Shown here one piece after another: positions 1 to 64,000 of a stretch of 64,000 nucleotides of DNA. Position 1 is the stretch's first letter. Each line of letters opens with the position of its first letter. Location: positions 3,157,992 to 3,221,991 of the forward strand of contig KK106982.1 in assembly GCA_000611775.1 (NCBI GenBank). The letters run 5' to 3'. The position numbers were made by a program, and so were the translations under genes. Origin of the DNA: Umbilicaria muhlenbergii (Eukaryota; Ascomycota; Lecanoromycetes; Umbilicariales; Umbilicariaceae). The notes under the pieces were generated by a model that made no database searches, was not told the origin of the DNA, and was given only the letters and a program-made list of their open reading frames with translations.

Positions 1-835
1 TATTACCCTCCACCACCGCCACAATACACATTCACGAACAAGATCCGGCACCCTATTCGCCCCAAACCGCCTCGCCAAGGTGAAACGTTCTACACTCGTT
101 ATGTTCCCAGCCTTGGACAATATCTTTCTTTCCGCGTCGTTTCGTTGTCCCCAAGACCACCGGCGCATAACGGCCCTGTATCCAATACGCTTCCAGCTTT
201 CCTGCCACCTAATTCGGGTGTCTTAACCAGCAAAGACATGCCAAGCATGGACAGCCTCAATCACCAACAACAGCCTTGCGACGCCGAACTCCTACATAAA
301 TGGATGAATGATCCGCGCGTCTCTGCCGCGTGGGGCGCCTCGGGGCCATTAGAGACTCAAGAAAAGTTTCTCAAGAATAGTTTGAGCAACAAACATAGTT
401 TTCCTGCCATCGGCTGCTGGGACGGCAAACCCTTTGGTTATTTTGAGATTTATTGGGTCAAAGAGGACCAGTTGGGAAGATATCTCGCTGGAAATGACTT
501 GGAGGACTGGGACAGAGGGTTCCATGTCCTGGTCGGAGAACAAGAATTTAGAGGAGAACACAGAGTTAAGGTCTGGCTGAGCGCCTTGGTGCACTATTGT
601 TGGCTGGCAGATCCGAGGACACAACGGGTGCTGGTGGAGCCGAGGCTGGATAACGAGAAGTATGTTCCTTTTCTGTCCTAGGCTGTGCTGCATGGTTACT
701 AAAAGTTGGAACCACAGGTTTATTGGATATTTGCACAATGTGGGATTTTACAAAGAGAGGGAAATAGCGTTTCCGTTCAAGCAGGCGGCCTTAATGAAGT
801 TTAAGCGAGAGGCCTGGAAAGCCCCGGCGTTATGA
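1..835 (+). CDS. Siderophore N5-hydroxyornithine acyltransferase (SidF/SidL, IucB family), 3' part
   Basis: The gene is cut by the left edge; the frame is open from base 1. Exons are 1-659 and 718-835, with a 58-base GT...AG intron. About 258 residues are visible. A GNAT-like acyltransferase core includes [15 protein letters not shown], then the [16 protein letters not shown] and [10 protein letters not shown] segments and a late VEPRLDNEK. After the intron the C-terminus reads [15 protein letters not shown]. In the family this domain transfers an acyl group from acyl-CoA to N5-hydroxyornithine during hydroxamate siderophore (fusarinine, TAFC or ferricrocin type) synthesis. The visible part cannot separate SidF (anhydromevalonyl) from SidL (acetyl). 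No other siderophore gene is in the window. The peroxisomal signal and N-terminus cannot be judged. Confidence in the family is high, in the exact substrate low. Confidence 0.85.
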
Positions 836-1454
836 GTTCCAATTGTTATTGAAAGGACGACTTGACATGGCTGCTACGAGGTTTCAGGGTGTTTGTGATA
901 CTCTCCGTACCGGCGGAAGTGGTATTGGAGAGAAGTATGGATGACTGGGAAGCTTGAGTGTCTATAAACATATATCGGGTAGGGACTTTCAACTTAGATT
1001 CATCTGCTTGAGAGTTATGCGAGAACAATCTCTGCCTAAGAAGGCACATGTCCTTCGATGTCACTCGAGGACGATGAGGGCATCCACCAAGTTCTGTTGT
1101 TGTGACCACTCCCATAGCCACTTTTGCTCGTTCCTCAACCTTCACTGCAGGAGGTGCAACGAAAGAAATCCTTCATCAAGACGTACAAAGGACTCTTAAG
1201 TTAGGTAGTATTTATTGAATGGCAACAACCTGATCTGCTGTATGCATACCTTTAGACGTCGAAGGCAAGGGAGATTTCCACTGCGCTCGAGTATTACACG
1301 GATGGTGAAGTCGCGGTTTTGGCCGTAGCCAATGAGAGCCTAGCGAGTTTTTGATGACCTCGATGATCCCACCATTGGACTTGAACAACATCTGAACGCC
1401 TCCCTACGGCGCAGTCTGTATATCTCTTCTACGCTATTGAGATCTCTCATAACC
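836..1454. other. Intergenic, acyltransferase to nuo51
   Basis: This stretch holds the 3' end of the acyltransferase gene and the promoter of nuo51. Small overlapping frames on both strands show no protein-like composition. No gene, RNA or repeat is seen. Confidence 0.6.
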
Positions 1455-3153
1455 ATGATCTCCCGAGCCTCTCCATCTCCTCAGCTTCTGAACGCTCTCC
1501 CCCACCGCATTCTCCCCACCACCTCCGCCGCTTCTAGAGCCTCCACAACCCCCGCAGCACCATCACGGCGGCAAAGTCGCGGACTCGCCACAGTACAAGA
1601 TGGGACCCCACAGCCGCCCAAACGAACGAAGTTTGGGGGTTTAAAAGATCAGGACAGGATCTTCCAGAACCTTTACGGTCACCATGGGGCGGACCTGAAG
1701 AGCGCCCGGAAATACGGTGATTGGTATAAGACCAAGGAGATCATCTTGAAGGGCCATGACTGGGTAAGCGTACATCGGATAGAGTATTGCTATACTTGAC
1801 TAACAATCAGATGTCAGATTATTTCGGAGATCAAGGCCTCAGGTCTGCGAGGTCGAGGTGGCGCTGGCTTCCCTTCGGGCATGAAATGGGTACCGGACTC
1901 CAAGCACCCACATAAGAAACCGAAGCTAAGACGTAACAGTCATTCATGAACTTCAAAGACTGGGATAAAGACACAAAGCCCCGCTACCTCGTTGTCAACG
2001 CCGACGAAGGTGAGCCCGGCACCTGCAAAGACCGCGAAATCATGCGCAAAGACCCCCACAAACTCGTCGAAGGCTGCCTTGTCGCCGGCCGCGCAATGAA
2101 CTGCAGTGCAGCATACATCTATATCCGCGGCGAATTCTATCACGAAGCAACGGTTCTCCAGCGCGCGATCCAGGAAGCTTACAAGGAGGGCTTAATAGGC
2201 AAGAACGCTTGCGGCAGTGGATACGACTTTGATATCTACATTCATCGAGGCATGGGTGCATACGTGTGTGGTGAAGAAACGTCGCTCATCGAGTCTCTCG
2301 AGGGCAAGCCCGGCAAACCGCGCCTAAAGCCACCGTTCCCCGCCTCCGTTGGTCTTTTCGGCTGTCCCTCCACGGTGGCGAACGTCGAGACCATTGCTGT
2401 TGCGCCGACGATTTGCCGTCGTGGTGGTAACTGGTTCAATCAGTTCGGTCGTGAGCGTAACGCCGGCACGAAACTCTTCTGCATTTCGGGCCACGTCAAT
2501 AACCCCTGCACTGTGGAGGAGGAAATGAGCATTCCTCTCAAAGAGCTGATCGAAAAGCACTGCGGTGGTGTCCGCGGTGGATGGGACAATCTCAAAGCTG
2601 TTATCCCGGGTGGTTCTTCGACGCCCATCCTTCCCGCAAGTATGTGTAAAGACCAACTGATGGATTTCGATGCGCTTAAAGATAGCCAGTCTGGTTTGGG
2701 TACCGCGGCTGTCATTGTGATGGACAAGAGTACGGATGTTGTGCGGGCTATATCGCGACTGTCGTCGTTCTACAAGCATGAGAGCTGCGGACAGTGCACG
2801 CCCTGCAGGGAGGGTAGTAAGTGGACGGAACAGATAATGAAGAGATTTGAGAAGGGGCAGGCGAGGGAGAGGGAAATCGACATGTTGCAAGAATTGACGA
2901 AGCAGGTCGAGGGGCACACTATCTGTGGTAAGTTAATTCTTGTTTGTGGATGGGGGTGTGAGCATGCTGACAATGTGTGACAGCGTTGGGAGAGGCTTTC
3001 GCGTGGCCGCTGCAGGGTCTGATTAGGCACTTCCGGCCGGAACTAGAGGCGAGGGTCAAGGGCTGGGCGGAGAAGAATGGCGGGGAGGCGAGAGCTGGTG
3101 GATGGGCGCCTGATGCGCAGAAGCAAGGCTTGTTGATCAGCCCGGGGCAGTAA
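1455..3153 (+). CDS. nuo51: NADH:ubiquinone oxidoreductase 51-kDa subunit (complex I, NDUFV1 orthologue)
   Basis: Exons 1455-1763, 1818-1889, 1940-2927 and 2984-3153 give 512 residues, the usual length. The start ATG opens an Arg/Ser-rich, acid-poor mitochondrial presequence ending near [11 protein letters not shown]. The mature part has the glycine-rich [16 protein letters not shown] (flavin/NADH site, across two introns), [35 protein letters not shown], and the [4Fe-4S] motif [11 protein letters not shown] with the fourth cysteine in HTICALGE, joined across intron 3. In the family this subunit binds FMN and NADH at the tip of the matrix arm and passes electrons to the iron-sulfur chain. All expected ligand residues are present. 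A longer antisense frame at 2324-2917 is a shadow of codon bias. Confidence 0.96.
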
Positions 3154-3497
3154 AGTTGTCAAGGTCAAGGGGTTACTCTGTATATAGCTTGGAGTACGTT
3201 GGAGTGTTGCCAACTATTACATGAATATTATTTTTGACATCGTTCTCTCTATCATGCGTCGGCATTGCTTTAGAGCAAGCTGATTTATATGAGCTCTGTA
3301 TTGCCGAGATGCCTCACTCCCATATCACCGAGCATCGTGACCAAGGCCAACGGCTACATAGGTAACCGCGGACCGCCCGCGTTGCGCCGCCATAGCCCTG
3401 GAAACCAGCCTGCAATGCTCACATCAACCCAAACTCCATGCAATGCAGCCACGCACAGATTATATCCTTCCATCCACACCACGTGCTAAGATGGCCT
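3154..3497. other. Intergenic between convergent nuo51 and tfa2
   Basis: This is the shared 3' region of two converging genes. No gene or structured element is seen. Confidence 0.6.
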
Positions 3498-4367
3498 TTA
3501 TTTCTTCAAATGCGAGTAATCCCTCAAAACACCCACCATATGCGTATTCGTCGTCTTCCCGCTCTTCCTCGGCTTCTTCGTCTTCTTCTCCAGCATCTTC
3601 GGCTTCGCCCTCACCACCCTCGACTTATTCGTCGGCGTCAACCCCTCCCTCTCCAGCTCCTCCGCCAGCGCCCCCGCCTCCGGCAACCGGATCTTATGCC
3701 ACATGGTCTTGAACTCGTCGTCAATGTGGAAGCGGAGCGAGGGGTCGTTGGGCCAGACCATTTTGGCGTGGTCGTCCTTTTTGTTGCGGGTTACGAGCAG
3801 TTTGCCTTGGCTTTCGAGCTGGTTGATGGCTTCTTCGGCGCCGGGCCAGCCGTCGCGGAGGGCGCGGACGTTGAGGCCTTGTGCGGTCGGTTGGGATTGC
3901 AGGTGGCCGAGGAGTTGGGAGGGGGAGCGGATGTTGTGGATGGGGCGGAAGGAGAAGGTGCCGGCTCCGTCGGCGCCGGTGCGGTCGAAGGAGATCTTCT
4001 CGTGGTTCTTGAGGATGGTGCCGATGGTGCGTTTGTAGTCGTCTTCTCGGTATTGGAGGGAGAGGTAGGAGAGCAGGTCTTGCAGGGTTTGCGGCGTGCC
4101 TTTGCCTTTGAGGTAGTCGACTGCGTAGGTGATTTGTGTCATGACGTTTTTGCCGGTGCCGGTATTGGCTGGTTGGGAGTAGACGACATTGGCCTGCTCG
4201 GCGCGTTTGCGCTTGAGTTCATTCTTGTTGGAGGTTGAGGCGTGGGATGGAGCGGGTGAGGGAGTGGATGTGGTGGGTGCGGCCGCTGTGCGCTTGTTGG
4301 AAAGCTTGGTTGATGATGAGGTGAGATTTGATTTGAAGGCGTTGATTTGGTTGTCTAGGTACGACAT
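3498..4367 (-). CDS. tfa2: Transcription initiation factor IIE subunit beta
   Basis: A single exon of 289 residues. I chose the ATG at 4367 (MSYLDNQINAF), because upstream codons in the frame lack homology-like character. An N-terminal Ser/Thr/Pro-rich segment is followed by a winged-helix core (around residues 80-150, TQITYAVDYLKGKGTPQTL...), then a second winged-helix-like segment ending at KMVWPNDPSLRFHIDDEFK. A C-terminal basic stretch (KPKMLEKKTKKPRKSGK) precedes the conserved end HMVGVLRDYSH. In the family, TFIIE-beta pairs with TFIIE-alpha, binds promoter DNA near the melted region and recruits TFIIH to RNA polymerase II. It is transcribed away from mlp1. The plus-strand frame 3438-4238 over it is an antisense shadow. 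Confidence 0.93.
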   Translation of the reverse strand: MSYLDNQINAFKSNLTSSSTKLSNKRTAAAPTTSTPSPAPSHASTSNKNELKRKRAEQANVVYSQPANTGTGKNVMTQITYAVDYLKGKGTPQTLQDLLSYLSLQYREDDYKRTIGTILKNHEKISFDRTGADGAGTFSFRPIHNIRSPSQLLGHLQSQPTAQGLNVRALRDGWPGAEEAINQLESQGKLLVTRNKKDDHAKMVWPNDPSLRFHIDDEFKTMWHKIRLPEAGALAEELEREGLTPTNKSRVVRAKPKMLEKKTKKPRKSGKTTNTHMVGVLRDYSHLKK

Positions 4368-4987
4368 TTCGACTGGATGGGAAGATATACAACGGCGTTT
4401 CTTCTCAATCAAAATCAATGTCTGTAAGGATCAGCACTGTCCGTTATCCATACCAATAGACGTGGGATGTCAATAGTCGCCGCGCGGGAGAAGTTCACAA
4501 GAGAGCAACGACCGAAAAGAACAAGATATCATCTAGATAGAGGCTATGTGGAAATAGAATAGGCCTCTTTGTTGATGCGCTGAAGCTCCCTATTGTGTGT
4601 CCAAGCTGCCGTCTACCTTAGCAATGAGCCAGCCTTAAGAGGCTCTGAGCTCGGACATTTGGGAAGTCGACGCTAGGCCGTGTTCGTCAAAACTCTGAAG
4701 TGGAATCGTCAAAGGAACGAACGCGACCAGGAAGTCAACACCAGAAAGCCTGTCTCAATCGACACGCCCCTTTTGGCTCACGCTCATAATATGCTCGCAG
4801 ATGGAGCCATATGGTGAGCCTTGTCGGATGTTCAGCAGAAATTAATCCACCCTTTGCAGAGGCAGCTGCTCAATCACCTTCACTGAGCTTGTCTTGCTCA
4901 CTGGGGCATCCAACAGACGGCCCGGCACGCTGCTACCTGATGGCTTAATCTAAGACCACCTGTTTCGAATTGCAGAGGTTGGCCAGT
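4368..4987. other. Divergent promoter region tfa2 / mlp1
   Basis: A 620-base spacer between the two start codons. No ORF of substance is seen. It must contain the promoters of both genes, but I could not pick out individual sites with confidence. Confidence 0.6.
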
Positions 4988-7900
4988 ATGGCGACCGCAC
5001 AGCTTGACATTCCTCAGCTTTCATCTTACTTCGCCCTACCTCAAACAACCATCACTACCATACTCGATGCGCCTACGGCTGAGCTCGTCCAGACCCTTCT
5101 GGAAATGGTCTCTGCTAAAGCTCGTGAGCATGATGAGGTCACATCGGAGAAAATCAAACTAGAAGTGGAGCTCGAGAACGCCGTGCGCACTGGAGAAACG
5201 AAGAACCGGGTGTTGAAGGGTTCTGTGGATAAAGGGTTGAAAGAGATTACAGATCTTAGACAAAAGCTACAAGCAGAGGGTAAGAGGGAACTTAAACTAG
5301 ATAGAGAATGTCCGCTGATGTGCTCCGCTACAGAGAACTCAAGAGCTGCTGTTGAGTCCGAACTACAATCGCTCAAGTCATCAACGTCGTCTACAACCTC
5401 TGAAGTATCTGCTTTGAACTCACGCATTGCATCACTGGAGTCTTCCAACCGTGACACTTTGTCCTTACTCGAATCAAAGTCAACTGCTTACGACAGGCTC
5501 ACTGAGGACCTCACCACGCAGCACCAAAAGACTGTCGAACTTCGACGCGAGAAGTCAGAACTGGAGCAGGCGTTACAATCTGCGAATGCGGCATTGTCAG
5601 CTGCAAAATTTCGTGAACAAGGCCTACAACAAGAGATTGAGTCGCTCAAGAGGACGAACGAATGGCTAGACAAGGAATTGAAGACCAAGTCTGAGGAGTA
5701 CTCCAAATTCCGCAAAGAGAAGAGCGCCCGCATTGCTGAGCTGCAGCGCCAAAATGAAGAGATCACGAGCACCATTGACGCGCTGCGCAGGACACAGAGT
5801 ACTCTTCGCAAACGGTTGGAAGAAGTGGGCCAGAAAGCGGACGAGTATCTATCCCAAATACAGCGGTTACAAGAGGAGGATTCTAAAAAAGAGGAAGCGT
5901 TCAGAGTCGAGCTAAACTCTGCCAACCGCCTGGCCGAATTAATGAACAATTCCGCTCATACCGAAAGACAACGGCAGCAAGACCTTCAATCTCAAATCGA
6001 GCAACTTAGAGAACATGCCGCTGAAGAAATCGGTAGAATATCTGCTGAGACCGAAACTGAGCACGAGAATAGGGAGTTGGCGGAGCGAAAGGTGGCGGAG
6101 CTTGAAGTTCAGGTGGAACGGCTGGAAGCGGACCTTGGAACCTTGCGAGCTCAAGGCTCGACACCAGGTACTCCACGTCCTGCCATCAACGGTCATGCCT
6201 TTGGAACTCCTGGTCGTGATGGATCCCCCGCTAGAGGATTCTCACCGAGCTCCTCGCGGATAAAGGGCGGTCTGAGTATGACGCAAATGTATAGCGAATA
6301 CAACAATGCTAAGGCCGAACTCGAAGCCGAAAGGCGTCGCAACGACAAACTCAGTACGACAATCGATGACATGATTCAGGACTTGGAGAGCCGACAACCT
6401 GAGATCGAGGAGCTACGTGCCGATCACGACCGTCTACAATCCGACATCGTAGAGATGTCTTCGCTGGTAGACACTGTGGGCAAGGAGAGAGACCAGTCGA
6501 AGAAGGAAGCGAAGAGATGGGAAGGCCAAGTAAAAGGCTTGATGAGGGAAGGGGAAGTCCTTCGGCAGCAGCTCCGGGATCTCAGTTCGCAGGTCAAGAT
6601 ACTCTTACTGGAAGTCCACATACATGACCAAGGGTTAGATGACCTGAGCGTGGAGGACCGGACACAGCTTGAACAAGTGGCGCGTGGGGAAATAGATGTT
6701 GACGGTCTTGAGGGGACCACAGACACCAACCGCTTTATCAGCCAACACCTTACAACGTTCAAAAATATCAACGATCTTCAAGCGCAAAATGCGAGCCTCC
6801 TCAAAGTCACAAGAGAACTCGGTGAACGCATGGAAGGTGAAGAGGCCCGGAAGAAACGATCAGAGGAGGCCCAGACCGAGCAAGAGTTGCTATCCCTCCG
6901 CGAAAAAGTGGAACGCTTCAAGGACGAAATGCAGTCAATGGTCACGCAGTCGCAGAGTTACATCCGCGAGCGAGACATGTTCCGCCGAATGCTCTCCCAT
7001 AGGGGCCAACTACCGCCTGGCAGCGATCTAGCTTCGATGTTTGGGGAGTCTGTGGATGGCGGAGCAGCTCCGGCTACACCTAGTCGAGGAGGTCTTCAGA
7101 ACAGCATCGAGCAATCTCCGACTTCCAAGGACCTGGCAGACTATGCTAAGCTACTCAAGGACTTGCAAAACCACTTTGATGCTTATCGACAAGAAAGTGC
7201 GACAGACCGCGCAACCTTGAAGCAGCAGGTGGAAAGCCTCTCAAAACAGAATGGTGAGCTTAGAGGCGAAGCCGCACGCAGCAACAGCCAGGTAACACTT
7301 GCCCATGAACGCTACGAGATGCTTCAGTCCAACTACAACATGCTTAAATCCGAGAACAATGAGCTCCAGAAGAGATCACAAACACTTTCAGATAGTGCTG
7401 CAAAACAGGATTTGAGGATACAGCAAGTTGTCGAAGATCTAGTGGAAGCAAAGGGTCTCCTGGAGAGCATGCGGAACGAGGTTGCAAACCTGAAGGCCGA
7501 GAAAGAGTTCTGGAGGACTGTCGAAAAGAGACTTACAGAGGACAATGAAGGACTTCTTAACGACCGTTCACGACTGAACGCTCTCAACACTGGTCTTCAG
7601 AATTTGCTTAACGAGCGTGAACAATCGGACTTAGAGATTCGCCGGAAGTTGCAAGGCCAAGTCGAAAGCCTTGAGAGTGAGCTGCAATCGACTAAGAGAA
7701 AATTGTCTGATGAGATCGAGGACGGAAAGAGGATGGCTCTTCGTAAAGAGTATGAGCATGATCAATCTCAGAAGAGGATTGACGATCTTGTCGCCAGTCT
7801 TGGTGCCGCGCGCGAAGAACTCATCGAGGCCAAGACCACTCGTGATCATCTTCAGGCGAGGGTTGACGAATTGTCGATCGAGCTGAATAGTGCTGAAGAA

Positions 7901-10900
7901 CGCGTTCACGTCCTGCAACCCAGATCGACAGCACGTTCTGCAACCAGTACCTCTGCACATGACGAACAAGTCGCGAACGGCGAAGATCAAACCATCAGCA
8001 AAGAACAAGAGCTCGCTGTAGAAGTCTTAGAGTTGAAACGTGACCTTGAGCTGACTCGAAGCGAGCTCGAGAACGCCAAGAGTCAAGTCGAACAGTATAA
8101 GGCAATCAGCCAGGCTTCTGAGGAGGAACTACAGAGTCTTAACGACACGCATGACCAGTACCGGCAAGAGATGGACAAGGTGATTGAAGAGAAGGATATT
8201 GGGATCCGAGGGCTTCAGCAACGCATTGAAGACATCAGTTCAGAGCTCGCGACTACACACTCTGAGATGTCCACTCTGCGAAGTCAGCAGGCTGAGCAGG
8301 CGCGACGTATAGAAGAGCAGAAGACAGCTTTTGAAGCAGAGCTTGCTCAGCTGAAGGACCAAGACGACCGCCATGCGACGGCTGCACAATTCCACCAAGC
8401 GGATCTGAAAGCTCAAGCCGAGATTGCCCAGCAAGCTCAACAGAACTATGAAAATGAGCTCGCCAAACACGCCGAAGCAGCTAAGGCATTGCAGAAAGCC
8501 CGAAACGACTATAACCAGCTCAAGCTCGAAGCTGTCGAAATGAAAACCGAGGTAGAGTCAACTCGTACAAGCATGGCCCAGAGCGAACAGAGCTGGGCTG
8601 AGGCTAAGGAACGGTATGAGCGGGAACTGGCAGATCTGAGAACCAGAAGAGAGGACGTCAATGCCCAAAATAAGCTTCTCCATCAGCAGCTTGAGAACGT
8701 AACTAGCCAGATATCTGCGCTGCAACAAAAACGGGCAACAGCAGGCGAAGGCGACGAGGAGTCTACTGTCGGTACCGCCTCTTCTGGTCTCGACAACCTT
8801 CAAGAAGTCATCAAGTATCTACGTCGGGAGAAAGAAATTGTCGATATCCAATTGGAGCTATCTTCGCAGGAGGCCAAGCGTTTGAAGCAGCAACTCGATT
8901 ATACGCAGTCGCAATTGGACGAAACTCGTTTGAAGCTTAACCAGCAACGCCGTGCGGAGAGCGACAGTGAACGAAATGCACTGAGCCATAACAAGCTCAT
9001 GGAAACCATCACTGAGCTCAACTTATTCCGTGAAAGTAGCGTAACTTTACGCAATGAAGCTCGACAGGCACAGGCGTCGCTGGCAGAAAAGTCGAAACGG
9101 GTCGATGAGCTTGTTGGACAAATCCAACCGTTGGAGGCTAGAGTGCGGGAGCTGGAGAACGACAAAGAAACTCAGGAAGGCGAGAAGAAGCTCTTGCAGG
9201 AAGATCGAGACCGGTGGGAACAACGCACACAGAACATACTGCAAAAGTATGATCGCATTGATCCTGCTGAGCTCGAAGCCTTAAAAGAGCAGATCGCCGC
9301 TTTACAAAAGGAACGCGATGAGCTTGTAGCCTCAAAGCAAGCTCTTCAAGAGCAAGTAGACCGCATACCTGATCAGATAAAGCAGGTACAGGATCAGGCA
9401 AACGAGCGTCAAACGGAACTGCGAGCTCGTTTGACTGATCAGTTTAAGGGTAAGGCGAAAGACCTATCTGGGAAGCTAAGGGAAGGCAACGAGGCTCTTC
9501 AGGCTGCTGTTAGGGAAAAGAGTGAGTTGGACAAGCAGCTGGAAAGTCTCAAAGGCGAATTGACGGCAGCCAAGACAGAGCGCGACCAAGCCCTGGCAAA
9601 TGTCGGCACGTCTCAAAACACTGGGCAATCGAAGCCTGCAGATGCTGCAACTTCAAATGGGGTTGAGGAGGGTCAAGTCAACGAAGATGTACCTCCAGGA
9701 CCCTCGGTGGAGAGCGTCCTAGCGCTGCAAGAGAGAGCGGACGCCGCAGAAGCTAAAGCTAGTGAAGAGGCCGCAAGATCATCACATCTGCAAAATGAAG
9801 TCGCCACGTTGCAAGCAAGGGTTGTTGAGCTTGAGAGGCAAATAGTGAGTTGATACCACATGCTGACTCCGCAATCGGGACTAACGGCTTCTTGTAGAGC
9901 GAATCGCAACAAAGTCTTGACGCAGCCAATACACAGATAGCGCAACTCCATGATCAGTTGCAGTCGTTCAATACATCTCATGACAAAGGCTCAGAAGAGC
10001 TTCTGCAGCAGCTGCAGCAAGATTTGGCGCATGCACAGCAGGATGCGGAGACACTGAGGACTAATGCAGCTATCAATTCCTCACTTACTAATGCGCCTGC
10101 GAAGGATGACGGTCAGTCTTTCGCTGATCAAGTCACAGAGCGTGTTGAAACTATTCGCGCACAGCTCGAAGCTCAGTATAACCAACGAGTTAAAGAGGCG
10201 GACGAGACATTGAGCAAGCGAACAGAGGCCATGAAGAGGAATTTAACCAAAAAGCTTACAGAAGGGAAGGAGCAAGTCCGCCAGCAGCTGCAAGCCGAAC
10301 ACGATCAAAACATCCAACAACTCAAGACTGAGCATGAGCAGAATATCGAAGCGCTAAAAGCGCAGCATCAAACAGGAATCGAGGAGCTGAAACGCAGCGA
10401 AACATCTAGAGCTGAACAAGCTCAGCAACAGGGGCTTGTTGAGCCTGCAATCCAACCGTCTGCACCCGGAGAAGACATGAAAAGCGAACCCCAAGCCTCC
10501 GGAGCGGAATGGCAACCCACTGACACGCAAGTCAAAGATCTGCTCACAACGAATACCCTGGTGAAAAACATCGTCGCAACCAACATTCGGAAAAGAATGG
10601 ATACAGAGCGGGAAGCTCTCGTTGCCTCTGTGACAGAGGAGCAGCAAAGATTGCTTGCTGAGAAGCTCCAGGATGCAGAGACCAAAGCTAACACTGCAAA
10701 GGAACAGGCCGTTCTTATGGAAGGCAAGCGCTACGGGGTGAAAATCAGTATGGCGGAGAATCGTTTCAAGGCCGCTCAGGCAAAGATAGAAATTGTGCAA
10801 AAGGCGGCAATAGACACTCCTCAGCGGCCTGTTGCGGAAGTCTGGGCCATTGCAAAGGATGCGAAACCACCTCTCGCAGCTTCTCAGCCAGCACGACAAG

Positions 10901-11691
10901 CTGGACAAGCGGGTCAAACAACGCCGCAGACCGCTTCTTTCGGAAAACCTACCCCTGTCGTGCAAGGATCTCAGACGCAGCCACCGACAAGTCAAGGAAT
11001 GTTCGGTCAACCAACGCCGCCGCAGGGGCAATTGCATCCACCTTCAGCCCAAGCTGGGTCTCAATTGAGACCCCCTTCTGCTCCGTTGGGATCACCAGCG
11101 CAGGCTGAGCCACTGCAGCAATCCGCTTCGGTTCCAAATCCATTTGCTCAACCATTACAGCAGGTACAAGCTCCGTCAAACATCCCGCAGACCCAGTCAA
11201 TTCAGCAGCCGCCATCTGCACTACAACAGAGCTCCAATCTACCAGCGAAACCTCCTCAAACCCAAATGGGCCATCGTCCTATTGCTGGTACCGGGCCAGC
11301 CATGTTGCGTGGACTTCAGCAATCTGGACTTCCAGTAATGAGGGGTACAGCGCGCGGTGGCGTCCCTGCCCAGCAGTCCCACATCCCGCAAGGTCCGCAA
11401 GGCCAACAGAACCCGCCTCCTCAACGCGGGATGTCTAATATAGCACGCGGAAGGGGGCGTGGTGGCATTGGCCGAGGTGTTCCTCAACCTGTTACAACCA
11501 ACCTATCGCAGGCGGCTCTGCAGGCGGCTCAGCCGGCACAAGCGAGCCCAGGCAGCGCGACAGGTGGGTTGAATGCCGGTGCAAAGCAATTTGTTCCAAT
11601 TGGGAATAAGAGGGCTAGGGAAGATGGCCAGGAAGGAGGGGATACAGGCAGCGGTGGGAAGAGAATACGTGGTGGAGGACCAGAGAATTGA
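4988..11691 (+). CDS. mlp1: Nuclear pore basket protein Mlp1/TPR
   Basis: The largest gene here. Exons 4988-5279, 5334-9844 and 9898-11691 give 2,198 residues. The first intron (5280-5333, gtaaga...acag) is 54 bases without an in-frame stop, so a simple ORF reads through it; removing it restores LQAEENSRAAVESELQ, which fits the coiled coil. Residues about 20-1,750 are almost continuous heptad coiled coil (Glu, Gln, Lys, Leu, Arg) with a short breaker rich in Gly/Pro/Ser near residue 390 (PGTPRPAINGHAFGTPG). From about 1,920 the chain is Pro/Gln/Gly-rich with FGKP, FGQP and RGRGRGG elements, and it ends in a basic KRAREDG...GGKRIRGGG nuclear-targeting-like tail. In the family these proteins form the nuclear basket and act in mRNA export surveillance, chromatin anchoring and spindle checkpoint protein docking. 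Confidence 0.93.
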
Positions 11692-12879
<1,188 letters not shown>

Positions 12880-13287
12880 GGGTGTGGTGGGTCAATGGTA
12901 CGATGAGAGATGGTTATGGGAGTGATGAGCATTAGCAAGGCGTCTGGAAGACTTGCATTGGAGCATATAGATTTCTGGCATTCTGGTCTCTGGAATGACT
13001 GTGGAGAATGCAAAAGAACATCAACGTATGGATTATACATGTGAGGCACTCCTTTGGAAGAAAGATTTCGGTTTCAACGTCTGGCCATGCCCATATTTTC
13101 ATGACTTCCTCACACGAAAGCTCTCTTACGTCCCTCTTTCAATCCATTCACCTTCATTACACTCACCTCCCGCACCATACCTAGCAATGCCCACCACTCC
13201 GCCAAAACACCCATAATCGATTCCCCTCCGCCGTCATACTCCACACCTCTACCCCCCTCCTAAACCACCCACATCCACCCCCCAAAA
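12880..13287. other. Intergenic MDP-1 gene to dynactin p27
   Basis: A C-rich promoter or leader (13130-13287) precedes the next start. No gene or structured element is recognised. Confidence 0.6.
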
Positions 13288-13924
13288 ATGTCCACCACCC
13301 GCCCCCGCCCCCCCTCAACGCCCAAACCCCCCACCACCATCTCCCCCAAAACCGTCATCTCCGAAACCGCCTCCCTAACCGGCACCCACCCCATTAGCCT
13401 ATCCGCCAACAGCGTGATCCACCCGCGCGCCAAACTCGTCTCCACCCACGGCCCCGTGGCGGTCGGGGAATGGTGTATCGTCTGCGAAAAAGCGAGTGTG
13501 GGGCTCCTAACCAAAGGAGAAGAACACAACGGCGGGGAAGGTGTGCAATTGGGCCGGGGCGTGGTTGTCGAAGCGGCAGCGGTGGTGGAGGCGCGGATTG
13601 TGGGGGAGGGAACGGTGGTAGAGGTGGGAGCGAAAGTGGGGAGGGGGGCTGTGATTGGGAAGGTATGTTGGGTTTTCCTATGTATGCTTACAGGGCCGGT
13701 CATGTCGCTGACGGGATTGGGGGGTTTAGCACTGTAAGATCGGGGCTTTGTGTACGGTGGCGGAGGGGGAGGTGTTGGCGGATTTCACGGTCGTGTATGG
13801 CATGAATCAGCGGCGGAGGGATCGGCCGGGCTTGGAGGCGCTGAAGATGAAGGCGACTGAGAGGCACGTGGAGGTGTTGAGGAGGTTGATCCCTAGCCAG
13901 ATTGCCAAGTTTCAGTCGGGGTGA
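13288..13924 (+). CDS. Dynactin subunit 6 (p27)
   Basis: Exons 13288-13662 and 13730-13924 give 189 residues, the expected size. After a Pro/Thr-rich start, the chain has left-handed beta-helix hexapeptide repeats with the p27 signature VIHPRAKLVSTHGPVAVGE. Further turns follow (VQLGRGVVVEAAAVVEARI, VGAKVGRGAVIGK) and continue over the splice as HCKIGALCTVAEGEVLADFTVVYG. A C-terminal helix (RLIPSQIAKFQSG) closes the chain. In dynactin, p25/p27 cap the pointed end of the Arp1 filament and help dynein select endosomal cargo. The arrangement matches p27 (DCTN6) better than p25 because of the IHPKA-like and late VxYG segments. The gene converges with the LRR gene 227 bases away. Confidence 0.88.
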
Positions 13925-14151
13925 GGGGGGGAAGGGGTTACATATCGGGAGTCAAGTGGGGTTAAGGCGCATAGGGAGGCGAAGGTTGATAAGGGACGGC
14001 ATGGACGGAGTATTTTCAATATGGACACAAATATCCCGAGTAAGTGGCCGTTGTGGGTTGCTAAGAGCCAGCAGCCAAAACTTCCATCCCTATGCACAAT
14101 GTGGCATGTCATTCCCAACTCCGTCTGCGAAGTGCTTCGTTAACTCCTTGG

Positions 14152-16315
14152 CTAAGCCCTCACATCATAAGCCAGACAGCCAATTCCCTCCAGCAACCTC
14201 CAAATCTGCGCACTCTCCGGCTTCCCTAAGGCTTCTCTCTCCCTACTCAAAGTTGCCCTATCCATTGCCCACCGCAATATCGACCGCTGCTGTGCGATGT
14301 TGACGATACCATCGGCTCCAGCCATGTGGCTGATGATTTGCATCCATACGTTTTCAGGGAATCCATGTGGCAGCCGACTCCTGTATCGTTGTCGCTCCGG
14401 CTTAGCCTCTGTTGCACGAGGAGTTAGAATGTCGGTGTCGGCGCCGGTGAAGGGCTCGATGCCTGAAAGATAGGTATTGGGGTTCATACTCTTCTTCCGA
14501 CCATTGGCATGCCTGGGTGCGACAGGATGATTCGGGTTACCTCCTTTCAGCGGTGTTGGTTGGGAATGTTTTGGTGGAACCACGCCGGCTCTCATCGTAG
14601 AGCTGGGCAAGGGGGGAAATCCATTGTCGACTGTCTCCGTTTGAAGTACAGGCCATACAGGCTGGGCCGGTTGAGCAGGCCGAGCCGGCTTTACTGGTGG
14701 CGAAGATTGGACAAGCCGATGAGATTCTTGTTCCTTTACCTGTTCATGGCGTATCATCTCTGCGGCCGGGAGCAAAATTGCTCTGCTCAAAGTCAGCATC
14801 TTGAGCGATACCCTCCACAACTCCACGCTGGAAGCGCCAAAGTCTCGTAAGATATTTCCTTGGATTCGACTCCTAGCTCGGTCCAGTTCACCACTAGCAG
14901 CACCAGAGCTAGCATTCCGCCCGCCGTGCTCACTGCCGGTCGCAGACGTTGCGCTTCGCCGCCGCCCTGACGTTGCGTTTAATGAAGGACTAGGTCGCAC
15001 ATCTGACAACCTTCGTAGGGCGCTGGCCGGCTTGGTCGGTGTCTTGAACTCTTCACGAGTCTCGTCTTGGGAAGTTTCATCTAGAGTTCCTTCTCGTGCT
15101 GATTCAGCGAGCTCCAGTACCCTTGAGCCCGCAGTACCCAGATTGTGGTTCGGCAGATAGACTAGACCCTGGCAGCCAGAGGTGATGTCATATGCATCAA
15201 GCTGTTGTTGGGGAGGGCCCGCTTTGGCTGGGGGAACACGGGCGACGAGCTGCTCTGGGAGATTGTGGCAGACAAGGACATAAGAAAAATGGAGTGCGCA
15301 GGTCTCTGTCATCATTGTATTGCCCAGGACAATGTAAGGTACTGACCGCAAACCTCGTGTTGACGCGTAGACCTGGAAAGGCTTTTCGGGAATACTTATG
15401 CTCGTCTGTTTGTCTGGAGATTGTGCATCTGTGTCGTCCTTGATGTTAGCACTCGCACAGACCTATCAGTCACGAGGATATACCTTGACGGGAACCTTTT
15501 CGCCGGTGGCCCGTCGTATTAGAAGCTACATCCGTATCACTGATAAGGTTATCTGAAACGATGCTCATCCTCGCCATGGTTTTCTCCAGGCTCGTACTGC
15601 TGCCGCTCGGACAGGTGAGGTCGAAAGTAAAGCCATCCCGATTGAGCTTCAGATCGGAGATAGACAGCAAGTCAGCCGGCTCTTCCTTTCCATAGACCCT
15701 TGCCAGCACTTCAAAGGCTCGGGGACCCAATGGGTTTCCGCTCAAATCGATCCTCCTCAAAACACAGCATCTGGAGAAAGATTCGAGGAAGGCCTCCCAC
15801 GCTGCTGTCTCCTCAGTTGTCACGATACTGATGAAATTATCCGAGAGGTCCAAGTCTCTAAGATCATGGGCTGCTAGGGCCACGACTCTGCTTAGTGCCC
15901 ATAGACTTCCTGCTGTGAGCTGATTGCCTTTTAGACCCAGTTCCTCCAAGATCACAACTTTCCCGTGCTCGTCGTCAAACACAGCAGAAGTATCAAGCGC
16001 GTTGGCAGTCTCCAGTAGGCCTTCATCTGTCAGGGCTCTTCTAGAAACGTCAATCTCCACATAAGGGTCTCGCAAAGCGGCTTTGTACCCAGACCCCGGT
16101 GGAATGCGTTTGAGCTGTTCAGCCGATTAACACCACAGGCCATGAGAATGGCAGCGTCTTGGAGGTATACCAGGTCTTTCGCAATTACCTGTCCAAGCTT
16201 TACACCCTCGGACTTCCGCTGTGAGCTCCACTGTTAGCCATTCATCCTCGTGATCGAATTGAGAAAGAGAAAAGCCGGACAACAAACTTACATTGGTGTA
16301 GTTGAGCCGGCCCAT
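14152..16315 (-). CDS. Leucine-rich repeat protein, conserved in filamentous fungi
   Basis: Four exons: 16292-16315 (24 bases), 16189-16230 (42 bases), 15484-16114 and 14152-15428, giving 657 residues. The 55-base third intron ends at the second AG after a GCTAAC branch site, which keeps the frame. The N-terminus is MGRLNYTN, then LGQLKRIPPGSGYKAALRD. Residues about 50-190 form leucine-rich repeats (ILEELGLKGNQLTAGSL, LRDLDLSDNFISIV, LRRIDLSGNPLGPRAFEVL). The centre is Ser/Arg/Pro-rich and probably disordered. A helical C-terminal domain (PHGFPENVWMQIISHMAGAD ... SILRWAMDRATL ... WRLLEGIGCLAYDVRA) looks conserved. No signal peptide or membrane segment is seen. Function is unknown; the LRRs suggest protein binding. 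Confidence 0.85.
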
Positions 16316-17105
16316 CTTGATTGACAGAGACAAGCCTAAACTAAAGGGTGCAATTTCCGAGACGTTGAAGTGTTGTCTCGGATGTTGTGGGATGAGAATA
16401 TATCTCGTTAGGTACAACACCTACACGGATACGGAGGCCGGATTTCGCCGTTGGCTGTAAACAAAGGATTGAGTAAGATAGCGCTGCATCAGCCCAGCAA
16501 TGCAGGAAGGCTTTGTAAACAAACTAGGCTGATGTACAGAATACGTACAGGCAACAGATGATTAGGATAGCTTGAGTAGTGCCAAAGATGGTAGGCATGC
16601 AATGGACACTGGAGCCGATTGAAGATAGATCTGATGATAGATCTGATGCATGTGCCTCCTTGTCAAACGGCCTCTGCACAGTGAATTGTCGAGAAAGGCC
16701 TCGAAAGTTCTGCAAATGCGGCAATGACGGCGTCCCGCGTTCAGTTTGCAAGCAATCCCAAGTCAGGCAATCGATAGCATTAGCTGATCCGTTGGGTAAA
16801 AGACAAACAGCAATCCGCAGCGTCTATGACAACCACACAGCGTCTTTGAAATTCCCGATATGAGGGCAAAAGGTTTCAGCTTGCTCACGACTACATGTAC
16901 ACCGGTCGCTGTGCTTGCTGTGGCTACCGAGGCTGGATGAGTATCATAAACATCTCACACTTTGCACTACATTAGCGAACTGGGATTTGATAAGGAGGTA
17001 GCCGCATTGGTAGATTGGTGGCTAAGGTAGCGAAACAGAAGCATATAGAAAACGGGGTATCTTAGCTAGAGCGGGTTGCGAAACCACCATGGCAAAGCGA
17101 CAAGA
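16316..17105. other. Intergenic LRR gene to mer3
   Basis: This stretch holds the promoter of the minus-strand LRR gene and the 3' region of mer3. The only structure noticed is the short tandem repeat at 16624-16647. No gene is supported. Confidence 0.6.
16624..16647 (+). repeat. Two-copy 12-base tandem repeat
   Basis: The unit gatagatctgat occurs twice without interruption. The repeat is short and may be chance or slippage. It contains two GATA and two AGATCT sites. Confidence 0.8.
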
Positions 17106-20100
17106 TCAGACAAAATCCACAATATCTCTAAACATTGCAAGTACATCAGGATCGACATCTTCGAGTCCCGGGGGTATCTCGTCCGCTGCAGACATGGGGA
17201 CTACCGCTGCCTGAGTTTCTACTTCCATCGAGACCAGGCGCGGCTCTTTGTTAGGGTCAGTCGCTGTCTTTTGTTTCTTCGCAACTGCATTGCGGAATGA
17301 GCCCTCCTTGTCCAGCTGTACCTCTGTTGCTTTGCGCTTCATCTTGACGTTGTACGTGTCCGTGAGTGTCCTCATCTCGGAACTGTCTGGGGGAATGGCA
17401 AGCGCATCTTCGCCATCCTTGATGCTAAAGCTCCCAACGATATTCAGTGGAGCTGAGAATAGGGGGCTTCCATGAGTTCTGGCCATTGAAGTGGCAACAA
17501 GATCCTTTTCTGTATCATCTCCCAAGACTCCCATGCCGTAGGCATGTTCAAGTCTCGAGGGCAGAGTATCCAGCGCATTATTGCCCGTCCACTCACTCAA
17601 GGCCATCGAGTCATCGAGGCCGACCATACCAGCCTCAAGCTCAGACGAGTCATCATCGTCATAGTCTGTTGTGGCAATTGATTCTTTCAAACTACCAATC
17701 GGCGACTGCAATCGGCTCTCTGAGGCGACGAGAGCTGATGGCGAAGGAAGATCGTCCATCCACTCGGTATCGCAATCGCTTAACCAGTTCTCTGGTGATC
17801 CATGGGCCTCAGTGGCCTTGCCGAGGAAGCTGATCCGCGGCTTGTCGCCCTTAGTGTAGGAGAAGGTCGGCTTTTGGTGAGCAATGACTCGTGCAGGAGA
17901 CGCTTTGGTCACGCTCTCGTGAAGTTGATGAAGTTTCTTATAATTCGGAGGGCCGTTCTTCGCGTACTCAGCCCGATCATTCTCATAAGATAAATCAATT
18001 GTGGCAATTCCTGACCTCTCCTCGCTGTTGACGTTGCGGTTTGGAACAAGCCTTGGCTGAGCGGTAGCCGAGGTATTTTCCTTGGATTTGTTGGCATTTG
18101 CTTCCACAGACGCAGCTGGTCCTGCGGAGTTTTTCGGCGGTTTGGGAGCCTTATCGAGGCCCTGGTGGCAGCAGAGATGCTTACAGCTATTCGAACTCCT
18201 TTAGCTTTGTTCAGATCTCTATCTTTGAGTAACCTACCAAGTCTTGTCCTTGCATTTATGATTGCAAGCCCATTTCCCATTGCGAAGCTTCTCCGGCTTC
18301 CAGTCGATGCCGGCATCTTCACTAATGGTGGTCTTTTGCTTAGCAACCTCGTGCTTTGGCCGCCCCACGTTCAGGCCCCGAATGGCAGACGCGGATTGCG
18401 AGCTTCCGTCATAAGCATCGATGTCGTTAAACTCGACTTGGTCCGCTATGGCGAGGTCAAGGTTAACGGGCAAAATGTAAAATGACTAGATGCTCTTACC
18501 AGCCTTCCTAAACTCCATGTCATCGAAATCTTTGTCTTCGAACTCATCGTCGCGATTCGGAGGTTGACCTGCAGTCTGACATTCGATGCGGCTTCGCCGT
18601 CTTGGAACGTCCGCGCTTGGCCTTGCGTTCTCTACCTCACCGTCGGTAGTTTGTTCTTCAACTTGTGGCACCAGTGGAGGGGGAAAGACTGAGGCGGGAA
18701 GACCAGGTTTCAGCTCCGCATATCGCATTGTTCCAGCTCATACCAGAGTCAGCATTGACAGCGTTGAGGGACGATAGACGTACTGACCGATCTCGTCACA
18801 CATGACATAGCACGTGATGTATTGCGTCTCACTGATGAGGTCTACAGAAATCAGGATATCTTGACCGTTTCCAAGTTTCCTCGCACTACAATGGGTCAAC
18901 AGTGTACTGGTCACGGTTGTAAATACTGACCTGAAACGTCGAAAGTCTACAAGGTGGCCATCCGATCTCTCAGCGAGAAAGCAAACAAATATGGGCTTGC
19001 GGTGGAAGAAAACTGGTGGCTTGTCATTGATGAATCCAATCTCGGCTATGAGCTTGATTCGGACTGGCTGTCCTGCTCTACAGTCCTGTCACGGGCCTTA
19101 GTAATTTCACTCTTGAGGCATGAGTCCTATCTTACGCACCTTGCCCATCATTTTTACCGAGACTCTTAGTTTCGGAAAGTCTTTCAAACAAGCAAGGATC
19201 CTCATTCCATACGGGTTTTGTTTGTTTAGGAGCAGTTCCAGACGGTGCGCCTCCGTTGTTTCCAGCATCTCAATGCTGGTGATACCTGCTACAGCGAGCT
19301 TCCGGACGGCAACTGCTCCAATCTGAGGGATTTGCTTCATTTGAAGTGGAGAGCTATCCCAGACCCTAGCCCCGAAGCTTCGTGCGAGCTCTAAAGCACG
19401 TCTTGTTGTGACCGAGTCCTGCAGGTGCAGCTGGCAGTCAACAATGCAACGGATCAAGCGGTGCGCATGCGAGAAGATGATCGCTTTGTCCTGTTGAAAT
19501 TGACGCTTGTGTTTTGCGAATTGCTCGCCCGCAGGGAACTCGATGCCGGCGAGCTCAGCCTGTATTATCAGGGATCGCTTGTGCTCTGGTAACGCTATGT
19601 TGACCTTGATAGGGAACTTGATTCCGGACGCGTTGTTGAATTCTTTGTATACGTTCTTCTCTCCACCTCGGAGACGAACCTCATGAAACTCGTCAGCCTG
19701 GACCAGTGCAGACAGCTAGACATGTCAGCACAATATCACTTGAGTTCTGAGATGCCCTCACAATCTCTGACATCTTTGCTCCAGGCTCCAGGCTTAGAAG
19801 AACCTTCATTGTCTCGAATTTCACGTAGTACCGTGCCATAGCCTCGCCAAACTCCGTTGCGCAGAGCTTCTCATTCGAGGTGACCAAATTGGTTTCCTGC
19901 AAAAGTCCAATGTCCCTTGCGCATATCTGTTCGATCCTGTCATCAAGATTTCGCCCTACACTATTTCCGTCGAGTTTGTAGTAATTGGGGTTCTGCGCCA
20001 GTCGCACGTAAAGGAAGGTACCTGCTAACCATCTCTTTGCTGTGTGTACGTCGTTGACTGTACCAAGCCCTATTTCCGCGTTCAGGTGTGGTGTTAGCTT

Positions 20101-22481
20101 TTTGTAAGCAGAGTGTTGAGCGGCCATGTACGTACCAGATGATCAACTAGATTCAGGTGAAGGCTGATAGTAGTATCAGTTTGAGCCAGATTCTCATGCG
20201 ATGCCGCCTGCGTAGCTCTCACCAGCTTTCTAACAATTCCTCTCCAGATACCATCTTCTCGTACTTCTTTACATTCCCTAACCTCGTGAGAATGACTGCA
20301 ATTGCACTGTCGTCGAATTGTGGCCTTCGGACAGTCAGCAAGGCTTTTTGATTGCTTGACCCACGCTTACCGGCCCGCCCGGCCCAACATCTGCATCACC
20401 TCTAGATCCGCATACTCCTTGATGCCCTCATTTTGCCAACTCACTGTGTTTTTGATGACAACAAGATGGCAGGGCAGGTTAACACCAACAGCGAGAGTGG
20501 ATGTGCAACAAATCACGCTAATCTGGCCGTCGAGAAAGCCTTTCTCTACAGCGTGTCTATCCTGGCCATCCAAACCTGCGTGATGGAAAGCCACACCGGA
20601 AGTCAATGTATCTGCCGTGATTTAGTTTGGTCTTTACCCTGAAACAGTGGCCCTATATGTACTGACTTTTCAAGTCCAAATCCTCGACGGAGATCCTTTG
20701 CGTTGGAGCGGACCAATGGCGGTCACGGGGTCCCTTGGTAGCCCATAGGTTACTGAGTGCCTTCGCCGTAGATACTGTGGAGTTCCTTGTGAAACAGAAG
20801 ATCATCATTGGCTTCTTGCGCGAGTGCTTTGCGATGATGTCGGGAAGTCTTGGTGGTCATTTAGCGCACTACCAACGCCTACCTGATTTCTATACTTACT
20901 TTGAATCCAGAACCTTCTCAAACACGAAGTCGTTACCGTTACAGGCGAAGCCGTACACGAACTTTTGTAGCTTCACCGGCCGAAAATCCTCTCCAAACCT
21001 TTCTCGAATAGCAGGCATATGTTGAGCGGTAGAGTCCTTGCCAAGCCATGTGGCAATATCATCCGAGTTGGGGACTGTAGCACTCAGCGCAACGAACCTA
21101 ACATTAGTGCCAACCGATTTCATGCGCGAGACTACTGCTTCCAACGTTGCACCGCGTTTGTCCCTAAGAATATGCACTTCGTCAATAAGAAACAATTTCA
21201 CTAGCTGCACGAGCCTTGAATGATCCTTCCATTTCCTAGTCATGCTATCCCATTTCTCTGGGGTGGTGATTATTATGTTAGCGTTCTGCACGCTATGTAG
21301 CTGTGCTTGATCAGTATCACCGGTCAGCTCTGCGCATTGTAAGTCTAGTGAAGCAAACTTGGCCTGCCAGTCTCTGCATCTCTCGGAACAAAGAGACTTC
21401 GTTGGAGCCATATATACGACCTTGTACTGGTCGGTCTTAAAGCCTGCGACGAGTCGGCATATGGCCATCTCCAGAACAGCTGTTTTCCCACTGCCAGTCG
21501 GCGCAGAGAGTACCAGGTTGTCATTGGTCTTGTAAATAGCTTCGAAACACTTGGACTGAACAGCATTGAAAAGACGAAAGGGAAAGACAGATCGAAAGCG
21601 ATCTGGGAGTTGATTTAAGGAAATGAGTTGGATACCTTGGACCATGGGCGGAGCATGGTCAAGATCAACGTTTTGTGGCTTGACCTCCGCGTGGCGCAGG
21701 TCAAATGAAGGAGAATGGCGGACAACTCGGTCTTGTCCTGGACCGGCTCCGCTACGATGAAAGTCCTGGATGGTCCGGCGTTGGTTAACTCCAATAGAAG
21801 GACTTGAAGGAACACAAGTGAGCGGGGAAGAGCTGGCATCAAGAGAAAGAGAAGGACGTTGAACTACCGAGGGGTTAGCCGAAGACGTTGAAGACCAGAT
21901 ATGAGGAGCATACTAAGACTTAGGCGTGAAGGTCGCGAGCGCAATGTAGCTACAAGCGCTTAGCATGCGGGCGGAGGGCTTCTATTAAGAGCACCCACAT
22001 CCGCTGTAATGCATAGCCTGGGGACGCAGGCCAGTTTGACGACCACCACTTGCAACATGTGATCTAACGCTCTGATGAGCCGTGCCAAACCTCGAAGAAT
22101 GCTGCGATTGACAAGGCAAGCCAGGCACAGCCGGAGATTGCTCCTCGTCGTATGGCTCAGCCAGCAGCGCTCGGTCTGCAAGATCTCAGGGTACAGAAGA
22201 CTGAATGCGAGAATGTTTAACGTACCGTAAGCATCAAATGATGGGTCTTTCCAGCTAGAAGGCTGTGCCTCTGTCAAGTGAAAGGCACGGGGGTCATGTT
22301 CTGTTGGTTGTCCATATGCGCCAGCTTGAGCGAACATGGGCTCCTGGACGTGGTGTGCAGGGAGAACCTGATGTCCCACTGTCGAAGTCCGTCGTCTATG
22401 TGGCGGTGCTTGTGGATCAGGCTTCCTCCGGCTGGAGGTGTAGGCGTCAATCTCGCGGAGAAGGGCGTCAACGTTTTCCAT
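17106..22481 (-). CDS. mer3: Meiotic ATP-dependent DNA helicase Mer3/HFM1
   Basis: Fourteen exons, 5' to 3': 22226-22481, 21999-22175, 20900-21863, 20667-20848, 20371-20611, 20223-20324, 20136-20163, 19762-20097, 19140-19715, 18931-19085, 18788-18885, 18500-18736, 18238-18445, 17106-18186; about 1,546 residues. A disordered N-terminus of about 200 residues precedes a Ski2-like helicase core. It has Walker A SAPTGSGKT (about 263-271), motif II LIDEVHILRD, motif III ALSATVP, GVAFHHAGLD and motif VI MLGRAGR completed across intron 5. A winged-helix/Sec63-like region follows (ESCLHLNLVDHL, then NAEIGLGTV; helix-hairpin-helix PQIGAVAVRKLAVAGI). The C-terminus holds a cysteine-rich cluster CNHKCKDKTCCKHLCC. 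In the family Mer3 extends D-loops and promotes ZMM-dependent crossovers. Intron 7 has an awkward 3' end, so five residues there are uncertain. Confidence 0.93.
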
Positions 22482-22990
22482 GGTTTTACCCTGGTGACTA
22501 AAGATACTACATTGAGATACGCATTGCGTGGATACCTATACAGAATTAGAGCATGAGACGACGTGAGACGATGGGATAGTTCTCATGGTGGTGGCGAAAA
22601 TGATGAACGAGCAATTACCGCTAAGCGATAATGAGCATTGCCGAAACGCGTGGGGGCTGAGGCTCCTCAACCCAATTGCTCCTACATACTCCGTACTAGG
22701 AAGACAGATTCTCCCATGACGTTCAGTCAACGCTTAGTACTTCTGCTTACATCCAAAACGCCGCTCCTTTGCAATGCTCTGTCCGCTTGACCGAGGCCTT
22801 GATGGGCCCAACGCCCGTATGCAATGTCTATAGAGATGCTGCCTTTGAAAATGCCTCAGCCAGGGCCCTTGGCTTCTCATACACCACAAATTCTTTTCCC
22901 TCATCCCAAAGTTACATTGACCTAATACATATCATTGTTCTTCAAGTCCAATAATTCATGAGTGCCGTGATGTTCAGAGCTGCTTGTTCT
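22482..22990. other. Intergenic mer3 to sugar transporter
   Basis: This stretch holds the mer3 promoter side and the 3' region of the transporter gene. No convincing ORF or repeat is seen. Confidence 0.6.
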
Positions 22991-24490
22991 CTACTCATCG
23001 CGATGCTTAGCAGCAAAATATCCTCTTGACGAGCCGTGTCTGGTATGATGGAGAGTTGGCGAAGTGGGCCTCGAGGTTGATAGAGCTTCACTCTTCATTG
23101 GCGTTGTCGGCAATTTCAACAAAGGCTCTTCAGGTCGAGCTGGCTGTGTATCGATGGTGGTCTTCTCGTAATTGTGGATGCGTATTGGGGGTGGGCGAAT
23201 ACTGCGGTCCTCGCTGTTGTAGAGGTAGGTGGCAAAGACGACGATCAAGGTACCGACAAGGAACTGCGGTGACAGAATTAGCTAAGAGCTCATCGACAGA
23301 GTGTTAGGCTCTTACGTTGGTGGTGAGAGTGAAGTCGAAGAACCAGATGCTGGCACAGAGGCTAATGAGAATACTGATACTTGTTGCAAAGCTCTTTGCA
23401 ATGTTGTCGGCGTAATTGACGCAAAGCGCAACTGCGATGCCTCCGAATGCCTGGAAACATATCGTAGTCCAAACAACCCAGTTGTAGCCGACGAAGAAGC
23501 CACTCTTTGCAATCTGCTCGCCATCGACGAAGACCACCCCAATGAAAAGTGCAGGGAAGAGCGAATAGAAGGAAAGCTGGACGTTGCGAACCCACAGTGA
23601 CGTATGATTATTCGACTCTTTTAAAACTTTCTCAAAATATACCGAAGCTGCTGCAGAAACTGTACAGGCGACCACGGCGGCTATGAGGCCAAGTGGCGCG
23701 TTCATCCGCGGATGCTGCAGCATCATGTCTTCCTCAATACCTTCGTACGTGGCGGACCGCTTATAGAGAGGGGCAGTTGCAGTGCCACGGAGAGCTCGAA
23801 ACTCTTCGAGAGAGCGAGGAAAGTAGAACCGTGATTGTGCGTCCTTTAAAGGTGCCAGCGTACCCGAATCTGCAGTCGGTATCTGTACTATGGCTACGCC
23901 AAGCATCAGAAGCCCCAGAGCCACCCATTTCCGCGTGGACAGACTTCTCCCCAGCAAAAGAATGCTGAAGAGTGCGGTCGGGAGTATTTTGAGTTGGTAC
24001 GTGACTTGGAGCGTTGCTGCGTCCAGATTGGAAATCGCAATGTACTGAAGGGAGTTCTGCAAGGTATACAGTCCAGCTGGAATGGCCAGCTTCCAACTGT
24101 CACCGGTGAAGACTGCGCTTGTGAGGGTGCCGAAGAGGGACGTTGCGGTCATCGAAGGGGAAAAGGTCTGGGAAATGTCGTAGAGCGCAACGGTCAAACA
24201 TACGGCGAGCTTGATCACTTCGTTGAGGAAGACGGCGGTGGATGTGAAGTATCTATGGCCGCCGACCATGGGCATTATCCGGGAATAATGTAAGATCTGC
24301 GCAATACCGTTAGAATATCGGACCGGCCCGTGGTGGTGTACAGATCTGGCGGCATGAGCGCTACTGTGCGTACCACGATGAGCGCGGAGTTTTGTATGGT
24401 GAGCTGAATAGTTAGCAGGTAATCACTTCACGTTGAGCATTGTAGTCATGGGCGCCTTACAGTGACCAATGAAACATGCTTCATCGGCAT
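22991..24490 (-). CDS. Golgi nucleotide-sugar transporter (UDP-galactose transporter family)
   Basis: Exons 24461-24490 (30 bases), 24374-24403 (30 bases), 23316-24296 and 22991-23263 give 437 residues. The first two tiny exons spell MPMKHVSLVT and LTIQNSALIV and join to ILHYSRIMPMVGGHRYFTST, the classic start of this family. About ten hydrophobic segments follow, including the signature LQNSLQYIAISNLDAATLQV and YQLKILPTALFS, then VYFEKVLKES, FFVGYNWVVWTTICFQAFGG and NYADNIAKSFATSISI. The last membrane segment is split by intron 3 (FFDFTLTTN / FLVGTLIVVFATYLY). The cytosolic tail of about 65 residues is Pro/Ser-rich. The family exchanges cytosolic UDP-sugar for luminal UMP in Golgi or ER for glycan synthesis. 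Galactose versus GlcNAc preference cannot be settled here. Confidence 0.9.
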
Positions 24491-25629
24491 ACCCAGCCAG
24501 GTCGAAGCCCGTCGGGGCGCTTCGCCCAACCCCATGATTGACTTGCTTCGGTCCACCAGGGGCAGGGCAGGTTCGTGCAGAAATTGTGATCTGCCAGACT
24601 GACAGGCAATGGTGGTCTCTTGTTATGCGATACCTCGGAGTATGGGGAAAGAGTCAATGCCGGTCAGCGAAGGCTAAAGGAGTGTGAAGTGGAAGTTATC
24701 CATCGGAGACCTGAGCATAGGAGACCTGACCACTAGAACAGGGTGTTGCCGAGCTGTGCAGGACTACATGGCCTCAGCCTGATCCTCAGCCCGACAGGCC
24801 TGGAAGCCTTGCACGCTTGTCTTTAGCCATGCTTAGCGCACTTGACTTCGGCTACAACCATGCCGCCGGGCGGGTGCGAGGTACCCCTGACGTAGATCAC
24901 CATAGGCGGGGACGCCAGGGGGGGCAGATGCCATATTCGTATGCCATGTTTCGTACACCCCCTATCATTTCGGCGAGATTTCACAGTGCTACGATACATA
25001 GAGGCTTGACCCTTTGTCCACGTGTCTTTGCCAATATACTAACGTCTGGAGTCCCGGCTGCTTTTGGAGTATAAGGTCATCACTATTACGGCAAGGCGCA
25101 CTCGCCCTTGCGGCTGCACTACAGTGTGGGGAAAGTCTGAACAGAATGACTGTCATGGTAAATACACTACAATGGAGGTTATCAGCCGCTGACATTCAGA
25201 CACCTGGTCTCATGCCCTCCTCCTTCCAGTGATGGCCTTCCAGCCAGACTCCAGTTGCCCTGAACTTTCTCTCTTACCCCTTCGCAGCCTCATCGAAGCA
25301 TTGAGTGGTGCGCGTAGCAAGAGCGGAATGGCATTAACCATTCATAAGAATCCTCCCGCAAACTCTACCTTACGAACTGTATCCCATCCCAGGGGTGGAG
25401 ATTACAAGGTGGTCCACTGGGGCTTTCCATTCTTCAGGGTCTTGCCGTTCGCTCCATCCTGCGCTTCCCTCCCTTTGATCGTCACACGGCTGTTTCGTTT
25501 CGTCCAGCCTCATCACGTCGCTGTTTGTACTTCTGTCTCATACGTTTCGACTATGATGCGGAGCAGAGGCAGGCGGCCGAAAAGCATCACGGGGATTATA
25601 GATGAGATAATTCCAGGATGGAATACTGA
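24491..25629. other. Intergenic, transporter promoter region
   Basis: About 1.1 kb between two minus-strand genes. A 164-codon plus-strand frame (25229-25723) overlaps the end of the next gene and shows no family-like pattern. I see nothing else supportable. Confidence 0.55.
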
Positions 25630-27789
25630 TCAAGGTCTCATGATAGAGGCCATAGAAATCGACGGCGAAGGAAGCGGGGGGTCAAACTGGACACTTGGCG
25701 ACACTCGCGGTTTGACGACATGATCAGTAATACAGATGAAGGTCTCGAGGCTGCTTGATGATGCAACAACTCTGTTGGGGGAAAGTGAACTGGCCGATAT
25801 CTTTGTGGATGCCAACGAAGGTGGGGAAGGAAAATTGGACGTGTCAGCTTCGTGAACCGACGCATGCGGATTTGCGTTTACAGTGTTCTCTTTCAGAATG
25901 ACCCCATTCTCTGGCTTCCCACGGGGGAAAATGCTGTAACTTTCAGGAGCTTTGGACTTTATACTGGCTCCCTTGAGTCGCATGGCTTCTAGCACGTTTA
26001 CTTCGTCTTCTGTAACTGCAATCATTCTCTTTGGCTGACCGGTAACTAGCAACTTGTCTTCATCTCTGCCTTGCAAGATCGGCCAATGGGGCTGAGGCGA
26101 GGAGGAATGGGTGTCCCCAGAAGCGGTATCGTATTCAAGATCGAGATGATGTGTTCCCCAATTTGAATCTCCGTGCTGTTTAGATACTGAAGATTTTCTC
26201 TTTGCCAGCGGTTGGTCCAGTACGCTAAGACAATTTCCGTCTCTTGCAATTGCATGATTAAGATGGGGATTGGATCTTGAAACCATCCGGGCCTTCTGGG
26301 TGATAACTGGCCCAGACCGAGAGTAAGCCACTTGCTGCGCACTGCGCAAGGAGACATCACTACTCGCAGGTCCATCAACGCTCTCTCGAATCCGCCGGCT
26401 TGGAGCGTCGGCGGTTGGCTCTTCCTCATTCTCGCCATCATCTTCCGATAAGGAAAGCGCTAAGACACTCTGCTTTTGTAGGTTGTTGTTCATGAAAAGC
26501 CTCTCACAGCTTTGCCTCGAATCCAGATTCTGCTGCGTTGAATTGGTACAGGTGCTTCTTACCTCCGAAGCCTGCAATCCTTGAACTGCAGGTAACCGCT
26601 CGAGTTGCGTCGGAATCGAGCCTTGCTGAAAGCTCAAAATTCGTGCACATATCGAAAGATGGCGATTGCGATCCATAAGGTAACAGTCTTCGTTGTCAAA
26701 GTCACTAAGATCTGACGCAGGGGTGGAGCGAGCAACATTCGATGGATCCGGAGCTTGGTGGAGTCGATATTCCAAAGAATCAGTTCGTTGATCTGCCACC
26801 ACGCAATCTTCTTCTTCGAGACCATCAAACCAGTTTTGAACCTTGTCCTTTGGTCTTCTTACGGCGATAATGGAAGAAAGCTGGAGCTGATGTATCACAT
26901 CCGAACTAAGCGAATCAGTTTCAATAGCCCCTGATCTGAATTCCTTTCGCTTTTTGTTCTTCAGTCCAAACCACTTGCGCCCAGAGGACGGAGTGGAATG
27001 ACGGCCATCGGGGGGAATCGAATAGGGAAACGGCGAGTCCATGCCTCTGTGTGGTGAAGACAGTAGGCCATTTGTGTTGTATGATTTCGGGGAAAAGACC
27101 GACAGATCGAAATACGGTGAATTCCGTTTCAAGTATGTATAGTCCTTCCTATCAAGTCTTTCCCTAGACTGCATGGTCGTTCTAGTATATTCCCCGAAAT
27201 TGTTGAGTCGAAGCGGAGTAGGTGTTGGCGAGTAGCTCTTGCGGAACGTCATATCTCGAGCCGATGACGACGAGGTCTGCTGCGGTACTGAGAGTGGAGT
27301 TTTCAAAAGGGCATCACATGACCGCAACGTGGAGGAAGAACCAGAATGTTGGAGACGTGAACTCGTCGCGTCGGTCGAGCTGTCCCAGTTCGACGAGGTC
27401 TCCATGAACCGTTTCCTGGGTAAAGGTGACAAGGGTCGAGCTTGGAGCGCCCCTGCGGACTGCTGCATTTCCGTCATCTCCTGCTTGTCCACTGGATGAT
27501 GGTCGTTTTCATTTTGGTTTCTAGATGACTCCACGCTCACACCCGGCACTATTACCCTTGTTATGCCCTGTTTCGTGTGCAGTGGTGGCACGCTCTGCTC
27601 TTCCTTTTGTGTGGAATGGGGGTACCCTAGATCCGGGAGGCCAAGTAACCTGTGGGCTTTGCTACCACTGTTAATAGTTGGCTTAGGAGTTTCGTAGAAG
27701 AGAATTGAACGATCCGCAGCCCCTGAGCATGTATCCTTCTTCGACTTCCGTCCTGGAAAGGGAAAGGTGAGCTTGGAAGCGCGAGCCAT
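25630..27789 (-). CDS. Uncharacterised serine-rich protein, probably fungal-specific
   Basis: A single exon of 719 residues, taking the ATG at 27789 (MARASKLTFPFPGRKSKK). An in-frame extension of 20 residues upstream is less likely. Composition is Ser/Arg/Pro-rich and mostly disordered. The N-terminal basic FPFPGRKSKK and GLPDLGYPHS look like short conserved motifs. The centre has RKWFGLKNKKRKEFRSG and VQNWFDGLEEEDCV. Near residue 630 lies RMIAVTEDEVNVLEAMRLKG, which resembles a short motif I know to recur in several Pezizomycotina proteins (VT-x-EE-x-LLEAMR-x-K). No membrane segment, signal peptide or enzyme motif is seen. The function is unknown. The intact 2.1-kb frame strongly supports that it is a gene. 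Confidence 0.8.
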   Translation of the reverse strand: MARASKLTFPFPGRKSKKDTCSGAADRSILFYETPKPTINSGSKAHRLLGLPDLGYPHSTQKEEQSVPPLHTKQGITRVIVPGVSVESSRNQNENDHHPVDKQEMTEMQQSAGALQARPLSPLPRKRFMETSSNWDSSTDATSSRLQHSGSSSTLRSCDALLKTPLSVPQQTSSSSARDMTFRKSYSPTPTPLRLNNFGEYTRTTMQSRERLDRKDYTYLKRNSPYFDLSVFSPKSYNTNGLLSSPHRGMDSPFPYSIPPDGRHSTPSSGRKWFGLKNKKRKEFRSGAIETDSLSSDVIHQLQLSSIIAVRRPKDKVQNWFDGLEEEDCVVADQRTDSLEYRLHQAPDPSNVARSTPASDLSDFDNEDCYLMDRNRHLSICARILSFQQGSIPTQLERLPAVQGLQASEVRSTCTNSTQQNLDSRQSCERLFMNNNLQKQSVLALSLSEDDGENEEEPTADAPSRRIRESVDGPASSDVSLRSAQQVAYSRSGPVITQKARMVSRSNPHLNHAIARDGNCLSVLDQPLAKRKSSVSKQHGDSNWGTHHLDLEYDTASGDTHSSSPQPHWPILQGRDEDKLLVTGQPKRMIAVTEDEVNVLEAMRLKGASIKSKAPESYSIFPRGKPENGVILKENTVNANPHASVHEADTSNFPSPPSLASTKISASSLSPNRVVASSSSLETFICITDHVVKPRVSPSVQFDPPLPSPSISMASIMRP

Positions 27790-29206
27790 GTCTTTATTCT
27801 TGTGATACACCAATTGCTTCCGACGTGCTGAGCAGCTCCAGTGTTGCATACAAGAGCTGAGGCCGGTATTGTGGTTTTCATTCGCATCCAGAGAGTCCGC
27901 GTGAATGCTACTTATAGCATTGGTGTGACTTCGACGGTGCTGACATGGCTGCTAGCCAGGAAAGACCACTGACTCTCCGCTGTGACACAGTGGATTCCAC
28001 AGTCAATGCTGAGTTCGATTGCATACTGATTTGGTAAGATTACCCCCGCCGGTCACGGCAAGCGGTCGCTTGTCGCAAAAAGGTTCTCCTCTGTATGAAA
28101 CAGCGGGAAAAAGCTGGAGGTTGGTGCCACTGCGTAAGACGAAGACAGTCTTGTAGCGCCTGCCTTTTCCACCATTTCACAAGCCGTTATTTGATACCTT
28201 ACCACCGCTGGTCCGCCAGGTCCGATTCGGACAATGATCGTATTAGCACATTTCCTCGAAGTGCCCCAGAGGCTTTCTTCAGGACTCCTGAGACCCATGT
28301 GATCGAGCGTTAGCGATGAATTCCAACTCTATCAGCCTCAAGGTTTAAGAAGGCAATGGTTTGCAGGGGCAGAAGCGAGAGTAGGTCATGGAAAGGCTCA
28401 TACCATGTAAGTTTGTAGAGTACTCGGACTTCACAACAAGGCGCGATATCTTGGGTCGGTCAGACCAAATCGCTAAGAGGGCTCTTGCCTGTACCGACTA
28501 CCTGTAAATTCCCGAAGGAAGGTAGGGTTTGTAAGTTCGCCCCTCCAGGGCCTTAGGAGTTCACGATGCATACTCGCAGGGGCCTAGGGGGCCTAGACGA
28601 TGCGCCAATGACCCAGCGCGGTCGCCTGAAGCCTTGAACTGCAGGTGGTTAGACGCTACCTACCTTAGGTAGTAGACCACCGTGGCGTGTGGCGGGCACT
28701 AGAGTGTTTGGAGGATGAGCTAACTAACCCCATGCGGTGGCACGAAGTCTCCCCACCAATTTTCTCCTTTGCTAAAAGTAACCTGACCAGCAGTAACCTA
28801 ACCAACTACGGATTAGAGTAAGGGGCAATCAATAAAACAGGGTACAAACGCTTGCCCAGCTCAACTTCTTACTGGCGCTCCTAAATTCTGTGACAGTTAC
28901 GGAATAGTGCGGCGGCGCTTCCATGTAGGTACCCACGCGTGCCGCGCGAACGACGGAACTCCCTGCGTCGGGCTCTCTTCACGTGTCTACATCGTACACC
29001 CGTTCGTCGGAGGGCCAAGCGCAAAATGTGTGCTTTCTGATCTTCATCATGTCAAGCAACAAGCGCAAATGAGACTAAGGCTGCTTATGAAACGAATAGA
29101 TTCAAGCTAGGGTACGCTGACGGATGCCGCAGAGCAGACGGCCTAAGCAGCCGTCAAGGTGACGAAGGAAAGCAGTTCGGTTTAGCAAAAAGCATTCTCA
29201 ACATCC
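27790..29206. other. Intergenic, uncharacterised gene to hop1
   Basis: About 1.4 kb holding the promoter of the serine-rich gene and the 3' region of hop1. Short GGCCTAG-type direct repeats occur near 28580-28600. No gene is supported. Confidence 0.55.
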
Positions 29207-31947
29207 TCAACGGTCTCCTCCAATGCTAATCGACTCCGTGTTGCTAATTTTTATGCGTTTGCGCCTCTCTATCGGTGCCGTCATTCTGTCATTGACAGGC
29301 GGCTTGTCGAGTCCATGTCGTAACGCTGAGTTACTCCGCCTCTGAGTTTGATCTGAAGCTAATGGGCGCCTTTGTGGATCCATGGGCAATGGTTCCATAC
29401 CGGACCCGCTGGTGTTTTTCCAGCGAATTGAACTCGAGTCTGACGAAAAGGGAACAATTTCGACAAGCTCGTCTGTCTCGTTTTCAGTAACACTGCGTTC
29501 CTCCCCGTGGTCCTCATGCTCTATGTCTTTGCCATTGATCGCCTGAGCGGATGCACTCGTCTCGTATTGGGTCTGGGAATTTGGACTGAGGTTGCTGTCT
29601 TGCAGCTCGTACTATAGTACAAATCAATGATGGTTGAAACGACGTGGACAGCAACGCTATATGCTGAGTGTATACATACGTGATGATCGATCCATACCAG
29701 TGGATGGAAATAGTCTCGGTCACGAGCACTAACAACGATAGGATCATGGTTGACTATGAACTTTTCTGGGCGACCTCTCTTGGGTGAACCTTTCCCTTGA
29801 CAAGCGGAAGCAAGAATCAGAAATCCTTCGTCTTTGAGCCGCTTGGTCACTCGGGGGTCTAGCAATGACCTGCGCTCTGGGAACTGTCAGTGGGTCTTTG
29901 ACCTTGGGTATACTAGGATGACTAACGCAAGGTTTGTGACACTGTCTTCTTTGCGCGCGAGAATGCTTCGTCGTAAAGGAGCCATAGAGCCCGTCTGATT
30001 TGGGCTAGTTCTGTTAGTTTGAGAAGGAGAGCATCTTCAGTTCCTTCCAGAAGGCATCGGTAGCAAACATGAGTCTGATGTTCCAGAGGTTTAGTTCCGC
30101 GATATCCGTAACAGTGTAAATGCTGCCATGTGTAACAGCATTCGCATTCTACCTGCAAGCTCGGAGTTAGCAGCGGTCACACAAAGACAGCTGTTGGGGT
30201 CGCACCATATTCCCTTCTTCTTTTTGCCAAGCACATTGGCATTGTATTACCTGTTGCTCACCGTTCTGTACACCCATTTTGTGTTGTCGCATCTTCCCTC
30301 CCCGCGTCTTGGAAAGCTCCGCAAGCTTGCCAGGTGCTATAATCCAGCTGGCGGAGTATCCGCATTGTAGAATGTTCGGGCTTTCGGTCTGCGTGGCGAT
30401 CTGGTCATACGAGTGGGACAATGTCTTCGTTCGTCAGGGTCGATTAGTAAGAGATATGCGGACAGAATTCTCTGAGCTTAACTTACCTCACTTTGAGACA
30501 TCTCAAAGGACTTGTGCTTTACTGCGCGCTGATTCGGACTTTCAGTAGTGAATAAGGACATGTCATGAGATTGTTCAGTCCTTTTCAGCGGCGACATTTC
30601 CTGATTGTTCTGCGGCTTTTGAGATCTCTCTCGCATCCCTTTCATATTCGAACGGTTTTCATTTCGGGGAGTTGTGACCTCCTCACCACGACCTTCGCCG
30701 CTCTCGAGGTGGTGTAATCTGGTTACATGTTGTGTGTATTTGAGCTTCTGGGGGATCTGCAGCAGGCCTGAGCCTGCTCCTAGATTGTCGCTTGCCGGCA
30801 TGAGCCCTGCCACCTCGAGACAGACACTGGCCAGGTTAGACGTACGCCATGAGGATCACACTATGGGTTGTGCCCTACCTATGATATCCTGCATCCATGC
30901 GCCCACACCTACTCACTTGCATTTTCCAAACCTCATCGTTAGGGAATCGCACTGTGGTATCTGAACATGTCTTAAAGCCAGGCGGGTCATAAGTCCTCGG
31001 ACAGTCAGGTGTGTAGAACAAGTGGCAGTTCAAGTAACAAGTGTCTATAAATATCAGCAGTAAGCCCTTCTAATTGCATTCACTGGCCTTACGAACTTAC
31101 CTGGAAGAGAGGGTAGAAAATTGTTCACTACCATGCATTGACGTACAATAGACCAGAGTCCAGCTCGAGCATCTTTTACAGTGACGTGCTTGCCATCAGG
31201 GCCAGTCACCGTCAACCCTGCAAGTTTTCGGCCCACTACGTTGACGTTGTCGGTGTACGTGAAGGAGAATGTATACATTTCAATGATGTTAACAGGATTC
31301 GCTTCGTCAGCAATGATACTGAATTGGACAGCCGCGATTACACCCTTCTGCAGAGCATCAAAAATGCCGTCCTACAAATGATGAGTGACAGTGACTTAGG
31401 GGGACTGCTCCCGGACCTACTAGCCACTCAAGAAGCTTGTCCACTTGAGGTGTCTTCCCACGTAGAAGGACCATCAATGGCCGGGGATAAGATTCCTTTG
31501 ACCGCTTGGCCACAGCAAGCGATTCAGTAAAAGGCAGTTGGTCGTCCATAAAAGACTTGTAGGAACAATGGACATCGTGAGGAACTGCGGTGTAATTACG
31601 CTGGCCAAAGCACATGTCTGGGAAGAGATTCCTGCCAATTGTTAGCTTTGAACCCTCATCGACCTGACCAAGGGATGAGTGACCTCAAGTAGGCAAGATT
31701 GGCCACCTGGAGCAGGATATCGTCAGTTGACATAACGCAGGAGAACAGGTGATGAGGATCTTCATAATACCGAAGACATAAGTAAAGTTTGTACCAACTC
31801 GAAGCTCTGCTGCTGATCCACCGCTTGCACCACGGTTGAGCGTGGGCTGTTAGCAGCTATAGCTTGGTCCAGGGTCTGCTTCTCCGTCTGAGCAACTTTG
31901 ACCTGTTGTCGTGTGATTCGTGTCTGCTTGGCTTGAACTTGCGCCAT
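29207..31947 (-). CDS. hop1: Meiotic chromosome-axis HORMA protein Hop1
   Basis: Ten exons, 5' to 3': 31771-31947, 31684-31706 (23 bases), 31421-31631, 31101-31371, 30917-31044, 30487-30813, 30206-30424, 29943-30152, 29680-29883, 29207-29611; about 724 residues. The HORMA domain (about 45-270) includes SFELVQTLLMSSVANLAYLR, NLFPDMCFGQRNY, EMYTFSFTYTDNVNVVG and VRFPNDEVWKMQ. A disordered linker precedes a PHD finger (about 435-485) with cysteines in VIQCQCAWQ, VECECCYTWQHLHCYGY and HVCYRC, split by intron 7. A winged-helix segment follows (RRSLLDPRVTKRLKDEGFLI ... FHPLVWIDHH). The last residues RRKRIKISNTESISIGG could be the HORMA-binding closure motif. In yeast, Hop1 organises the axis and steers recombination to the homologue. 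The 5' end of intron 8 (gtgtca) is weak, so a few residues there are uncertain. Confidence 0.9.
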
Positions 31948-32028
31948 GGTTACTCTACACGAAGGAGCGGATCAAGAGATGGTGGTGGATCGAACAAGTC
32001 CATGACTATCCGCAAGAACAGGAAGAAG
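31948..32028. promoter_or_regulatory. hop1 upstream region
   Basis: The space between the hop1 start and the next minus-strand frames. Meiotic control elements would be expected in or beyond it, but none is identified. Confidence 0.3.
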
Positions 32029-32860
32029 CTAGGGAATTAACCCCACCATGTCGTCACGTGCTTTGAGTTGCACACCCCATGGACTGATCGATCGTTCGCC
32101 GGAGGCTTTGTCAAGGTAATGCATCTCTAGTGCGAACTTGAGATATGTAGCATTGGACATTGGACTCTTCGATTCTGACTGTATGTTTCCTTCATCAAAG
32201 CACATAGCCTTATCACTTTCAGGCCAGTTTATTACTTCCAAGAGATCGCATTCTTGCTGGTGATATGCAACGTGTGGGCAGAAACTCGTTTGGATCAGTC
32301 ACCGATCTTGTAGCAGCCATGAGTGCATTCGACACTTCGACACTTCTCGTGGGGAGAGAAGAGATTTGAGACCCCAAATCCGCGATTTGTGCTGAGCCCT
32401 AACTCACCCTTGCACCTCTCGCTTCCGAAAAACACACAAAAATATCCCCCTGTCAACATCTGAGGGTCGTGGGTGTCAAGTAAAGCTGGCACACCTTTGG
32501 TAAACATTCTGATGTAGGAAAGCTCAACCATGATATTGCATTGCAATGTTAATAGACTCGGAGCCATCGAACTGAGGGTCGCGGCGGTGCTTCCAATATA
32601 TCATTTGAATGGTGTAATGCCGACATGGGCTCCTGCAAATGTTTCGGTGGGAGGAGTCTAATCAGGTAGTCCAACTCGCCGACGCTCTTGTTGGCGACAT
32701 CAGCCAAGAGCACGAAAAGTATCTGTACCTTTTGCTTCATATTGTAAAGAACTTCGGCCTGTTTATCATAGCCCAAGTAACCACAAAGACTCTATGATCG
32801 CAGCTACCGTTCGGTGTTTTGCTCGCAGCTCAAATGATATCCCTCCGGGATCACCTCATA
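32029..32860 (-). pseudogene. Possible degraded or unrecognised gene
   Basis: Three minus-strand segments look protein-like but lie in different frames. One runs from about 32860 (DPGGISFELRAKHRTVAAII) and appears to shift frame near 32770 into KQAEVLYNMKQKVQILFVLL (down to 32549). A second spans 32295-32567. A third is 32029-32280 (CPHVAYHQQECDLLEVINWP ... WGVQLKARDDMVGLIP). I could not join them with credible introns and recognise no family. This could be a decaying gene, a multi-exon gene I failed to assemble, or chance open frames. Confidence 0.3.
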
Positions 32861-34523
32861 GCGCACCGGCAACTACTCTAAGAATCTGATGTGAGCGTCT
32901 TGGGACAGCTAAGCGCCAAGGATTAACATCGTCCTTCGCCCCTGATTCTTCAAGCCCAGTGCGTCGAAAAGGTAGCCAAGAACACGGCGTCGAAGGTGGT
33001 GGCTACATATAGGCCACGTGCTGGCCATGACTGAGCATACACAGGACCGGTTGCCCAGCAGATGAATGCTTCTGATTGGCCCCTCGACCGAACTGACAGA
33101 AAAACCGAAGTAGGGGGCACCTTTGCTGCAACGGAGCAGAGCCCGCCGCATACCAGTCCTCTGTTTCCGCAATATGCTTCACGAAAGGCAAGCAGCAGTA
33201 ATTTCGGCCTGCAAAGTGGAAATCTGTGCTGCTAGCCGCGGTATGACACGAATACCCAAGTCTGGGTCTGACAACGCGCACGGAATTGCCAAAACCAACT
33301 GAAGATTGTACAGGAGCTTTTGGCTGAATAGCTGGTCTGCAAAGATGTGACCTTGCCTCACTTACAACGCCAGAGCTGGAGTACAACCACTCCACCTATG
33401 TGCCGACGGTTCGAGCTAGGATAGACCAAGAATTGATAAGAATGTACCTGGAGGCGCCCCCTACCGGCAACGTCAGGATGAACATGGTTGTTCTTCCCTT
33501 GACCGAGCCCGGGCCACCATGGGCTCAACCATTCGGGCATGACTTGAGTGTTGCGCAGGGCAGTTCGGCGAAAACGGCGCCATTGCTTTTGAGACCGAAT
33601 GCTACTGCGCCTGAATAGTCCCCAGAGTTCTAGGCTCCTAGAAGAACACGACGGCGGGGAAAGCTCCGGCGTCTGAAAGACAGCACTGGGGAAAAAGCGC
33701 ATAAGCAAAGTCCTGAGGTTGGCGCTCACTGGCCGTCGAACATCCGTCCAATGTTCCTGCGTCTCTGAAACAATTGCACGGAAAGTATCACAAGATGACC
33801 AGGTGTTTCATGGCGAGTGGTTTCGAACGGAAAGCAAACTTAACGTGCGTAACTCCTCGGACATTTCAGCGGGCCTCTTCGCCAACGGCAAGACGAACAT
33901 CAAATATCGAGATCGGGGACTGCTACTAGTAGCTGGCTTGAGGGCTCATCAACACGACATGTAATTTGCTATGGGATGCACAATCATCAAAGCAGCCGTG
34001 TTACCTTTAGTTTGAGACTTCGGGTCCTTCGATGTGTCGTCGCCGCTCTCAGACTCCTCGTTCGCTCCTGCGGTTTTTTAGCGTCGCGTGGCCCGATTCC
34101 GCCCCTCACCCGCTGACATTATCCAAGCTTCAGACTTCCCAGCTGTCTCTTCACTAAGGTACCTTCAGGTGCCGGTCACACTTACACCGAATACTCCTCT
34201 TGACCACCAGATTCCACGGTAACTTCCTGTGTGCATTTTACAGAGCTTCATCCGTCGCCATCCACTTCAGCGATCTGTGGAGAATCCCCAACCCTTCCCG
34301 AGTCAGATGGTCTACGACACTTGACACTCCGGCTTTCACCGCCATAGGCAGCTGTACTGCAGATAGTCGCCTTCGGAAGATGAGTTCTTCCTCCAGTCTG
34401 AAGTGACTTGAGAGCAGTCTACCTCGATCCCCATGTAGCACCCTTGCCGTCCGGTAACGCGCTCCACCCTCGTGTCACCTTCGTGTCAACCCTTGGCCAC
34501 GAAAGACTCCATTTTCCATCAGA
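32861..34523. other. No confident gene; scattered short open frames
   Basis: Both strands are fairly open in several frames between 32900 and 33970, for example plus 33364-33618 (RARIDQELIRMYLEAPPTGN) and minus 33179-33361 (LLYNLQLVLAIPCALSDPDL). None has a recognisable domain or a clear start. Bases 34000-34523 should include the cdc4 promoter and leader. Confidence 0.4.
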
Positions 34524-37500
34524 ATGGATCCTCCACTGCGATCCCCGAGAGCAGCAGCGACCCATGTGTCACGCGTCGAGGTCACTCCGCACACATCGTT
34601 CACCGCAGCCAAAACCACGTCTGTTCCGTCTTCACTTGGTCCTTGTCACGATCAGTCTTCGGTCATGGAAGCAAGCACTCAGCAGACCTTACTACCCAGC
34701 TCACACGACGTGCTGGGCCAATTCTCTTTCGCACCAGCTACGCAGACAACAGTCGTCACGACGACCACCACTACAACAACTAGCTTCCCCCCGCTGCTGA
34801 TGAAAGGCCCTCATCATCTACGAGAATTGGATCCGAAACTGTACCCCTTAGCTTCCTCTCCTACACCATTATCAATCAAGAGATTGTGCTTTGATATTGG
34901 TGGAAGAACGGCATGTTTTCACGAAGCCGACAATGCTCTTGAGACTTTTAAGGAGGTACGGCCTCCTCCTCCCTCCAACAACGTTACACATCGTACAAGG
35001 GCTAATTTCCGTGGGTTTGATGCAGTTCAAGCAACAGCAAAAGGCCTTACACGACTCTGATGGGGTTCTCCGCTCCGTTGCAAGGTCTAGGTCTAACTAC
35101 GAAACGCCAAAGTCACAAGGTCTAGGGGCTGCAGAGACCAACCAATACTCTCAAGTGGAAACGTCAAGTCTGCGTCAGAACTCACGGAAGCGACCTGCAT
35201 CTCCAGTGTCGATTTCGGAAGCTGTCGGATTAGTTGGCCGGCAAGCAAATAATAAGAAGTTGCGTAGTACTCCAGGAAGCACTAATCCAGACCCAGCACT
35301 TCCAAAGCATTCTCTTTCGCAATCACGTCTCCAGATCTGTCAGACGTCGACACCAGTCACGCCTTCAAGAGACAACGGTGATGTGGATGAAAACTCCCCG
35401 CGAGCGTCGCGACTGCATCATCTGGATGAATACACTACCGTAGAACACGGACTAGCCATCGTACGCAACGAGCGAAAAATATTCGGGACTGTGAGTCCTC
35501 AACCTGAGGGAGTCAAGGACATGTGTTCTGGCCTGGATCGACCGACTACTTCAGTGAAACGTCCCGATGTGCCGATGATGGACCCTCAGGGCGAATCGCT
35601 GATTGGGAGAGTAAGCAACACTACCGCTACCACCCCCTTGCCTGTGCAGGCAGATTCAGGCCTTGACTTGGTCGCTCCTGAGCAGCCGGAGCGGACGATC
35701 AGGCCTCGTCCAACCGTTCTCAACACCACAGCGGTGCAGGATATGAGTCTTCCCAGCCCTAGCTTGTCACCTGTCACGGCCGCTGCAAATCTTCATAATC
35801 GCAGGGGTTACTTTGAAGATTCGGGGCTCGCAGACGTTAGTGCTAGTACTAGTTTCGAATATTCTGATGGCAACTTCCAAGATGAAACTGGGAGCGACTG
35901 CTCTGGCGGGGATCCTGCACGGTCTCCGGATACGATCACTTCTGGGCTCGCAGTTCGTTTAGCTACGAAGGCAGACTCGACCAACCGCCAAATCATGAAT
36001 CCTACCATGATGGACATACCAGTCATGCTGGATTCATTTGAGGCGATGCCGCCGGAGATGAAAACCTACGTGATGTACCAGCTCTTACGCCGATGCCCGA
36101 AACCCGTATTACATTTTGTCGCCGATGCTGTCAATCCAGCGCTGAAGTGCGATTTTTTGAGCTTGCTTCCTCTTGAGCTATGTCTCAACATCGTCGGATA
36201 TCTTGATCTAAAAAGTTTATGCCGTGCTGCTCAGGTGTCTAGAAAATGGAGAAACATAATAAATTCAGATGAGAAGGCCTGGAAACAACTGTTCGACGAC
36301 GATGGTTATGTTCTGCCAGAAGGCGAGCTACAGCGAGCCATTCAGGAAGGCTGGGGTTGGCAACATGCTTCCGGCGCTGGTGACTGGGAAAGGGACCTCA
36401 GCAAATGTATGGACGCTAAGCATGCCGACGAATGTTCAGACCAGTCTGCCCTACTTGGTGTAACAGACTCTGGCGATGCATGCAAGGGCGACAGCGAGAC
36501 ACCGAGAGTGTATAGCAAGCGGTCAAAGAGAAAAGCTATCACCAAGTCCAAAGCGACCAGTCGAAAGCAACAGAGAAGAAAAGAGCCTGGCAGCAGCAAC
36601 AACCTCGCGTCGGATTCAGGCTCATGGACGAAGCAGATAACCGCTGCCGAAGGACCTTATGCCGCTGCCAATGCCGCACTCATTGCAGTACCGTCACCCA
36701 ACAACGGGATTCCCAGTCTCAAAAATCTTCACCTCTTCAAATCTATATACCAAAGGCATCACCTCATTCGCAAAAGCTGGATGCAAGATGATGTCAACCC
36801 GAGGCATCTAGCTTTCCGAGCACATCAGCGTCATGTTGTAACTTGCTTGCAGTTTGACGCGGACAAAATACTGACCGGCAGTGATGACATGAAAATAAAT
36901 GTCTATGACACCCAAACCGGGGCTCTCCGTTCAATACTTACAGGACACGAAGGGGGCGTCTGGGCGCTGCAATACGAAGGCAATACACTTGTGTCGGGTT
37001 CTACGGACCGATCCGTTAGGGTCTGGGACATTGAGCGAAAAGTCTGTACACAAGTCTTTCAGGGACATACGTCAACCGTGAGATGCCTACAGATCCTCAT
37101 GCCCACGGAGATCGGCAGAACCCCTGGTGGCAAGCCCATCATGATGCCAAAGCAGCCACTAATCATCACTGGATCTCGAGACTCAAATCTTAGAGTTTGG
37201 AGACTGCCACAGCCAAACGACGAGACCTTCTACCAAGCTGGTCCTTCACAAGACGACACCGACTGCCCTTACTTTGTTCGGGTCCTTAGTGGACACCATC
37301 ATTCTGTTCGGGCTATTGCCGCTCATGGCGATACTCTTGTTAGTGGGAGCTATGACTCGACTGTCCGAGTGTGGAAGATCTCCACTGGCGAGACCGTACA
37401 CCAGCTACGAGGCCACAGCCAGAAGGTATACAGCGTTGTACTGGATCATGAGCGCAACCGCTGCATCAGTGGCTCCATGGACAATCTGGTTAAAGTATGG

Positions 37501-38051
37501 TCTCTCGATACGGGTTCGGTGTTGTACAATCTTGAGGGTCACTCTTCATTAGTTGGACTCCTGGATCTGCAGCAAAATCGCCTAGTCTCTGCCGCTGCCG
37601 ACTCGACGCTACGTATATGGGATCCTGAATATGGACACTGCAAGAGCACGTTGAGGGCCCATACTGGAGCGATCACTTGTTTCCAGCATGACGGTCAGAA
37701 AGTCATCTCCGGATCCGATCGGACCTTGAAAATGTGGAATGTAAAGAGCGGCGTGTTTGTCAAGGATCTTTTGAAAGATTTAAGCGGTGTATGGCAAGTA
37801 AAATTCGACGAGCGCAGATGCGTCGCCGCGGTACAACGTAACAACTACACGTATATTGAGGTAAGCTATTCATCCTCCGTCTCCAAGAGATGTACTGATC
37901 TGATGCAACCTAGGTCCTTGACTTTGGCGCCTCTCGGGACGGTTTGCCAGAGCATAAACTTGGCCGCCGTATCGTGGTCAATACTGACGGTGTGGAGGTT
38001 GCTGACCCGCACGACAATACCCTAATGGAGGCCAACCCTGACGACGAATGA
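34524..38051 (+). CDS. cdc4: F-box/WD40 protein Cdc4, SCF substrate receptor
   Basis: Exons 34524-34955, 35026-37860 and 37914-38051 give 1,134 residues. The Ser/Thr/Pro-rich N-terminal half contains RLCFDIGGRTACFHEADNAL near the first splice. A dimerisation-like segment (MPPEMKTYVMYQLLRRCPKP) leads into the F-box (about 520-570, LLPLELCLNIVGYLDLKSLC). A basic linker follows (KRSKRKAITKSKATSRKQQR). A WD40 propeller of seven or eight blades starts near 740 (HQRHVVTCLQFDADKILTGS) with repeated SGSxD...VRVWD units and basic residues suited to phosphodegron binding. In yeast, SCF-Cdc4 ubiquitinates Sic1, Far1, Gcn4 and others after CDK phosphorylation. The N-terminal extension is long but ordinary for filamentous fungi. 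It could also be called a Pop1/FBXW7 orthologue. Confidence 0.93.
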
Positions 38052-39599
38052 TTTACGATTCTCTCATCGAAAATCTTGGATTCAACATCGGGTCCTTGGT
38101 TCCACGCTTCTTATCCTATCCTAACGACTTACCTAGACCATTTTCATTTTCAGCCGTCGAACTCAGCGTCATGATATCCTCCGCCCTTAGCTATCTTTGG
38201 CTGGGTCCCTATTTAACGACACCGCTTTCAATTGTTTGCATCTGGAAATAGAGTAGCATAGCGAAGGACGGCGTTCCGTCTTTCTGAGATGTTTGTTCAC
38301 AGTCATATCCCAAGCGTTTGCTCTTACTTCAGTTTGCCGTATGCGCTTCGGAGCATCTAGAATCAGCATCCGTTCCGCGCTTCACATCCGATCTTGCCCG
38401 CTGCTCGTATCCTGTAACGCCGTTGTCCAGCAGAGAGATCATAGAGTTTCAAAACACAGCTTGACTAGAATCATCGTCCACCTTCCCAGTGTGGACACAA
38501 GTGGTACCGTTTTTGATGATCCTTTTCCAAGTACAGGTCCAACGACATTTGGGAACAACTACTTCACGTGGATGTCTAGGTCTTTCATCTCAAAGGTCGA
38601 TTTACCCGTTAGCGTTCATGTTCACTCTAGGCGGGAGGCTTTATAGTATAGGAAGTCGCCATTACTCTTGCGCCTTCCGCCCGCCAGTTAGATGTCCAGC
38701 CGCTGTCATTCTTTTTCCGCCGGAGGAGCCATCGCGCCTAGCCCGCCATTTCAGCCCGAGCTTCGTAGGCACGCAGCACCGTGATTCGGACTGCTCTTCC
38801 CAAGAAACTTAGACTCAGGACTCGGGGCACGAGTTTATACGCTCGCGACGAGCCTCGCGGTGCTAACGCCTGCATGGAATGTATGAAACAGTTGTAAGAT
38901 GATGGTGGTTCCATTTTCAAAGGTAGTGCCGAAAATTAAGAAACGGGAACAGAAGATAGTCGTGGTAACAGCGATATTCGACGAATCCATGCAGATAGGG
39001 GAGCCTCGAGGGGTGATATTCGATTTGCATAAACGACCGTTGTAATCACACTAACTGGATGAGCTTGGGTGTCAATTTGAGATGGTGGATTGGGTTCTTC
39101 AGAAGGTATGCGATAACTAGGCAGGCTGAGCAGCATAATTACGTTGGAGGCGAAGTAGGTACCGTATGCCATCCGCCTTGCAAATCCAGAAACACCTGCG
39201 TATTGCGAGTAAGTGGGTTCCGGCTTCTTTCCTTTGTTCCTGCTTACGTTTCTACTCTACTTCAGCTCAAACTTCTAAACTCCTCAATGAACGCAACCAC
39301 AGATGGACCCAACCCTCGAGACCAGTTCCAAAGGAGTTTCGCGCCCTACAAAACTCGTTGGAGGACTGTTGCGTGCCAGACCAATCCAGCGGCTTCAAAA
39401 GCCCGCTCATAGAGCCTTCCCCCTGCCACACACGGTTTTCTAGTTCAGACAACAGGCATGATAGGTATCTCATTCGAAGCCGAGGCTACGAAGGCACCCA
39501 CTGAAAGTGCCCGATACAGCAGTCGAAACGGTGTAATTCGACAATGAATATAACCAGGATCAGAGAGAAGGCATTTGATTTCTTCGCGCTCCCCCACTA
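38052..39599. other. Intergenic after cdc4
   Basis: About 1.5 kb with only short frames lacking family-like patterns on either strand. Nothing is supported. Confidence 0.55.
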
Positions 39600-40323
39600 A
39601 ATCAGAGACGAGTGTACTCCAGCCTACTTTCACCCTTGGAGGAAGCGGATCATCGGAGATTGTCGCATTGCTCCAAGCCAGCGATTCTTCTGACAAACCG
39701 CCATGTTCATACAGAATCGTCGAATATTATATGCGATACTTTAGCCATCCAGTTGTGTATCGATACCTGGTGGTTCTTGTGGGAAACTCCTGAGATCATA
39801 TATTTACCGGCAGGGACAGCACTTGAGACGAGGTTTGCTCACGATATTATGGAACGATCACACGGGTCGCCATGGAAAGGTGTGACATGGCCTCGCCCCA
39901 GCATCAGAACTTTCGACCCTCTTCATCAAGCTCTCGTACGGGTTCCATCTGTGCTAAGCACGTTACCAAAGCTGGAAGAGTTTCATATCTGATACGTGAT
40001 GAAAGTTGACGGAGTGAAAGTATTGCGAGGACAACGCTATGGAGCCCTTGGCCACTCTCAAAGGTCTAAAAGTGGTCAACGTCGTAGGAGATTTGGAGAG
40101 AGAGAATCTAGCGTACCTGCTGATAGCCATGAAAAGGCCTAAAGAGGAATACCACTGGAGTTCGAGGGCTCAGAACCATGATAGAACTGTAGGCATCCAC
40201 CAACTCGCCTCATGGACGAAGAATAACAAGTGCAAGGCAAACTCGATACACTGGGGGGCTTTCCTGGCGTTGCTGCGACTTAATCACGCTTGTTCTATGA
40301 TGAAGAGTTCCTACCTCATCTGA
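39600..40323 (+). pseudogene. Broken fungal 'LTNRQIYxE' type gene remnant
   Basis: A plus-strand segment (from about 39612) reads ILLTNRHVHTESSNIICDTL ... CIDTWWFLWETPEI, which resembles a helix common in many fungal proteins of the form LLLTCRQIYxEAxxxLY. The frame is interrupted by a stop at 39990-39992, after LPKLEEFHI. Homology-like sequence resumes in another frame at 40039 (LATLKGLKVVNVVGDLEREN), typical of the C-terminal part of such proteins. No upstream start is convincing. I read it as a gene disabled by at least one stop and one frame change; undetected introns are the alternative. Confidence 0.4.
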
Positions 40324-40400
40324 TCGTCTGTTTCCCCTAATCTCCTTTTCGCGATGTCGAAGCCGGTATAGAGAAAGAGATCTTAGAGGCTAACACTGGG

Positions 40401-41492
40401 CTAGCCTCTCGCCGAGGGGCTAAAGGATTGCGCTGTTGTGAGGCTATGGTCAACAGCAACTTCGGTTGGCACATGGTTCTTTCTCTGGTTCCCCAGGCCT
40501 GTCGCAGCAAGTACTGCCCATCTTATGCTGTTTATGCCAAGTTTCTTCCCATGTCCGAGCGATTTCTCAGCACTGCAAGTCAAGATCTCCCCCAGGGCAC
40601 CTGGACCATCGTTGGTTGATGGTTGCACTTTCCCGCGCACATGGTCCACGATTTTTCTCAGCTCAAGAGTGCAGTGTTGGAGCTTCGCTGCCGACGGAAG
40701 TTTGGGTCCAGGCCACACGATGCGATCGACCTTCGATAGGATCACCTGGTGGGGTATAGCATTTTGTCGGAAGAGTGCCAGTATTTGTTCGTCAGAGCTC
40801 TTCAGACCATGTAGAGCATCGACTAATAAGAACGCTCTTCGTAACCTAGAGTCTGTAAGCAACCAATTTGCCACTGCCGGCATCAATGGGAGGCCGTACT
40901 GTTTTCTCCCAACCAGGTACTTCATGATCTCAGTCCCCCAGTCGTCCCGACTTCCCTTCCCATACCCCATCATGTCTAGTACGACCAACCTGCCGGGATT
41001 GCCCACTGCGTCTTCGCCTCCAACAGCAAATCCGTTCATGGTTCTTGTCCTCCCGGGCTTGCTGCTTGTATGGCATATGTTGCGCCCGAGCAAGGCATTG
41101 AGAAGAGTGGATTTACCGACGTTGCTGCGCCCTAAGAATGCGACTTCGGGTATCGAAGTCAGGTTAACAGTCCGAAATTTGGAAGCGGAGTACAAGAGGG
41201 AAGGCGGATGAGCAAGGAAAAAGCGTTCGGCGTGGGCTAGTTGCTGCGGGGTGGGAGGGGTAGTATCCCAATAATAGGATAGCACAACATTCGAATGGAA
41301 AGGTGCTATCGGAGAAGAAGCTTGGAGCTTCGGTCGGACTTTTAGGGCTGGGTGTTGGGACTCCTCTGTACTCGTACTCGTACCGTTGCAGCGAACCAGA
41401 ATAGAGGATGTAAAGCGCGGTAGTACTCGTCCACCAACGGCCGACTTGTGTGCATGACAAATGTACGATCTGCCGCCGGCAAAGATAGACAT
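40401..41492 (-). CDS. Mitochondrial EngB/YihA-type GTP-binding protein
   Basis: A single exon of 363 residues. The first 60 residues are basic and Ser-rich (MSIFAGGRSYICHAHKSAVG), consistent with a mitochondrial presequence. The TrmE-Era-EngA-EngB GTPase core has G1 FLGRSNVGKSTLLNALLG, a G2 region with PGRTRTMN, G3-like VVLDMMGYG (DxxG is D-M-M-G here), and G4 LSKVDRI (SKVD in place of TKxD). An insertion of about 30 residues after G2 is seen. Bacterial EngB assists large ribosomal subunit assembly; the fungal protein probably does the same in mitochondria. The gene is divergent from fmc1 with 177 bases between starts. Confidence 0.9.
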   Translation of the reverse strand: MSIFAGGRSYICHAHKSAVGGRVLPRFTSSILVRCNGTSTSTEESQHPALKVRPKLQASSPIAPFHSNVVLSYYWDTTPPTPQQLAHAERFFLAHPPSLLYSASKFRTVNLTSIPEVAFLGRSNVGKSTLLNALLGRNICHTSSKPGRTRTMNGFAVGGEDAVGNPGRLVVLDMMGYGKGSRDDWGTEIMKYLVGRKQYGLPLMPAVANWLLTDSRLRRAFLLVDALHGLKSSDEQILALFRQNAIPHQVILSKVDRIVWPGPKLPSAAKLQHCTLELRKIVDHVRGKVQPSTNDGPGALGEILTCSAEKSLGHGKKLGINSIRWAVLAATGLGNQRKNHVPTEVAVDHSLTTAQSFSPSARG

Positions 41493-41669
41493 GGAATAAT
41501 TATTGAAAGCTGTGGGGCAAATATCAGAGAGGGATGTGGACGTATGTGAGGGTGAGGGATTCCAACAGTCGGAGTTTTGCTTGCGCTAAGCCCCGGTCAC
41601 CATCGGACATGCACCTTTCCTCCTCACCAGCCAGGCTTGTCCCTCCACGTCTGCATCGAAGCATCCGCC
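41493..41669. promoter_or_regulatory. Bidirectional promoter, EngB-type gene / fmc1
   Basis: Only 177 bases separate two divergent start codons, both of genes for mitochondrial biogenesis factors. A shared promoter is the simplest reading. No specific factor site is claimed. Confidence 0.5.
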
Positions 41670-41996
41670 ATGCCGCCCTCACCATCCCATCTTCGCTCCC
41701 TATACCGATCTATATTGCGTGAGCTACCGCATCGACCGCTGTCGACCCCGTCACCCATTCAACGCCGTATTCGCACCTCGTTCTCCACGACAACATCATC
41801 CCCAGACAACACTGCGCTGCAAGTGGAGCAAGCAGAGCAATACATTCAGTACATGAAGGCACAGAGGATGTATGCCACCTTGTTAGAGAGATACAACCCA
41901 GGGATGTCAATGGATGAGGAAGAGAGGGTTAGATTGACGGCCAGGAGGGTGGGTATGGAGCTCCCGGAGGAGTGGCGGTCCGGCCAGAAAATGTAG
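41670..41996 (+). CDS. fmc1: LYR-motif ATP synthase assembly factor Fmc1
   Basis: A single exon of 108 residues. I chose the ATG at 41670 because it places the LYR motif (HLRSLYRSILRELP) right at the N-terminus, as in the family. An upstream extension of the frame has no ATG in a better place. A second helix (VEQAEQYIQYMKAQRMYATLLERYNPG) and an acidic third segment follow. In yeast Fmc1 stabilises Atp12 during F1 assembly at high temperature. Size and LYR position fit well; another LYR family member is a less likely alternative. Confidence 0.82.
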   Translation: MPPSPSHLRSLYRSILRELPHRPLSTPSPIQRRIRTSFSTTTSSPDNTALQVEQAEQYIQYMKAQRMYATLLERYNPGMSMDEEERVRLTARRVGMELPEEWRSGQKM

Positions 41997-42595
41997 CGTG
42001 TGTACGATATTACGAGATCCATGCAGTGACAAGCGGTGTATGGAGTGCTTTATAGGAGTATGGAATCGCACCAGTTATGGTAAGGGGGGTCTTCCCAGCA
42101 GTACTAGCCAAGCAGCTGATCACTCTGTCCAGCAGTAGTCTCACTATAAACAGGTTCTCGACATTCCTGGACGACTATTACTGTCCATATACCATGGTCA
42201 TAAGAGTGGCCTCACAAACTGTTTTCTCCATCACCATCTAGCAGCGTGAGACCCGTACTTGGACATCATTTCGGTGCAATCTCTTCCACCGAAGAGTCTA
42301 CCTTGGCGTGGACATTGCAAGTCCTATAAACATCCTCTACGCCGCCATCTTCCGTGTTTCTTGACACTCAGTAATTTCCATAGTTTCGTCGCAACCAGAA
42401 TATTCAATCAGGTCTCAGAAATCTTGGCATCCATGTCCTATAGATTTTCGAGTTGTTGCTGTTCAAAAAATCCCTGCATTATGGACTCCTGAGCATGTAC
42501 ATAAATATCGACGCAGACATCAGAAACACAACTGCAAAGGGCTCATGGCATTATCCAATCTACCGTCCCGTCCTCAATCTCTCATCCCAATACCG
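41997..42595. other. Intergenic fmc1 to orphan ORF
   Basis: About 600 bases, shared 3' region of two converging genes. Nothing is recognised. Confidence 0.55.
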
Positions 42596-43216
42596 TCATT
42601 GGCCCGGACTTTCGCTGTCTGATGGTCCGTCGAGTTCTTCATCCATTCTATCCTCATCGTGATCGAGCCCCAGATCCTTGTGGACGAGATCACAGTAGAC
42701 ATCTTTGATAAGGCCAATCCATCCTTGCTTATTTTTGTACAGTACCCCAAAGTCTTGCTCCGAACTATTCTCATTTACCAGCGTCGTGAACAGTTTCCAG
42801 TCGACTGCACGTTTGTCTTCACGAGCCTTTCGTGCAGTACCACTCAAGTATATCATTGCGTGCGCCATGATGTATTTTAATTCATGATCACATTGCTCGA
42901 AGTCAATCTTCGGCAGGCTGGTGGATGCAGCGACTTGAGGGGCCTCGTTGTCGTCGGATACTTCCTCCTTGTAGGACACTTCCTCCTCGTCGGAGTCAAT
43001 GATCTCAATTATCATAGGAGCATCATTATCCTCTAAAGCTGAACGATATGCGCAGACAATGTCAGTCAAACGTAAAAGTTTCACATCGCTGCGGCTGGCT
43101 TTGTTGAAAGCCTGGCGAATATTGATTACCAACTGTGTATTGACAGCATCACAAACAGGACGAGGAGCCGGTCGGTTTTGATAAGGTGGTCTCATCATGT
43201 GTACCATGCCTTGCAT
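42596..43216 (-). CDS. Acidic protein of unknown function
   Basis: A frame of 206 codons from the ATG at 43216; the start could also be a later Met (MVHMMRPPYQN). The central part is strongly acidic (IDSDEEEVSYKEEVSDD), followed by a helical, well-formed domain (FEQCDHELKYIMAHAMIYLS ... RAVDWKLFTTLVNENSSEQD ... KQGWIGLIKDVYCDL). The C-terminus is again acidic. No signal or membrane segment is seen. I do not recognise the family. Isolation among poor sequence makes a lineage-specific gene plausible. Confidence 0.5.
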   Translation of the reverse strand: MQGMVHMMRPPYQNRPAPRPVCDAVNTQLVINIRQAFNKASRSDVKLLRLTDIVCAYRSALEDNDAPMIIEIIDSDEEEVSYKEEVSDDNEAPQVAASTSLPKIDFEQCDHELKYIMAHAMIYLSGTARKAREDKRAVDWKLFTTLVNENSSEQDFGVLYKNKQGWIGLIKDVYCDLVHKDLGLDHDEDRMDEELDGPSDSESPGQ

Positions 43217-43819
43217 TCGGTACACTTGTTTCCCCTACCGAAAGCGAGTTGGGTAGTTGCCGATAGAGGTTGGATCTTATCACACATTCGTTCCCTCTTA
43301 TATCTTACTGCAAGATCCTCCGAGCCAGTGGCTTGTTTCCCACCTGTGTAAGAATCTAGCCGAATCCGCCCACGTAGACCGTACATACGCGACCACCTGG
43401 CACTGGACCATTCCACAGTATGTGACGTCAAGCCGATCTCTAACAGGACATGCGCTACGTGGTTGCCGATGCGAATGGCGTTTCATGATGATAAAGTTTT
43501 GTCCGCGCTGGAGGCTTACCGTAATGTGCTGGCAAGTCGGAGTCCTACAGTCGATGCTCTGCGATCTGTCGATGTTGGTTGTCCAACCACCTCGAAAGCG
43601 CAAACATGGCAGCTTGGGAAGCCTGGAATTGCTCCACAGCTGCCAAGACTTCGGTGGCACTCAATAGAACACAGAGGCTTGCCTGTAAGGATCTAATATT
43701 TGTCATCTGAATTTGAAGATGGGTCATCCGGGAAGGATTATTTTCAGCCTCTCGCCATCCGTTCCCTTCGGCTGCAAAATCCACCACCGCCCATTTGACT
43801 TGGATCCTCTTCTCCCGAG

Positions 43820-43945
43820 GCGATCGTTGTGCAACGTAGGGAACAGACATCCTCGAATGGGATGCAGTAGTGATGAGTTAGCAGCGGTAAAGGAAACCAA
43901 TTCCCCTGCGGAGAGCCGGGTCCTTTGGTAACAACAGTGGTACTG
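43820..43945 (+). repeat. Diverged direct repeat, copy 1
   Basis: It aligns by eye with 44270-44395. Shared blocks are cgatc-ttgtgcaac-tag-gaaca near the start and ccgggtccttt near the end, with moderate identity between. Confidence 0.5.
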
Positions 43946-44269
43946 TGACCGACAGGCGAACCATTAAAAGAAGTAGCAGTTTGAGGCGGAGAGATCCTTA
44001 GCAGCGTAATGATAAGGAACAGCACAGTGTCGTTCGGAAAGGCACGAGTATAGCGCTGGAGCTCAACGACTTCAGCCTTCGGCATCTGCGCATTTTCACG
44101 TCTTAGAAATTCTCATCGCTAACAGAATATCGAGGGGGGCCCTCCTCACCAGATGACTGCCACCTGTTTGGATGGTTGACGGTCTGGGCCTGCTGGAGGC
44201 GTTGGCAACTTGGGAAGATGCGGTACCCGCGATTACGGTTCACTCAGCCGGCAAGCCTCGCTCTCCACC

Positions 44270-44395
44270 GGTGACGATCATTGTGCAACATAGAGAACAC
44301 TCGTCCTTTGCCAGGATCCAGTGTAAATGCACAACTAGCTAGCGGCGAAGAAAACAATGTTCGCAGCAGAATACCGGGTCCTTTGACAGCAAGCG
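44270..44395 (+). repeat. Diverged direct repeat, copy 2
   Basis: It pairs with 43820-43945 and lies about 450 bases downstream. On the minus strand both copies encode a VxKGPG-containing peptide in an open frame, so the duplicated unit may once have been coding. Confidence 0.5.
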
Positions 44396-45360
44396 TGATG
44401 CTCCAGTTTATGTAGGTGCCCGATGGACCACTGGCGGTGTTGGTCGAGGCCCGTTTCTGGCCTGTTTCTTGCCTGTTGATATTCTTTTCTTCGCACGACC
44501 CGCGGTTATGGCACCCATGCACTTGCAGGGGGTTTGACCTGGTCCCTGGGAACCCAAGGATCGAGAGACGAAGGACCCTTGTCCGAGTAGTGGTAGAGTA
44601 CAGGTGCAGGCCTCCAGAGTGCACGACGGTAGTCGTATCACTTCTCAACGATACTTGATAGACGGAAATGTTTGGTGGTGAAATGGTAGTGCTTGACTGC
44701 TGCTCCCCTTGCGCAGTTGGCCATTGCCGAGTATGTGCTCAGGCTCTGACGCTGTTCTCTTCTTCAATCGAGATCGTGCCACCAAGTGTGTCGTCCAGTC
44801 AAACCGGCCAGAGTACGCCTTTCCCAAAGCGTGAAAGCCCACATGAACAACTCGCAAAAACCAGGCACCCCGCTACCATATTATCTACGCTCCCACCTGT
44901 TCACCACTAGCCTCAGCCAATAATGAGGCATGTCATGATCAGAGAAGCATCATAATCAATCACCATCATGGTCCACCTCGTAATAACCGGCTTGGACGGC
45001 CCGCGAACTGTGATGGCCATGCCGGACTAGAACAATGGACGACAACCTAAGGCCACCACGGATCGGACTCGGCGGCCATGGTCTGTTGCATCCAAAAACT
45101 AGGGGAGACACCCATGGGGCTTGTTCTTTAGCGTGCTGGCCTAATCAAGAGCCGTCCCGCCCTAGACGCGAACATAAAGCCCGTGGCTCGCTGATTGCGC
45201 ATGGCTTCATCACTCCTCATCACTCCTCTCTACCTCCGCTCCGCCTGTGTCGTGCGATTACGGCTTGCCTCAAGTGGCGAGGTGCGCCATCATTGTGCCA
45301 ACATGCAGCCGCACTGATCCGTATACAGTCACTTCCCTTGATTATTGATCGCCAGCAATC

Positions 45361-46851
45361 ATGGCCGAAGTGCTTCTCGAAGCTGACGAGGTACGCTTCG
45401 GCAAGTGACTCTGCTCAGACCAACGGGAGCTAATTCGTCCAGCATCTATCCCAAAATGATGACATTCTGTAGGTACCCACCCACGCCACATTATCTCGGT
45501 ATGATCTACTCCTTATCCTTACACATACCAAGGGAACTCGATTCGAAGTCGCTCAGCGCCAGCGTCTTGGACTACGAGTACGAGAATGGAAGACGTTATC
45601 ATGGGTATAAGGCGGGGCGTATGTGGACATTTTTCGTTGGCAAGTCCGGTCGACTGACCCTTGAGACAGATTATCCCATACCGAACGATGAGGTATACTT
45701 CGTGGCTTAGTGTCTAGGCGCATGACGTTTTCTGATCCAAGCGTCTCTGCAACAGTCCGAGCTCGACCGTCTCGACCTACAACACCACCTCCTGACCGTG
45801 CTGCTCGGTGGGAAACTACACTTGGCGCCGCTGAAGGAACCCAAGAAGATTCTAGACCTCGGCACCGGTACTGGTATTTGGGCAATTGACATGGCAGATC
45901 TATACCCGGATGCAACAGTGATTGGAACGGACCTTTCGCCTGTACAGCCTCAATGGTGGGTAGCCTCCACTAATATCTCTCCTCTGGAATGCTGACGACT
46001 TTTACTGTAGGGTTCCCGACAACGTCCACTTCGAGATCGAGGACGTGGAGAGCGACTGGACATACACCGAAGACTCGTTTGATTACATACACATTAGGAT
46101 GTTGATCGGGGCTATCTCAGACTGGAGTTCCATCATACGGAAAGCCTACAGGTACTGACAATCCATGGGCATTCTCCACTATGATGCCCCTACTGAGAGT
46201 CCCTCTATATAGGCACTTAAGACCAGGCGGCTTCGTCGAAATCCAGGAACTCGATCCGCGAATGACAAGCGACGACGATAGCCTCCGCCCCGACAACATC
46301 TCCAGGATTTGGTCCAACCTAATCTGCGAAGCCTCTGAGAACTATGGCCGCCCCATCCCTCGCGTCACGGAGTACAAGTACTGGCTCGAAGAAGCGGGCT
46401 TCGCGGAAATCAGGGAGACGATCCACAAGCGTCCTACGAATACATGGCCCAAGAACAAACAGCTCAAAGAGGTTGGAAAATTCCAACTCTTGAACTACTC
46501 AGAGGGTTTGGAAGGCTTGTCGGTTGGATTGTTCACGAGAGGCTTACAGTGGCAGCCGGCGGAGGTGCAGGTGTTGGCGGCGAAAGTGAAGACGGAGTTG
46601 AAGAACAAGAGTATACATTCGTATCAAAATATGTACGTCGTCCTTTTCTTGCTGTGATATAGGATTCGACAGGACCGAAGTTGACGGATTCCAGGGCCGT
46701 TGTATACGGGCGAAAGCCTGAGACGGCGCCCCCAAGTACAGGGGCCAGAAGCGGGAGAAGGAGCCTTGGCGCTTCCCGGCCGACAGACAAGACAGCTTCA
46801 AGCACAAAGGACAACGCTTCCGCAAGGAAATCCAATGGCTCGGGTACATAA
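45361..46851 (+). CDS. LaeA-like SAM-dependent methyltransferase
   Basis: Eight exons: 45361-45390, 45443-45468, 45533-45618, 45670-45692, 45756-45955, 46011-46151, 46213-46632, 46695-46851; 360 residues. Several exons are 23-30 bases. The intron 45619-45669 is 51 bases with no in-frame stop; splicing it yields YKAGHYPIPNDESELDRLDL, a hallmark of this family. Preceding it is VLDYEYENGRRYHGY. SAM motif I is ILDLGTGTGIWAIDMAD (about 87-103), then VIGTDLSPVQPQW, VPDNVHFEIEDVESDW, FDYIHIRMLIGAISDW and LRPGGFVEIQELD. The C-terminus after the last splice (AVVYGRKPE) again matches the family, followed by a Ser/Thr-rich tail. Some relatives (LaeA) control secondary metabolism with velvet proteins; many are uncharacterised. 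No biosynthetic cluster lies nearby. Confidence 0.9.
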
Positions 46852-49380
46852 TTTGCAAGCTCACGAGAGCAGCATCCTCGAGACACCCATAGTAGCCGTT
46901 GTGAGTCTAATGCGGGAGAAAGAGGTTTCCGAATGCATATGTTATCCTGCTGTATCGAGCTTCGAGACTCTTGAAAGCGGTTTAGATGGGGGAGATCAAG
47001 AACTACTATCTTAAAGAAGCGCAGCTAACGATGTGTACCAATGTCACGAGGCAAAGCGCCGGGACGAAGGGGAAAATATTCAATGATACTGTTCAACAAC
47101 AAGAGCGAATGCTCTGGGGGGCAGGTTTTTACCGCATGTGTTCTGCACAATGCTTACCTAGTGCCGACACTTCACGACGATAAAGTTTCTTCTCCTTAGT
47201 CACTCATCCCTGCTCGGAGAACGACCAGGAAAACCGATCCCAGATGCAGCGTTCGTGAATAGAAATTGAAAGGACGGCTTGGCCTGGAAAGGTGGATGCA
47301 AGCACTGTGGCCTTTTCAGCCATGGTAAGCTGAGCCATCAACCGCAATATGGCGATTGGCGATAGCTGTGCCCGCGAGCCCAATGTGCCTTTGAAATAAA
47401 ACTAAGACAGACGTCAACAGTGATGATGCTTGCAAGAGTATCGGACACAAGTCATGAATAGAGGGATACATCCCCTCTGCGGGACTTGGCAAAAAGCAAC
47501 TGGCAGGTGTGTGAACCAAATAAGTGACAGTTGTCAACTGGTGATCCCATCAACCACTTAGCATGCAAGATAAGCTTAAGGACTGGTGAATGCAGAGATG
47601 GTGGGAGCATAGATACCTACAAGTTTTACCCCAGGAACTAAGATATATCGCTTTCACTGTTATAGTGCTGAGAGGAGCTTCAGATAAAGGCGCTCACTTA
47701 TTTTGATCACGCGCCTGCTGATTTTTTTTCTCCATCTATGACTCATGTCCGATACTCTTACATCTGAGCCAGTTTCCATTGACACCGAGTTGTTTGGTAT
47801 TAAAATGCATTTTCCCGCGCGGCGTCTATATCCCATATATATAACACGACAAGCTGAAACATAGAACACGTATAGGCTTAATTTGCATGCATAGATAATC
47901 CTGGTACTGTGGCATTGCGATGTGCATTGCGAACAGTTTTAGTCAACCTCCTCAGCCCTCAGGCCGGATCAACTCAGGCGCAGCATGGTAACACCAAAAA
48001 ACCAGATGAAAATGGTAGCTCCAGGTAGATGCTAGTATTACGAGCTTCAATTGTTCTCGTTTCGCATTGAAGAGTAGTCTAGCGGATGGTACGTTTCATC
48101 CAAAACTTCATCTACCAGTGATGCCGCAGGAACAGGCTCAGATTGGAAGCATGTAGAAGATAGAAATAACAATGCGCAAAGCCATACGAGGTATGAGTGC
48201 ATTTGAAACAGGTACTGCATGAATGTACTCGGATAAATTAACAATATTCCGTAAGGCTAGGACTTCACTCGAGGTGGTGCATCCAAGGACACAGGACACG
48301 GCGAGTAAGTGGGTAATGCTATTTCCGTGTTCAAGGCTATGGCGGACCGAGGCCGAAAACAAATTTCGGCGGCGCTTCCTCTGCCTTTGTAACACACCCA
48401 TGAACGACTCGGCGGGAGTGGGGTGGGGGGATTCCTGGCAGCTGCTCGTTGCTGACATTAGGAGCCGTGAGCAGATGGATGTATCACGGCAGAGGGCCTT
48501 CCTGATTGCACGGCAAAGTTTTCGGACGGTGGGCCATTTGGCCTATCCTCCTTACGGCGACTAGCTGGGTGCAGATGGCGTAGAGCTGTGCCGGTATCAT
48601 TGGGAATCCTCGAAGCGTTCGTACGAAAGGGGCGCCCAAAAGGCTCAATAATTTCCGCACGCAGATCTTCGAGGATCGAGGATTGGTACGCGTAAGGTAT
48701 GTCTTATGCGAGTACTCGCCTCCGATTCGCTTCCATGTGCAAATGTGCTGGAGCGGACTCACATCAGGAAGGTAGGTTGGCTGCGTACGGAGCAGTGGCG
48801 AGCGCAGCTCCTTCATTGTATACATTCTTCGCGAATGCTGTAGCTATTTCTTGCCTGTTGAGACATGGTCGCCTTCGTAGTGCAAGCAAGGAGAGACGGA
48901 TAGCTCCGAGTGGATGCTTGGCGAGCTCCTCTGTGGCTGAGGAAGGAGGCTGAGGCGGAAGAATGCACAGGCGGGACCGAGGTTCACCATTGCTCGGGCC
49001 AATCACAGCGCCATGCCAGGATCTGGCGATTTTGCCTTCGTAGGAGAAGGAAGCAGATCGGCGCTGGCTCGGCTGGACAGTAATAATAACATCCTATCGT
49101 TGAGCGCGCCGTTGTCCCCAGGGAGCTGAGTGATGATCTAGGAAGTCATCTGGACACGGAAGCGTGAAAGCATGTGCTCGTTGATGGCCGTGATGCTTGT
49201 AGAAATGCGTCGGAGAGAGATCACCAGCCACCAAGGACACATCAGAGGGCTTGGTTCACACGGACTCGCCTGCTGAATCAGGCTCTGCATCCATCACCAC
49301 CATCATAGTGATCATCCATCAACCAGTGTTCAACGATAGTAGTATCGCCACTCGATTGGTGAGACATTGCACCACAAGGG
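46852..49380. other. Gene-free stretch before the cyclin leader
   Basis: About 2.5 kb with only short scattered frames and ordinary ATG frequency on the plus strand. No RNA gene, mobile element or repeat is recognised. Confidence 0.5.
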
Positions 49381-49386
49381 TATAAG
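49381..49386 (+). promoter_or_regulatory. TATA-like box, candidate core promoter of the Pcl-type cyclin gene
   Basis: The sequence gggTATAAGcacc lies 27 bases before the start of the long ATG-free stretch and about 2.2 kb before the cyclin start codon. Its position is what a transcription start near 49410-49440 would need. This is inference from position; no transcript evidence is available here. Confidence 0.4.
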
Positions 49387-50570
49387 CACCGGCATTCATC
49401 CAGCATGTTTCTCCACCATTCCAGAGGCCCAGTGACTTGTGAGTCTCGGTCATCTTCAACCTCAGCCGATTATCGCGGATCCGGCAGACCAGTCGTTCAG
49501 CGCAAACCTCCTCGCATCAAGAACCAAGCAGCAACGGTCGCGGGGTCCAACTCTGGAACGTGTGTGCTCTTCCAAGCAACACCTCCTTACGCCTTACCCT
49601 ACGCAGGGGACCCGACAGCAAATACTCCAATTCGAGTGCTAGATAATACGGTACTCACCTGCGACGTACCGAAGCGGGTAGCATCTCATTGTCCAGTCAT
49701 TCCTCGAAAATCCCTGGTGAATCTACGGCTCTACGTTTCACCGCAAACGGAACCCTCGTGCAGGGTGGAAGCATCTGCCATTTTCACTTGATCAGCTTTG
49801 AGTGGTTGGCTACTTGAAAGGTGAAACGCGTGGGCGTGCTGTCACCGGGGGGGTCCACCGACATTTGCTCCCAATCATTCCAGTCATCCCCAGTGTGCCC
49901 GTGCTCTCGCACCAGCGAATCACGGGGCGCCCCGCTCGAGCTGCCAAGATTGGAGAGAGGCAGGGGTCGCTGAAGTCGCGCGCTACCGGGAAGTATCCAG
50001 CCATAGGCGAGAACGAGCCCAAGCGTTAGGGAGCATTAGAGGAGCATAGCCTGTAAGGCTAAGACGCACAAGCATACCTGAACCAAGGGGACCCGCCTGC
50101 ACAGGGGGCACAGGAGCGAAGCATCGGAGCCTTGGAGAGGGACGGAGTCGATTCAGCATCATCCAGGCTTGAGAAGGGGTGTGTTGGAGTTTTGAGCTGG
50201 CAAGCCTGCGGGCGGCGAGACGACGAAAGCAGCCAACCAGTCCATTTCCAGCTCTGGATTGTTTCCCCACACGCTGGGGCCAGGATCGAAATTGGTCTGC
50301 AACGAGCGCCCTTTGCACTCCAACCAACAGCCACGCGCACAGGAAGGGGGAGACACGGGGCTAGCAGCGCAGGCTATCTTAATCCTCTGCTGCCCCGTGT
50401 ACTATTTTACTTCAAACGATTAGGGAAGAAGGGGCGCCAGTGACCAGCACGACACATTATCAGTGTGCACAGGAGGCGATCATTCTCGTCGAGTCATAAG
50501 TATCATTCATCACCCGCCTTCACTTCGAAACACACACCTCTCCCCACCATTCGACAGCCGGCCACCGCCT

Positions 50571-50600
50571 TCGCATTTGCATTCGCATTCGCATTCGCAT
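50571..50600 (+). repeat. Hexanucleotide tandem repeat (TCGCAT)n
   Basis: Five consecutive 6-base units (tcgcat, one variant ttgcat), inside the putative cyclin leader. The unit carries CAT on the sense strand but never ATG. Confidence 0.85.
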
Positions 50601-50678
50601 TCCTTCGTCACCGGTCGCTCGACTTCACGCCCCTTCACGAAGTATATTAGTGTTGCTACTCCCCCTCACCGGCTTGAG

Positions 50679-50730
50679 GTTGTTGTTGCTACTGCTGCTG
50701 TAATCATTGTTGCTTCTGTTGCTGTTGCTG
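50679..50730 (+). repeat. Imperfect GTT/GCT trinucleotide tract
   Basis: A run of ttg, ttgct and ctgctg units interrupted by taatcat. It lies inside the putative leader. The opposite strand would read as CAA/CAG repeats, but no supporting ORF exists. Confidence 0.7.
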
Positions 50731-51586
50731 CGCCAGAAGGAATCATTCGGGAAGCGCCTTAGGACTAGCCCTGCCGCTCGACAAAGATTTCCCGCTTAAG
50801 CAACCCCGCCTCGGCCGCCTCCCCCAATACGCCTAACAGCACCGTCCCCTGGAACCTCGATCCTTCGGGCCTAGGTCAGGCACAGTCCGGGGCGTTTCCT
50901 CAACAGCCATCGGCCTTCGTTTACCCCCGCCCACCCTAATCCACTAAGCGACTATCAGCTTCGCCGTGCGCCATCCGCCTGCTGCGATCCAAACCCCCTC
51001 GGTCTGCCTCGACAGCGCAGATAGCAAGCAACATTTACTTGTGACTTGTACGTCTTGCGTGCGGAAGGAAAGGCGGTAACGCAGCGAATCCTAGTCATCA
51101 GATTTCCGCCGGACGGAAAACTGCAGAAGTTATTAATTCACACGGTCCTCCACACGAGATTTCACCTGACGCTTCTATTGACCCTATTGGCCCTTCTATT
51201 GTCGACGACGCTCGAGACGGAGCAGAAACGCCTTTGACCTTCACGATATAACAACGCTTACGATCCACACACGGTCTGCTACTTTACGTCTTACGATCTA
51301 CCATCTAGTAATCCGGAATCCAAGGCACTCATAGACTAATACAATACCCATATCTCCCGCTTACACCGACATAACGTCAACTCAGCCTCTACAAGGCGCG
51401 ACTGTCATATCCTCACCTCGCCAACCCGGCCGACACACAGACCGATCAGCCCGCAGCTTTAGCTCAAGCACTTCAACCTCAGGACATCTACTTCTGTGGC
51501 ACAGGACGATAGCCTAACGACCTGAAGCTTAACCCAAAGTCTCACATAAGTGAAGCTTGCCTTGACATCCCCTCCAAATCAACAAG

Positions 51587-52846
51587 ATGGCACTACCTAC
51601 TCCAGCCCAGAACCAGGCGGCCTTGGACGCTTTCGTTATGTCTCCGGTGTCGTCTTCGATGGTTTCGTATCTTGCAATGATGGCTTCAAATGTCATTCGA
51701 TGCGAGCAGCAGCCACCATTAACAAACAAACACCTGCCGCCAACCCCACCGGCAACTCCACCGCAAGACCCAGAGACGCGACTACCGCTTCAGCCGGCAC
51801 TTCCTTCGCTTGAGGAGTTCATCCAATCGCTTGTGGACCGCTCGCATGTCCAAGTCCCGACTCTGATGAGCTCTCTCGTCTACCTCTCCCGCCTCCAACA
51901 ACGATTACCACCTGTGGCCAAGGGGATGCGGTGTACAGTTCACCGAATCTTCCTTGCCTCGCTTATTCTCGCAGCGAAGAACTTGAATGATTCTTCTCCG
52001 AAGAACAAGCACTGGGCTCGCTACTCTTCGGTCAAGGGATACGAGGGCTTCGGCTTCTCATTAACCGAAGTCAATCTTATGGAGAAACAACTACTTTTCC
52101 TCCTGGACTGGGATCTACGGATCACAACCGAAGATCTCTTCACCCACCTCGAGTTCTTCCTCGCGCCCATCCGCCAGAAGCAGCTCGCCAAGGAAGAAAT
52201 CAAGCGCCAAGTCCAGCTCCGCGAGCTTGTTCTTGTCGCCCAGAACCAACAACAAATCCGTGAGCGGTCTCCCCATCTTGCGCTCTCCGTCCGCAGCGGT
52301 ACTGGTTCCGCAAAGAGTGCGTACAATTCGCCCGCCGGCTACAGCTCGACCACATACGTCAAAGACCTCGAGCGCTACTCAAACGCCACCCCACCGCCAA
52401 AATCTTACCAACGCCGCCAACAGCGCCCCTCCCGCTCCGTCTCGCCTCCCTCGGCCGATGCCGTTCCCGGCCTCGTCCACTCGGGTACCGCCAACAGCCT
52501 GGGATCCACCTCCTCGTCGCGTGCTTCATCGATATCTCCACCACCATCGCGAGGCACGCCGTCCTCAACCATGTCATCCTACGTCGACGACACCGCCTGC
52601 GTATCCTCGGAATACGACATCGCAGCTTCCTACAGTGACGGTAACTCCAGTCCCTACGCCGAGAGCATGTACAAACTGCGTCCGACGCTCGGAGCCCATC
52701 AGTTGAGCTACACGGGCGATCTGGAGAAGCCGGCGAAGAAGGCGAAGATGGCCGGCGGCATCATTCAGAGGTTCTTCTACTCGGCCGCGGGGGCGTATCA
52801 GGGTGCGAACGGCACGGCGAGGGTCAGGGTGGGGAACGCGTACTGA
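51587..52846 (+). CDS. Pcl1/Pcl2-type G1 cyclin (Pho85/PhoA-family CDK partner)
   Basis: A single exon of 419 residues, first ATG in a good context (aagATGg). After a short N-terminus ([18 protein letters not shown]) and a Pro-rich segment, the cyclin box (about 65-185) reads [60 protein letters not shown] and [20 protein letters not shown]. The rest is Ser/Pro-rich and disordered, ending in a basic [20 protein letters not shown] segment. In yeast, Pcl1/2 bind Pho85 and act at Start and in polarised growth; in Aspergillus relatives act in conidiation. It is preceded by the ATG-free 2.2-kb region, so its translation is likely regulated through a long leader. Confidence 0.92.
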
Positions 52847-53854
52847 ATGATCGCTGATCATCATTGGTGGACATACCACACGACAGAAGAACGAAAGGAA
52901 CGCAACGGTGCCCGGAGCTGGTATTTAGGCATCTAGGAGGACCCGTCGTTTTTTGCGGAGCTTTTAGCGTGCATCCTGGGTCCTGTGTTCTCGCGCCGCG
53001 AGAACCGGACCCTTGGGCGTTTTTGGGTTTGGATATTTGCTGTAGTTGCGAGAAGAAGACTCTGTGCAATGTGTCAGATTTGCCCCATATACCCGCAAGA
53101 TCTGGCCAATATTATTTGTGGAGATAGAACAATGCATTCCTATCGAAAGAACGTCTGTTTCACTTTTTCCGTTACGGTCATGTGAATTTGACATGTGAAT
53201 GCTCCGTGTGCCTGCTGCCGAGATATGGCGATGAAGGAATAAGCTAAGCCTTAAAGGGCCAAGCATATGAAACACGTAACCACGCGTGCCACTTTGCGAC
53301 ACGACCCTACATGTGGTGAAGCAGACCACCACCGAAGTGCTTGGTGATCCCATGACGCCCCTCTCCACGCCCGAGCTCGGTGAATTGTCAGGATCCCGAG
53401 CAGCTACAACCGGACAAGGATGTGCATTTGGCCCGGGTACCAGACCCTCCCGTCGGGAAGATGGCAAAGAATCCGGATGGGTGAGCCTGAGGCGATATTC
53501 GATAGATCGATGCGTTTCTGGTTGGGAAAGGCTTACTTGGGAAGGTGGGTTGGGCGGTGACAGAGAAAGGGAATGATCATTAAGGGATCAAGCAAAAGTG
53601 GAAGTGCAGGGGTACATTGTAATACTTCGTCGGTGGATGAGCAATTGTCCCTGAGATTTATCTTTAGGGGCTGCAGTGGAAAAACGCATAAGAAAGATTC
53701 TCGCTCATCATATAGATGGCGGTCCCATAACTCCTATCGTCATGATCAGTTTACGAAATGCTGCCCGAACCCAATACTGGCCCCAAAACATAAACCATTT
53801 TGCTGTTCCCACGCAATGCTAAAGATCAAAATGCTCCATCTGATTCCGACTGGC
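52847..53854. other. Intergenic between convergent cyclin and membrane-protein genes
   Basis: About 1 kb that should hold both 3' UTRs. Short frames only. No repeat or RNA gene is recognised. Confidence 0.55.
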
Positions 53855-55351
53855 CTAAGCTGCGGCCTTCGCGTCATGCCAATCCTCGTGTTCGTCAGAA
53901 ACTCGCGGCGACGTCTGGTGAGGTGAATGTGCACCTCCAGGAAGGGTAGAGGGAAGGTCTTCTTCAGAGTTAAGCGGGGAGACCTGGTATGGAGTAGGGG
54001 TATCATGATAGCCATGCTCCTCTACGGGCGCTTTGATTCCAGGGGCTTGAATGTACTCAAGAGGGAGCGGCCCATCAGCTTCACCATCCGACATGGTCGG
54101 CCATTCTTTCCTGTTCTCACGTCGTCGGCGCCAGTAGATACCAAGGACTATAACGGCAGCCAAGGCCGCCAAGGCCGCCAGACATCCAATAACAATGCCA
54201 GCGATGGTACCCGCTAGCACGGATTTGGATTTGAGTTTGGGTTTGGATGAAGGAGTGGGAGAGGTGGTGAGATTGGAATTGGAAAGCGTAGGAAACGTAG
54301 TCGCGTTTGTGGACGCTGAGGATGCCGCCATAGCGCCCTGCGCTGCTTGACCTGAACTAGAGGCTGGCGTAGATGCCGAAGTTGCTACCGTCGTATTGGC
54401 GTCTGTACTGACGATTGTTAAACTGATGTTATTGCCAGGATTGTCCTTCTGGCCGACCTGAAGACAGTAGTTTCCGCCTGGTTGCAGGGTTGGTACTAGC
54501 AGGACGTCAGCTACTGGACGTGGATAAGGAATCACCTTTGTCTTACATAGTACGAAGTCTACGGTTGTTGGCTCCTCATGGTTGGTGAGATTGTCTATTG
54601 GAGACATGTCAGAATGAACTTCGTAAGAAATGGGAGTGCACATACAAGTTTTGGATTCAGCGGCAAGGCTGTCTTGCAGTAAGGTTAGAGTTATGGATCT
54701 AGGGTTCTGTGCTGTTAATTTTGCTTTCACTGTTCCTCCAGCATGGTATCTATTGTTGGCACTCGGACTCGTCAGAATCGAAGGAGGACCATAGTGTGAC
54801 ATTGTGACAATTGACATAGTTGTTGTTGATGGAAATTCTGGTACCGGTGTAGTCCCTATGATTGGTGTTGATGTTGTAGATGCCTGTCCTGAGGATCTTT
54901 GTGGTTCCGTAGACTCATCCATACCGGAATTCTTGGGTTTCGTTGTGCTGGAGATGCTTGTCTTGTCTGTTGGTGTCGTACTTGTGGATGAGGTAGATAT
55001 ACCCGTACATGACGCCTGTGACAGATTAGCATCTGTTGAGCTTGGTATTATTGGGCAACTCTGAGGTGCTCGGTGGTTTCAATGCAGAAAAACTCTTCGA
55101 GGTTGCCCTTACACGTGCGTCGCTAATGGAATTATTCTTGCGCAATCCATGGCGCTAAATCAGTACCCTCTAAGGTCAAAAAGGCTCTGCACTGTCGTAT
55201 AGCACGGATGTGTGATGCATGCAGAGAAGTCAAGGAAAGGAACAAAACGTACAGCGCAGTTGTTACCCTGGGGAGCTTGCGCCAGAGTGTCGTTCTGAGT
55301 CATAAACAGCACAACAAGCGCAGAGAACGCATTCAGGAATGTTGGTTTCAT
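53855..55351 (-). CDS. Secreted-entry single-pass membrane protein, Ser/Thr-rich
   Basis: Exon 1 (55253-55351) encodes a signal peptide, MKPTFLNAFSALVVLFMTQ, followed by QAPQGNNCA. The long exon 53855-55015 resumes in frame with ASCTGISTSSTST. A 42-base internal exon (55113-55154, RHGLRKNNSISDAR) is flanked by AG and gtaagg and keeps the frame; its use is uncertain (433 residues with it, 419 without). The extracellular part has a probable folded domain (YHAGGTVKAKLTAQNPRSIT ... LQPGGNYCLQVGQKDNPG) and Ser/Thr stretches suited to O-glycosylation. A transmembrane helix (VLAGTIAGIVIGCLAALAAL...) is followed by a stop-transfer RRRRENRK and an acidic cytosolic tail of about 90 residues. The topology resembles fungal wall sensors, but no WSC domain is seen. 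Function is unknown. Confidence 0.78.
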
Positions 55352-58300
55352 TGTACATAAGGTCAATCAAAGTTGAACTCTGACCTAAGAGAGCTGGCTT
55401 TTGAAGATGCGAACGCAGAAAGGATATGAAGATGGCAGTACGGCTGAACCAGCGTACAACTTCAGATGCACAAAGCAGGAAAGAAAGAGCAGTCCCCCTC
55501 AAAATTATCCCACAAGTATAACAGCCTGCTGCAGTCCCCCACGGCGAAGTTGAAGATACGTGTGCAGAAAGGCTGTGCCATTGCCAGGCGAATTGGGGGC
55601 TCAGAGGTTGCACTCCTCTCCATGCAATGATCCTTAGGTGGTAACTCATGCGTAGTCCTTGAAGCTCAGCGGCTCGGATAGGGCGCCGTACCTCTTCAGA
55701 GCCTCGAGTGGCACTTGATGCGTTAGAGATGGCTTCATCGGCTCATTGGACTGTGCCGCTGGTCCTCATCGCCAGCCGTCTAACCTCACTGCCTTGGGAT
55801 GGAGCTCCGCGCTTCCAGAATTGTGGAGCAAGAACGGCGCAGGGTTCAACTTTTATATGAACTGTTGCTGCAGAGGCATACGTTGTGCCGTCAAGCCATT
55901 TCACGGAGGAAGAGGGTGCTACCAAACATGAAACTTGGCAATTCCCGTGACCTGTGCTCCATCCACCAAGGTGACGCCCGAAGGCTAAAATTGGAAAGCC
56001 AATTAAGTAAGCCGCATCGAAATGCGAAAAGTCTCGAGTCGAGATCTAGACTGTCAGCCAGAGTACCAAATTGCACCTGACACCGTGCAACAAATACTTG
56101 AGTGTACATAATTACTGAGGGTGTTAAAGCGCAAGCCTGAACACCAACGTCATACGCATCGGAACATGATGCTGCCTAGACTAGACGACTGTGGATACAC
56201 TACGTAGGAGGCCCGAAGATCATAAAGATAGCTCCAGTTGTGGCGTCAATCTACTACCAAACGCATTTGATCCGCTAGCCCTGCTCGATGTTCGCATTGA
56301 TTCGCGTGTATTATACAACGGATATAGATTTGTCTGAGATGTAAACGGGATACAGCCGCATGGTACGAGTCTTAAAAATAATTCTTGAATCCACTATAAA
56401 CAGTGTGGCCTTGAACTGCAGTTACCAGCGCAATGCCCAAATCGTCCCCTTGATTGAATTCTTCTGGGCCTCCCGCTGAAACACAAAAATGGTGAATTCG
56501 ATCACCACCAGAACTGCACAAGCCCTATTTCATTGAAGCGCGTGTGCTGCTGACGTAGGCCACTTGCCTTTATTGACGTTGCCAGACAGGACGAAGATCC
56601 TTAATATCGTGTGTTGAGGCACAGTTGGCTGCTGCGGGACCTGCAGTCTTCTGGCGCATACTATACTGCGGATGGTCAGCAAGCCAGCCTTGTTTCGTCG
56701 CTAAGATATGTATTAATCATGCAATGAAGGAGGTTATATCAGATCTAAAGCCCGGTCAAGGGCTGATTTCATCAATGCTAACTTGTAGCTATGCCGACCG
56801 TCGTGAGATTATAATAATTTGATCATCATGTAAGGAAAAGAAGATAAAAAAAGACAACGAGATAGAGCTTGGATGAAACTTGACTTACTATGCAAGCTTC
56901 TCGTCTGCAGGGATCTAGTGATCCTGAAGCGCCCAGTGTCACGTCCAGAGTCGGTGTATTCTTTGCGCAGCGAGATTAGGCTGGACCACTCCTCTAGCTT
57001 CCTATCAAGGCACACCTGCTAGAGCCAGGCTTAGATCTTTGAATGCTCACCATTCCGGCAGCCGGCAGCGGACCGTGGGTGTGACCGCCCCTTGGATCAC
57101 TAGGGCGGACATGACAAGACCATATAGGTTGAGCTGACGCAGCGACGAATATTGACAGCATCATCACGATATTGCAGAAGCTGTCAGAAGCGTCTGTTTA
57201 GTAATGGTATTAGCCTGAGAGTGTGGGGCGAAGCGCTAATGACAGCATCCAAGGCTCGCGACTGGATCAGTGCAGACATTCTCGTCTTCGCAGGCGGTCA
57301 AGCCGCTCGGACATATGCTTGTCATTTATATGTCGAGGTCATCATATTAAGGGAGTGCGAGACATGACAGACAGAATAACACGTAACGTACCGTGCTCTT
57401 GATAGTATTAGATATGGAGACATTGTACATCAGCGTACTAATCCGCGTTCCATGTGATACACTGAACGAAGGCACCGAATGTTACTGTTTCAGAGTCAGC
57501 TCGGATGTCCTTCCACATAGATGCGGTTAGTCAGAAGTTCAAAGCTGTGATCAGAAATGCATGAATGGTATATAATAAAGTGTGTCTACATCGGAAACCC
57601 GGATCAGACTCGTCATCTAGATGTTCATCATAGAAGAAGCAGTGAGGTCAAATAGGAAGATGGCTTACGATATTGTGACGGCAATGATGGATAGCAGCTC
57701 TCAGTGGGAGTGTGGACTGTGCGGTGCGCATCAGACGGACGAGTTGCTTGCTAGGTGGTACATAGTGGGCACTGGAGACCGCTTATTGTTAGCGATATGA
57801 TCTGCAACCAGTTGGTAAGAACAAAGGGATTTAGTCAGGTTCATCAGTGGGCTAGGTTTTCTAGGCCTGCCACGAAAGGGCGTATCCTTTCACAAAGCAG
57901 TCTCATATTTTGAGGACTGTCGGAGCCCAGTGCCATTCATCTTATGGTAACCTGTGGTTGGACACCGGGGGGGGAAAGGGGGGTGGGGGAGTGTTGGGGG
58001 GTGTTTAATAGGTGTGTCATACCGTATGACAACAGCTATCGTGGCGAACTTTGCAAGGTTCTATTGATCTGGTGGGTCTAGAAAAGCAACATGAATCAGC
58101 GAGGTCGCCTTTGAGTATGATCACGTTTGTCTTGAAGATTGGTGAATAAGAGCTCAGTCTAAGCCATTTGGTGTCTTCGAGGATCCGATAGGATCTCAGT
58201 CGGTAATTTCCAGCGTATATAATACGAATTGATCATCATCGCTCTGGAAGTATTTGGGTGTTGGGATTGTGGAGGATTGAGAGCTTACCATGTCAACCCA

Positions 58301-58934
58301 CGCGTCAAGAGCATCTAGGGTCTAAGGCCAAGCGACCGGTCGTCCAGGTCTCGCGCTGCTCCACAGTCAGTGACGGTTGGCTCATAGACTCTGGACATAT
58401 CATAATGCAGCAGTAGAAGAATGTATCAGACTGACGTGTGCAATAAAAGTTTCATTCCCCTTGAGGTCAAAGACTCTAGTTTTGCGGTTTGAACAAATCA
58501 TCAGGTAAGAAGAAGAGGGCAGCAAGGACGTGAGAGATTCAAGTACTTACTGTAATGCGTAAACCATGCTTTGGATACATGGCTGGAGCGCACCGAAGAC
58601 ACGCGTTGGGTGTCCTGTTGCGAGTGTGGTGGAGTGGGTAAGGTAGTGAAAAGAAAAGAGTAAGAAAGCTCGAAATAATTGTACAGGTAACTATTGCCTT
58701 GTTCTCGTCTACGTTAGTGTGGCTCGGAAGAGAGTAAGCCTTACAGACACGTGACCAGAGCCAAGAACCCTGGTCCCCAATCGTACCTTAATCTCTGACA
58801 TTCTACGGACACAGCCCAATAGCTTCATGTCGTCGTCTTCTCGATGCGAGGCGCGCCGGATGCTGGCGAAGAAGAGCATGTGCTCCAGCTATCTGAGGCT
58901 GCGGGCGACTTCGGGGTTTCTGCTCGAGAAATTC
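55352..58934. other. Long gene-free stretch
   Basis: About 3.6 kb with no ORF of protein-like character on either strand. It contains a G-quadruplex candidate at 57967-58001. I looked for transposon ends, tRNA boxes and tandem repeats and saw none. Confidence 0.5.
57967..58001 (+). other. G-quadruplex candidate
   Basis: Four G runs of 8, 6, 5 and 6 bases separated by loops of 3, 1 and 6 bases, all on the plus strand. This satisfies the usual four-run, short-loop pattern. Confidence 0.75.
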
Positions 58935-58990
58935 CCGGAGGGGCGGCCGGATTGTGGCATCTAGCGGCGGGGCTCTGTTGATTTGCGGGG
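58935..58990 (+). promoter_or_regulatory. Cluster of CreA-type (SYGGRG) sites upstream of fbp1
   Basis: Three plus-strand matches to the CreA/Mig1 consensus SYGGRG: ccggag at 58935-58940, gcgggg at 58967-58972 and gcgggg at 58985-58990, about 300-350 bases before the fbp1 start. CreA represses gluconeogenic genes on glucose, so the placement makes sense. The motif is short and frequent in GC-rich DNA. Confidence 0.4.
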
Positions 58991-59280
58991 CAGAGGAAGC
59001 TCGTGGACGGAGGGGCGCGAGGAGCGTCAATCATCGTGACAATTGCTAATAAGGTGCCTCGGCGGTAATCCACCATGGAGTATGACCGCCGTAGAACATC
59101 TCCCACATCCTGTCTATCATCCAAATCCCCACCGCCATCTTCACTTGACCTGTTCGATCTGCCATCTCTTCTACTGCATCTGCCCTGACCTCCGTTTTCC
59201 AACGCATAGGTATTACTCTTGAACAGGACCCAACTCTGTCACAGGCACAACCCCTCGAAGTTCAACCAGACGAATTTGCC

Positions 59281-60453
59281 ATGACGACGAACGGCTCTAG
59301 TGGCGACACCGCCTCAATGAGCTCCGAGAAGATCAATACGGACATCGTGACCCTCACCCGCTTCCTGACCGAAGAACAATCGAAACACAAGGAAGCCACG
59401 GGCGACTTCACGTACAGCTCCTGCTCCTCCGAGCTTCGGTCCTACAGCCACTAACAAAATCCAGACTCCTCTGCCACGCTCTCCAATTCTCCTTCAAATC
59501 CATAGCCTACTACATCCGGCGAGCCACACTCATCAACCTCACCGGCCTAGCCGGCTCCTCCAACACAACGGGCGACGACCAGAAAAAGCTCGACATCATC
59601 GGCAATGACCTCTTCATCAGCGCCATGCGCACCTCGGGCAAATGCAAGCTGCTCGTGTCGGAGGAAGAAGAGCATTGCATCGTTTTTCACGAATCTCCCA
59701 AAGCCCGCTACGCCGTCGTCTGCGACCCGATCGACGGCTCGAGCAACTTGGACGCCGGAGTCAGTGTTGGGACCATTTTCGGCATCTTCAAATTGGCCGA
59801 GGGGAGCAAGGGCGAGCAGGAGGAGTTGCTGCTGCCCGGGACGGACCTCGTGGCGGCCGGGTTCACCATGTACGGCGCCAGTGCCCAGCTCGTGATCACG
59901 ATGAAAGGGGGCAGCGTCAACGGGTTCACCATGGACAACGCGCTGGGCGAGTTTATCCTGACGCATCCGGATATGAAGATGCCGAAATCGCGCTCGATCT
60001 ACAGCGTCAACGAGGGGAACAGCATGTACTGGGAAGCTCCGGTCAAGGAGTATTTCGACAGTCTGAAGTATCCGTCTGAGGAAGGCGCGAAGCCGTACAG
60101 TGCGCGGTATATTGGCAGTATGGTTGCAGATGCGTACCGGACCTTGTTGTACGGAGGCATCTTTGCCTACCCGGCTGATAAAAAGAGCGCCAAGGGGAAA
60201 TTGCGGATTCTATACGAGTGTGCGCCAATGGCCATGGTCTTCGAGAACGGTGCGTGTGCCCAGTTCCACAGCATGCATGTGAGGAAGTTGTTACTGACAT
60301 GGTACTGTAGCCGGTGGTCAAGCGGTCAATAGCCGCATGGAGCGTATGTTGACAATAGTGCCGGAACACATCCACGACCGATCCGGTATCTTCATGGGTA
60401 GCTACGACGAGGTACAGAAAGTGATTGACATGCACAAAAAGCACTCGAAATAG
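59281..60453 (+). CDS. fbp1: Fructose-1,6-bisphosphatase
   Basis: Exons 59281-59411, 59465-60249 and 60311-60453 give 352 residues, the family length. The N-terminal allosteric helix region has DIVTLTRFLTEEQ. The metal/active-site motif CDPIDGSSNLDAGVSVGTIF lies near residue 130. Substrate-site segments include GFTMYGASAQLVIT, KSRSIYSVNEGNSMYW, ARYIGSMVADAYRTLLYGGI and KLRILYECAPMAMVFENAGG (across intron 2). The C-terminus ends HDRSGIFMGSYDEVQKVID. The enzyme hydrolyses fructose-1,6-bisphosphate to fructose-6-phosphate in the cytosol, the committed step of gluconeogenesis. The start is the first ATG after a CreA-site-bearing promoter. Confidence 0.97.
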
Positions 60454-60899
60454 AGGCAGAATGTAGCGTGCCCGATAGCCACTTTGACTGGTGTTGGGGT
60501 TTTCAATATGTAGATACCTGCAATGCTAGGTGAGAGAATCACGTGATTAGATTGCAAGTGACACGTATCTGGTGGAGGGGAGACGAAGCCTGGAGTCTAC
60601 CGCCTGAAGTCGATGCGACGATGGCAGCCGCAAGCCAGACTCGGGGGGGAAGTACTGGGCACTCGTAGGTAATAAAACAAAGCCCAGGTAATACATCTCC
60701 CAGGGCGAGTCATGGAGCAAACCTTGGCGGCATAAGACGTAGTCGAAGTTAGTATCTTTCTTCTCTATTCGAAAAACAAGTTCCCATGTCTAGGCATTGA
60801 AAGAAACTATTTCCTGAAAGCGCCGGGTCACCCACACCGTTCAATTGACGTTTCCTCGCGTCGTTGTGCCCCTATTCCGTATTGGACCAGTGCATACGC
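60454..60899. other. Intergenic between convergent fbp1 and aha1
   Basis: About 450 bases of shared 3' region. No gene or structured element is seen. Confidence 0.6.
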
Positions 60900-62090
60900 T
60901 TACAGTATCGTTCCGAACCTTTTCATTCGTCGTCAGCAGAGCCTTCCCTCATGCAATCCACGACACGGTGGAAAATAAGGAGGAGGAACTTACCCAAATG
61001 TTGTTTTAATGCTCCTGACATAATACTCCCCCCAATTCCTCCTCGTAACCTCCTCCTGCCCCACCGGCACTCCGTCCCACGTGACCCTCATAATCGTAAC
61101 GCCTTCCGAATCGTTTTGATCGAATCCAATCTCAAGCCTACTGTAATGTCCCTCGGCCCATTGTCCCAATCGCCATTTTTGGACAATCTTTGTTGGTTCG
61201 ATCAATTCCACGAACTCGCCGGAGACGTTTCCGCCGAAAAGTTCGAACTTACCGCCCGAATGGGCACCAGTGAAGATTTTGGGCGGGCTGCGAGTGAATG
61301 CTGCTAGGCGGGCGGGGTCGGTGAAGGTGGTGTAGAGTTCTGCGGCTGTGGTGCGGAACTCCTCGGTAGAATTAAGAGAGGTAACATTTACCGATGGTCC
61401 CTTGCCACCGGATTGTGTCTGAGTGCTTGACGGTTTCGCATTCGTCTGAGCGGCGGTTGAGGAGCTAGAAATGGTGGTGAGGGGGGTTGCAGTACCACTT
61501 GAAGGGCCAGAACCAGGAGCATGTTGTATATCCTTGCCGTGTTCGGCAATGAGTGCGGGAGCGAGCTTGACCAATGCTTTTCGTAGTTGAGGGACGACTT
61601 TGGAGCGGACTAGGTCTTTCACTGGTTGTTTCGCGTTGCTATCGGAATGGATGTCGATCTCAAACTAAAGCAACAATCGTTATTAGCATTTTGGCTGAGG
61701 GGCATTGCCCGGTAAGGTACAAAGGGAACGTACGACGTACTCATCTTCCTCAGTATCATGGGCGACCTCCGGGATAGTGATGCTCCCGGTGACGTCCTCT
61801 TCCTCTTTCGTAGACCCTACGAACCATGTGAGTAGCCCCCAAGCCGGCTTCGATCGGCGAGCAATACCTTCGTATTCCAGTTGGAGCTTCACGTCGAAAA
61901 GCGTAATGACCTTGCCTTTCCGCTGACTGACGTCTACATCGCCATCCATGCTCACAACCTTTGACACTTTCGCAGTGACATCACCCTCCTCAGCCGAAAT
62001 GGCCGCGAGGTTCTTCTCCAGATACTCTCTGGCCCATGGAGCGACATCCTTGTTGACCCAGTGCCAGTTGTTTGGGTTGTGTAGTACCAT
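60900..62090 (-). CDS. aha1: Hsp90 co-chaperone Aha1
   Basis: Exons 61734-62090, 60994-61664 and a last exon of only 19 bases (60900-60918) give 348 residues. The N-terminal domain starts with the family hallmark NPNNWHWVNKDVAPWAREYL. It contains SQRKGKVITLFDVKLQLEYE and binds the Hsp90 middle domain. A Ser/Thr/Gly-rich linker follows. The C-terminal AHSA1 (Bet v 1-like) domain includes FTDPARLAAFTRSPPKIF, GGKFELFGGNVSGEFVEL and QKWRLGQWAEGHYS, and ends YYVRSIKTTFG / FGTIL, where the last five residues come from the tiny third exon. Aha1 stimulates the Hsp90 ATPase. The terminal exon was chosen because family members end in this FGFG-type tail. Confidence 0.95.
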
Positions 62091-62800
62091 TATGAGAGCA
62101 CTACTCTAGGGATCTTGGTCTAGTCGTCTCGAAACGTATTTGATGCGGGCTTGTTCGAAACCCTTTGCACGGAATGTCAGCGTGCTTGCCGGAGTCAACG
62201 CTAACACAGGAGATATTGATGCCAGAGGGGTAAGATATCAGAGAAGAAGGAGATCTATGCTCCAGCAAAAGCTAATCCGCAGCAAAAGAGTACAAGTCTT
62301 CTAGGACGGGTGCCAGCAATTTTAATCATCATTGAAGGTAGGGAAAGTACAGCAAACAGAAGATGGCCACTTACCCACACCTGGTACTTGTCCTTCTCAA
62401 TTTGATTGTAACTGTACGGGCTCTCGATAGTTGGCACTTTATGTGTAGCGGTTTCGACTCCTCCGACTGAGCAATGGATGTTGGAAAGCTCTAGAAATTG
62501 CGGAAACACGTGCGGCAACTGCCGTGTTTTCAATGGGGCCTTAGGCTCGCCCTGCCCTACCGGCCCACACAAGAGTACTCATCAAACAGGCATACTAGAA
62601 ATCCGAACTATCACAAGTGTGTCTGTGTGAAACCAAAGACAAGCTACCGGCTACAGGCTACAGTGGGGCTTATGTTTCTTGGATGACAACGAGGCTTTTT
62701 GGGGTATCTATAGACAGCGGCGATCCCTGTGATAAACAATATAAGACCGCTTCCGACACCAAACTCCCAATCTAAAAGCACCGCTCCCACAATCCAGCCA
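62091..62800. other. Intergenic, aha1 promoter region
   Basis: About 700 bases between the aha1 start and the stop of the carboxypeptidase gene. A heat-shock element would be expected for aha1, but I found no clear run of inverted nGAAn units. No gene is seen. Confidence 0.5.
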
Positions 62801-64000
62801 TCAATCCCCGACCATGCTTATCACAACTGTCAATGCTAGCGTGACCATAGCTCTGCTGAAACTTCGACCCCTGCACGCAGCCCCTTTCTTGCTGCTCGAA
62901 GGTGTACCCGTAGCCACATACACACCTGTTAGAGTGTTCGACGTCGTCGTCGTCGCTGACGTTGCGCTACTCTTGGATGCGGAAGCTGTCGTCGCCGTCA
63001 TGGCCGAAGGTACTGTACCCGGCATTCCTGCCTGTACCACGGCAGATGGTGCAGGGGCCTGCCAGTCGTTTGCTCGATCGTACAAGACACCATTTATGAT
63101 GACACCCTCGTTGTTTTGGATCATAAGTTTCTGTTCATTCGTACATGTGTTCCCAATGTTTCGAACCCAACAAGTGGGTGAGTTCTGTGGAGGGGCGCTA
63201 TTGGTCTGCGTAGCGTTGGCACTGCCGCTGGTGCCAAAGCTCGTAAGATTGACTGATTTGCCGGTCGAGAGGTCAGTGCCCATGATGACTCTGGTGAAGA
63301 CAGTGAAGGAAGTCTCTGGCTGATAGGCTGGGATGAGATGCCCCGCATCGTAGATCCGAGAGAAAGAGAGGTTTCCGAACTGTCGTACAGCGCCGCCGAC
63401 GTACGTATCATTTACCACGATGGCTGCGTATCCCGCGGAATAGAATGGCGAGTGTAAAGGTGATCGTGCAGCCACGGAGAAGGAGACCGCTTCCCCTCCG
63501 AGCCAGTTGCAGAGGTAATCAGAATCTCCGTAGATAAGGGCAACTCTGACGCCTAAAGCAAGTAGGGCGGCCATGTCCTCTATATGACCACCACGGTCGT
63601 AATCTCCTGTTTGCAGAAACGCATTGGAGACTGCGGAATTGGCCTCCGTATAATTGACAGGGGTCCCAATGGCAGCCTGCACAACTGCGGAGTTGAGATA
63701 TTCGAGATAGGCGCTCGGAGGAAATGGGTCTGGGTTCAGTTGTCTTATGTCGTAAACACTTCTTCCAGAGGCCTGGTAAGGACCGATGACATTGTTGTTG
63801 CAGTTGAATTGCGCCGACTTGCAAATATCATCAACAGTCGCTACATCACCGTCGTTCTGGGGATCCGATGAATTGACAGCATTCCGACACGCTTGTATCT
63901 GCTGTTGACAGCCATCCGCACTCAAGAAGCTGTTTGCCGCAGTCTGTTGATCCACGAGGCTGATCGCTTGGATACCATATGTGTTGTTGTAGGCAAAAAT
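62801..64000 (-). CDS. Serine carboxypeptidase (peptidase S10), C-terminal part
   Basis: The frame is open to the right edge, so the N-terminus and the catalytic Ser lie outside. About 399 residues are visible. The catalytic Asp is in VALIYGDSDYLCNWLGG and the catalytic His in SRIYDAGHLIPAYQPE, both intact and correctly spaced. Several NxS/T sites and paired cysteines suit a secreted glycoprotein. The C-terminus has a Ser/Thr-rich stretch (ATTASASKSSATSATTTTSN) and then a hydrophobic tail (MVTLALTVVISMVGD), which suggests a GPI anchor or membrane-tethered form. The family removes C-terminal residues at acid pH in vacuole or outside the cell. No intron is evident in the visible part. Confidence 0.92.
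   Translation of the reverse strand: MFAYNNTYGIQAISLVDQQTAANSFLSADGCQQQIQACRNAVNSSDPQNDGDVATVDDICKSAQFNCNNNVIGPYQASGRSVYDIRQLNPDPFPPSAYLEYLNSAVVQAAIGTPVNYTEANSAVSNAFLQTGDYDRGGHIEDMAALLALGVRVALIYGDSDYLCNWLGGEAVSFSVAARSPLHSPFYSAGYAAIVVNDTYVGGAVRQFGNLSFSRIYDAGHLIPAYQPETSFTVFTRVIMGTDLSTGKSVNLTSFGTSGSANATQTNSAPPQNSPTCWVRNIGNTCTNEQKLMIQNNEGVIINGVLYDRANDWQAPAPSAVVQAGMPGTVPSAMTATTASASKSSATSATTTTSNTLTGVYVATGTPSSSKKGAACRGRSFSRAMVTLALTVVISMVGD

Follow-up and report, generated by a model that had tools for sequence, protein, structure and literature searches.

A 2.2-kb ATG-free stretch ending at a cyclin start codon in Umbilicaria muhlenbergii, read as a putative AUG-free 5′ leader

Long 5′ leaders on cell-state regulators have been described in Candida albicans, where PMC6034079, in the parts concerned with leader length, gives 3,041 nt for UME6, 2,978 nt for WOR1, 2,071 nt for CZF1 and 1,139 nt for EFG1. 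The same account has the UME6 and WOR1 leaders lowering translation and the EFG1 leader raising it, and describes a 4-aa AUG uORF in EFG1 for one strain that is absent in SC5314. The long isoform of NDC80, as summarized in PMC9604717, carries nine uORFs and is not translated. In the yeast reporters of PMC12415969, which covers lengths up to 500 nt, an unstructured leader of 500 nt rather than 50 nt lowered translation about twofold, structure was strongly inhibitory, and UCC and ACCAC were termed inhibitory. Long leaders in Cryptococcus and Neurospora are presented in PMC7049704 as AUG-rich, with leaky scanning past weak AUGs, and complete AUG avoidance in a mould would therefore be unexpected from that description.

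With respect to cyclins, Whi3 has been found with the CLN3 and PCL2 mRNAs in yeast, direct binding not being shown in the passages of PMC3875557 concerned, which link Whi3 targets to GCAU/UGCAU sites, in some cases close to the start codon, and report motif enrichment in 3′ UTRs. A table in a review (PMC10253035) includes Aspergillus nidulans PclA among Pcl homologues and gives phialides as its site of action. The main text of the Neurospora PCL-1 paper (PMC9815767) does not contain the words 'UTR' or 'untranslated'; as PCL-1 is compared there with Pcl6/7/8/10, it may not be the counterpart of the cyclin considered here. An AUG-free cyclin leader of the length reported below was not found among the titles listed in literature searches, at most 20 papers for each, which is no proof of absence in print.

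The locus lies in a 64,000-base stretch of Umbilicaria muhlenbergii DNA, all of which was analysed and which we call the window. The initial annotation had claimed that 2,179 bases of its plus strand are devoid of ATG and that this run ends at a cyclin start codon, and both claims were borne out. By direct count, a plus-strand ATG at 49405 is followed by the next at 51587, leaving 0 ATG in the 2,179 bases of 49408-51586. The ATG at 51587, at which the run terminates exactly, is in good context (AACAAGATGG) and opens a 419-aa frame whose cyclin membership exceeds the curated cut-offs of both PF00134 (E 2.2e-11, 44 bits, cut-off 23) and PF08613 (E 9e-9, 36.4 bits, cut-off 21). From its residue patterns, this cyclin is a candidate for the Pcl1/2 type. 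It had zero matches among PDB sequences at E 0.001, and a scan of viral contigs found no relative. The features of the locus are:

49381..49386, plus strand: TATAAG, a TATA-like element and, as a positional clue, candidate core promoter of the long transcript
49405..49791, plus strand: last upstream ATG with its 128-aa open frame, no Pfam match
49408..51586, plus strand: ATG-free stretch, read as a putative uAUG-free leader of about 2.0-2.2 kb
49408..50490, plus strand: distal half, G 28%, C 29%; 0 ATG against 11.5 expected
49560..49820, plus strand: weak candidate intron of about 260 bases, with donor GTGTGT/GTGTGC, branch TTGAT and acceptor AAG
50491..51586, plus strand: proximal half, C 34%, G 19%; 0 ATG against 9.3 expected
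50566..50602, plus strand: tandem CGCATT hexamers, 6.2 copies, with five GCAT at 50573-50600
51587..52846, plus strand: cyclin open reading frame, 419 aa, with Pfam matches; start context AACAAGATGG

The Candida leaders resemble this stretch in measuring 1-3 kb on cell-state regulators, as far as PMC6034079 describes them, but they belong to transcription regulators in a yeast rather than to a cyclin; EFG1 is the nearest of these cases, and its leader is half as long as 49408-51586. Like the putative leader here, that of the repressive NDC80 isoform is long, begins at an upstream start and belongs to a cell-division gene, but it has nine uORFs in the account of PMC9604717, whereas 49408-51586 has no AUG at all.

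Several other frames were noted in the window. An F-box + WD40 protein is recognized by Pfam at 34852-38025 (plus strand). By its architecture, it is presumably Cdc4/SconB-like. About 8 kb (43235-51565) contain no open frame of at least 200 aa on either strand; a 158-aa frame within it (46181-46657) appears by eye to be part of a methyltransferase and has no Pfam match. Convergent with the cyclin, a 355-aa frame on the minus strand (53855-54922), also without a Pfam match, has a Ser/Thr-rich N-terminal part and a single hydrophobic segment, as in a surface protein that crosses the membrane once. Elsewhere in the analysis, the complex I 51-kDa protein of this genome scored best against PDB 7zm7 (Chaetomium; 707.9 bits), ahead of 6gcs (Yarrowia; 623.4 bits), as would suit a filamentous ascomycete.

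The absence of ATG is confined to the sense strand and to this triplet, and it ends at the start codon. On the minus strand, 49408-51586 contains 44 ATG (counted as CAT), a recount in agreement with the figure of about 43 given initially. The window as a whole holds 1,071 ATG on the plus strand and 1,120 on the minus strand, a rate from which 36.5 would be expected arithmetically on the plus strand in 2,179 bases. A first-order Markov model built on the stretch itself expected 20.9, and is conservative in that its AT and TG counts already come from a sequence without ATG. The initial annotation had put the expectation at roughly 30. Relative to the Markov model, ATG was the lowest of all 64 triplets (z -4.57; next triplet -1.69), and in 3,000 dinucleotide shuffles of the stretch the mean was 20.9 ATG and the minimum 9, compared with 0 observed. 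The Poisson probability of zero ATG is, by arithmetic, about 8e-10 when 20.9 are expected and 1.5e-16 when 36.5 are expected. Windows of 2,179 bases elsewhere in the 64 kb, none touching the stretch, contain at least 22 ATG (plus) and at least 19 (minus), and the next-longest ATG gaps in the window are 379 (plus) and 416 (minus) bases. CTG, GTG, TTG and ACG were not depleted (34, 28, 34 and 44, against Markov expectations of 31.4, 18.4, 25.0 and 34.7), the excess of GTG and TTG being partly forced by the absence of ATG. Sense-strand ATG therefore falls below the expectation from composition (0 against 20.9) and antisense ATG does not (44 CAT), as selection against upstream AUGs would have it. 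Furthermore, the depletion is independent in the two halves, whose border near 50490 was placed by eye on composition: 3,000 shuffles of each gave a mean of 11.5 and a minimum of 4 for the 1,083 distal bases (49408-50490), and a mean of 9.3 and a minimum of 2 for the proximal half (50491-51586), with 0 ATG observed in both.

The longest ATG-free run after this one, on either strand of 344,767 sampled bases, measured 803 bases, compared with 2,179. The sample comprised the window and 42 loci, after removal of one locus that overlapped another and of repeated cyclin loci; it was systematic and amounts to about 1% of the 34.8-Mb genome (7 contigs), and further runs of more than 1 kb may exist elsewhere. 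It was drawn from 20 stretches of 10 kb spaced every 500 kb along contig C1, from 16 kb adjoining the window, and from the loci of cyclin, KilA-N and GATA matches. Two of the sampled runs terminate at the ATG of a longer frame:

L025:6968-7771, plus strand: 803-base ATG-free run, C-rich, terminating at the ATG of a 321-aa frame
L019:2163-2743, minus strand: 580-base ATG-free run, terminating at the ATG of a 149-aa frame

As these runs end at frame-opening ATGs, the genome seems to have other uAUG-free leaders of a milder kind. The 803-base run resembles the cyclin stretch in being C-rich, free of ATG and closed by the ATG of a frame, but it has under half the length. The type of this gene was read by eye (a Zn-cluster protein, then an acetyltransferase), and we take the 149-aa frame to be the start of a Rat1-like exonuclease. 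The final ATG of a 752-base run (L032) opens a frame of 14 aa, giving no evident gene start, and that of a 706-base run (L037), which contains a 233-aa open frame, opens one of 11 aa.

An ATG-free leader was rejected as a general cyclin trait. At 12 other cyclin loci (counted after merging repeats and the window's own copies), read on the true sense strand, the longest run was 383 bases (L004), or 415 where cut by an edge (L011), within flanks of about 1.5 kb that longer or intron-interrupted leaders could escape. Neither was it seen as a trait of APSES or GATA regulators, whose longest sense-strand runs are far below 2,179 bases: 251 and 234 bases for APSES (L038, L039) and 544 bases (L044) among six GATA loci (L042-L047, with L048 dropped for its overlap with L045). 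The 544-base run lies on the minus strand of its locus (sense coordinates 345-889), upstream of the GATA-domain match, and ends at an ATG with a 61-aa frame.

The stretch is in two parts, in composition and in predicted folding. Mean fold energies per 100 nt were -26.5 for the distal half and -17.2 for the proximal half, compared with -25.2 for the upstream flank (47300-49404) and -22.9 for the coding sequence. When folded as 1,000 nt, the proximal segment 50491-51490 gave a z of +2.04, and all 20 of its shuffles folded at least as well; for 49408-50400 in the distal half z was -0.33 (7/20 shuffles at least as stable), and for the last 300 nt of the leader -0.95, such that structure above chance was not found in any of these three segments relative to shuffles. 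The proximal half is thus predicted to fold less than the flank, the coding sequence or its own shuffles, and the distal half to fold like the flank. The idea, raised initially, of scanning through structure is weakened, as structure is not uniform along the stretch.

Of the shorter elements, the TATAA at 49381 sits 24 bases before the ATG at 49405; TATAA occurs 24 times on the plus strand of the 64 kb (0.011 per 30 bases). The ATG at 49405 probably lies just upstream of the transcript start, and would otherwise constitute a single uORF. By analogy with yeast, the CGCATT array is a candidate cluster for a Whi3-type RNA-binding protein. GCAT is modestly more frequent than expected in the leader (13 against 9.4), five of these falling in the one tandem array, and TGCAT occurs once (2.2 expected). 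The likeness to CLN3 and PCL2 is that of G1 cyclin mRNAs with GCAU sites, the candidate GCATT cluster here lying in the leader; the difference is that sites in yeast are enriched in 3′ UTRs, by the description in PMC3875557, whereas here there is a hexamer microsatellite in a putative leader. TTG/CTG-rich repeats follow the array near 50,680-50,730. Among other motifs searched in the leader, TGTANATA occurs 0 times and CNYTCNYT three times (2.0 expected). The trinucleotide UCC occurs 45 times and ACCAC 0 times; going by the reporter data in PMC12415969, 45 UCC count against the leader reading set out below.

Judged from sequence, 49408-51586 likely serves as the cyclin mRNA's 5′ leader, a largely unspliced one of about 2.0-2.2 kb from which purifying selection has purged AUG. 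Selection against upstream AUGs, as the initial annotation had supposed for a transcribed leader, is the best account of the strand, triplet and composition tests because the absence affects one strand, is AUG-specific and ends at the start codon, and because composition, forward open frames, Rfam families and a simple intron scan fail to explain it. That this leader exists as RNA, and is transcribed, little spliced, scanned and regulated, we infer. Transcription would start just after the ATG at 49405, possibly from the TATAA at 49381; an unselected ATG density of 1 per 60-104 bases would place the start within about 180-310 bases of 49405 (95%, by arithmetic). A second start may lie near 50.5 kb and would produce a leader of about 1.1 kb. 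Ribosomes would load at the cap and scan the entire leader to its first AUG, the cyclin's own, in good context, and the clearing of the whole length suggests a constraint acting through ribosomes that load at the 5′ end. The structured distal part would slow initiation and make it dependent on the supply of initiation factors, and the proximal part could provide sites for RNA-binding proteins, such as the GCAUU cluster. Initiation capacity and the choice of start site could then determine cyclin output, with no upstream ORFs involved. This output would be expected to be modest and tunable, because of the roughly twofold cost of length, the strong inhibition by structure and the UCC/ACCAC effects in yeast reporters.

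A reading that overlaps with this one, and that we regard as a serious contender at somewhat less than even chances, is that transcription has two starts, with a leader that ordinarily spans the proximal 1.1 kb or so and a longer, condition-specific isoform that also takes in the distal 1.1 kb. The shift in composition and folding near 50.49 kb is consistent with such an arrangement, as is the precedent of Candida EFG1, which has both a long and a short transcript according to PMC6034079. However, the start at 50.5 kb is hypothetical. Moreover, if the long isoform were repressive, as in NDC80, upstream AUGs would be expected to stay, yet the distal half has 0 against 11.5 expected; their absence over the whole length argues against an isoform of this kind.

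Alternatively, the proximal 1.1 kb or so alone could be the leader, and the distal half promoter DNA that is free of ATG by chance or for another cause. The distal half resembles ordinary intergenic DNA in composition and folding, matching the upstream flank in both, and could be a promoter. Nevertheless, the 0 ATG in its 1,083 bases, against 11.5 expected and a minimum of 4 in 3,000 shuffles, make this alternative improbable.

We consider it very unlikely that ribosomes reach the start codon by internal entry or shunting near it, with the long leader acting as a regulatory RNA. The great length of the leader and the strongly folding distal half would suit such a mechanism, though the latter does not fold above its shuffles (z -0.33). 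Under such a mechanism, no selection would act on AUGs 5′ of the entry point, yet all 2.2 kb are free of AUG; this argues against internal entry and weakens the suggestion of it in the initial annotation. Additionally, the proximal half is weakly folded, and no Rfam family matches in 49408-51586, which led us to reject a known RNA family as the explanation; the one Rfam match (E 0.62, below the gathering score) is on the minus strand inside the coding sequence.

Slighter still is the possibility of coding exons in the stretch, of a cyclin that extends N-terminally into it, or of a leader rich in introns. Stops interrupt each forward frame, and the longest frames that remain open have 142, 126 and 112 aa; frames of 112-142 aa could be taken as coding, but the four examined, including 49363-49788, had no Pfam match, and the cyclin frame is bounded by a stop 21 bases upstream of its ATG (the frame begins at 51566). 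A coding stretch and a cyclin extension were rejected on these two grounds. A strict scan for donor, branch and acceptor, whose donor list took in three of 12 donor-like sites, yielded no intron set; when widened to all 12, it gave two overlapping weak sets, equivalent to one possible intron of about 260 bases. This single weak candidate at 49560-49820 is the one point in favour of an intron-rich leader, which was also rejected, as introns would carry neutral ATGs.

Finally, chance or a compositional effect is hardly credible, for although the proximal half is C-rich and G-poor and its expected ATG accordingly drops from about 18 at the window rate to 9.3, the model already includes composition and expects 20.9 (shuffle minimum 9, observed 0), and about 1.4 million gaps per genome at 8e-10 per stretch would yield some 0.001 such runs (arithmetic).

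The putative AUG-free leader of this cyclin is a new and extreme form of the long fungal 5′ leader. More speculatively, and with a good deal of doubt, we propose that an AUG-free leader of more than 2 kb is scanned end to end by the 40S subunit, so that cyclin synthesis would reflect the capacity for initiation by way of scanning distance and structure in the distal part rather than by uORFs, making the leader a scanning-length sensor for cell-cycle entry. Should the stretch be a single leader, it would provide evidence from nature that scanning over about 2 kb can be demanded of ribosomes, and that the genome removed every AUG to permit this scanning. In that case, a mould would exert translational control over a G1-type cyclin through a very long leader that has no AUG uORFs.
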